A stretch of DNA of 38,739 nucleotides, taken from positions 1-38,739 of the forward strand of contig JALGVR010000038.1 in assembly GCA_025774605.1 (NCBI GenBank), in the 5' to 3' direction. Positions 1 through 38,739 of the stretch are shown here, one piece after another. The DNA comes from a bacterium. Its GTDB lineage: Bacteria > Electryoneota > AABM5-125-24 > Hatepunaeales > Hatepunaeaceae. The notes beneath the pieces were generated by a model. The model ran no database searches. It saw only the letters and a program-made list of their open reading frames with translations, and was not told the origin of the DNA. The translations under genes were made by a program, and so were the position numbers. How positions within the stretch are numbered: the stretch's first letter is position 1; each line of letters starts with the position of its first letter.

Positions 1-409
1 TTCTTCATCCATGGCAAGGACGGCAAAATCCAGCGGAAAGACAGCCATGGCAATGACCCGTTTCCACCAGAGGGATAATCCTGGGCTGGAGACTTGGGTT
101 ATGACAACACCGCGTTTGATATGGCAGAGGGAATCGAACCCACGTCCATTCTCTGTTTGGGGAAAATGTGGAGAAAAACATTTCCCGCGTAGGGACGCGG
201 AGAACGGTAATTGGAAACTCTCAACGTGTTGTAAATAAAGGGTTTTTGATGTGTCGGCGCTGGGGAGACTGGATTTCCGGAAGGCGGCGAGCCCTCCACA
301 AAAGCAAAAAACAGATAACAGGATCCCCGCCGTGAACGACTTGTCCACCGGGGCAGGTCTACAGGTCATCCCGTCCGGGAAACCGAACCTATTCCATGGA
401 GCGCACAGA
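1..409. other. Left-edge region without a supported gene
   Basis: No convincing complete gene lies here. Open frames on either strand are short and have no recognisable family content. The right part (about 113-200) is structured and resembles the 3' end of a tmRNA when read on the minus strand; it has its own entry. A minus-strand frame running off the left edge from an ATG at 46-48 could be the N-terminus of a gene outside the window, but 16 codons are too few to judge. Confidence 0.5.
117..200 (-). ncRNA. tmRNA- or tRNA-like T-arm with upstream hairpins
   Basis: On the minus strand the sequence reads GGACGTGGGTTCGATTCCC, which matches the GGACG plus T-arm signature at the 3' end of many tmRNAs. 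The T-stem has one T-T mismatch and no CCA is encoded. Just 5' of it on the same strand lie two hairpins: an 8-bp stem at about 160-186 and a perfect 6-bp stem with a 4-base loop at 185-200. I found no matching 5' acceptor strand, no TTCGAC element and no tag-peptide frame between here and the mscS stop codon. This may be a divergent, permuted or degenerate tmRNA, or a tRNA-like remnant. The type is uncertain. Confidence 0.25.
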
Positions 410-1291
410 CTAATTCATCTGCGGAGTCGGTGCGATGCCATCCTTGTTGACGCCCCAGTAAACCGTTGTTGATGGGAACGGTATCTCGATATTTTCCTTA
501 TCCAGCCTGACCTTGAGCCGCCTGCGAAACAGGCGGGCGGCGTTCCATTGAGCGCCGGCGCTGGTCTTGAACCTGACCTTGAAGACCAGCGCCGAATCGC
601 CGAAGCCGTCGATCCCGAATACTTCCGGTTCAGCCATAATGCTCTTACCGACCTCGGGATCGTCCTTAAGCGCAACCGCCTCCTCCGTCAGAACCCTCAT
701 TACCCTGTCAGGATCCTCGCGATAAGCCACTCCAACATCGACAACAGCAAAAGAGTATTGTTTGGTCATGTTGGTCAGGGTTGTTATCTCGCCGTGGGGA
801 ATTATATGCACGCTGCCGGTGAAATCGCGCAGCGTCAGCACCCGCAATGAGATTGCTTCAACAGCCCCACTCTTTCCCGCCGCTTCCACCACATCTCCGA
901 TCCGAACCTGGCCTTCGAGAAGACGAAAGAAACCGCTGAATACGTCCTTCACGAGAGATTGTGCCCCGAAACCGATCGCGACACCCACGACACCAGCCGC
1001 CGCCAGGATGGGACCAAGCTTGATCCCGATCTCGCCCAGGATGAGCAGGAGCGCCAAGCCCCACAGGGAGATCTCGATCAGGTTCCTCATCACGCCGGTC
1101 AGAGTGTTCAACCGCTGCATGGTAACTGCGCCGCGTTTCTCCGCCGCACCCAAAGCCCTGCGGACGACAGAACGCAACACGGCGCGAGCAACAAGCACCC
1201 CCGCCAGGATAATAACGATACGAATCACATGAGGCATCAGAACGCTGACCACAAAGCTGAAAGCCGGAAAAACATCCTTGATTAGGTCCAT
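410..1291 (-). CDS. mscS: Small-conductance mechanosensitive channel, MscS family
   Basis: This is a 293-residue inner-membrane channel that releases solutes on hypo-osmotic shock, close to the 286 residues of the E. coli protein. Predicted membrane helices lie at about 19-40, 68-90 and 96-125. The third is the glycine/alanine-rich pore helix (GVAIGFGAQSLVKD), followed by the beta-domain motif RIGDVVE at 130-136. The open frame extends upstream into the tRNA-Leu gene, so I chose the internal ATG whose product begins MDLIKDVFPA. The ribosome-binding site before it is weak. An inverted repeat (1347-1375) and tRNA-Leu(CAG) lie upstream on the same strand. The family call is secure; the start is likely but not certain. 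Confidence 0.93.
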   Translation of the reverse strand: MDLIKDVFPAFSFVVSVLMPHVIRIVIILAGVLVARAVLRSVVRRALGAAEKRGAVTMQRLNTLTGVMRNLIEISLWGLALLLILGEIGIKLGPILAAAGVVGVAIGFGAQSLVKDVFSGFFRLLEGQVRIGDVVEAAGKSGAVEAISLRVLTLRDFTGSVHIIPHGEITTLTNMTKQYSFAVVDVGVAYREDPDRVMRVLTEEAVALKDDPEVGKSIMAEPEVFGIDGFGDSALVFKVRFKTSAGAQWNAARLFRRRLKVRLDKENIEIPFPSTTVYWGVNKDGIAPTPQMN

Positions 1292-1346
1292 CGGTAACCC
1301 CGTAGTAATTTGTTGAAGTGGCGTCAGTTGCCGGTATGAGCACGCA

Positions 1347-1375
1347 GAGGTCGGCGCCGGACAGGTGCCAACCTC
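1347..1375. repeat. 29-base inverted repeat, copy 1 (GAGGT...ACCTC)
   Basis: This is an imperfect palindrome with arms GAGGTCGGCGCC and GGTGCCAACCTC around a short centre. A second copy with about 24 of 29 identical positions lies at 2256-2284. The two copies bracket the tRNA-Leu / secG / tRNA-Leu segment. In the minus-strand transcript it would form a hairpin between tRNA-Leu(CAG) and mscS, but no T-run follows, so it is not a typical terminator. Confidence 0.6.
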
Positions 1376-1424
1376 TGTGGGTCCTGTATAAATTATTGTT
1401 AGATGGGAATATTGCTGATTAAAG

Positions 1425-1508
1425 TGCCGGAGGCGGGATTCGAACCCGCACATCCCAAAGGACACTGGTCCCTGAAACCAGCGCGTCTACCAATTCCACC
1501 ACTCCGGC
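1425..1508 (-). tRNA. tRNA-Leu (anticodon CAG)
   Basis: On the minus strand GCCGGAG pairs with CTCCGGC as a 7-bp acceptor stem, followed by discriminator A. The anticodon stem CTGGT/ACCAG encloses the loop TTCAGGG, giving anticodon CAG. The T-arm reads GCGGGTTCGAATCCCGC, and a long class II variable arm lies between, as expected for leucine. CCA is not encoded. It lies about 76 bases downstream of secG on the same strand; secG followed by a tRNA-Leu is also the arrangement in E. coli. Confidence 0.95.
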
Positions 1509-1584
1509 GTCGGGCTTCAGCTTCTCTCAGCCACTGAAACATGTCGCCACATGATAGGCTGAAAACAAGACTGCATACTGCCCG

Positions 1585-1974
1585 TCACTTGGTTCCCGCT
1601 TTAGCGCCTGAGGGAGTGGTTTCACCGCCGGCTTCATTTGCAGGGGGCGTTCCAAAATCCAGGCTCTCGACCGGAGGCAATTGAGATGCGGGTGACTGCT
1701 CAAGCACTTTCTGCGTTACACTTTCTGTTGATATTCCACTCCCGGCAAGAAACGAGAGCGTCAGACTCAAGACCAGAAATGCTCCTGCCAGATATTGAGT
1801 AAACCTGGTGAGCGCCGTGGCAGTGCCGCGCGCACCGAAGATCGCGCTTGAGGTCTGCCCGCCGGCTATCCCGGCAAGACCACCTCCCTTGGAAGCCTGT
1901 AACAGTATTACCACAACCAGCAATATGCAGACTATTACGTGAATAAATAATAATATCGCTTTTACTATCAGCAT
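1585..1974 (-). CDS. secG: Preprotein translocase subunit SecG
   Basis: This 129-residue protein is the small auxiliary subunit of the SecYEG protein-export channel in the inner membrane. Two membrane segments lie at about 3-25 and 60-80. Between them is the conserved cytoplasmic loop with LLQASKGGGLAG and the downstream SSAIFGARG. The C-terminal tail is rich in Pro, Gly and Thr and variable, as is usual. The open frame runs 31 codons further upstream, but the ATG at 1972-1974 begins directly at the first hydrophobic segment and has ACAGGT a few bases before it. A promoter sits at 2004-2032, leaving a short leader. tRNA-Leu(CAG) follows and may share the transcript. Confidence 0.93.
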   Translation of the reverse strand: MLIVKAILLFIHVIVCILLVVVILLQASKGGGLAGIAGGQTSSAIFGARGTATALTRFTQYLAGAFLVLSLTLSFLAGSGISTESVTQKVLEQSPASQLPPVESLDFGTPPANEAGGETTPSGAKAGTK

Positions 1975-2003
1975 AAAGTTACCTGTATTTTGAATAGATT
2001 TAC

Positions 2004-2032
2004 AATATATAATCCAATATATGTTAATGCAA
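2004..2032 (-). promoter_or_regulatory. Predicted sigma70-type promoter for secG
   Basis: On the minus strand TTGCAT (2027-2032) and TATATT (2004-2009) are separated by 17 bases. The predicted start lies about 25 bases before the secG ATG. This is inferred from consensus similarity only. Confidence 0.55.
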
Positions 2033-2084
2033 GCATAATATCGCTGAGAAAGATGCATATCGCTCACATGGGCATTATCGCCAC

Positions 2085-2113
2085 TTGACGCGGCGTGTGT
2101 TTAATGCTATAAT
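2085..2113 (+). promoter_or_regulatory. Strong sigma70-type promoter for tRNA-Leu(GAG)
   Basis: TTGACG (2085-2090) and a perfect TATAAT (2108-2113) are spaced by exactly 17 bases. Transcription would start near 2120, directly before the mature tRNA at 2123. It diverges from the secG promoter about 50 bases away. Confidence 0.8.
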
Positions 2114-2122
2114 ATAGGTAAT

Positions 2123-2208
2123 GCCGGAGTGGTGGAATCGGTAGACACACCATCTTGAGGGGGTGGCGTCCGTATTAGGGTGTGCGGGTTCGAATCCCGC
2201 CTCCGGCA
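2123..2208 (+). tRNA. tRNA-Leu (anticodon GAG)
   Basis: GCCGGAG and CTCCGGC form the acceptor stem, followed by discriminator A. The anticodon stem CCATC/GGTGG contains one T-G pair and encloses TTGAGGG, giving anticodon GAG. A long variable arm precedes the T-arm GCGGGTTCGAATCCCGC. CCA is not encoded. A near-consensus promoter ends ten bases upstream. Its acceptor and T-arm are nearly identical to those of the minus-strand tRNA-Leu(CAG), suggesting they are paralogues. Confidence 0.95.
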
Positions 2209-2255
2209 CTAAGGTTGGTAGACTTGTTTTTACAACAAATTACATGAAACGTCAG

Positions 2256-2284
2256 GAGGTTGGTGCCAGGCAGGCGCCAACCTC
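2256..2284. repeat. 29-base inverted repeat, copy 2 (GAGGT...ACCTC)
   Basis: The arms GAGGTTGGTGCC and GGCGCCAACCTC form an imperfect palindrome closely related to the copy at 1347-1375. It lies about 48 bases after tRNA-Leu(GAG). It could be a transcript-end hairpin, although no T-run follows. Confidence 0.6.
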
Positions 2285-2427
2285 GTTGTACTCGCAACGG
2301 CGATGAAAGCCTCCGAGTGCATCTTCAAGGTTAAGATCGTCGTCTGAACTGTGTTGCTACGGGGGACAACTTATGGTTGCACCCCCACAAGTCATTCTGA
2401 ACTAAGTCATATCATTCTGATAAATCA

Positions 2428-2500
2428 TGTCATTCTGAACGAAGTGAAGAATCTCACCCCCTTTCCATCAAGAAGATCCTTCACTGCGTTCAGGATGACA
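2428..2500. repeat. Inverted pair of GTCATTCTGAAC-type dispersed repeat
   Basis: The left arm (2428-2454) and the reverse complement of the right arm (2474-2500) agree at about 24 of 27 positions, around a 19-base loop. The motif (GTCATTCTGAACGAAGTGAA) is of a hairpin type dispersed in many uncultivated bacterial genomes. The right arm also seeds the tandem array that follows. A degenerate copy is at 5527-5598. Confidence 0.7.
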
Positions 2501-2650
2501 ATAAAAACGCCTTCAGGATGACAATAAAAACGCGTTCAGAATGACAATACAACGCATTCAGGATGACAATAAAAACGCCTTCAGAATGACAATACAACGC
2601 GTTCAGGATGACGATAAAACGCCTTCAGGATGACGATACGATTATAAAAC
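2486..2650. repeat. Tandem array of about seven 22-23-base units
   Basis: Units have the form GCNTTCAGGATGACAATAAA plus AC, starting at 2486, 2509, 2532, 2554, 2577, 2599 and 2621. The last unit carries an insertion. Units differ at a few positions: GG or GA in CAGGATG, and AAAAAC or ACAAC at the end. There are no unique spacers, so it is not a CRISPR array. It looks like amplification of one arm of the adjacent inverted repeat. Confidence 0.75.
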
Positions 2651-2928
2651 GCCCCCATTTATAAAGGCAAATCGCACTCATTCTCTTCAGCGCCAACCGC
2701 CCCGCCGGCGACCATATTACAAGGCGGAGGATAATTCCAGCTTGGTGAGGGACGGTTCGAAATCGGACGTTCAACGCTTGATCTTTCAAATCTGTTTCGT
2801 ATATTGCTAATTCAGGTTGAAACTGCGGGGTTGCAGGAGTAAATTGTCAAGAGTGTACAAGTGACGGTCAAAGCAGAGATCCAAATGAAATCGGATTATA
2901 ACAGCGTTAAGATTTTGGAATTAAGTCA

Positions 2929-4221
2929 ATGATTCCGCGTTACACACCCAAAATCATGGCTGAGCTGTGGAGCGACCGCGCCAAGTGGGAACGGGCGCTG
3001 AAGGTTGAACTCGCCGTGATCGATATTTACGCTGAGGACGGTGTCATCCCGCTCGAAACAGCGGCGGAAATCCACGAACTGGCGGACTTCGACACGGCAA
3101 AGATTGAAGAGTACGAAGCGGTTGTCAGGCATGATGTCATCGCCTTTCTCCAGTCGGTCGGGGATTTCGTCGGCGATCACAAACGCTGGCTTCACTTCGG
3201 GCTGACCTCCTACGATGTGATCGACACCGCGCTAAGCATGGCGTTGGTTCGCGCCGGAGCCCTGATCATGGTCAAGCTCAGGAACCTGCGCGATACTCTG
3301 GCCAAGCAGGCCGTCATCCACAAGGACACCCTCATGCCCGGTCGGACGCACGGTGTTCACGCCGAACCATATACCCTCGGCTGGAAAATCTGCGGCTGGA
3401 TCGCCGAAACCGACCGCGATATCGACCGGCTCGACCGCGCCATCGAAACCGTGCGCGTCGGAAAGCTGTCCGGATCCGTCGGAGCCTATCCATCCATCAC
3501 CCCCGACCAGGAACAACGAATCCTCGGTATCCTCGATCTGATGCCGGATACCGTTTCAACGCAGGTCATCTCTCGCGACCGTCATGCCGAATTCCTGACC
3601 ACGCTGGCGCTGATCGGCGGACTGATCGAACGGATCGCCCTCGAAATCCGCCTCCTGCAACACAGCGAGGTCGAGGAGATTTATGAACCGTTCAGCAAGA
3701 GACAGCGCGGCTCTTCCGCCATGCCGCATAAAAAGAACCCGGTTGCTGCCGAAAACCTCTGCGGACTTGCCAGATTGATCAGATCGCATGTCGGCGCGGC
3801 GCTGGAAAATCTGCCGCTGTGGCACGAGAGGGACATCAGCCATTCGTCGGTTGAGCGCGTCATCTTCCCCGATGCGACTTCGCTGATCTATTACATGCTC
3901 GAACGCGCCGTCTGGATGGTTGAAAATTGGACCGTGAACACCGAACGGATGCGCCGGCATGTTGTCGACGACCGCGGTTTGATGATGTCCGGCGCGCTGT
4001 TGACCGCCCTGAAACATGCCGGCATCGAGGACGAAGACGTATACAAGCGCATACAAAAGCATGCCCTCGCGGCGCGGGAAGGCGGAGCAGATCTGCTTGA
4101 ACGCGTCGGAAACGACACAGAGATCGTAGCGGCTGTCGGTGACAGACTCGCGGAGATATTCGATGAAACAGCAGTCTTGAAGCGTACCGACATACCGCTG
4201 AAACGAGTCGGGCTGGCTTAG
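2929..4221 (+). CDS. purB: Adenylosuccinate lyase
   Basis: This 430-residue fumarase/aspartase-superfamily enzyme releases fumarate from SAICAR and from adenylosuccinate in purine synthesis. The family signature GSSAMPHKKNP is at 261-271 and carries the flexible catalytic loop. The general acid/base region PGRTHGVHAEP (137-147) contains the conserved His141, and the TSYDV motif is at 93-97. The length is normal for the short bacterial form. The ATG start has only a weak ribosome-binding site. No other purine gene is adjacent; purC, purS and purQ lie 2 kb downstream beyond a gap, in a separate transcription unit. The assignment is secure. Confidence 0.96.
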   Translation: MIPRYTPKIMAELWSDRAKWERALKVELAVIDIYAEDGVIPLETAAEIHELADFDTAKIEEYEAVVRHDVIAFLQSVGDFVGDHKRWLHFGLTSYDVIDTALSMALVRAGALIMVKLRNLRDTLAKQAVIHKDTLMPGRTHGVHAEPYTLGWKICGWIAETDRDIDRLDRAIETVRVGKLSGSVGAYPSITPDQEQRILGILDLMPDTVSTQVISRDRHAEFLTTLALIGGLIERIALEIRLLQHSEVEEIYEPFSKRQRGSSAMPHKKNPVAAENLCGLARLIRSHVGAALENLPLWHERDISHSSVERVIFPDATSLIYYMLERAVWMVENWTVNTERMRRHVVDDRGLMMSGALLTALKHAGIEDEDVYKRIQKHALAAREGGADLLERVGNDTEIVAAVGDRLAEIFDETAVLKRTDIPLKRVGLA

Positions 4222-4383
4222 CCAATACGTCGCCAGGGGAGCGGATCACAGGTAAATCAGCTTCCAGACGAAGCCCGTGAGATGACCGTAGACCAAACCG
4301 GAGGAACCATGGCGGCTGGGACTTCATTCCGCCCATCAGGAAAGATACCGCTAAGACAACAAGGAGACATCCGGCGTCATTCA

Positions 4384-4944
4384 GTGCTCCCGAAGCGTCT
4401 GAAACGAAGCATCCCGATGCTGCTGATTCCGGCAATGCTGTTCATCATCAATATAGGCTGCGTCAAGAAACCACCAAACAGTGTCGAATTGACCGGATTT
4501 CCCATAGACAACATGGATAACCTGGACTACCAACCCAACGTCTTCTTTGACCAGACTACATCCAGTGACGGGAAGGGTTCGCTTAGAATCATAGCCGCCG
4601 ACAGTACCACAATCCGGCTTTACAACACTGGTGAACTGGATGTTGAGAACGCACACCTTACCTACCAGGCGAAATTGAAAACGAAGGACCTTAAAGGAAG
4701 AACCTACCTGGAGATGTGGTGCCATTTCCCCGGACGCGGTGAGTTCTTTTCCCGGGACCTGCAATCACCCCTGACCGGCACCACCGACTGGTCTACTGAA
4801 GAAACCTACTTCTTCCTGAAAGAGGGTGACAGGCCGGATAATATCAGGCTCAATCTGGTTGTTGCGGGCAGCGGCACGGTGTGGATCGATGACATCAGGA
4901 TTCTGAAGACACCTTTTGAAAGTAAGAAAAAATCGGTCGATTGA
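4384..4944 (+). CDS. Small lipoprotein with jelly-roll-like domain, unknown function
   Basis: I do not recognise a named family. From the GTG at 4384 the product is about 186 residues and starts with a classic lipoprotein signal: basic LPKRLKRS, a hydrophobic stretch, then lipobox INIGC with acylated Cys near residue 27. The rest is rich in beta strands, with SLRIIAADSTTIRLYN early and GTVWIDDIRIL near the end, as in carbohydrate-binding jelly-roll domains; this likeness is only suggestive. AAGGAGA lies 16 bases before the GTG, rather far. An ATG at 4282 would add a non-signal-like N-terminus, and an ATG at 4417 would remove the basic residues. It sits between purB and another unknown gene. 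Expected location: anchored in the envelope. Confidence 0.7.
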   Translation: MLPKRLKRSIPMLLIPAMLFIINIGCVKKPPNSVELTGFPIDNMDNLDYQPNVFFDQTTSSDGKGSLRIIAADSTTIRLYNTGELDVENAHLTYQAKLKTKDLKGRTYLEMWCHFPGRGEFFSRDLQSPLTGTTDWSTEETYFFLKEGDRPDNIRLNLVVAGSGTVWIDDIRILKTPFESKKKSVD

Positions 4945-4990
4945 CGGAGGAAGGCGGCACTCCCACATGCATTGAAACCGGGAATTCACC

Positions 4991-5494
4991 ATGAAACGCG
5001 ATAATCATGCACAATTCACTCTTCTGATGGACAAATTCGACCGGATGATCGAGAAGGATCGTCTGGATCGGGAACGTGAGAAAGACGAGACTGAAAAATT
5101 CTGGCACAAATTCCAGAAGGTTCGCGCTGAAATCATCCGACCGGTGATGAAGGACATCGGGAATCTCCTGCGCGAACGCGGTCATGGATACCGGATTTCC
5201 GAAGACGAGAGCCTGTTCGACCGGGATGGACAGGCACAGGAGGAGAAGATCACGATGAGCATCATCCCGGCCGGAACAGAAAGCGACAATTCATCCCGTA
5301 TCTCGCTGACAGCAACCGCACACAGGAAGATAAGGCTGTACCACGACATCGTGTGCATCGCTACTGAAAGCAGAGAGAGTGGGACTATTGCTGAGTTCTG
5401 GGTTGATGAGATCACAAACGATTTAATTGAGGACAAAATCATATACATTCTCACCAAGATATTCGAACCGAGGGAAGATACGGATAATGCTTAA
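4991..5494 (+). CDS. Hypothetical protein, 167 residues
   Basis: No family is recognised. The product has no signal peptide and no membrane segment. Residues 10-45 are highly charged and probably helical (DRMIEKDRLDREREKDE), resembling a coiled coil; the remainder looks like a mixed alpha/beta domain ending in an acidic tail. It starts 46 bases after the lipoprotein gene on the same strand, so the two may be co-transcribed. It is probably cytoplasmic. Coding is supported by length and by a consistent charged composition, but function cannot be inferred. Confidence 0.65.
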   Translation: MKRDNHAQFTLLMDKFDRMIEKDRLDREREKDETEKFWHKFQKVRAEIIRPVMKDIGNLLRERGHGYRISEDESLFDRDGQAQEEKITMSIIPAGTESDNSSRISLTATAHRKIRLYHDIVCIATESRESGTIAEFWVDEITNDLIEDKIIYILTKIFEPREDTDNA

Positions 5495-5526
5495 CTGAAT
5501 TCAAGCAGAAACAAATAAATGAACAC

Positions 5527-5598
5527 TGCATCATACTGAACAAGGTGAAGCATCTCAGACATTGTCTATACCAGGTTCTTCACTTCGGTCACATTACA
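5527..5598. repeat. Degenerate copy of the GTCATTCTGAAC-type inverted repeat
   Basis: The left part reads TCATACTGAACAAGGTGAAG and the right part GTTCTTCACTTCGGTCACAT in inverted orientation, with about 22 bases between. It matches the arms of the 2428-2500 element imperfectly and looks like an old copy. Confidence 0.45.
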
Positions 5599-6026
5599 GG
5601 GAGCAGACATCGGCAGGTGGAATTAATGCTCTATCCGTCTTCGTCGAAAAACCATTCATTGCAGAAGCGCCTGATGCCGAAACAACCGCTTATCCTTATA
5701 GGTCAGGGGAGTTGATGAGTTACTATTGGGATCGGGAAATCCTTTGCAGCGTTGAAGAGATATTTGACTGTCCGTCCAGTGGAATTCCCCACAAGCATGC
5801 CGTTAACGGGATGATTGCCAGGCGTCACTGAAAATGATCCCTTCGAGCTTAAATATATTTACTCCAATCCAGCGATGCTGTTGCATGTTGGGACGTACAG
5901 CCGGCTTTATGGCGGCGTCAACTGTCCCCGCTGACGTTTGAAGCGCCACTCCACCGCCACATGAGGACACGCGGCGGCACGCTTATCACGGGATTAAAGT
6001 ATATTGAATTAATACCGTTAACAAGG

Positions 6027-6056
6027 TGGACAAAACACATTTAGTTGTATTATATT
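6027..6056 (+). promoter_or_regulatory. Candidate promoter of the purC-tatA operon
   Basis: TGGACA (6027-6032) and TATATT (6051-6056) are spaced by 18 bases within a very AT-rich stretch. Transcription would begin about 55 bases before purC. This rests on consensus similarity only. Confidence 0.4.
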
Positions 6057-6118
6057 ATAGGGTTAATACTATTTCAAGTATCGATTAAATCAACATCAAG
6101 CAGAAGAGGTTCGAGTCA

Positions 6119-6829
6119 TTGGAGAAAAAGGAACTAATTCACGAGGGTAAGGCCAAAAAGCTGTATGCGACAGAGGATGAAACCATGCTCATACAGCTGT
6201 TTAAGGATGATGCATCCGCTTTCAACGGCGCCAAGAAGGGTACAATTACCGGAAAGGGCGAGATAAACTGCACGATATCGTCGATCTTCTTCGAATATCT
6301 GCAGAGCTATCATATTTCCAACCACTACATTAAAAACCTGTCACCGAACGAGATGCTGATAAAGAAGCTCGATATCATACCGATCGAAGCGGTGATGAGA
6401 AATGTAGTTACCGGATCACTTGAGAAAAGGCTTGGGCTGCAGGAAGGGATGATGCTGGAATACCCGATCTTCGAGCTTTACCTCAAGAACGACGAACTTG
6501 GTGATCCGCTGATCAATGAACACCACGCCTATGCCTTGCAGGTGGCGCGCCCTGAGGAGATCCGCCTCATGTACCGTTCGACCGCCAAGATCAATGCGAT
6601 CCTTAAATCATTCATGGAGCGTCGCGGCATGGTGCTGGTCGATTTTAAACTGGAATTCGGCCGCACGGACAGCGGTGAAATAATCCTGGCGGATGAAATA
6701 TCACCGGATACCTGCCGTTTCTGGGATCGCAAGACGCACAAGAAGCTCGACAAGGATCGGTTCCGTTTCGATATGGGCGGCGTCGAGCAAGCCTATCGTG
6801 AAATATTGGAACGTATCAGCAGCAACTGA
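6119..6829 (+). CDS. purC: Phosphoribosylaminoimidazole-succinocarboxamide synthase (SAICAR synthetase)
   Basis: This 236-residue enzyme joins CAIR and aspartate with ATP to form SAICAR; PurB at 2929-4221 cleaves the product. Family features are the N-terminal glycine/lysine nucleotide-binding region (EGKAKKLY, 9-16), the motif PIEAVMRNVVTGS (88-100) and VDFKLEFG in the C-terminal half. The length is typical. The start codon is TTG, preceded nine bases upstream by GAAGAGG, a good ribosome-binding site. The stop codon overlaps the psd ATG by one base (TGATG), implying translational coupling. It is the first gene of an overlapping seven-gene operon. The assignment is secure. Confidence 0.96.
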   Translation: MEKKELIHEGKAKKLYATEDETMLIQLFKDDASAFNGAKKGTITGKGEINCTISSIFFEYLQSYHISNHYIKNLSPNEMLIKKLDIIPIEAVMRNVVTGSLEKRLGLQEGMMLEYPIFELYLKNDELGDPLINEHHAYALQVARPEEIRLMYRSTAKINAILKSFMERRGMVLVDFKLEFGRTDSGEIILADEISPDTCRFWDRKTHKKLDKDRFRFDMGGVEQAYREILERISSN

Positions 6830-7494
6830 TGGGTAAGGGAAAGGTCTCACTGGCGCCCGAAGGATTGCGCATCATCAGCATCAGCGCCGCTCTGGTAATA
6901 GTCGCTGTTCTGTTTTCAATGTTAAGTGAAGCCGGACGAGGGCTGTGGCTGCCGGCTGCCTCTGCCGTCTGGTTTCTGTTGGTGGTTTACTTTTTCCGTG
7001 ACCCTCACCGGATTATTCCGAAGGACGACAGGATCGTCGTATCCCCTGCCGATGGGAAAATCATTTCAGTCGGTGAAGCGCTCGATGGTCCGCTTTCAAC
7101 CCCGGGACAACGGGTATCGATTTTCATGTCCCCGCTCAATGTGCATGTCAACCGTGCACCGATCAGCGGTACCGTCGAAAGCGCCCGGCATCGAAGCGGA
7201 CGTTTCCGGGCCGCCTTCAAACCTACAGCGTCATATGACAATGAGCAGGTTGAAGTAATAATGAACAGCGAGCGGGGTCGTCTGGCGTTTCGGCAGATTG
7301 CGGGTTTCATCGCCAGGCGCATCGTTTTCCACCCCCGACCCGGCGATGATCTGTCAATCGGTCAGAGGGTGGGAATGATCCGCTTCGGATCGCGCGTCGA
7401 TCTCTTCCTGCCCGGCAATGTTGAACTGAAAATCTCTCTTGGAGATCGGGTTACAGCGGGCGAGACAATCATAGGAGAATTCATTGATGCATAA
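6829..7494 (+). CDS. psd: Phosphatidylserine decarboxylase, short (PSD-A) type
   Basis: This 221-residue membrane-associated enzyme converts phosphatidylserine to phosphatidylethanolamine using a self-made pyruvoyl group. Two hydrophobic segments lie at about 13-32 and 38-55. Then come FFRDPHR (55-61), SPADGKI (72-78) and SPLNVHVNRAPISG (101-114). The autocleavage site is the Gly-Ser at 187-188 within MIRFGSRVD, which would split the chain into beta and alpha subunits. The short length and FGSR site fit the archaeal-like PSD-A group rather than the longer E. coli type. It overlaps purC by one base and the next gene, pssA, makes its substrate. Confidence 0.93.
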   Translation: MGKGKVSLAPEGLRIISISAALVIVAVLFSMLSEAGRGLWLPAASAVWFLLVVYFFRDPHRIIPKDDRIVVSPADGKIISVGEALDGPLSTPGQRVSIFMSPLNVHVNRAPISGTVESARHRSGRFRAAFKPTASYDNEQVEVIMNSERGRLAFRQIAGFIARRIVFHPRPGDDLSIGQRVGMIRFGSRVDLFLPGNVELKISLGDRVTAGETIIGEFIDA

Positions 7495-8275
7495 GAGGGC
7501 GATACTGCCCAATCTGTTTACACTCGGCAACCTGTTCCTCGGCTTCAGCGCCATACTGATCGCCAGCCAGGGCAGGTATCTGACCGCCAGTTGGCTGATT
7601 GTCGTCGCCGGAATATTCGACGGTCTCGACGGAACCATTGCCAGGCTCGTGCACTCAGACAGCGATTTCGGCAGGGAGATCGACAGCCTCGTCGATACCG
7701 TTTCCTTTGGAGTGGCTCCCTCTCTGATCATCTACAAGGTGGTCTTCGAAACCTTTGGATTAATCGGCATAGTGATGGCGTTTTTACCGCTGGTCGCGGG
7801 CATATTGCGACTGGCTCGATATAACGTGACCCGACTTGACGGCTCGGGACCGAGGGTTTTTTTCGGCATTCCGATAACCGCCGCCGCATTGATACTGGTC
7901 AATTTCAACATTTACACTCAAGCGATTTACGGTGGGGTCGCCAACCAGTTGCTCTGGTTCTCGCTGACCCCCGCTGTTTCGCTGTTGATGATCAGTACCG
8001 TGCCCTACCGCCCCCTGCCGGGTATAAGAATACACGGATCAAAGCACCCCTATCTGGCGGTGACGGTCTTGATCATCACCGCCCTTGTAATCATCTGGAA
8101 TCCCGCTCTTACGCTGTTCCCACTGGGATTAGTCTACCTGATATCCGGTCCCATCGAGTGGGTTATTGTTCAAACTCGCAAGGTCGGTTCCACTGAAAGT
8201 GATGAAGACCTCAACAGTCAGCCGGCGCTGTCAAACCGCGGCGCCAACCGTCAAACCCGCAGGCGCAAGAGATGA
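7487..8275 (+). CDS. pssA: CDP-diacylglycerol-serine O-phosphatidyltransferase
   Basis: This 262-residue integral membrane enzyme makes phosphatidylserine from CDP-diacylglycerol and serine. The CDP-alcohol phosphotransferase motif D-G-x2-A-R-x8-G-x3-D-x3-D is intact at 48-70, with an extra Asp at 45. About seven hydrophobic segments and a basic tail (RQTRRRKR) follow. I prefer the ATG at 7487 because AGGAGA ends eight bases before it; a TTG one codon upstream is also possible. It overlaps psd by eight bases and purS by four (ATGA). With psd it forms a complete two-step route to phosphatidylethanolamine. Confidence 0.94.
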   Translation: MHKRAILPNLFTLGNLFLGFSAILIASQGRYLTASWLIVVAGIFDGLDGTIARLVHSDSDFGREIDSLVDTVSFGVAPSLIIYKVVFETFGLIGIVMAFLPLVAGILRLARYNVTRLDGSGPRVFFGIPITAAALILVNFNIYTQAIYGGVANQLLWFSLTPAVSLLMISTVPYRPLPGIRIHGSKHPYLAVTVLIITALVIIWNPALTLFPLGLVYLISGPIEWVIVQTRKVGSTESDEDLNSQPALSNRGANRQTRRRKR

Positions 8276-8526
8276 GGGCGCGCGTCTCCGTACGGCTCAA
8301 GCCGGCAATCCTCGACCCCCAGGGCAAAACCGTTCTGCATGCTCTGCAGCAACTCGGCTACAACGAGGTTAATTCGGTCAGGATCGGGAAATTGATCGAG
8401 CTCGAGCTCAACTCATCCGATGCCGACAGCGCCAAAACACAGGTAGAGGAACTAAGTCGCAAACTGCTGACGAATCCCCTGATGGAAACCTTTGACATAG
8501 AACTCGTCGATGACGAGGGTGACTGA
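8272..8526 (+). CDS. purS: Phosphoribosylformylglycinamidine synthase subunit PurS
   Basis: This 84-residue protein is the small bridging subunit of the three-part FGAM synthase (PurS-PurQ-PurL). It shows the family pattern: [17 protein letters not shown] at the start, then [19 protein letters not shown] and a C-terminal helix containing [14 protein letters not shown]. The start ATG overlaps the pssA stop by four bases and its 3' end overlaps purQ. purL, the synthase subunit, is not in this window and must lie elsewhere. Its pairing with purQ makes the assignment secure despite the short length. Confidence 0.94.
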
Positions 8527-9265
8527 CAGAGTTACCCGCTGGGGCGTGGTTGTTTTCCCCGGATCAAACTGCGACAAGGACGCTCTCGACGCGGTGGGAC
8601 GTATCCTCGGTCAGCAGGCGCGTGCGATCTGGCATCGAACGCAACAGCTGGACGACCTTGACGTCGTACTGCTTCCCGGTGGATTCAGTCACGGCGATTA
8701 CCTGAGAGCCGGCGCCATCGCGCGTTTCGCTCCAGTGATGGACAAGGTTATCGATTTTGCCCGGAACGGCGGTCTCGTGATCGGCATCTGCAACGGCTTT
8801 CAAGTTCTAACCGAGACGGGTCTGCTGCCCGGAGCGCTGATGCGCAACGCCGGTCTGAGGTTTATCTGCCGAGAGGTCTCCCTGCGCGTGGAAAGAAACG
8901 ATACATTTTTCACCCGCCGATACAGGGACAGGCAGGTTATCAACATTCCGATCGCCCACAATGAAGGCAGTTTCTACCTTCCGCCCGATCAACTGCAGGA
9001 GCTGGAAGCGAACCGCCAGGTTGTCTTTCGTTATTGCGACGCGGATGGAAACGCCACACCTGAAGCCAATCCCAACGGATCACTCAACAACATCGCCGGA
9101 ATAATCAACCGGGAAGGCAACGTGCTCGGAATGATGCCTCATCCTGAACGCCGTACGGATCCGATCCTGGGCGTTCCCGACGGTGCGGGCGTTTTCCGGT
9201 CAATAATCAACAGCATCACAGGAAACAGGCTTGAATCCGTCACCCCAGGAAGGTTCGGACGATAA
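8510..9265 (+). CDS. purQ: Phosphoribosylformylglycinamidine synthase subunit PurQ (glutaminase)
   Basis: This class I glutamine amidotransferase (251 residues) supplies ammonia to PurL in step four of purine synthesis. The nucleophile Cys94 lies in GICNGFQ, and the catalytic His211 and Glu213 lie in PHPER. The N-terminal [10 protein letters not shown] and [15 protein letters not shown] are typical. The ATG at 8510 overlaps purS by 17 bases; a GTG at 8519 is an alternative that shortens the overlap and removes three residues. The 3' end overlaps tatC by 35 bases. The protein is cytoplasmic. The assignment is secure; the start is uncertain by a few codons. Confidence 0.95.
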
Positions 9266-10007
9266 ACGGAGCCCGGAAGATGAACTGTCACCGCAATTCA
9301 AGGATTTTCTCGAGCACCTGGAGGATTTACGCGGCAGGCTGATCAGGGCTGTCTTGATTTTGGTTGTCGGAACCGGGCTGTGTCTGATATTTTCCAAGTA
9401 TCTGCTGGAATTTATTACCGCCACCTTCCCCCCGGACGAGGCTTCACACCTGGCTCTGTTGCAGCCGACCGAGGGATTTGTCGTCCGGTTGAAGGTGGCG
9501 TTCGTGGCGGGGCTGTTCCTGACCTCCCCGCTCTGGTTCGGTCAACTGTGGGGCTTCATCAGTCCCGGTCTCTACAAGAGTGAAAAGCGGATAATCTATC
9601 CGGTGATCGCGGCTTCGGCGGGCGCATTCTTAGTGGGCGCCGGTTTTGGTTACTGGATACTGCCGCATGCGACAGCCTATTTCAGATCGTTTGCCCTGTC
9701 AGGGATGGCGGTAAGCTGGTCGCTGGGAAAATACTTCGATTTCTCGCTAAGGCTCCTGGTCGCCTTTGGTCTGGTCTTCGAACTGCCGTTGATAGTATAT
9801 CTGCTGGCGCGCCTGGGGGTGGTCACTACTTCACAGCTCAGGAAATACCGTCGACATGTGGCTGTGGGTGTGCTCATCGCCGCCGCCCTGATAACGCCGC
9901 CGGACGTCTTCACCATGATCGTGCTGAGCATACCGCTGATCATACTTTATGAAGTTGGAATAATCATGGCTTCGATTGCCGGACACAAGCGAAAGGTTCA
10001 ATCATGA
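9231..10007 (+). CDS. tatC: Sec-independent protein translocase TatC
   Basis: This 258-residue protein is the membrane receptor for twin-arginine signal peptides. Six hydrophobic segments are visible. The family hallmarks are present: [15 protein letters not shown] near the N-terminus, which includes the conserved Glu of the signal-binding site, a [13 protein letters not shown] loop, and the [14 protein letters not shown] segment. The start is TTG at 9231 with AGGAAA five bases upstream, inside the 3' end of purQ. The first 20 residues are hydrophilic and poorly conserved. It overlaps tatA by four bases. Grouping with tatA makes a minimal Tat system in one operon. Confidence 0.95.
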
Positions 10008-10186
10008 GCAGTTCCGAACTTACGGTCATCATAGTCGCGGTTCTGCTGCTGTTCGGCGGGAAGAGGCTGCCGGAAATACTGCGTACCTGGGTCAAGATAA
10101 CGCGGGAGCTCAGACGAAACTACACGCATCTCAAACGCCAGATCGGGCTGGATGATATTGATGATATCGTTAACAGAAAACGGTGA
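10004..10186 (+). CDS. tatA: Twin-arginine translocase TatA/TatB-family protein
   Basis: This 60-residue protein has one N-terminal membrane helix (about 5-20), the hinge motif FGGKRLPE, and an amphipathic basic helix (LRTWVKITRELRRNYTHLKR). It would assemble around TatC to form the transport pore. The tail is very short, which favours TatA over TatB, but the two cannot be separated firmly. The ATG overlaps the tatC stop (ATGA). It is the last gene of the overlapping operon; 111 bases separate it from smc. Confidence 0.88.
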   Translation: MSSSELTVIIVAVLLLFGGKRLPEILRTWVKITRELRRNYTHLKRQIGLDDIDDIVNRKR

Positions 10187-10297
10187 AGTGTTGCAGGTGG
10201 TCTTCATTTTAAACTCAGCAGTTGAACAGACGCAAACCGCAGCGCGTCCAACCGGAAAGACGCCGGGAATTTCCCCTGAAATTCGGGAGGCTGATGG

Positions 10298-13200
10298 ATG
10301 TATTTGACCAGCCTCGAGATGATCGGTTTCAAATCTTTCGCCTCCCGCACCGTGATCGAACTGCATCCGGGGGTAATGGCGGTCGTCGGACCCAACGGCT
10401 GCGGTAAAACCAACATCGTTGACGCCGTGCGCTGGGTGCTGGGTGAACAACGATCGGGAGCGCTTCGGGCCGACCGGATGGAGTCGGTCATCTTCAACGG
10501 CACACCCGGCAGACGTCCACTCGGCATGGCTGAAGTGACGCTCACCATCGAGAACACCAGGGACATCCTGCCCACTCCCTACACAGAGGTGGCCATCACC
10601 AGAAGACTGTTTCGCTCGGGTGAAAGCGAATACCTGATCAACCGCTCACCGGTTCGCCTGCGTGATATCAACGATATGTTCGCCGACACGGGACTCGGCA
10701 ACAACGCCTATTCGATCATCGAGCTTTCGATGGTCGAGGGGATCATCACGGGCCCCTCCGATATGCGCCGGGTTCTCCTTGAGGAAGCTGCAGGCGTAGC
10801 CAAATACAAGGCTCGCCGGCAGGCGACCGCACGGCGGCTCGAATCAACCAGGGAAAAACTCGACCGCATCGAGGACATTTACCGGGAAGTCGAAAAACAC
10901 TACCGTACTCTGAAGCGGCAGGCGTCCCGCGCGCGTCGCCATCAAGCGCTCGCTGAGGCGATCCGGTTAAAGACATCGATAGAGCTCTCCTCGGAACGGC
11001 TTGACATCCGGCACAAGCGCGAACCGTTGGAAACCCGCCTCACCGAACTCGAAAACGAACTCGATGAATCCGAGGAAACCGCGACCCGCGCGACGTCCGA
11101 ACTCCTCTCCCTGGAGGGCCAGGAGCTTTCCATTCTCGACAAATCAAAGCGTTCGATGGATGCCATGAAGCATATTGAACGCCGTGAGTCCGAACTCGAG
11201 CGGGAACATGCACTGACCCAACAGCGGATCAAATTCCTCGAAATGGAGGCGGCAAAAACCGATCAACATCGCCTCGAACTCACGACCAAAATCCAGAACG
11301 CGCAAAAACTGACCGCTCGAACCGAAAAAGACGCCGAATCCCTGAAAAAACAGATTGAAAAAATCGATTCAAAACTTCAGGGTATCGAGGATAAAACCGG
11401 AGAAATATCCGCTGAGCTCGAAGCCGCGCGCAAGAAGACATCTGAAAAACGCCGGGCTGAAGCGGAGGCTGAACGCCAACTGTCGATCGGTCTTGGTGGA
11501 ATCGGCAGATACGATGACGAAATCCGGCGCTTCAAAGATCGCAAGGAAGCCCTTGAAAAACAGGTTGATGAGTTAAACGGCAGGATTGACGGCACTGAAG
11601 CCTCACTCGCCAGCGCCCGCGATCTTCACCAAGGTTTGGACGAAGCCCGGAAAGCGGAGGTCGCACGTTATGATAAAGCCATGCGGGAGCTGGAGGCAGT
11701 TCGACGGGATCATGCAGAAGCATTGTCGGATCGCGCCAGAGCCGCGGCTGAGCTGGAGGCGGTCAGAACAGCGCTTCAGGCTCACCGCCAGCGCATCGAA
11801 TCGCCCCGCCAACTCCCGGCTGCCCTGCAGAAAATCGTCGAAGACGAAGGATTGCGCACGGTTGCCGATCGCGTTGAATGCAAACCGGAGCATCGCGCGG
11901 CGACGGCGATCGCCCTTGGTCGAACGCTTGAAGCGCTGGACAGACAGAGCCTCGAGTCGGTTACTGAGCTCTCCGCATCAATCGGGGAGGATGAAAGAGC
12001 CGCACTGCGCCTCCCGATCGAGACCGCACCGGATTTTCAGGAGAGCAATCCAACGCTTGACGGCTGTATTCACCTTCCCAGCCTGATTGAGAACGAGGGG
12101 GAATTCGGGAACTTTCTTAAACGCCATCTGGCAGACGTGATGCTCGCGCCGGACTTCAAAACACTCGCACGACTGGCGCCCGAAGCAGTGAAGCGCAGGC
12201 TGCGCATCGTAACCCCCGAAGGCGAAATGCTCGAACCGGACAATGTCTTTTACATCGGTAAAATCAACCCCGGTACGGCGCGTGTGGGCTGGCTGACCGA
12301 GCTTCATGAACTGGAAAAACGGGTGACGGAGTGCGGGGACAACCTGCAAAACGTTGAGAACAGGCTCAAGGCGGCGGCGGAGAAGCTCGCGCATGCCGAA
12401 GCGACCGCTGAAGAGGCGCGGACGGCCAGACAACAATCCGAAGATAATTTCATAGAATCCAAGCGGCGCATCAACAGCCTGGAACTGGATATCGAACGAT
12501 ATCGCCAACGACGCGGGGAACTGACATCCGAGATCGACCATATTCGAACTGAAAGGAAGAAACTGCCCGAGCAGAACAGGTCACGTGAGAAATCTGAAGA
12601 ACTTCAAGCCGCGCTGAAAAAAGCCGCGCGGTCACGTCGGGAAGCCGAGCGGGAACTTCGTACCGTTGAGAAGAAACGACTCGAAGCGGCCGAGCAGCGC
12701 GCCGCGATCACCGCCGAGTCGGCAAGGCTCAATGAACGATCGGCCACCATGCAGAAATCGATTGAAAGGTACCGACAGGAGGCTCAAGCTGCCGAAACCG
12801 AATTGGCGAACTTGAAGGGGCGGCTTGCCGAAGGCGCTTCTGAACTGCAGCGTGTCAGGAACGCCCTTGAGAATATCTCGGCACAGATCGAGTTGCTGAA
12901 CAAGGAAAAGAGCGACGTCAAGGATACGCTGGAGGATGTCAGGAATCTGCGGGACCAACTGAAGCAAAAACGCGCTGAAACGACCGCGCGGTTGAATACC
13001 GCCCAGGACCGCCAGAAAGAAGTCCTCAAGGAGCACAGCCGATTAGAGGCTGAAACCATCGCCCTGCGGGAAAGACTACGCGAAATCAACAGGAGACTGG
13101 AGGAAGAAGCGGGGATAAACCCCAAAGTGATCAACGAATCGTGGCTGGCTGAAACCGAAGCGAAGCTTGAAGACCTGGGCATGGCTGACCTGTCGCTGGA

Positions 13201-13837
13201 CAAATTGAGAACCCGCCTGCAATCGATCGGTCCGGTTAACATGTTGGCACTGGACGAATTGCCGGAAGTCGAGAACCGCTATAAATTCCTCACCGATCAG
13301 AAAGCCGACCTCGAGAACGGCATCGAAATACTCAAGGAGACGATCGACCGCATAAATCACGAAGCACGCCGTGTGTTTCGCGACACCTTCGATACGGTAA
13401 ACGACAACTTCCAGGAGATCTTCCGAGCGCTCTTCGAAGGGGGAGAAGCCTGCCTGATGTTACAGGACGGTGACCCTCTCGAGGCGGAAATCAACATCCT
13501 TGCCACACCATCCGGAAAGAAATTACAGGCGCTTTCAATGCTTTCAGGCGGCGAGAAGGCTCTGACGGCAATCGCCCTGCTGTTCGCCATATACAGGGTC
13601 AGACCCAGTCCGTTCTGCATACTCGACGAGGTTGACGCACCCCTCGATGATGCCAACATTCTCCGCTTTAACCAACTGATCAGACAATATGCAGTGGAGA
13701 CACAGTTTCTCATCGTCACCCACAACAAGAGAACGATGGAGGCTGCTGATTGCCTGTTCGGTGTAACCCTTGGCGAAGACGGCACTTCAAAGATGGTTTC
13801 CGTAAAGATCGACAGCGGGGATGCGGGTGAGAACTAA
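10298..13837 (+). CDS. smc: Chromosome segregation ATPase SMC
   Basis: This 1179-residue protein forms the ring-shaped condensin that organises and segregates chromosomes. The N-terminal head has Walker A GPNGCGKT (31-38). Long charged coiled coils flank a hinge domain at roughly 500-660 (ALQKIVEDEGLRTVADRV onwards). The C-terminal head carries the signature LSGGEKALTA from 1082 and Walker B FCILDEVDAPLDD (1106-1118). The length is normal. GGGAGG lies seven bases before the ATG. Its kleisin partners scpA and scpB are not adjacent. The gene is intact and the assignment secure. Confidence 0.97.
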   Translation: MYLTSLEMIGFKSFASRTVIELHPGVMAVVGPNGCGKTNIVDAVRWVLGEQRSGALRADRMESVIFNGTPGRRPLGMAEVTLTIENTRDILPTPYTEVAITRRLFRSGESEYLINRSPVRLRDINDMFADTGLGNNAYSIIELSMVEGIITGPSDMRRVLLEEAAGVAKYKARRQATARRLESTREKLDRIEDIYREVEKHYRTLKRQASRARRHQALAEAIRLKTSIELSSERLDIRHKREPLETRLTELENELDESEETATRATSELLSLEGQELSILDKSKRSMDAMKHIERRESELEREHALTQQRIKFLEMEAAKTDQHRLELTTKIQNAQKLTARTEKDAESLKKQIEKIDSKLQGIEDKTGEISAELEAARKKTSEKRRAEAEAERQLSIGLGGIGRYDDEIRRFKDRKEALEKQVDELNGRIDGTEASLASARDLHQGLDEARKAEVARYDKAMRELEAVRRDHAEALSDRARAAAELEAVRTALQAHRQRIESPRQLPAALQKIVEDEGLRTVADRVECKPEHRAATAIALGRTLEALDRQSLESVTELSASIGEDERAALRLPIETAPDFQESNPTLDGCIHLPSLIENEGEFGNFLKRHLADVMLAPDFKTLARLAPEAVKRRLRIVTPEGEMLEPDNVFYIGKINPGTARVGWLTELHELEKRVTECGDNLQNVENRLKAAAEKLAHAEATAEEARTARQQSEDNFIESKRRINSLELDIERYRQRRGELTSEIDHIRTERKKLPEQNRSREKSEELQAALKKAARSRREAERELRTVEKKRLEAAEQRAAITAESARLNERSATMQKSIERYRQEAQAAETELANLKGRLAEGASELQRVRNALENISAQIELLNKEKSDVKDTLEDVRNLRDQLKQKRAETTARLNTAQDRQKEVLKEHSRLEAETIALRERLREINRRLEEEAGINPKVINESWLAETEAKLEDLGMADLSLDKLRTRLQSIGPVNMLALDELPEVENRYKFLTDQKADLENGIEILKETIDRINHEARRVFRDTFDTVNDNFQEIFRALFEGGEACLMLQDGDPLEAEINILATPSGKKLQALSMLSGGEKALTAIALLFAIYRVRPSPFCILDEVDAPLDDANILRFNQLIRQYAVETQFLIVTHNKRTMEAADCLFGVTLGEDGTSKMVSVKIDSGDAGEN

Positions 13838-13849
13838 CACAATACAGCG

Positions 13850-15214
13850 ATGAAACAAGTATTTAGCTGCCTGTCCCTGATCGCCCTGTTGACGGCGGTA
13901 AACCTCTGCGCCAGCCCGTTGAATATGGACGCCTGTCGATTCAAGGGTGAGGATGACCAGACGTATCTCGAGCTGTACCTGGAATTCCCGCGGTATTCCA
14001 TTACCCATACCGCCGACAGCAGCGGCCGGCATGGAGCGCTTACGTTCACTGCGGACATCACCTCCGGCAATATCCTGCTCGCCAGTGACAAGTGGCGGAT
14101 CAACGATATTATCGATAAACCGGGCGAATTTGATTCATTACAGAAAATCGTCGATATCCGTGTCTACAAGCTTCCGCCTGACAGCTACAACATCAAGGTC
14201 ACCGTCGTCGACGACCTCTCAGGCGCGAAATGGGAGAAAGCCCTGCAGGTTGAAATCGACGGATTTCAAGATGATGAGTTGACTGCATCCGACATTGAGC
14301 TCGCCGGCTACCTGCTGCCGGCTGGAATTATGGAGAAGTACGACCGGGGTGAATTCGCCCTGGTTCCCTCACCAAACCTCGTTTTCGGCAGATATCGACC
14401 CTACTTCTATTATTACATGGAGATCTATCCCCCGGGTGGAGGCAGGGAGGAACACAAGCTCACGCTTCAACGCGCAATCGTCACTGAAATCAACGGCTTT
14501 CAGTTCACGGCGGCGACATTCCCCGAAGTCGTGTTCAGCGGGAAATCCGAGCCGTTCGCCGATGTCGACAGCGTATCACTGGAGGGTCTGCCGACCGGGG
14601 GGTATACGCTGGTAATGCAGATCGTCAGTGGTGAAGAGGACACGACCGTCTGCCGCAAGCGTTTCTGGATCATGAGATCGGATCTGGAGCGAGCGATAAT
14701 ACAACCTGTCGATTCGGCCGCTTCATTCGACAGCTCATCGGTCGAGAAGGAGTTCCAGGATGTCCAAATACTGTTGAGGAAGAACGAGATTCGACATGTG
14801 ACGGATATGACCCCGGCGGACAAGGCGCGTTTCCTGAATCTATTCTGGCGACGGTACGACGACGACACATCGACGCCGGAAGTACCGTTCAGGGAGGAGT
14901 TCCGGCAGCGAATAACCGAAGCGGACAGGAGATGGGACAACTACCGCAGCGCCGGACACAAGACCGACAGGGGACGAATTTACGTGCTGCACGGCGAACC
15001 TGACAACCGCGAGACACACACATTCGAAATCAGCGCCAAGCCTTATGAAATATGGACTTATGATCATCTTGACGGCGGCGTACAGTTCGTTTTCGTCGAC
15101 CGCAACGGCCAGGGTGAGTTCAGCCTGGTTCATTCAACCATGCGCGGCGAGATCAGTCATCCGAACTGGTATGAGACTTACATCCAGCAGAGCAGGGTAA
15201 ATCCGCAGAGATAA
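13850..15214 (+). CDS. GWxTD-domain secreted protein
   Basis: This 454-residue protein starts with a signal peptide (MKQVFSCLSLIALLTAVNLC, then ASP). The middle is beta-rich. The C-terminal part from about 300 is the GWxTD domain: DMTPADKARFLNLFWRRYD, then EEFRQRITEADRRW and RGRIYVLHGEPD. The domain is common in FCB-group and acidobacterial genomes; its function is unknown to me. The eponymous motif here reads GHKTD, with His in place of Trp. It starts 12 bases after smc and is followed 12 bases later by a NatA-like ATPase, so co-transcription is likely. Expected location: periplasm or outer membrane face. Confidence 0.85.
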   Translation: MKQVFSCLSLIALLTAVNLCASPLNMDACRFKGEDDQTYLELYLEFPRYSITHTADSSGRHGALTFTADITSGNILLASDKWRINDIIDKPGEFDSLQKIVDIRVYKLPPDSYNIKVTVVDDLSGAKWEKALQVEIDGFQDDELTASDIELAGYLLPAGIMEKYDRGEFALVPSPNLVFGRYRPYFYYYMEIYPPGGGREEHKLTLQRAIVTEINGFQFTAATFPEVVFSGKSEPFADVDSVSLEGLPTGGYTLVMQIVSGEEDTTVCRKRFWIMRSDLERAIIQPVDSAASFDSSSVEKEFQDVQILLRKNEIRHVTDMTPADKARFLNLFWRRYDDDTSTPEVPFREEFRQRITEADRRWDNYRSAGHKTDRGRIYVLHGEPDNRETHTFEISAKPYEIWTYDHLDGGVQFVFVDRNGQGEFSLVHSTMRGEISHPNWYETYIQQSRVNPQR

Positions 15215-15226
15215 AGAGGGGAATTA

Positions 15227-15976
15227 ATGAAACAGGTTTTAGTCCGGGCTTCCGGTCTGACAAAGCATTTCAAGGATCGCAAACGCGGCTGGATAAAAGC
15301 GGTCAGAGGCATCTCCTTCGAGGCTCACTCCGGTGAGATCATGGGGCTCCTGGGTCCCAACGGCGCGGGCAAAACCACCACGCTCAGGATGCTGGCAACG
15401 ATCCTCAAACCGACCACCGGAACCGCCGTCATCGCCGGGCATGACGTTGTCAGCGATCCGAACGCTGCCAGGCAATCGCTCGGCTTCCTCAGCATCGACA
15501 CCGGTCTCTACCAGCGATTGACCGCCCGGGAGATGATCTCCTACTTCGGCAGACTTTACGCCATGGAGGACAAGACCATCGAGCGGAGAATCGACGAGTT
15601 GAAGGATATCCTCGATATGTCTGACTTTTTCAATCGTCGCTGTGGGAAGCTCTCCTCAGGTCAAAAGCAGAAAGTCTCCATATCGCGCACCATTATTCAC
15701 GACCCACCGGTGTTGATCCTCGACGAGCCGACCTCCGGACTCGACGTTCTGGCTTCGCGAAATATAGTTGATTCTATCCGTTCAGCACGCGATCAGGGTA
15801 AATGCGTTATACTGTCAACGCACATAATGGGTGAAGCCGAACGGCTCTGTGACCGAATCGGCATCATTCACAACGGCATTATGGCGGCAATCGGCACCAG
15901 GTCCGAGCTGTTCGACCGCTTTGAAACTGACCGGCTCGAGACCGTTTTTCTCCGCGCAGTGGACGAAGCGGCTTGA
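15227..15976 (+). CDS. ABC transporter ATP-binding protein, NatA-like
   Basis: This 249-residue cytoplasmic ATPase has Walker A GPNGAGKT (43-50), the ABC signature LSSGQKQK (142-149), Walker B VLILDE (162-167) with the D-loop SGLD, and the switch His199. The usual Q-loop glutamine is not evident; the segment reads LGFLSIDTGLYQRLT. NatA-type ATPases normally pair with an ABC-2 or NatB-type permease encoded next door. None is present: the next gene is an M28 peptidase with its own promoter. The partner may be encoded elsewhere, or the ATPase may act with the adjacent secreted protein genes. GAGGGG precedes the ATG. Substrate unknown. Confidence 0.9.
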   Translation: MKQVLVRASGLTKHFKDRKRGWIKAVRGISFEAHSGEIMGLLGPNGAGKTTTLRMLATILKPTTGTAVIAGHDVVSDPNAARQSLGFLSIDTGLYQRLTAREMISYFGRLYAMEDKTIERRIDELKDILDMSDFFNRRCGKLSSGQKQKVSISRTIIHDPPVLILDEPTSGLDVLASRNIVDSIRSARDQGKCVILSTHIMGEAERLCDRIGIIHNGIMAAIGTRSELFDRFETDRLETVFLRAVDEAA

Positions 15977-16000
15977 AATGTGTTATATTATAGCTATACT
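15973..16000 (+). promoter_or_regulatory. Predicted promoter for the M28 peptidase gene
   Basis: TTGAAA (15973-15978), overlapping the stop codon of the ABC gene, and TATACT (15995-16000) are separated by 16 bases. An alternative -10 TTATATTATAG lies just before and is also seen upstream of purC. An 80-base leader would precede the ATG at 16086. Confidence 0.45.
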
Positions 16001-16085
16001 GGTTTGCGTTGGTTGCATAACGCACCGCATATCTGACCAAGGTCGGGGAGCCGCCGGCGGTTCCGACACTATCCGGAGTGGATAA

Positions 16086-17609
16086 ATGAATCTTAATTCA
16101 ATAGTAATAATACTCTTATCCTCTTTCACTTTTACACAGATCAGGGTAATCGTTGCCGCCGATAATAACGTAATCGACCGCCTGAAAGCCGACGTAGCGT
16201 ATCTCTCCGGTCCGGAACTCGCGGGAAGAAATGTGCCCGGACCATACGGAGATAAAACCGCGCACTGGGTAGCGGGAAGATTCGCTGAAATCGGTCTCAC
16301 GCCCGCCGTGGGTGACAGCGCCTTTATGCAGAAAGTTCCGCTGATTACCGGATTGCTGGACACGGCAGAGACCATGATCCTCTATCGCAGTTCCCAGCCT
16401 CAGGGAAAGAACATCACCTGCCTGAGCAGTTGGGGGCTGGAGAATGGACAGGGATTCTATATATTTCCCAAGCGGCTTGCTCCCATGGACACATCGTGCA
16501 AAGCGTTGTACTGCGGGCATGGTATCGTATCCGGAGATCTCGAGAGAAATGACTTCAGGGATGTCGACGGCTGTGCCGCCGTAGTGTCGTCAGGTATCGG
16601 TGAACTTACGCCGCGGGAAGCCGGCAGGTTTATGTTCACGCCGTTCAAAGCCGCCGCGGCTGATCAAGCCGGAGCCGCCATGCTGGTCGAGGTTTATCCA
16701 CCCTTGGGAAAGGATATGGCTTTGCCTCCGAGAATTCAGCGGAAATCCGGCGAGGTTAACCTGCCGCTCGTAGATCTGCCGGAAACAGCCGCAGGATTTC
16801 CGACAGTCCACCTGTTTACAGATATGAAAGCGCAGGATATATCAGGTATCGATCTCAAGGTCGTTTTCAAAGATATGAACCAAACCAGGGGCTTCAACGT
16901 CATCGCAGGACTGGAAGGCGAAATTCCTGAATATATTATCGTCGGAGCCCATTACGATCATCTTGGAGCTGTTGAAGGGGATGAACAGAATGCCTACTAC
17001 CACGGCGCCGACGACAACGCTTCCGGCGTGGCGGGTCTTCTCGAAATCTGCCGCCGCTGGCATGAGCGGAACCGAACCGGCAGAGGCTTGATCGCAGTGG
17101 CTTTCACCGCCGAGGAGGATGGTATGCTGGGGTCGAGATGGTTTGTGGATCACCTTCCCGTTCCACGCGAGGCTGTCACGGCGATGGTCAACCTCGACGA
17201 GATCGGTCGCCGCGGCTTCGCCAACATGAGGGATGTACAGAAGGATATCGAGCCCGACCCGAAATATGCCGGAGCCTACTACTCGGCGGCTTCACCGAAA
17301 TTGCGCGATATCCTGCGCTCCGCCGTCCACCGAGTCGATCTCAACGTCGAGCTGGAGCCGGTCAACAACTTCAGCCACTTCGGCGACGCCGGACCGTTTC
17401 ACGAGGCGCATATACCGACCGTTCAGTTATTCAGCGGTTTTCACAAGGACTATCACAGTCCGAGTGATACAATCGACAAACTGGATTTCGAGAAGATGTC
17501 CAGCATGGTTGATCTGACCAGTGCGTTACTGGAAGTGCTTACACAGGCAGAGAACGCGATTGAGTTCAACCCCGGCATCAGGGTTGAAAAGCCTCATATC
17601 CCGCATTGA
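16086..17609 (+). CDS. M28-family zinc metallopeptidase (secreted aminopeptidase-like)
   Basis: This 507-residue protein has an N-terminal hydrophobic export signal (about 5-24) and a PA-like insert, followed by the peptidase domain from about 265. The co-catalytic zinc ligands are all present: His289 in GAHYDHLG, the bridging Asp309 in HGADDNASG, the EE pair at 343-344, Asp371 in NLDEIG and His457 in KDYHSPSDT. Such enzymes remove N-terminal residues from peptides outside the cytoplasm. GGAG lies seven bases before the ATG. It is followed 18 bases later by the beta-helix gene, probably in the same transcript. Confidence 0.92.
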   Translation: MNLNSIVIILLSSFTFTQIRVIVAADNNVIDRLKADVAYLSGPELAGRNVPGPYGDKTAHWVAGRFAEIGLTPAVGDSAFMQKVPLITGLLDTAETMILYRSSQPQGKNITCLSSWGLENGQGFYIFPKRLAPMDTSCKALYCGHGIVSGDLERNDFRDVDGCAAVVSSGIGELTPREAGRFMFTPFKAAAADQAGAAMLVEVYPPLGKDMALPPRIQRKSGEVNLPLVDLPETAAGFPTVHLFTDMKAQDISGIDLKVVFKDMNQTRGFNVIAGLEGEIPEYIIVGAHYDHLGAVEGDEQNAYYHGADDNASGVAGLLEICRRWHERNRTGRGLIAVAFTAEEDGMLGSRWFVDHLPVPREAVTAMVNLDEIGRRGFANMRDVQKDIEPDPKYAGAYYSAASPKLRDILRSAVHRVDLNVELEPVNNFSHFGDAGPFHEAHIPTVQLFSGFHKDYHSPSDTIDKLDFEKMSSMVDLTSALLEVLTQAENAIEFNPGIRVEKPHIPH

Positions 17610-17627
17610 CATCACTTTGGAGTAATC

Positions 17628-19343
17628 ATGAATAAGAACACCATGAGATTGTACCTTATAATTTTGGCGACCATCTTCACCGTCAGACAGTCGACCGCTG
17701 AAACGCATGTATCCGGCGCGGTCTCCGGCACCTGGACACCAGATAATTCGCCCTACATCGCCGACGCCGCAATCAGCGTGTCGCAGTCGGATACGCTGAT
17801 CATCGAGCCCGGCGTGTCGGTGATATTCACCGGTCGGTTCGGCCTCAGTGTGTCAGGCATCCTGATCGCCGAAGGCGGTGAGCGGGACTCAATCTTCTTC
17901 AACGCCAGGGATCACCAGCCCGACGCCTGGATCGGCATCGAATTCAACGGTATGCGCTCAGGTTACAGCAGGCTCGCCTTCTGCTCCATCAGCTACGGCT
18001 ACCGCGGTATAATCTTCAACGGCGCCCACCCGAGTGTCACCAATTCGAGCTTTGTCTACCACGAGAACAACGCCCTGCGCTTTGAGGGATCACGGGCGCG
18101 GGTTGAAAACTGCAGTATCAGCAACATTAACGGCACCGGTATCGCCATTCTCGAGCAATCCCGACCGACTGTCCAGGGTTGCACAATCTCAGACTGCGGC
18201 AACAACGGCATCAGTGTCTCGGAGGGATCCGGACCGATCATCATCGGGAACAATATCCGCGACATCACCGAAAACGGCATCAGCCTGAACGATGCCGACG
18301 CCTGCAGCCTGCGCAGCAACATGATTTCACACGTCGACCTGCGGGGGGTCTGGATCAACCAGTCCAGCGATGTCATCCTGCTGCGCAATGTTATCGATGC
18401 CTGCGGACGCGAAGGATGCTGGATCTACCGCTCCGAGGATATTACACTTCTGAACAACGATTTCATCGGCGGATCAGCCACCGGTGTATATGTCTACACG
18501 AGCAGCGTTGAAATCATCGGCAACATAGTGATCCAAAACGATCAGGACGGGGTATCAGCCCAGGGCGCCAATCCGCGTTTGCGCTACAACTGCATCTGGG
18601 GCAACAGTCGCCACAACTATAACGGCGTTCAGGTGGGCGACGGCGACATCAGCGAAGATCCGCGGCTCGATGGGGACTACATCCCGATGGAAGGATCACC
18701 CGTTATCGACCACGGCGACCCGGGCTACCGGGACCTGGACGGCACCAGGTCCGACATCGGCGCCCGGTTTTTCAACCAGAACCACCCACCGGAAATAATA
18801 TCGACATCTCCGGAACCGTTTGAAGAGCTTGAAGGCGACCAGAGTGTGGAATTCACCGTCTATGCCGAAGACCCTGATAACAACCCGCTCACCTACACCT
18901 GGTATCTCAATGACGAGGCGGTCGGCGGCGAAAATTCCGTCGAGATACTGTTTAACAGGGATGGCGATTACGTCGTCAGGATTGTGGTTGACGACAGTTA
19001 TTACATGGGGCAGACAAGTTACGAATGGTCGTTCCGGGCGGTGGGTATGGCAGCGCCGGCATCCGACCCCGAACCTCCATCCGGCTTCTCGCTCTCAGCG
19101 CCGTACCCGAACCCGTTTAATTCGACGGCAAGGTTCGAACTGACCGTTGGACGAACGGAGTTTGTAAACCTTTCGGTTAACGACCTTAACGGCAGGCGAA
19201 TCCTGACTGTCTGGAACGGGATGTTGCGACCGGGACGATACGACTACACGATTGACGGAAACGATATGTCGGTGGGGATTTATATCATATCTGCTCAAGT
19301 CGGAGGGGAACAATTCAAGCGTAAGATCGCTTTAATTAAATAG
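17628..19343 (+). CDS. Secreted right-handed beta-helix protein with T9SS-type sorting domain
   Basis: This 571-residue protein has a signal peptide (1-24). Residues about 60-340 form a parallel beta-helix, visible as repeating units such as NGISVSEGSGPIIIGNNI and NGISLNDADACSLRSNMI, of the kind found in pectate lyase or NosD-like folds. A PKD/Ig-like domain follows (about 386-475). The last 86 residues (from 486) begin with the SAPYPNPFN motif and end in KIALIK, as in the C-terminal domain recognised by type IX secretion. No type IX genes are in the window. The substrate is unknown; a polysaccharide-related role is only an inference from the fold. Confidence 0.88.
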   Translation: MNKNTMRLYLIILATIFTVRQSTAETHVSGAVSGTWTPDNSPYIADAAISVSQSDTLIIEPGVSVIFTGRFGLSVSGILIAEGGERDSIFFNARDHQPDAWIGIEFNGMRSGYSRLAFCSISYGYRGIIFNGAHPSVTNSSFVYHENNALRFEGSRARVENCSISNINGTGIAILEQSRPTVQGCTISDCGNNGISVSEGSGPIIIGNNIRDITENGISLNDADACSLRSNMISHVDLRGVWINQSSDVILLRNVIDACGREGCWIYRSEDITLLNNDFIGGSATGVYVYTSSVEIIGNIVIQNDQDGVSAQGANPRLRYNCIWGNSRHNYNGVQVGDGDISEDPRLDGDYIPMEGSPVIDHGDPGYRDLDGTRSDIGARFFNQNHPPEIISTSPEPFEELEGDQSVEFTVYAEDPDNNPLTYTWYLNDEAVGGENSVEILFNRDGDYVVRIVVDDSYYMGQTSYEWSFRAVGMAAPASDPEPPSGFSLSAPYPNPFNSTARFELTVGRTEFVNLSVNDLNGRRILTVWNGMLRPGRYDYTIDGNDMSVGIYIISAQVGGEQFKRKIALIK

Positions 19344-19665
19344 TTGCTGTTGAAGAAGTGTAACAAGTGTCATACCTGCGGAAGCGGGTATCCAGAAATA
19401 GTTGTAAACAGTGGATTCCCGCCTGCGCGGGAATGACGGGGCGATGCGCGGGAATGACGGGGCGATAGTGGATTCCCGCCTGCGCGGGAATGACGGGGCG
19501 ATAGTGGATTCCCGCCTGCACGGGAATGACGGGGCGATAGTGGATTCCCGCCTGCGCGGGAATGACGGGGCGACAGTGGATTCCCGCCTGCGCGGGAATG
19601 ACAGTCAGAGGATTTTCGGTCAGGCATTAAAGAAAAGTAATAAACTAAATAAACGGAGAACAGGC
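19344..19665. other. Intergenic region holding a hairpin array
   Basis: It contains the 36-base tandem array (19411-19602) and, just before the TPR gene, an AT-rich leader with GGAG at 19655-19658. The frame DSRLRGNDG read through the array on the plus strand is a repeat translation, not a gene. Confidence 0.7.
19411..19602. repeat. Tandem array of 36-base hairpin repeats (five copies plus one partial)
   Basis: Each unit is GTGGATTCCCGCCTGCGCGG followed by GAATGACGGGGCGATA. The core ATTCCCGCctGCGCGGGAAT is a near-perfect palindrome. Units start at 19411, 19468, 19504, 19540 and 19576; a truncated unit lies at 19446-19467. One unit has CAC for CGC in the loop side. There are no spacers, so it is not CRISPR. 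The same palindrome family occurs singly at 29072-29154 and in degraded form at 21408-21490. In RNA it would form a row of stable hairpins before the TPR gene. Confidence 0.85.
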
Positions 19666-20688
19666 ATGAGATTTATCACCTGGAGTCTTATGCTGGGTAT
19701 GGCTTTAACGCTTGTTTTTGCCCAACCTGGAATCTCACAGGATTATAAAGCCCAACTTGAGGAGGTATTGGCCAGGATTGAATCGCTCAACAAACAGATG
19801 GAAGCGGCGTCAAACTCCGGCGACCTTGACAAATACAACACCCTGAAAGCGGAATGGGAAGCCCTCCAGCCGAAAGTAAAGGAGCTCAAGGACAAGATCA
19901 ACGCCGACGTTCAAGCGGATGTCAGAGCCAAAGCCAAGTTCAACGAGGGCAACGGTCATATCAAGGTCGGTCGCTACAGGGAGGCGATCGCCTCTTACAA
20001 GGAATCGATCGAATTGGATCCCGACAACCCGGCGGTATATTACATGCTGGGCCTGGCTCAGACCAAGCTGAAGTCATTTACTGAAGCTCAAGCGGCATTT
20101 AATCGAGCAATCGAATTGAGTCCCAATTACGCGCTTGCCTACCTGGCGTTGGGAAACATCGCTTCCAGGCAGAAAAATAACAGCGCTGCACTGGAGAATT
20201 ATACTCGCGCCGTGGAGATCGATTCGACGCTCGCCAAGGCACACTTCGGCATCGGCAACGTGCATCTGCGCTCGAAACGTTATCCACTCGCCGCGGAAGC
20301 CTATCGCAAAGCAGTTGAAATCAATGATAAATTCGGCGACGCCTGGGTCAGCCTGGGACGGGTATTGTACGAACAGAAGAAATACAAGGATGCCATCCCC
20401 GCCCTGGAGAAGGGAACGACTCTGAGCCCCAGATCGGTGATCGGCTGGTATTACCTGGCGGAAGTATATAACGAAACCAAAGCCTACTCGAAGGCGCTTG
20501 CCGCGGCGGGGAAATGCCTTAAGGTCAAGCCGAACTACGCGGCTGCCTGGTACTCCAAGGGTATCGCTCTGATGAACCTTGGTCGCAAAAGTGAGGCAAT
20601 TGCGGCTTTCGAGAAAGCCAAGGAAGACCGCGTCTGGCGTGAGAGGGCCGATTATTTCGTCAAAAAGATCCAGGGGAAGATACAGTAG
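19666..20688 (+). CDS. Secreted tetratricopeptide-repeat protein
   Basis: This 340-residue protein has an N-terminal signal (MRFITWSLMLGMALTLVFAQ), a coiled-coil segment (about 28-85), then about seven TPR units with the A-G-Y/F-A-P pattern, for example VGRYREAIASYKESIELDP and YALAYLALGNIASRQKNNS. TPR arrays hold other proteins together; no catalytic motif is present. I chose the ATG at 19666: the open frame continues upstream only through the repeat array and gives repeated DSRLRGNDG, an artefact. GGAG lies seven bases before this ATG. The 3' end overlaps a reading frame that leads into the CMD-like gene. Expected location: periplasm. Confidence 0.9.
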   Translation: MRFITWSLMLGMALTLVFAQPGISQDYKAQLEEVLARIESLNKQMEAASNSGDLDKYNTLKAEWEALQPKVKELKDKINADVQADVRAKAKFNEGNGHIKVGRYREAIASYKESIELDPDNPAVYYMLGLAQTKLKSFTEAQAAFNRAIELSPNYALAYLALGNIASRQKNNSAALENYTRAVEIDSTLAKAHFGIGNVHLRSKRYPLAAEAYRKAVEINDKFGDAWVSLGRVLYEQKKYKDAIPALEKGTTLSPRSVIGWYYLAEVYNETKAYSKALAAAGKCLKVKPNYAAAWYSKGIALMNLGRKSEAIAAFEKAKEDRVWRERADYFVKKIQGKIQ

Positions 20689-20858
20689 CATCTCCAGAAC
20701 ACGAACAGCACCTTTACCGCATCGCCGCCGCCCTCGTCTCCGGCGATGAAGATACCATCCGGCACCTGCTGCAGCGGGCGATTGGTTCGGGTGCATCCGC
20801 CGCTCAAATACGGGAAGTCATCCTGACCAGCTACCTGTTCGACGGTTATCCCACGGCG

Positions 20859-21311
20859 TTGGAAGGCTATAGACTGCTCTCGGAAATCTCAGATCCGTCC
20901 GGTGTTGACAGGGCGGATTTCCATTATAGCGCCGAAAACATATCAACCTGGCGAGAGCGTGGTGAGAAGCTCTGCCGGAAGATCTACAGCTCGCAGTATG
21001 AGCCGCTGATGGCGAGGGTCGCCCGGGTCGCTCCCGAGCTGTCCGAGGCGATGATCGTCGAAGGCTACGGCAAGGTGCTGTCGCGTGAAGGGCTTGAGCC
21101 ACGCCGGAGGGAATTGTGCGTGGTTGCAATCCTGACGGTCAAGTATAAACCGAGACAGTTGCTCAGCCATGCCCTCGGCGCGCTCAGGCTCGGCGCGACC
21201 CCCGAACAACTGAAGAACACCGTGGAGACGGCAGCCGCTTTCTCATCCGCTGAAAATAGTGAGAAGGTCAGGGAGATAATTGAGAAAGCGATCTCCCGGA
21301 TTTGCCCGTAA
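20859..21311 (+). CDS. Carboxymuconolactone decarboxylase (CMD)-like protein, start uncertain
   Basis: From the TTG at 20859 the product is 150 residues. The C-terminal part (LSREGLEPRRRELCVVAIL, then RQLLSHALGALRLGATPEQ) fits the AhpD/CMD fold, with the conserved His but without a CxxC redox pair. The frame continues upstream without stop to 20643, and that part also looks like the normal N-terminal helix of the family (SAAQIREVILTSYLFDGYPT). Yet no ATG, GTG or TTG exists upstream in frame. The upstream frame overlaps the TPR stop codon in the -1 frame. A non-canonical start, a frameshift fusion with the TPR gene, or a base error could explain this. Confidence 0.7.
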   Translation: MEGYRLLSEISDPSGVDRADFHYSAENISTWRERGEKLCRKIYSSQYEPLMARVARVAPELSEAMIVEGYGKVLSREGLEPRRRELCVVAILTVKYKPRQLLSHALGALRLGATPEQLKNTVETAAAFSSAENSEKVREIIEKAISRICP

Positions 21312-21377
21312 CTTGCGGGTCTGTCGCACACTCCGGATTCTCAACGTGCACGGGGATAACCAGGCTGGATTGAAACA

Positions 21378-21490
21378 CGGGTGACAAGTTACCCGCGCCA
21401 CACAATTGATCCCCGCGTGCGCGGGTGACACTCCTCAGTGGGGCGGGACTCCGTGCCTGCCCTTTTGATTCCTGCGCCGGCAGGGGTAAC
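21378..21490. repeat. Degraded hairpin repeats of the GCGGG family
   Basis: Three small palindromes occur in a row: CGGGTgacaagttACCCG (21378-21395), CCCCGCGTGCGCGGG within 21408-21430, and CCTGCGCCGGCAGG within 21467-21490. The second and third keep the frame GATTCC...GGTGAC or GGTAAC of the intact repeat at 19411-19602, so they look like decayed relatives. Confidence 0.55.
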
Positions 21491-21544
21491 GGAATAAATG
21501 CATTTCGAAGGTTTCAAAGGTCTGAAAAAATTGTCAATTATGTA

Positions 21545-21574
21545 CTGCCATAATGGCAGGTAATGCCATATTGG
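21545..21574 (+). promoter_or_regulatory. Paired palindromes upstream of dnaK, possible operator
   Basis: CTGCCATAATGGCAG (21545-21559) is a perfect 7-bp palindrome about one base. Five bases on, GCCATATTGGC (21564-21574) repeats the same half-sites. Two similar palindromes side by side suggest a dimeric regulator, but the regulator is unknown and the site is about 250 bases before dnaK. Confidence 0.35.
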
Positions 21575-21680
21575 CTGCAAGCATGAATATCCATGAGAAC
21601 AGGCGACTCTCCTGATGCAATACCCTTTTTCGTAATTAACGAGATAATAAGATATTATTGTTATTTCGTTCATTTAAGAG

Positions 21681-21703
21681 CGACGCCCTGCGGCGTCGTT
21701 TTT
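21681..21703 (+). terminator. Terminator-like hairpin in the dnaK leader region
   Basis: CGACGCC (21681-21687) and GGCGTCG (21692-21698) form a perfect 7-bp stem with a CTGC loop, followed by TTTTT. It lies 119 bases before the dnaK start and about 370 bases after the CMD-like gene. It may end upstream transcription or act as an attenuator. Confidence 0.6.
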
Positions 21704-21821
21704 CTGGTATGCTATTTGCTGTTCAGACTTATAGAGCCATACCGGAATATCGGTTTCCTTTGGCATGGGTTCAATTTCAAGACAATCCTCGGACGGATTA
21801 GACAATACAAGGAGGTTACAA

Positions 21822-23732
21822 GTGAGCAACAAGATAATCGGCATCGATCTGGGCACAACCAACAGTTGCGTGGCGGTGGTTGAAGGCGGTCAGGCGACGA
21901 TCATCCCCAACTCGGAGGGGGGTCGAACCACGCCGTCGGTGGTGGCGTTTTCCAAGAGCGGCGAGCGGCTGGTCGGCGGACCTGCCAAGCGGCAGGCTAT
22001 CACCAACTCGCAAAAGACGGTCTATTCGATAAAGCGCTTTATGGGACGCAACTTCGATGAAGTCGGTCCTGAGATTGAACAGGTCCCCTACAAGGTTATC
22101 AAGGGCGACGGCGGACTGGCGCGGGTCAAGATCGACGACAAGGTCTATTCACCGCCTGAAATCTCAGCGATGGTGCTGCAGAAGATGAAGCAGTCCGCCG
22201 AGGATTACATCGGTGAAAAGGTGACACGCGCGGTTATCACCGTACCGGCCTATTTCAACGACTCACAGCGACAGGCGACCAAGGACGCCGGTGAGATCGC
22301 CGGTCTGAAGGTCGAACGCATCATCAACGAACCGACCGCGGCGTCGCTGGCTTATGGACTGGATAAAAAGAAGGATCAGAAGATCGCGGTGTTCGACCTC
22401 GGGGGCGGAACGTACGATATATCGATACTGGAAATCGGCGACGGCGTGTTCGAGGTGAAATCGACCAACGGCGATACCCACCTGGGCGGCGACGATTTCG
22501 ACCAGAAATTGATTGACTATGTTGCAGACGAATTCAAGAAGAACGAAGGCATAGACCTGCGCAGCGACCCGATGGCGCTCCAGCGGCTGAAGGAAGCGTG
22601 CGAAAAAGCGAAGATTGAACTGTCGAGTTCGCCGCAGACACAGCTCAACCTGCCGTTCATCACCGCCACGGCCGACGGGCCCAAGCACCTCGATATGAAT
22701 ATCACGCGTACACAGTTCGAGCGGTTGACGGCTGATCTTATCCAGCGTACCGTCGGTCCGATCGAACAGGCGCTGAAGGATGCAAAGATGAAGGCTTCCG
22801 ACATTGACGAGGTTATTCTGGTTGGCGGTTCGACCCGCATGCCGGCGGTTATTGAAGTGGTGCGGAGTCAGTTCGGCAAGGAGCCAAACCGGTCCGTCAA
22901 TCCCGATGAGGTGGTTGCCATGGGTGCGGCGATCCAGGGTGGAGTGCTTGCCGGTGACGTCTCCGACGTCGTACTGCTGGATGTCACACCGCTCTCGCTG
23001 GGGATAGAGACCCTGGGCGGGGTGATGACAACCCTGATCCAGGCTAACACGACCATCCCCACTCGCAGAGAAGAGATATTCTCCACCGCTTCGGACAGCC
23101 AGCGTACGGTGGATATCCATGTCCTGCAGGGCGAACGTCCCATGGCTATCGACAACAAGACCATCGGCCGCTTCCAGTTAGATGGTATTCCCCCCGCGCC
23201 GCGCGGCGTACCGCAGATCGCGGTTGCTTTCGACATCGACGCCAACGGCATACTCTCGGTTTCGGCAACCGACAAAGCCACCGGGCGCGAGCAGCATATC
23301 AAGATCCAGGCTTCATCCGGTCTCAGCAAGGAGGAGATCGACAAGATGAAGTCCGACGCCAAGTCGCACGCCGCAGAAGATCAGAAACGACGTGAGGAGG
23401 TCGAAACACGGAACCGCGCGGATCAGCAGGTCTGGCAGACTGAGAAGCAAATCGAAGAGTTGGGCGACAAGGTTGACGCGGAATCCAAGGCAAAGCTGCA
23501 AGCCGGCGCTGATCGCATCAAGGAGGCGCTCAAGGGAACCGACGTCCAGGCTATCAAGGACGCCAGCGACGACCTGGACAAGATCTGGCAGCAGATCTCG
23601 ACCAAGATGTACGATAACATCCAGGCGCAGCAACAAGCCACCGGCGGTGGTCCGACAGAGGAAAAGGTGAAAGCGGAAAGCACGAAGGATGAAGGTGAAG
23701 TGGAAGATGCGGATTACGAGGTGGTGGAGTAA
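21822..23732 (+). CDS. dnaK: Molecular chaperone DnaK (Hsp70)
   Basis: This 636-residue ATP-dependent chaperone has the phosphate-1 motif [14 protein letters not shown] at 5-18, the phosphate-2 region [12 protein letters not shown], the adenosine motif [16 protein letters not shown], then the substrate-binding domain ([16 protein letters not shown]) and a lid ending in EDADYEVVE. The start is GTG at 21822, six bases after AAGGAGG; a frame 19 codons longer is open but has no such site. grpE, dnaJ and hrcA are not adjacent, so this copy stands alone. It is followed by a strong terminator and is probably monocistronic. Confidence 0.96.
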
Positions 23733-23873
23733 TTGCTGTACAAAACGATATCATTTATCGTGAAACTGTGGGAACTTCCGATCAACTAATTCGTACCATA
23801 GAATGAAGACACCGGAGGAATAATCAGACTCCAGCGGGAAAAAACGGTGAACCTCCAACCTCCAAGTAACGAT

Positions 23874-23904
23874 GTTTATCCTGTTGTATTTTAACAGGAT
23901 AAAC
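23874..23904. repeat. Perfect 12-bp inverted repeat with 7-base centre
   Basis: GTTTATCCTGTT and AACAGGATAAAC are exact reverse complements around GTATTTT. No T-run follows, so it is not a standard terminator. It could be an operator, a recombination site or an mRNA-stabilising 3' hairpin of dnaK. Confidence 0.6.
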
Positions 23905-23919
23905 ACTTCACATAAATAG

Positions 23920-23947
23920 AGCCCGGGATCAAACCCGGGCTTTTTTT
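23920..23947 (+). terminator. Rho-independent terminator after dnaK
   Basis: AGCCCGGG (23920-23927) and CCCGGGCT (23934-23941) form a perfect 8-bp stem around ATCAAA, followed by a run of seven T. Confidence 0.9.
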
Positions 23948-24017
23948 CTGTTGCAGACATAGAGTGGTACACGGACACAATCATCCTCGGATCAGAGCCT
24001 AATCCTCTGAATGCAGC

Positions 24018-24047
24018 TTGACATTATGACATTAAAATTATTATATT
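24018..24047 (+). promoter_or_regulatory. Predicted sigma70 promoter for the MBL hydrolase gene
   Basis: A perfect TTGACA (24018-24023) is followed after 18 bases by TATATT (24042-24047), or after 17 by TTATAT. Transcription would start about 35 bases before the coding start at 24091. Confidence 0.65.
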
Positions 24048-24090
24048 TGTAGATTATTTCCACCATGAATGCACTGAAAAGAGGAACTCC

Positions 24091-24867
24091 TTGCAAATAT
24101 TCCCCATAGCATCTTCGTCAGACGGCAACTCCACATTTATCAGAACCGCTTCCGCTTCAATTCTGGTGGATTGCGGCGTCAGCCTCAAACTGCTCCTTGA
24201 CGCGTTGGGCAAAGATCAACTGATGTCTCTCGACGCAATCTTCATAACTCACGAGCATTACGATCACATCAAGGGACTTGACACGCTGGCGAGGAAGTTC
24301 GATCTTCCTGTCTACATCAATCAACTCTCCTATGAGGCAAAGTCATATCAGTTCAGAAACATCGATAATCACGTGCTTGAGCGCGGAGTTGCGGTCAGTA
24401 TAAACGATCTTACCGTGGTTCCTTTTGACGTTGAACATGACACGGTTAATACATTCGGTTTTACCATGTCCGAGGAGAACGGACCGTTGCTCTGCTATTT
24501 TACGGACACCGGTCTGATAAGCGAATACAACAAGTCGCTGATGACGCAGGCCGACGTCCTGTTGATTGAATGCAATTATAATGAAGACATGCTCTTGAAG
24601 TATCCCGACTATCCGGATGATCTCAAGGGCAGAATTGCGGATTATCACCTCAGCAACAGGCAGTCGCTCGACGCCCTCGAAGAGATCGGCGTGGAGAGCT
24701 TCGGGACGATTATTCCGGCGCACCTGAGCCCGCGAACCAACAGCCCCGAACAGCTCATCATTGAACTGACCGAGCGCTTCCCCGATGACATCGACAAATT
24801 CGCAATCGCGCCACTGTCATCGCCCATCAGGGTTGAGAAGCGCTGTTTCAACAGCCTCGAATCATAA
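24091..24867 (+). CDS. MBL-fold metallohydrolase, YycJ/WalJ-like
   Basis: This 258-residue protein has the metallo-beta-lactamase fold with the metal-binding motif THEHYDH (53-59), the later Asp in YFTDTGLIS, and His in ADYHLSN and IPAHLSP. The opening (PIASSSDGNSTFIRT) and VDCGVS motif are typical of the cytoplasmic YycJ group, proposed to be nucleases. The start is TTG at 24091, preceded by AGAGGAA; a nearby ATG at 24065 is out of frame. A clear promoter lies upstream. A lipoprotein gene follows after six bases. The exact substrate is not known. Confidence 0.9.
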   Translation: MQIFPIASSSDGNSTFIRTASASILVDCGVSLKLLLDALGKDQLMSLDAIFITHEHYDHIKGLDTLARKFDLPVYINQLSYEAKSYQFRNIDNHVLERGVAVSINDLTVVPFDVEHDTVNTFGFTMSEENGPLLCYFTDTGLISEYNKSLMTQADVLLIECNYNEDMLLKYPDYPDDLKGRIADYHLSNRQSLDALEEIGVESFGTIIPAHLSPRTNSPEQLIIELTERFPDDIDKFAIAPLSSPIRVEKRCFNSLES

Positions 24868-24873
24868 GACGCA

Positions 24874-25962
24874 ATGCCAAACTCCATGAAATCCATATTC
24901 AACATGCCCGCGGTGTGGATAGTGATATTGCTGACATCGATTGCCTTCACGGGCTGCGATCTGAAGGACGAGGACACGACCGGATTAATCAGCGGTCGGG
25001 TGACCGATGCCGGTGACGGCTCCGCCGTACGTGACGCGCTGATTGAAGTCGTCGGCGAGGGACTGTCTTCAGGAACCGATCAAAACGGCAATTACAGCAT
25101 AGAGGATATACCAGAGGGAATATTCACCGTCAGGGCTTCGGCTGACAACTACTTAGAAGACGTACGTTCACCGGTGCAGGTGTTCACGAATGAGACCACT
25201 CGTCTCAACTTCCAGCTCATCCAGGAAGGCGCGGTCGGAACGCTCAGCGGCGCCGTCACCAATGCGGTCAACGGTAATCCGGTCCAGTTCGCAGTGATAT
25301 CCGTTGTCGGCACAGGTCTCTCAACGACATCCGACGAGAGCGGCTTTTATGTTCTGCAACACGTGCCTGAAGGGATCAAGACGGTAAATGCCTCCGCCGG
25401 CTTTTTCTACACCAGCACCAATGACCATGTCCTCATCCGAGCCGGCGAGACGACCACGGTACACTTCGCACTCTCACCGGAACTTACTGAAGAGGGCGGC
25501 ATCATGCGTATCGTCCTGACCTGGGGACTGGATCCGCATGATCTCGATTCTCACCTTAAAACCCCGACGATCGACGACCAGACCTACCACGTATACTACG
25601 GATCGCGGGGAGACAGCTCCAACGCGCCGTACGTCTGGCTGGATCGAGACGACGTCGACAGCTTCGGTCCGGAGACAATCACGATTTACCAGGGACAATC
25701 CGGCACCTACAGCTATTTCGTGCATAACTATTCGCAGTTCACCGACGAAGAAGCCCCCGATTTCACAGCATCCGATGCACTCGTTCATGTATATGACCGC
25801 AACGGCTTCAGGCAATCGTTCCTGATCCCTGAGAGTGGAGAAGGATTGTTCTGGTACGTCTGCGACATCGACCTGGAGGGTAATATCATCACGGAGATCA
25901 ATCGCATCCAGACGGAGGAACCTGGAGGGGAAGAGACTGTCGCGGGTGTGATTGGGAAGTAG
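24874..25962 (+). CDS. Lipoprotein with carboxypeptidase-regulatory-like domains
   Basis: This 362-residue lipoprotein has lipobox AFTGC with Cys at 28. Two carboxypeptidase-regulatory-like beta domains follow: ISGRVTDAGDGSAVRDALIE (about 39 on) and LSGAVTNAVNGNPVQFAVIS (about 128 on). The C-terminal half contains LTWGLDPHDLDSHL, typical of the YfaP/DUF2135-like domain found in surface proteins. No catalytic motif was seen. ATG codons at 24874 and 24886 are both possible starts; neither has a strong ribosome-binding site. It probably shares the transcript of the MBL gene. Convergent with the EEP gene 75 bases downstream. Confidence 0.82.
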   Translation: MPNSMKSIFNMPAVWIVILLTSIAFTGCDLKDEDTTGLISGRVTDAGDGSAVRDALIEVVGEGLSSGTDQNGNYSIEDIPEGIFTVRASADNYLEDVRSPVQVFTNETTRLNFQLIQEGAVGTLSGAVTNAVNGNPVQFAVISVVGTGLSTTSDESGFYVLQHVPEGIKTVNASAGFFYTSTNDHVLIRAGETTTVHFALSPELTEEGGIMRIVLTWGLDPHDLDSHLKTPTIDDQTYHVYYGSRGDSSNAPYVWLDRDDVDSFGPETITIYQGQSGTYSYFVHNYSQFTDEEAPDFTASDALVHVYDRNGFRQSFLIPESGEGLFWYVCDIDLEGNIITEINRIQTEEPGGEETVAGVIGK

Positions 25963-26037
25963 CGGCAGGCTTGGATGCAGCCCGGTCCACACCGTTGAAA
26001 TCGGCAGGAAATCCGAGCGGGAGGTGTCCGGACTACA

Positions 26038-27090
26038 TTACTGATACAGGTCAACCATGTAGAACATGTGATCACTGTGACCGTAGCGGAACAGGCGCAC
26101 ATCCGACGCCGCCTTGAATCCCCGGTACAGGATATAGTCAATTCGGAGTACCGGCGCGTCCTGGTGCCAGGTCGACCCCGGAAATTTACCCGCTTCCCGA
26201 CCGGCGTCCCTGAATCCCCTCTTCAGCGTGCGGACAACCCGGTCAGTGGGGGTGCTGTTGAAATCACCCACTATGATCACCGGACCCTCGAGCCGACGCG
26301 CGGCAGCCGCAGTTAAACGCGCCTGTTTCAACCTCATCGCCCAGCTCGACACCGCGCCCCTTAAGCCCTCCTTCAGGCTGACCGGTTCCAAATGCAGACC
26401 GACCACGTTCACAAGCCTGCCCCGCATCCTGGTCTTCACAATGTATATGAACCGTTCTTCGTCACGTAGCGAAGGACACCTGATCCGTTCCGTCAATTCT
26501 ATCGGCTTCTTGCTGATTATGAGTAGACCGTCTTCCGCCCCGGGCGCGATCTCGCCGAACCAGGCGTAATAACCGTTTTTTTCGCTGTCATTTCCAAACA
26601 GATTTGAGGGCACATCCTTCTTTTTAACCTCCTCAAAGCACGCCAGGTCCACGTCGTTCCACTTCAGGGTGTTCTGAAAATATCCCGGGAAGAAAAATCT
26701 TACGTTAAACGTCAACACCTTGACCCGATCAGCGCTGTTTCCATTAAAAGTCGAGCCGATCATCGGCGTGTAACACACTGCTTCGGTGAACAATACCAGG
26801 AGGATTATCAACGCCGCCGCGAACCAGCGCCATCTTCCGCCTGCAGTATAATGCAGAACCAGCATTACATCGAACAGCAACAGGAAGACGCGGAACAACT
26901 GGTTTCCCGCGAACCATTCAAGGAAGGCGACCGGGAAGAATGGAATGTAAATGACAAACGTGAACAGACCTGTGAAGATCAGGCACAGGTTGAGCAGACG
27001 TTGAGCCGCCGCAGAAAGTGTGAATCTCCTCGTTCTTCTGCCGCCTGGACGCCTCGATTTCGATCTGTGTATCAGACTGCCGACGTTCAT
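26038..27090 (-). CDS. Membrane-anchored endonuclease/exonuclease/phosphatase-family protein
   Basis: This 350-residue protein has a basic N-terminus (RSKSRRPGGRRTRR), three membrane segments (about 33-52, 64-80 and 87-104), then an EEP domain. The domain shows LTFNVRFF (126-133), the metal-binding Glu near 153-154 in CFEEV, GDFNSTPTD (275-283), RIDYILY (316-322) and the catalytic SDH at 339-341. Related proteins are nucleases, phosphodiesterases or sphingomyelinase-like enzymes; the substrate here is unknown. The catalytic domain probably faces outward. It lies downstream of the mutase gene on the same strand but beyond a terminator. Confidence 0.88.
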   Translation of the reverse strand: MNVGSLIHRSKSRRPGGRRTRRFTLSAAAQRLLNLCLIFTGLFTFVIYIPFFPVAFLEWFAGNQLFRVFLLLFDVMLVLHYTAGGRWRWFAAALIILLVLFTEAVCYTPMIGSTFNGNSADRVKVLTFNVRFFFPGYFQNTLKWNDVDLACFEEVKKKDVPSNLFGNDSEKNGYYAWFGEIAPGAEDGLLIISKKPIELTERIRCPSLRDEERFIYIVKTRMRGRLVNVVGLHLEPVSLKEGLRGAVSSWAMRLKQARLTAAAARRLEGPVIIVGDFNSTPTDRVVRTLKRGFRDAGREAGKFPGSTWHQDAPVLRIDYILYRGFKAASDVRLFRYGHSDHMFYMVDLYQ

Positions 27091-27103
27091 GTAGAATCTT
27101 TAG

Positions 27104-27136
27104 AAAAAGCCCCCACCGGTTTTTCCAGGTGGGAGC
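27104..27136 (-). terminator. Rho-independent terminator of the acyl-CoA mutase gene
   Basis: On the minus strand GCTCCCACC and GGTGGGGGC form a 9-bp stem containing one mismatch-like pair, with a 10-base loop, followed by TTTTT. It lies about 30 bases after the mutase stop codon. Confidence 0.8.
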
Positions 27137-27166
27137 GAATCCTCGCACTTATTGAAGTGAAGCGCC

Positions 27167-28804
27167 CTAAAAAACCGCCGTCTCGCGGTATTCTCCGAAG
27201 GCTTCACGCAAGACACCGACCATCTCGCCCAGCGTCACATAAGCATGGGCGCATTCGATGAAATACGGCATCAGGTTCTCCGTCGAACGGGCTGCATCCG
27301 CCAGGCGGTCAAGCTTAAGACGCACCTCTTTCGGATCACGTTTCCTGCGCACCTCCTTCAGATTGTCAATCTGATGTTTCGCATCCTCGGGCGTAATCTT
27401 CAGGATCGGGATTTCAACCGTCTCATCATGATCGATGTAGTCGTTGACACCCACGACAATTCGTCCCTTCGACTCCAGCTCCATCTGGTGGCGATACGCT
27501 GCGCGGGCGATCTCCCGCTGCTGGAAACCCCTCTCAAGGGCCGGAATCACCCCGCCCATCTCCTCTATCCGTTCGAAATATTCTTCGGCTTCCCGCTCCA
27601 TCCGGTCGGTCATCAGCTCGATATAGTATGATCCGCCAAGAGGGTCTATCACGTTCGCCACGCCGGTCTCGAACGCAATTATCTGTTGGGTGCGCAGTGC
27701 GATCTTAGCCGCTTTCGCCGACGGCAGAGCCAACGTTTCATCCATCGAATTGGTATGAAGCGACTGCGTTCCGCCCAAAACGCCCGCCAGCGCTTCAATC
27801 GCTGTACGGACGATGTTGTTCTCCGGCTGTTGTGCGGTCAGGCTGCAGCCCGCGGTCTGGGTGTGGAAGCGCATCAACCAGCTGCGGGGATTCTTGGCGC
27901 CGTACTTGTAGCGCATCCGCTTTGCCCAGATACGACGGGCGGCGCGATACTTGGCAATCTCCTCGAAGAAATCCAGGTGGGCGTTGAAGAAGTGCGACAG
28001 CCTCGGTGAGAAGGCATCGACGTCAAGACCGCGTTCAATTGCCGCTTCCACGTAGGCAAAGCCGTCGGACAGCGTGAACGCCAGTTCCTGAACGGCGGTG
28101 GATCCCGCCTCGCGGATATGGTAGCCGGATATCGAGATCGTGTTCCATTCGGGCAGTTCATCCGTGCCGAACTCAATCGTGTCGACCTCCAGACGCATGG
28201 ACGGCTCCGGAGGAAAGATATATTCCTTCTGGGCGATGTATTCCTTGAGGATATCGTTCTGGATCGTGCCGCGCAGTTTCCGGCGCTCGGCGCCCTGTTT
28301 CTCCGCCGCGGCGATGTAGAATGCCCACATGATCGCCGCCGGGCTGTTGATGGTCATCGACGTGGAGATTTTTCCCATATCCAGACCGTCGAACAGGACC
28401 TCCATGTCGCGCAGCGAACAGACAGACACGCCGCATTTGCCGACTTCGCCCTCCGACCAGGAGTCATCGGAGTCGCGTCCCATCAGCGTCGGCAGGTCGA
28501 ACGCCACGGAAAAACCGGTCTGACCCTTCTCGGCGAGGAATTTATAGCGTTGATTGGTCGCTTCCGGCGTGGCGAAACCGCCGAACATGCGCATCGTCCA
28601 GAGCCGTCCGCGGTACATCGTGGCATGCACGCCCCTCGTATACGGAAACTGACCCGGGTAGCTCAACTGCTGTTCGGGATCCCAGTCCTTCATATCGTGC
28701 TGGGTGACCATTGGCGGAACTTCGGCGGACGACACGGTCGTAAACAGGGCATCGCGCTTCCTGCCGGCTTCGAATTCCTGCTGCCAGCGTTTGTAATCTT
28801 CCAT
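27167..28804 (-). CDS. Acyl-CoA mutase large (catalytic) subunit, methylmalonyl-CoA mutase family
   Basis: This 545-residue TIM-barrel subunit of a coenzyme B12-dependent mutase has [19 protein letters not shown] near 49-67, [20 protein letters not shown] (179-198), PSMR with Arg204, GYHIREAG with His229, and [16 protein letters not shown]. The B12-binding domain is absent from the chain, so it belongs to the heterodimeric type, and no small-subunit gene lies nearby. Where methylmalonyl-CoA mutase has a substrate-binding Tyr (RQYAGF), this protein has Phe74 (RMFGGF), while the carboxylate-binding Arg is kept. The frame opens further upstream, but the ATG at 28804 fits the family. meaB lies upstream on the same strand. 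Confidence 0.93.
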
Positions 28805-29240
28805 TCTATTTTCCAATGTGTTGTTCACTACTAAATAAGTGTTAATTGTTTTTGTATGATGTCGCAGATCAGCGGTGGTGTCAGGCGTCCGCTGCAGCGA
28901 CTTGTAGGGCATGATCACTGCCGATCCTGAACGTTAACCGACCGGAACGCAGCCCGGATCCCTTGTGGTCCGGGTTTCTTTCTTTAGCGACTCCGGATCA
29001 TCGAAATGAGTATGCCGGAACCATACTATTACCTACTTGCATATATAACCGTTATTAAAAAGGCACAATTTTGTCATTCCCGCGAAGGCGGGAATCCAGA
29101 TAAGCATTAGATATTACGTAAGTTGCCTGGATTCCCGCCTTCGCGGGAATGACAGCATCTTTCATGCGATTTTTTACTCAAGTAGGTACTATTTCACTCT
29201 CATAATCATCCCGGTATTCCCGAACTACAAGGGATCCGGG
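28805..29240. other. 436-base region between meaB and the mutase gene
   Basis: No gene. It is mostly occupied by a nested palindromic element (28951-29242). No small B12-binding subunit is encoded here. I could not place a firm promoter for the mutase gene. Confidence 0.7.
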
Positions 29241-29242
29241 CT
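28951..29242. mobile_element. MITE-like nested palindromic element abutting meaB
   Basis: The ends AGCCCGGATCCCTTGT (28951-28966) and ACAAGGGATCCGGGCT (29227-29242) are perfect 16-bp inverted repeats, continuing imperfectly for about 8 bases. Further inside, TACCTACTTG occurs near 29030 and in inverted form near 29185, and at the centre lies a perfect 28-bp inverted pair (29072-29154). The whole 292 bases thus form a large imperfect palindrome with no coding capacity. The right end overlaps two bases of the meaB stop codon. No target-site duplication was identified. Element status is an inference. Confidence 0.5.
29072..29154. repeat. Perfect 28-bp inverted pair of the ATTCCCGC hairpin repeat
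   Basis: The left arm (29072-29099) begins TGTCATTCCCGCGAAGGCGG and the right arm (29127-29154) is its exact reverse complement over 28 bases, with 27 bases between. Each arm is itself a small palindrome (ATTCCCGCgaaGGCGGGAAT). It belongs to the same family as the tandem array at 19411-19602. Confidence 0.9.
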
Positions 29243-30158
29243 ACGTTTCATCCGCCTCTCCCGAAAAGAACTGTTCAATAAGCTGTTGTGCCGCGTTCCT
29301 GACCGGCATGTTCGAGTTGACCACCTTATCAAGGGACTCGGGACTGACAACCTGCCACAACCTGCGTCTGAGAATCATCTGTGCGGCGCGCCTGATCCGG
29401 TCAATCCGCTGTTCTTCCCGTCGTCTATCGAGGCTCTTATCCTGTTTTGATCTCTCAAAATACCGCTCAAGCCATTCGACCAGTTCCACAACACCCTCAC
29501 CCCTGTTCGCCGAGGTCATCAGAACATCAGGCTTGCGATTACCGCCCCTCATCTCAATGACAGACTCGAGATCCATAACAAAACGTTCCGCCCCCCACAT
29601 ATCCTTCTTGTTGACCACAAACAGATCGGCGATCTCCATCAAGCCCGCCTTCATCGCCTGGATGCTGTCGCCCGATCCCGGTTCAAAGACCACCACCGTT
29701 ACATCGCAGGCTCCGACGATGTCCACCTCCGCCTGACCCACGCCGACCGTTTCGATGATGATTCGATCGAAGGCGAAGACGTCGAGGAGGTCAGCGGCGT
29801 CGATCGCCGCGGCGGTTAAACCACCGGACATTCCTCTCGTCGCCAGGCTGCGAATAAATATACCCTCATCGAGCGTCAGGTCGTGCATGCGCACACGGTC
29901 GCCCAACAGCGCGCCGCCCGTGAAGGGGCTGGTTGGGTCAACGGCGATGATGCCGACACTTTTGTCCCGCTTGCGGTAGTTACGGGCGGTCTCATTGATG
30001 AGCGTGCTCTTACCGGCGCCCAAAGGACCGGTTATACCGATGCGGAACGCCCCACCGATCGGTCGCCCCTTTTCAACCGACGGCAGAGGCTCGCCGGGTG
30101 AAAGATCGTCAAGTCTGCTGAGTAATCGCGATAGTGTACGACGTCGTTGTGGATCCAT
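29241..30158 (-). CDS. meaB: Methylmalonyl-CoA mutase-associated GTPase MeaB
   Basis: This 305-residue G3E-family GTPase guards and reloads B12-dependent acyl-CoA mutases. Walker A GPLGAGKS is at 44-51, followed by VDPTSPFTGGALLGDRVRM (73-91), the switch motif ETVGVGQAEVD (136-146) and the guanine-specificity motif NKKD (183-186). The length is normal. The stop codon TAG (29241-29243) overlaps the right end of the palindromic element. The mutase catalytic subunit lies downstream on the same strand, separated by that element, so co-transcription is plausible but interrupted by strong hairpins. Confidence 0.95.
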   Translation of the reverse strand: MDPQRRRTLSRLLSRLDDLSPGEPLPSVEKGRPIGGAFRIGITGPLGAGKSTLINETARNYRKRDKSVGIIAVDPTSPFTGGALLGDRVRMHDLTLDEGIFIRSLATRGMSGGLTAAAIDAADLLDVFAFDRIIIETVGVGQAEVDIVGACDVTVVVFEPGSGDSIQAMKAGLMEIADLFVVNKKDMWGAERFVMDLESVIEMRGGNRKPDVLMTSANRGEGVVELVEWLERYFERSKQDKSLDRRREEQRIDRIRRAAQMILRRRLWQVVSPESLDKVVNSNMPVRNAAQQLIEQFFSGEADET

Positions 30159-30429
30159 TTATAGCATGTGTTTTTTACAGTTGTGTTGAATCCGATAAAA
30201 CGGATGTCCGGATCCCCGCATGCCGGTCCGTCAGAGAATTGAAATTTATTCAATGTCATCGCGTGCAGGGCGAAGCAATCTCAAGTATTATTATGATATT
30301 AGAGATTACATTGTCACTGCTTTCCTCGCAATGATAATGTTTCGGATAAGTTGCTGCGCGGGGATCATGAAACAGAAGAGGATTACGAAACAGAAACGTA
30401 TAACAAGCTGATAATACAATGCCTCATCA

Positions 30430-31107
30430 TCAACTATACGTCTTCTTGAAGTTTTCAAAATCGTTGAATATCAGCGTATTATGATCCACCAAACAGTGTC
30501 CTTCATCCTCGAAGCGTTTGATTACCCGCGATATCGTCTCACGCGACGTTCCGGCGATGTTCGCCAGGTCCCGCTGCAACGGCAATTCATCAACCTGGAC
30601 CTTGCCCTCCCTGACCTTGCCGATATCCTCAGCCAGCCTGATCAACGTTGCCGCGACGCGTCCCTTGGCGTCGAGCAACGACAGCGAGCTGATCTGGCTG
30701 TCTGATTTGCGGATGCGACCGGCGAGCTCTTTGAGTAGCGTGATGGCGATCTTGGGAACCTTCTCCAGCAGTTCCATGAAATCGTTGCGGTTCATCATCA
30801 TCAGTTCCACTCCGTCAATGGATGTCACCGATGCACTGCGAGCCAGACCGTCGATCACGGACAATTCGCCGAAGAAATCACCCTCGCCAAGAATGGCAAG
30901 TATCGCTTCACCACCGTCAGGGGCGTTGATGGAGATCTTAACCCTGCCTTTCTTGATGATAAACAGACAATTGCCAACATCGTCCTCAAAGATTATCGGG
31001 CTGTTCCTGCCGAACTTCCTTAAAATCAGCTTCTTTCTGACCAGCTCGAGCTCCTCCTCATCGAGGTCGGCCAATAACGGAAAGTATTTCAGCGGGTCCT
31101 TTTCCAC
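30430..31107 (-). CDS. Crp/Fnr-family transcriptional regulator
   Basis: This 225-residue protein has an N-terminal cyclic-nucleotide-binding-like domain (about 15-125; GEGDFFGELSVIDGLARSAS is the phosphate-cassette-like region) and a C-terminal winged helix with recognition segment LANIAGTSRETISRVIKRFE (about 181-200). No N-terminal cysteine cluster is seen, so an Fnr-type iron-sulphur sensor is unlikely. It is the last gene of a minus-strand run and starts ten bases after the 95-residue gene. Ligand and targets are unknown. Confidence 0.93.
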   Translation of the reverse strand: MEKDPLKYFPLLADLDEEELELVRKKLILRKFGRNSPIIFEDDVGNCLFIIKKGRVKISINAPDGGEAILAILGEGDFFGELSVIDGLARSASVTSIDGVELMMMNRNDFMELLEKVPKIAITLLKELAGRIRKSDSQISSLSLLDAKGRVAATLIRLAEDIGKVREGKVQVDELPLQRDLANIAGTSRETISRVIKRFEDEGHCLVDHNTLIFNDFENFKKTYS

Positions 31108-31117
31108 TCGTCATCCC

Positions 31118-31405
31118 TTATATCGAATTTACTACAGTCCGATCAGAGGCGTATTTTTCAAGCTCGCTCCGAATTACAGGTTTCAGATAGAGTTTCTCTG
31201 CTCCTGCATTCGAGATCGCCTGCGACAGAGCTGCGATCCGCTCATCAAGCGGCTGCCACCTGTTAATAATCAATATCGATCTGCCCTGCAACACACAGAC
31301 ACCGGTCTGAAACCGTCCCTGTTCATGACGAACCTCGCTGAACAGCCGTCCGGCAACATCTTCAAGTTCGCTCAGCAGCTTTTCCGACTTGAGAAAACGT
31401 GTCAC
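31118..31405 (-). CDS. Hypothetical protein, 95 residues, between manC and the Crp-type gene
   Basis: No family is recognised. The product has no signal or membrane segment. It appears to be a small alpha/beta domain: a charged N-terminal helix (SEKLLSELEDVAGRLFSEVR), a hydrophobic core VCVLQGRSILIINRW, and LDERIAALSQAISNAGAEKL. The ATG overlaps the stop codon of the mannose-1-phosphate guanylyltransferase gene by four bases and the crp-type gene starts ten bases later, so it is a true operon member. A role in sensing or nucleotide-sugar metabolism is possible but unsupported. Confidence 0.7.
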   Translation of the reverse strand: MTRFLKSEKLLSELEDVAGRLFSEVRHEQGRFQTGVCVLQGRSILIINRWQPLDERIAALSQAISNAGAEKLYLKPVIRSELEKYASDRTVVNSI

Positions 31406-32490
31406 AGATACCTCGTTCTCTTCTCTTTCTGCAGCTTCTCCACGATCTCCTTGACATCCTGCGCCCGATCAAGGGGACAAATCAGGGTCGCTGAAGGTGT
31501 ATTCACCACCAGGATGTTGTCCATGCCGAGAACCGCGGTCAGCTTACCGGGTGAGTAAATATAATTATGCTGCGCGTCGATGGCGACCGTTTCACCGATA
31601 TGCACCGAATCATCCTGCCCCTTAACCGATATCCTGAACAACTCGTCCCAGCTTCCGACATCGCTCCAGCCGAAGTCACCGGTCAACATATAGATCGGCG
31701 AATTGGTGATCTCCATTACGCCGTAGTCTATTGAGATCGGCCTGATCCGTTTATAATAGTTGCTCAAAACCCCCGGATACTCATCCTTTTCCAACGCTTC
31801 TTCTATCTTTTGTAATTGTGCATACAGCTCCGGCAGACAATCATCCAGCTCGGCGAGTATCTTCGAGGCGCGCCAGATGAATATTCCGCTGTTCCAGAAG
31901 AAATCCCCGGAATCCAGGAACAGCCTTGCGGTTTCGGTCGTCGGTTTTTCAGCGAAAGTCTTGACCCTGTAAACGCCATCCGGCAGGTCGTCACCGGGTT
32001 CCTCAAACTGGATATAGCCATAGGCTGTTTCGGGTCGGGTCGGCGGGATACCGATGGTTACCAGTGCGTCATGTTTCTCCACCACATTAATTCCGGTCCT
32101 GACGATATTCTGGAATGTAGTAATATTCTTGATCAGGTGATCCGCCGGCAGCACCACCATGATTCCCCCGGGATCGATCCGCCGGACATGAATCGCAGCT
32201 AAACCAATACAAGCCGCGGTGTTGCGCGGCACCGGTTCAAGGATGAAATTCGCTTCGTCCATTTCGGGCAACTGGGGCGCGATGATCCTCATCTGCTGTG
32301 CGTTTGAGACCACGTAAGTCCGTTCAAGCGGGATCAGCCCGTCCAGTCGGCTCACCGTATCCTGCAGCATGCTGTTGGGGCCGTTGATAGCCAGGACCTG
32401 CTTGGGTCTGCGGCGGCGGGACAGCGGCCAGAACCGCGTTCCCATCCCCCCCGCCATGATTATTGCGTAGATGTTGGGCTTCAAAGGCAT
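31402..32490 (-). CDS. manC: Mannose-1-phosphate guanylyltransferase
   Basis: This 362-residue nucleotidyltransferase makes GDP-mannose from mannose 1-phosphate and GTP for surface polysaccharides. The pyrophosphorylase signature MAGGMGTRFWPLSRRRRPKQ is at 12-31. VLPADHLI, TAYGYIQFE, TFAEKP and FFWNSGIFIWR follow in the expected order. It lacks the C-terminal isomerase domain of bifunctional ManC/AlgA, which fits the length. The start codon lies four bases after the restriction endonuclease stop on the same strand. The downstream 95-residue gene overlaps it by four bases. Confidence 0.93.
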   Translation of the reverse strand: MPLKPNIYAIIMAGGMGTRFWPLSRRRRPKQVLAINGPNSMLQDTVSRLDGLIPLERTYVVSNAQQMRIIAPQLPEMDEANFILEPVPRNTAACIGLAAIHVRRIDPGGIMVVLPADHLIKNITTFQNIVRTGINVVEKHDALVTIGIPPTRPETAYGYIQFEEPGDDLPDGVYRVKTFAEKPTTETARLFLDSGDFFWNSGIFIWRASKILAELDDCLPELYAQLQKIEEALEKDEYPGVLSNYYKRIRPISIDYGVMEITNSPIYMLTGDFGWSDVGSWDELFRISVKGQDDSVHIGETVAIDAQHNYIYSPGKLTAVLGMDNILVVNTPSATLICPLDRAQDVKEIVEKLQKEKRTRYL

Positions 32491-32494
32491 GCCT

Positions 32495-33229
32495 TCATTT
32501 CTTGTTGTCTCTACGTGAACCGCTATTTATTTCAACGATTCTCTCCCAATCAATCTCACCATTGTTTTTGCAATATTCATTCAAGAACTGCTTTAGAAAG
32601 AGATTACGTGCCATTTCCCATTTTCTTTCAAAATCAATTAAATGCACTCTAACCTGCTTATCATCAATTAATGTGATAAGTTTCTTGTAGAAATCATTAT
32701 CACCAGTAATCTCAGCCCAAAATTCCTGTCCGAACAGTTCACGATATATTCTCTTTCTCGACGGTTTAGTATTACGTTGTCCATAACAATGACCCAATAA
32801 CGCATCAAAACGCTTGTTCATTTTCTTCAGTCTGTTCCGCAATTCTACAAATTCGTCATTTTGTCGCTTTGCTTGACTTGCATTATAAATATTTGGACCG
32901 GATTTCACGGAAACAGCCAGATATCGATCATCTGTTTCAACGGCGACATCAACACCTTCACTGGGCGAGACAACCCCTCCCGACACCTCCCGGGCTAATG
33001 GTTCGAAGAATGCATCTCCAAATATTCCTTCATCGGAAGATGTTAAAAACGCTGCTAATATAGAGTCTATAAAGCCTTCTGGACTGTTGTTTGAGATAGA
33101 CCTGTAAAGATATGGATTCTTTCGTTTTAAGATTTTATTAAGATTTATTGAATCAAATTTCACCAGTCTTCTTTCGTAGAATTCAGCCAAGTATTTCTGT
33201 ATTAAGTTCTTAAGTTTTGATGATTCCAT
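32495..33229 (-). CDS. Type II restriction endonuclease, PmeII-like family
   Basis: This 244-residue protein shows features I associate with the PmeII-type family: LKRKNPYLYR (34-43), SSDEGIFGDAF, the nuclease core GVDVAVE...LAVSVKSGPN with Asp94 and Lys109, then GHCYGQ and GQEFWAEITGDNDFYKKLI. The acidic residue of the classical D/ExK pair is replaced by Ser107, as I recall in relatives. It would cut unmethylated foreign DNA; the recognition site is unknown. It overlaps the methyltransferase gene by 28 bases and ends four bases before manC. The pair is clearly more AT-rich than its neighbours, suggesting horizontal transfer. Confidence 0.85.
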   Translation of the reverse strand: MESSKLKNLIQKYLAEFYERRLVKFDSINLNKILKRKNPYLYRSISNNSPEGFIDSILAAFLTSSDEGIFGDAFFEPLAREVSGGVVSPSEGVDVAVETDDRYLAVSVKSGPNIYNASQAKRQNDEFVELRNRLKKMNKRFDALLGHCYGQRNTKPSRKRIYRELFGQEFWAEITGDNDFYKKLITLIDDKQVRVHLIDFERKWEMARNLFLKQFLNEYCKNNGEIDWERIVEINSGSRRDNKK

Positions 33230-34083
33230 AATTCCTCCTGATAGTCTAAATCATTCATTGAATTAATTGATTGAAGCCTTTTCTCAGCAATACTACAGTA
33301 TTCAGATACAATTTCTATTCCAATGTAATGCCTTGTACATCTTTTTGCTGCAATGGCTGTTGTTCCCGAACCAATAAAGGGATCCAGTACAATATCACCA
33401 GGATCTGAGAATAACTGGATAAACCACTCAGGTAGTTTTTCAGGAAACGCTGCAGAATGATTTCTGTTTGAGCATTCAGTCGCTAAATGTAATACATTTG
33501 TAGGATAGACATATTCGCGGCCAACCCAGTGGGATATATTTTTACCAAAGCCGCTTCCAGCCCTTGACTCATCTCTGGTTTTATCTCTTTCAGATAATTT
33601 TGATAGTCTTTTATTCGACCATTCGCCTACCGGAATCATTACCGCTTCCTGATTCATCTTGAATTTTGGATTCTTAGTGAAATGCAGGCATCTCTCCCAG
33701 GCATCCCTAAATCTATTACTCCATTTCCCCGGATAACAATTTTTTTTATGCCAGCAATATTCCTCAACCCATCGCCAACCATGCCTTCTTCGCATCGCTA
33801 ATATTAAATCTAACACATATGTATGTCTCTCACCATTCACTACCTTTTCTTTTATATTCAAAATAAATGAACCATTTCGTTTCAGTACCCTAAACAGTTG
33901 CATACTTATCGGTAGAAACCACTCAACATAATTGTCCGGACGAATACCACCGTATGATTTCTTTCTACTATCAGCATATGGTGGTGAAGTTATAATCAAA
34001 TCTACGCTTTCCTTAGGCCATGTCTTAAGTATCTCTAACGCATCACCATTAATTATCGTATCGAGCTTGAAAGTTCCTGACAA
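33202..34083 (-). CDS. Site-specific DNA methyltransferase (beta class, probably N4-cytosine)
   Basis: This 293-residue enzyme protects the host from the adjacent restriction endonuclease. Motif IV TSPPY lies at 32-36 and precedes the AdoMet-binding motif I DPFIGSGTT (234-242), the order of beta-class enzymes. SPPY rather than DPPY favours N4-cytosine modification, although N6-adenine is not excluded. Its 3' end overlaps the endonuclease gene by 28 bases, so the two are translationally linked, methyltransferase first. Codon choice and base composition are AT-rich. No controller (C) protein gene is present. A conserved upstream membrane-protein gene ends 20 bases before it. Confidence 0.92.
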   Translation of the reverse strand: MSGTFKLDTIINGDALEILKTWPKESVDLIITSPPYADSRKKSYGGIRPDNYVEWFLPISMQLFRVLKRNGSFILNIKEKVVNGERHTYVLDLILAMRRRHGWRWVEEYCWHKKNCYPGKWSNRFRDAWERCLHFTKNPKFKMNQEAVMIPVGEWSNKRLSKLSERDKTRDESRAGSGFGKNISHWVGREYVYPTNVLHLATECSNRNHSAAFPEKLPEWFIQLFSDPGDIVLDPFIGSGTTAIAAKRCTRHYIGIEIVSEYCSIAEKRLQSINSMNDLDYQEELWNHQNLRT

Positions 34084-34103
34084 TTTATTAACCTCTACAT
34101 AGA

Positions 34104-34709
34104 CTATTTGATGGTATGCTTGGAAAACAAGAAATATACCAGAACCGATAACAACAGAACCTGCCCCGCCCCCGCCGCCAGCCCCGGAACCATCGCCGTT
34201 ACCAGGTATCGACCGAACGGGACTTCGTTGGCTCCGGTCAGCAGCAGTATTCCCAGGAATATAATCCGCCCGGCTGCAAGCCCGGTCGCCACCGCGGCAA
34301 AGCTGTTCCAGCCCTTCTGCCGCAGCCAGCCGATAACCAGTCCGTACGCGGCGAGCTCGAACGTCATCGGCAGGGCTTTAACCAGCAGGGGATAGCCGGT
34401 CAACAGATAGTTGGTCGCCGGCGCCAGCGCTCCGACCGTCACCCCGCCGCGTATCCCGTAGACCAGCGCAGCGAAGACCACCGGCCAGTGCATCGGCAAC
34501 AGCCACCTGACCGGAGCCCCGCTCAAATGGGCGACTGCGGGAAGCAGCACCGCCGTGAACACCAGCCCAAGCTGAATCAACCGGGCGCCCGTGCTGTGTG
34601 ACGACAGAACCAGCGCCCTGCCGGAATCCATGTGATATACTGTATCTTTCATAAAATCAATATCAAGTTGTTTACCATGTTCGTTACTTTGCGGCAGGAA
34701 CACCTTCAA
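34104..34709 (-). CDS. Integral membrane protein resembling an ECF transporter S component
   Basis: This protein of up to 201 residues has five or six hydrophobic segments. The stretch LLPMHWPVVFAALVYGIRGG followed by ALAPATNYLLTGYP resembles substrate-binding S components of energy-coupling-factor transporters, in which a short HxPV-type motif precedes a G-rich helix. No ATPase or T component is adjacent. The open frame begins with TTG at 34709; ATG codons at 34652 and 34631 are alternatives and none has a good ribosome-binding site. It starts 13 bases after the lipoprotein gene. The substrate, possibly a vitamin or related compound, is unknown. Confidence 0.6.
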   Translation of the reverse strand: MKVFLPQSNEHGKQLDIDFMKDTVYHMDSGRALVLSSHSTGARLIQLGLVFTAVLLPAVAHLSGAPVRWLLPMHWPVVFAALVYGIRGGVTVGALAPATNYLLTGYPLLVKALPMTFELAAYGLVIGWLRQKGWNSFAAVATGLAAGRIIFLGILLLTGANEVPFGRYLVTAMVPGLAAGAGQVLLLSVLVYFLFSKHTIK

Positions 34710-34722
34710 GCTTCATCACTGA

Positions 34723-36402
34723 TCATCTGAAAGTAACCTTTACGCCGCCCGTCTCCCATCTCTCACGCACCGTTATCGTATCCGGCACGACCGTGAACCG
34801 TTCGGCGAACCGGAACGGCTTCAGCGCGCCGGGATCATACGATCCGTCTCTGTCCATATCGTCGAATGCCCAGATCAGGTAATCGCCGGTATTCAAACGT
34901 TCAATTTTGAACAAACCACCGCCACTTGCAGAACCGCGGGTATCTGCCCCATCCCTCCCCCTTAACGATCTGGCCATGACGATCGGCCGCGCTACGTTGC
35001 CGGAGACTTTACCCGAAATCGAACCGGTTTCAGCGGGATCTATTACGGAAAAGGATACATCCCAGGTTGAATCCGGCGACAGGTTACCATTTTTATCCCT
35101 GATCCTCGTCAAATCAAGCTGCAGTGTCAGCTCGGCGCCGAACGGAATCTTCTTCAGGGACTCCCATTGTACCAGATTGCTCTCGATACGATGACAACTG
35201 AGTGGATATTTGAGGCTGTCAGGTATCTCAACGCTGTCCGGAGTTTCCGAACCGTCGGATTCGAAAAGAGTCAACAGAGAGTCAAAATCCGTAACCGACA
35301 GCGCATCATCGAAGCCTATCCATCCCGCGGGAGTCTCAGGAATGCCGCGTTCCCGTCCGGCGGGAAACGACGCGGCAACCCGTGGGCCCAGCGTGTCGGG
35401 GATGGATGACCCGCTGAAACTATACCGTGTCGTATCTCCGGCGAGCGTCAGGAAATATACTCCATCCGCAACCTGTTTTTCAGTCAGTAAAACCATGCGC
35501 GACGAGTCCGCCGCATCCAGCCAGGCTCGTTGTACCTCAAGGGCGCCGGAGGAATCATAAACCGAGAGCTCAGGCAGGACGTCCGCCGTACTCCGCCTCA
35601 ACTCGCTGCTGAAACGCAATACCACGTGATGATCGTCGGAAGCCGAGACGATAAACAACGCCGCTTCAGACGTATCCCGCTTCACGGCATAGAGCTCTAT
35701 CCAGGCTTCAGAGCCGCTGTCCAGCCTGACGTCACGCCAGGGCAATCCGATCCGGTCAGCTCCCGGATCATAGAGGCGGTCGTGATTCCGGTCATCCCAA
35801 CAGGCGACGCGAAAATCCCCGGGGGGCAGGTAGTCCAGCGCGAACTTACCGTCTTCCCCCGTCTGTGTCAGGAATTCCGCCGGCGTTTCAATCGGATTCA
35901 TATCCAGCGAATCGCTCACGATCCACGCTCCGACCAGGATCCCCTGAAGCGACTGGCGGGCAAAGACCCGCCCGGATATCCTGCCGTCGTCGATCCTCTC
36001 GCCGGCTGTCAACGCCAACGTATAGCTCTGTGCAAGCCTGTTCCGGTGCAGATCCATTACGCCGCTGCCGATTGACACTACGAGCGTGCGCTCACCGGGA
36101 ACAGGCTCGCGTAAAACCAACCGCACCCGGCGTCCGCGTGTTTTAACCCTGGGTTTCCTGAGCGGCGCAGGTGAGATGAACAACGCCTCCAGCAGCGATT
36201 CCCTGTCGATCGGCTCGCTGAAAGTGAACTCTATCACAGCCTTCGGATCGACCCCGGTCGAGCCCGGCGGCGGACTGACCTCCACGATCTGAGGCGGCTC
36301 ACCGTCCTCCGGACCGCCGCCCGGCGGGCCTATCGAAGCGCAGCCGTGCAGAAGCAAACAGGAAGCGAATGCTACGCACAGCCAGTTTAGTTTAACGTGC
36401 AA
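34723..36402 (-). CDS. Lipoprotein with bacterial Ig-like domain
   Basis: This 559-residue lipoprotein has lipobox LLHGC with Cys21, directly followed by the proline/glycine-rich SIGPPGGGPEDGEPPQIVEV, an opening typical of Ig-like (SbsA/Big-5 type) lipoproteins in Bacteroidota and Ignavibacteria. The first Ig-like domain spans about 36-135 (VEFTFSEPIDRESL is characteristic). Carboxypeptidase-regulatory-like or Dockerin-like segments with DDRNHDRLYDPG and DDMDRDGSYDPG follow. No enzyme motif is visible. It heads the minus-strand gene run. Expected location: outer membrane, facing the periplasm or surface. Confidence 0.85.
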   Translation of the reverse strand: MHVKLNWLCVAFASCLLLHGCASIGPPGGGPEDGEPPQIVEVSPPPGSTGVDPKAVIEFTFSEPIDRESLLEALFISPAPLRKPRVKTRGRRVRLVLREPVPGERTLVVSIGSGVMDLHRNRLAQSYTLALTAGERIDDGRISGRVFARQSLQGILVGAWIVSDSLDMNPIETPAEFLTQTGEDGKFALDYLPPGDFRVACWDDRNHDRLYDPGADRIGLPWRDVRLDSGSEAWIELYAVKRDTSEAALFIVSASDDHHVVLRFSSELRRSTADVLPELSVYDSSGALEVQRAWLDAADSSRMVLLTEKQVADGVYFLTLAGDTTRYSFSGSSIPDTLGPRVAASFPAGRERGIPETPAGWIGFDDALSVTDFDSLLTLFESDGSETPDSVEIPDSLKYPLSCHRIESNLVQWESLKKIPFGAELTLQLDLTRIRDKNGNLSPDSTWDVSFSVIDPAETGSISGKVSGNVARPIVMARSLRGRDGADTRGSASGGGLFKIERLNTGDYLIWAFDDMDRDGSYDPGALKPFRFAERFTVVPDTITVRERWETGGVKVTFR

Positions 36403-36654
36403 ATTTACTAACTTATCAACCTGTTGTCAACAGCTTTCAAATATATAAGGTATAACGAGCAGCGCCGGTCATCAAGTCGTTTGGCTTGTAAAAGAAAGCG
36501 CGGGGCATTATATTGTTGTTTCAGGCTGTCATGCTGATTGGGACATCTATGGGTAGATAACGTTTTATCCCTGATCGAATTACTCTGCGGCTGACGTCCG
36601 CGGAATTGCATGACTGCGAAGTGTTTTCTGTAAAACATTAACCTGGAGATATCA

Positions 36655-38142
36655 ATGGCTAAGGAATATCTAAATTTCATCGACGGCAAGTGGTGCGCCG
36701 CCGATACCGGCGAGTGGTTCGAGAACCGCAACCCGGCAGACTGGGACGAGGTTGTCGGATTGTTCCCCAAGTCCGCGAAAACAGACGTGGACAGGGCGGT
36801 AAAAGCAGCGCGCGCGGCATACCGTGAATGGCGTCTGGTTCCGGCTCCCGAACGGGGCGCGATACTGAAGCGCGCCGGCGACATCATGGTCGAACGCAAG
36901 GAAGAGTTGGCGCGCAACATGACCCGGGAGATGGGCAAGGTTCTCACCGAAACCAGAGGCGATGTTCAGGAAGGCATCGACACGTTCTACTACGCCGCCG
37001 TTGAGGGTCGCAGGCTGTTCAGCCACACCGCGCCTTCAGAGATGCGCAACAAGATGAACCTCTCCTTCCGCATGCCGATCGGCGTTGCCGGTCTGATAAC
37101 GCCCTGGAACTTCCCGATGGCGATCCCCTGCTGGAAGTCGCTGCCGGCGCTGGTCTGCGGCAACAGTGTCGTTTTCAAACCCGCGTCCGATACACCGCTG
37201 ACCGCCACGACACTGGTTGAAATCCTGCTTGAAGCCGGCATTCCGCCGGGTGTGATCAACATCGTTCACGGCGGAGGCGGCGCGGTCGGTACGGCGATCG
37301 TGGAGCATCCGGACATCGACCTCATCAGCTTCACCGGCTCATCGATGGTCGGCAGACAGATCAATTCAAAAGCAGGCGCACAGCTCAAGCGAGTATCACT
37401 CGAACTCGGCGGCAAGAACGCCCAGATCGTAATGGACGACGGCGACCTCGACCTGGCGCTGGAGGGCGTACTGTGGGGCGCGTTCGGCACAACAGGTCAG
37501 CGCTGTACCGCGACCAGCCGACTGATCCTGCACGAAGCAATCCACGACCGGTTCGTCGATATGCTGCTTAAGGCGATTGAAGGGCTCACGGTCGGCGATG
37601 GATTGCTTCCAGAGAACACGGTGGGGCCCCTCATTAACAAGGGTCAAGTCGAGGTTGTTCACGGTTACGTCGAGATCGGTAAATCCGAGGGCGCCAAGCT
37701 CATGTGCGGCGGGCATCAGCTTACGGACGGCGATCACGCCCGGGGCTGGTTCTATGCCCCCACGGTATTCACCGGCGTAACGCCCGGGATGCGCATCTTC
37801 AAGGAGGAGATCTTCGGACCGGTGCTCAGCGTCGTCAAGGTCAGGGATTTCGATGAGGCGGTCAAGGTTCACAACGATTGCATCTATGGGCTCTCGTCCT
37901 CGATCTACACCCGGGACGTGAACAATGCCATGCGTGCCGTGCGCGACCTCGAAGCGGGCATCACTTACGTAAACGGTCCGACCATCGGCGCCGAGTGCCA
38001 CATGCCGTTCGGCGGCGTCAAGGAGACCGGCAACGGACACCGCGAAGGAGGCTGGCCCGTGTATGAGTTCTACTCGGAAATCAAGACGGTCTACATCGAT
38101 TTCTCCGGCAGACTGCAGCGGGCGCAGATAGATAATTATTGA
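36655..38142 (+). CDS. NAD(P)-dependent aldehyde dehydrogenase
   Basis: This 495-residue cytoplasmic enzyme oxidises an aldehyde to an acid. The oxyanion Asn152 lies in TPWNFP, cofactor-binding Lys175 in FKPAS, the general base Glu250 in LELGGKN and the nucleophile Cys284 in GQRCTATSR. EEIFGPVLSV and MPFGGVKETGNGHREGG complete the family pattern. The last motif and VNGPTIGAE resemble semialdehyde dehydrogenases (ketoglutarate semialdehyde or aminoadipate semialdehyde), but substrate cannot be fixed from sequence. GGAG lies six bases before the ATG. It diverges from the lipoprotein gene and seems to be a single-gene unit. Confidence 0.93.
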   Translation: MAKEYLNFIDGKWCAADTGEWFENRNPADWDEVVGLFPKSAKTDVDRAVKAARAAYREWRLVPAPERGAILKRAGDIMVERKEELARNMTREMGKVLTETRGDVQEGIDTFYYAAVEGRRLFSHTAPSEMRNKMNLSFRMPIGVAGLITPWNFPMAIPCWKSLPALVCGNSVVFKPASDTPLTATTLVEILLEAGIPPGVINIVHGGGGAVGTAIVEHPDIDLISFTGSSMVGRQINSKAGAQLKRVSLELGGKNAQIVMDDGDLDLALEGVLWGAFGTTGQRCTATSRLILHEAIHDRFVDMLLKAIEGLTVGDGLLPENTVGPLINKGQVEVVHGYVEIGKSEGAKLMCGGHQLTDGDHARGWFYAPTVFTGVTPGMRIFKEEIFGPVLSVVKVRDFDEAVKVHNDCIYGLSSSIYTRDVNNAMRAVRDLEAGITYVNGPTIGAECHMPFGGVKETGNGHREGGWPVYEFYSEIKTVYIDFSGRLQRAQIDNY

Positions 38143-38204
38143 TTGTTGATTGATGATTCCCCCCGCGAAGCAGGAGGGGAGTGAGGGGAAACACATCAGA
38201 ATTC

Positions 38205-38264
38205 GGGGAGAGCCGACTTCAGCTTTAATGCTGGGGAGAGCCGACTGAAGTCGGCTCTCCCCAG
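38205..38264. repeat. Palindromic repeat GGGGAGAGCCGACT, one and a half copies
   Basis: CTGGGGAGAGCCGACT (38231-38246) and its exact reverse complement (38249-38264) flank two bases. A further GGGGAGAGCCGACTTCAG lies just upstream (38205-38222) in direct orientation. No T-run follows. It may be a dispersed REP-like hairpin after the dehydrogenase gene. Confidence 0.75.
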
Positions 38265-38320
38265 CAGGAAGTTATAAGTAGAGTAGATTAAAGGGCATAG
38301 AGAAACGAAGGGAGAGTAAG

Positions 38321-38739
38321 ATGAAAAACCGCCTCTTCTACGGTGACTGCCTCGATGTTCTGAAGAATTCGATAGAAGACGAGAGCATCGACCTCATTTA
38401 CATCGATCCGCCCTTCAACTCGAAGCGCAACTACAACGTCTTCAACTCGAAGCGCAACTACAACGTACTCTTCGAGTCGATAGATATGAGCGATGCCAAA
38501 GCGCAGAAGGAGGCTTTCGCCGATACTTGGAGCAACGTCAAGTATATCGACCAGCTTAACGAGATCCAGGATCTGAACCTCGACCTGTTTATGTTCCTGA
38601 GTACACTCGACTCGATCAACATCTCCAAGGGAGCGGTTTCCTACTTGACCACAATGGCTCTGCGGATTATCTATATGCACCGTAAGCTCAAAAAGACAGG
38701 GTCTTTTTATCTGCACTGCGATCCGACTATGAGTCACTA
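38321..38739 (+). CDS. DNA methyltransferase, adenine-specific type, partial at window edge
   Basis: The first 139 codons are present and the frame is open to the edge. The opening FYGDCLDVL, motif IV YIDPPFNS (27-34; DPPF at 29-32) and SFYLHCDPTMSHY fit the type III Mod / YhdJ-like group of adenine methyltransferases. GGGAG lies six bases before the ATG. Directly after DPP a nine-residue block FNSKRNYNV occurs twice in tandem (32-40 and 41-49), encoded by a 27-base duplication; relatives, as I recall, have it once. This may disturb the active site. A type III restriction subunit gene may follow outside the window. Confidence 0.85.
   Translation, partial: MKNRLFYGDCLDVLKNSIEDESIDLIYIDPPFNSKRNYNVFNSKRNYNVLFESIDMSDAKAQKEAFADTWSNVKYIDQLNEIQDLNLDLFMFLSTLDSINISKGAVSYLTTMALRIIYMHRKLKKTGSFYLHCDPTMSH

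Follow-up and report, generated by a model that had tools for sequence, protein, structure and literature searches.

The window, that is, the whole 38,739-nt stretch of DNA analysed here, is a complete contig (G000:C143) of the metagenome-assembled genome G000, which amounts to 2.83 Mb in 175 contigs. In the region considered, a putative peptidase-like gene is followed by a beta-helix gene, a TPR gene, a CMD (carboxymuconolactone decarboxylase family) gene, and dnaK, the last four being assigned by Pfam. According to tblastn, the relatives G006, G002, G001, and G007 share this gene order, and so does G003 over the part covered by its short contig. G004 has this order without a match to the TPR gene, and G005 is the exception, with the TPR and CMD genes on two contigs and no other gene of the order found on the stretches taken. 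The TPR gene was detected in six of eight relatives of the family at E <= 1e-30, and its product bears a hydrophobic, signal-like N-terminal stretch, as judged by eye. The C-terminal ends of the TPR proteins, read in five of these six relatives (the end in G005 was missed by the search pattern), are near-identical in length in G006, G003, G002, and G001 and one residue longer in G007. In a scan for promoters and terminators, one site resembled a promoter and two resembled terminators, numbers within the range of shuffled sequences. Directly 5′ of the TPR gene (19424–19602), a 36-nt unit is repeated in tandem in 4.4 copies with a 97% match, and a GC-rich motif resembling this unit by eye lies near 21400, 3′ of the CMD gene.

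The features at the junction of the TPR and CMD genes, with the evidence for each, are the following:

19666..20688, forward strand: TPR-repeat gene, the upstream partner, with the stop TAG at 20686–20688 (Pfam TPR families)
20662..20667, forward strand: AAAAAG run in the TPR gene, read in frame as AAA AAG after C; probably no programmed slippery site
20672..20676, forward strand: AGGGG, Shine–Dalgarno-like, within the TPR coding sequence and 8 nt ahead of GTA (sequence; weak evidence)
20685..20687, forward strand: GTA, the proposed start codon, sharing two bases with the TPR stop (GTAG) in the −4 geometry (ASPE pattern, start-less relative)
20685..21311, forward strand: two-module CMD-family protein, 208 codons and stop, as read from GTA (Pfam, AlphaFold2)
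20688..20699, forward strand: ASPE codons, the first conserved protein-coding stretch past GTA (comparison with G002)
20859..20861, forward strand: TTG, the sole standard start codon ahead of the C-terminal part; a conserved internal leucine (residue 59 from GTA), not a start (alignment)

The CMD frame (20643–21311, forward strand) consists of 222 open codons, the first ATG, GTG, or TTG among them being the TTG at 20859, so that no such codon is present at or upstream of the conserved N-terminus. As an earlier note on this DNA had pointed out, the frame stays open back to 20643 and is −1 relative to the TPR gene; the overlap between the two amounts to 46 nt. The same note had proposed that coding sequence extends upstream of the only standard start, and this proves to be correct: the stretch 20685–20858 has a codon score of +7.8, as compared with a mean of 11.1 for true frames and of −14.4 for 253 open wrong frames, of which a fraction of 0.004 reaches +7.8. 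The codons 20685–20858 are real coding sequence, and the 14 overlap codons (20643–20684), with a score of −2.8 in the CMD frame, do not score as coding.

The TTG at 20859 falls in a TALEG motif, its position being occupied by leucine in 18 and by isoleucine in one of 19 aligned sequences, the window's included. In all 19, it is preceded by 53–75 residues, with the starts of the relatives chosen by us from standard codons (ATA in the case of G001); orthologues starting at the TTG position, which would have spoken against upstream coding, are thus not found. Because the upstream codons are coding and the leucine is conserved internally, a start at 20859 would remove a real part of the fold; the standard CMD reading frame, which begins at this leucine, loses the first 58 codons. 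Within the coding sequence of G000, ATG, GTG, and TTG are missing from 139 of 5450 internal stretches of 72 codons, and at this rate the absence of start codons is unremarkable within a gene, yet remarkable at its 5′ end. When a 286,528-base sample of G000 with 183 called genes, the window included, was scanned for start-less genes, four showed a coding-like stretch (score of at least 10) ahead of the first standard start, the CMD gene among them. The other three stretches face longer reading frames that score 108, 262, and 129, as against 22, 35, and 21, and are antisense shadows, since the opposite frames are both longer and far higher-scoring. The upstream stretch of the CMD gene is a real coding anomaly.

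The encoded protein belongs to the CMD family, both by its Pfam score and by its fold. PF02627 is matched in two stretches of the 222-codon frame with 57.5 bits against a cut-off of 23. The AlphaFold2 model of the 208 residues read from GTA, built with 19 sequences, has a mean pLDDT of 94.6 and a pTM of 0.91 and represents a complete fold in which helix 1 (residues 4–19) is preceded by a three-residue tail; its best PDB match is 4g9q (E 5.4e-6, TM 0.76, 207 alignment columns). Over the whole length, the protein is 61% identical to its two nearest relatives, those of G006 and G003. Two more specific identities were rejected. The score for PcaC, 4-carboxymuconolactone decarboxylase (TIGR02425), 42.9 bits, is far under the equivalog cut-off of 155.7, and the CxxC motif that forms the active site of the AhpD alkylhydroperoxidase does not occur in the 208 residues.

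Out of 32 matches among 61 genomes, 30 loci were examined; 29 of them come from the phylum (L024 does not), and one (L018) is cut by a contig end. The phylum is taken to be Electryoneota/AABM5-125-24, in which Tariuqbacter has been placed (PMC10439189). A standard start is present within the 5′ part of the CMD frame in 28 of the 30, the window and L006 (G001, JABGPL010000135.1) being the only loci that have none. G001, which belongs to another genus, shows the same −1 overlap, and its first 67 codons contain no ATG, GTG, or TTG. In G002 (L004, MWJR01000110.1), the overlap with the TPR gene is also −1, and an ATG lies 18 nt upstream of the junction codon. At the junction of the TPR stop and the CMD frame, the sequence reads GTAG in the window, ATAA in G001, and ATAG in G002, and the distance from the junction codon to the conserved leucine is 9 codons in both G000 and G002 and 10 in G001. 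Whenever genes overlap in −1 at a TAR stop that is preceded by a purine, an NTA codon arises at this point automatically; its presence is therefore not independent evidence across the three genomes. In local alignments, most close relatives enter at query residue 21–23, while G002 enters at 6 and G001 at 4; these extensions into the overlap speak against a sharp boundary of coding and were read as a consequence of TPR conservation.

G006 and G003, the closest relatives by identity, start their CMD genes at a TTG five residues further in, past an intergenic insert, and ASPE is thus dispensable in them. The insert contains inverted repeats, with 25-nt arms at 88% in G003. In G006 (L074:4906-4995), between the TPR and CMD genes, the repeat has perfect 28-nt arms and a 34-nt spacer, and it resembles a small mobile-element insertion that broke the TPR–CMD overlap. 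In the CMD tree, three of ten inner branches are starred, and neither the order within the family nor the ancestral state of the junction is resolved by it.

A sequence error, one of the three options named in the earlier note, appears highly improbable on these comparisons. It is true that the draft state of G000, a metagenome-assembled genome in 175 contigs, would allow for a sequencing or assembly error, and that at least one frameshift is apparent at another place in G001. However, the TPR match reaches its stop and ASPE is in frame from the last base of this stop, leaving little space for an indel; a GTG at 20685 would abolish the TPR stop. Moreover, the assemblies of G002 and G001 share the frame relation, G001 being start-less with the same −1 overlap and G002, from a third genus, having the same overlap and a matching ASPE.

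The position of the start is suggested by a comparison of the window with G002. The 12 nt that follow the junction codon contain four differences, each of them at a third position of the CMD frame, and ASPE is kept; if differences were random, such a pattern would be expected in 1 of 495 cases, though it was counted after being noticed and concerns 12 nt in one genome pair. In the 24 nt before the junction codon, the 11 differences are distributed as 5/4/2 over CMD positions 1/2/3, no more than a mild tilt to the TPR frame, whose third position is CMD position 1. Deeper in the same pair, third positions account for 2 of 5 differences in codons 17–21 and for 21 of 50 in codons 22–57, a weak tilt. 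We take this pattern to mean that the CMD frame is coding from ASPE onward, which places the start at or before 20688; a position far upstream of this point is disfavoured by the low coding score of the overlap. Between 20673 and 20721, GTA 20685 is the only in-frame codon one base away from a standard start. Judging from this evidence, the CMD gene most likely starts at GTA 20685. A point against such a start is that G002 may use the ATG located 18 nt upstream of its junction codon.

Another near-cognate start would be quite unlikely, although TTA 20652 upstream and ATC 20721 downstream, for example, are both in frame and one base off a standard start, and ATC is reported as the start of infC of Streptomyces (PMC5472188). 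With TTA 20652 as the start, the protein would include overlap codons whose score in the CMD frame is non-coding, and with ATC 20721, which is residue 13, it would lose ASPE together with residues 4–12 of helix 1. The putative ribosome-binding site is of little help here. The AGGGG at 20672–20676 forms a duplex of −6.5 kcal/mol with a canonical anti-Shine–Dalgarno sequence, and a duplex of −6 is attained by 17% of 402 random coding 20-mers and by 29% of 134 approximate gene starts. CAGGGGAAG occurs in G003 as well, where no gene begins at that point. The Shine–Dalgarno-like stretch is within chance, and Shine–Dalgarno strength discriminates poorly.

The earlier note had also considered a frameshifted TPR–CMD fusion and drawn attention to the A-run AAAAAG, whose position (20662–20667) it gave correctly; the distance to the TPR stop is 18 nt rather than the 19 that it stated. 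A programmed −1 frameshift at this run would indeed suit the frame relation, since the CMD frame, −1 to that of the TPR gene, has no stop from 20643 onward, and in G002 and G001 it likewise passes the junction without a stop. Nevertheless, it is very unlikely that this occurs. A full slippery site is A AAA AAG, and the context here, C AAA AAG, falls short of it. The homologous sites are AAG AAA in G002 and AAG AAG in G001, so the slippery site is not conserved, and AAA AAG is present at the homologous site of G003, where the genes do not overlap. In-frame AAA AAG was counted 33 times in 70,397 sampled codons, seven times as C AAA AAG. The RNA of 20640–20780 is less stable than its shuffles (z +1.75, 196 of 200 shuffles being at least as stable, for folds free of pseudoknots), so that no downstream structure better than shuffles was seen, and the coding score of the overlap in the CMD frame is poor. 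A fusion would also link the TPR protein, which is apparently exported, with an enzyme, no signal being seen by eye in the CMD relatives. In G006 and G003, the TPR protein ends like the window's though no CMD gene overlaps its gene, and no TPR–CMD fusion was found among the relatives read. A rare start codon is thus the best supported of the three options that the note had listed; the note left the codon unnamed, and the evidence points to GTA 20685.

If the CMD gene starts at GTA 20685, the T and A of this codon are shared with the TPR stop (GTAG), and the arrangement fits the −4 geometry provided that GTA is the start, as proposed. Such pairs are well represented in the literature: −4 overlaps are the commonest junction, described as NTGA (PMC12548453, PMC10666635), and termination–reinitiation has been reported for −4 NTGA pairs in which, as in GTAG, start and stop share two bases (PMC6728339, PMC10666635, PMC12548453). 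In the available portions of these texts, the pairs are ATGA and GTGA, and non-canonical ATT is discussed only for −5 overlaps, whereas the stop is TAG in the window and TAA in G001, hence an NTA start. In the G000 sample, there are 27 gene pairs in which the downstream frame continues in −1 through the stop of the upstream gene. NTGA, with a standard start as the junction codon, accounts for 18 of them, CTGA for one, and NTAR for eight. Standard −4 junctions are thus common in this genome. Of the nine pairs other than the 18, eight show a standard start within −3 to +14 codons, and the CMD gene is the only one with none. Eight such pairs in the G001 sample comprise three NTGA whose junction codon is a standard start, the rest having one at +1 to +21. 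In this sample, one of 107 genes shows a coding-like stretch (score of at least 10) before its standard start, and this gene continues in another frame. The start-less counts for G001 represent a floor, since its CMD gene, though in the sample, was not called by the gene caller; it scores near zero with the G000 codon table.

The −4 stop/start geometry with NTA in place of NTG makes termination–reinitiation probable. Ribosomes ending translation of the TPR gene would remain at the junction and reinitiate with initiator tRNA on the weak GTA; that GTA makes two weak pairings with this tRNA is a point against such a start. The CMD protein, 208 amino acids long with fMet as its first residue, would then be made in a small amount proportional to TPR translation. 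The arrangement may have originated from an NTGA overlap in which a change of the stop from TGA to TAG or TAA turned NTG into NTA. Coding reaches the junction, the next four codons are kept at the protein level, and the same geometry recurs in a relative that is start-less as well; with these data, a start at GTA 20685 with reinitiation from the TPR stop and a low CMD yield is the best explanation and probably the right one. Among the three tRNAs detected in 31 loci scanned (of 40 sampled from G000 and G001), there was no initiator tRNA.

It could be argued instead that the start was lost recently and that the CMD gene is poorly or not expressed, being in early decay, given that only two of the 30 loci, G000 and G001, have no standard start and that the sample holds one genome of the window's genus. 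This possibility is unlikely in view of the 208 intact codons with a normal coding score, the 61% full-length identity to the two nearest relatives, and the presence of the same state in G001.

Starts outside ATG, GTG, and TTG are documented in bacteria: AUA in infC, ccpN, and citZ of S. aureus (PMC13009471) and GTC in sigR of Streptomyces (PMC5472188). The CMD gene resembles these cases in its non-standard start, and low, IF3-sensitive initiation is expected for it as for them; in the portions of these texts available, in contrast, their starts are not described as embedded in an upstream stop, and GTA is not among them. In one study, out of 61,358 reconstructed AUG starts, one switched to AUU and two to CUG (PMC5622118). 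A GTA start is called highly atypical in one published paper, and in the literature searched none was found to have been proven for a bacterium. NTAR junctions were likewise not found described in the literature searched, as far as its available parts go.

Non-standard starts occur elsewhere in the lineage. Of 30 infC loci taken (L044–L073), 25 were readable with a looser motif and five were unreadable; in 14 of the 25, the sequence ahead of the conserved VRLI motif contains no standard start, in agreement with infC elsewhere. G000 infC is no example because in-frame TTG and GTG lie upstream of the motif. In tsaD of G001 (L102:6697-7779, reverse strand), a gene that is normally essential, there is no ATG, GTG, or TTG before the conserved N-terminal motif; AAAGGA lies upstream, and the upstream coding score is 6.8. 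By eye, ATC AAA CAA CCA in G001 corresponds to GTG AAA CAA CCG in G003, with three more codons before the motif. Among nine genomes, eight tsaD start regions were readable, seven of which have a standard start near the motif.

A broader proposal, which we regard as tentative and on balance doubtful, is that switching of NTGA stops from TGA to TAG or TAA creates a class of NTAR junctions at which reinitiating ribosomes would accept AUA or GUA, that the Electryoneota family tolerates such starts (GTAG and ATAA in CMD, ATC in tsaD), and that gene finders miss or truncate the genes concerned. For the CMD gene itself, the components of the arrangement are already known, and their combination looks new. 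If the GTA reading is right, reinitiation next to a stop would tolerate a start codon hardly usable for de novo initiation, the output of the downstream protein would be fixed at a low fraction of that of the upstream gene, and gene finders restricted to ATG, GTG, and TTG would truncate or drop such genes. The interest of the case is modest unless the NTAR class turns out to be general.

Finally, a G001 gene for a protein with a T9SS-type sorting domain (L103:2567-3832, reverse strand) has a 5′ part that continues in another frame, which may reflect a frameshift, the assembly, or a real feature of the gene.
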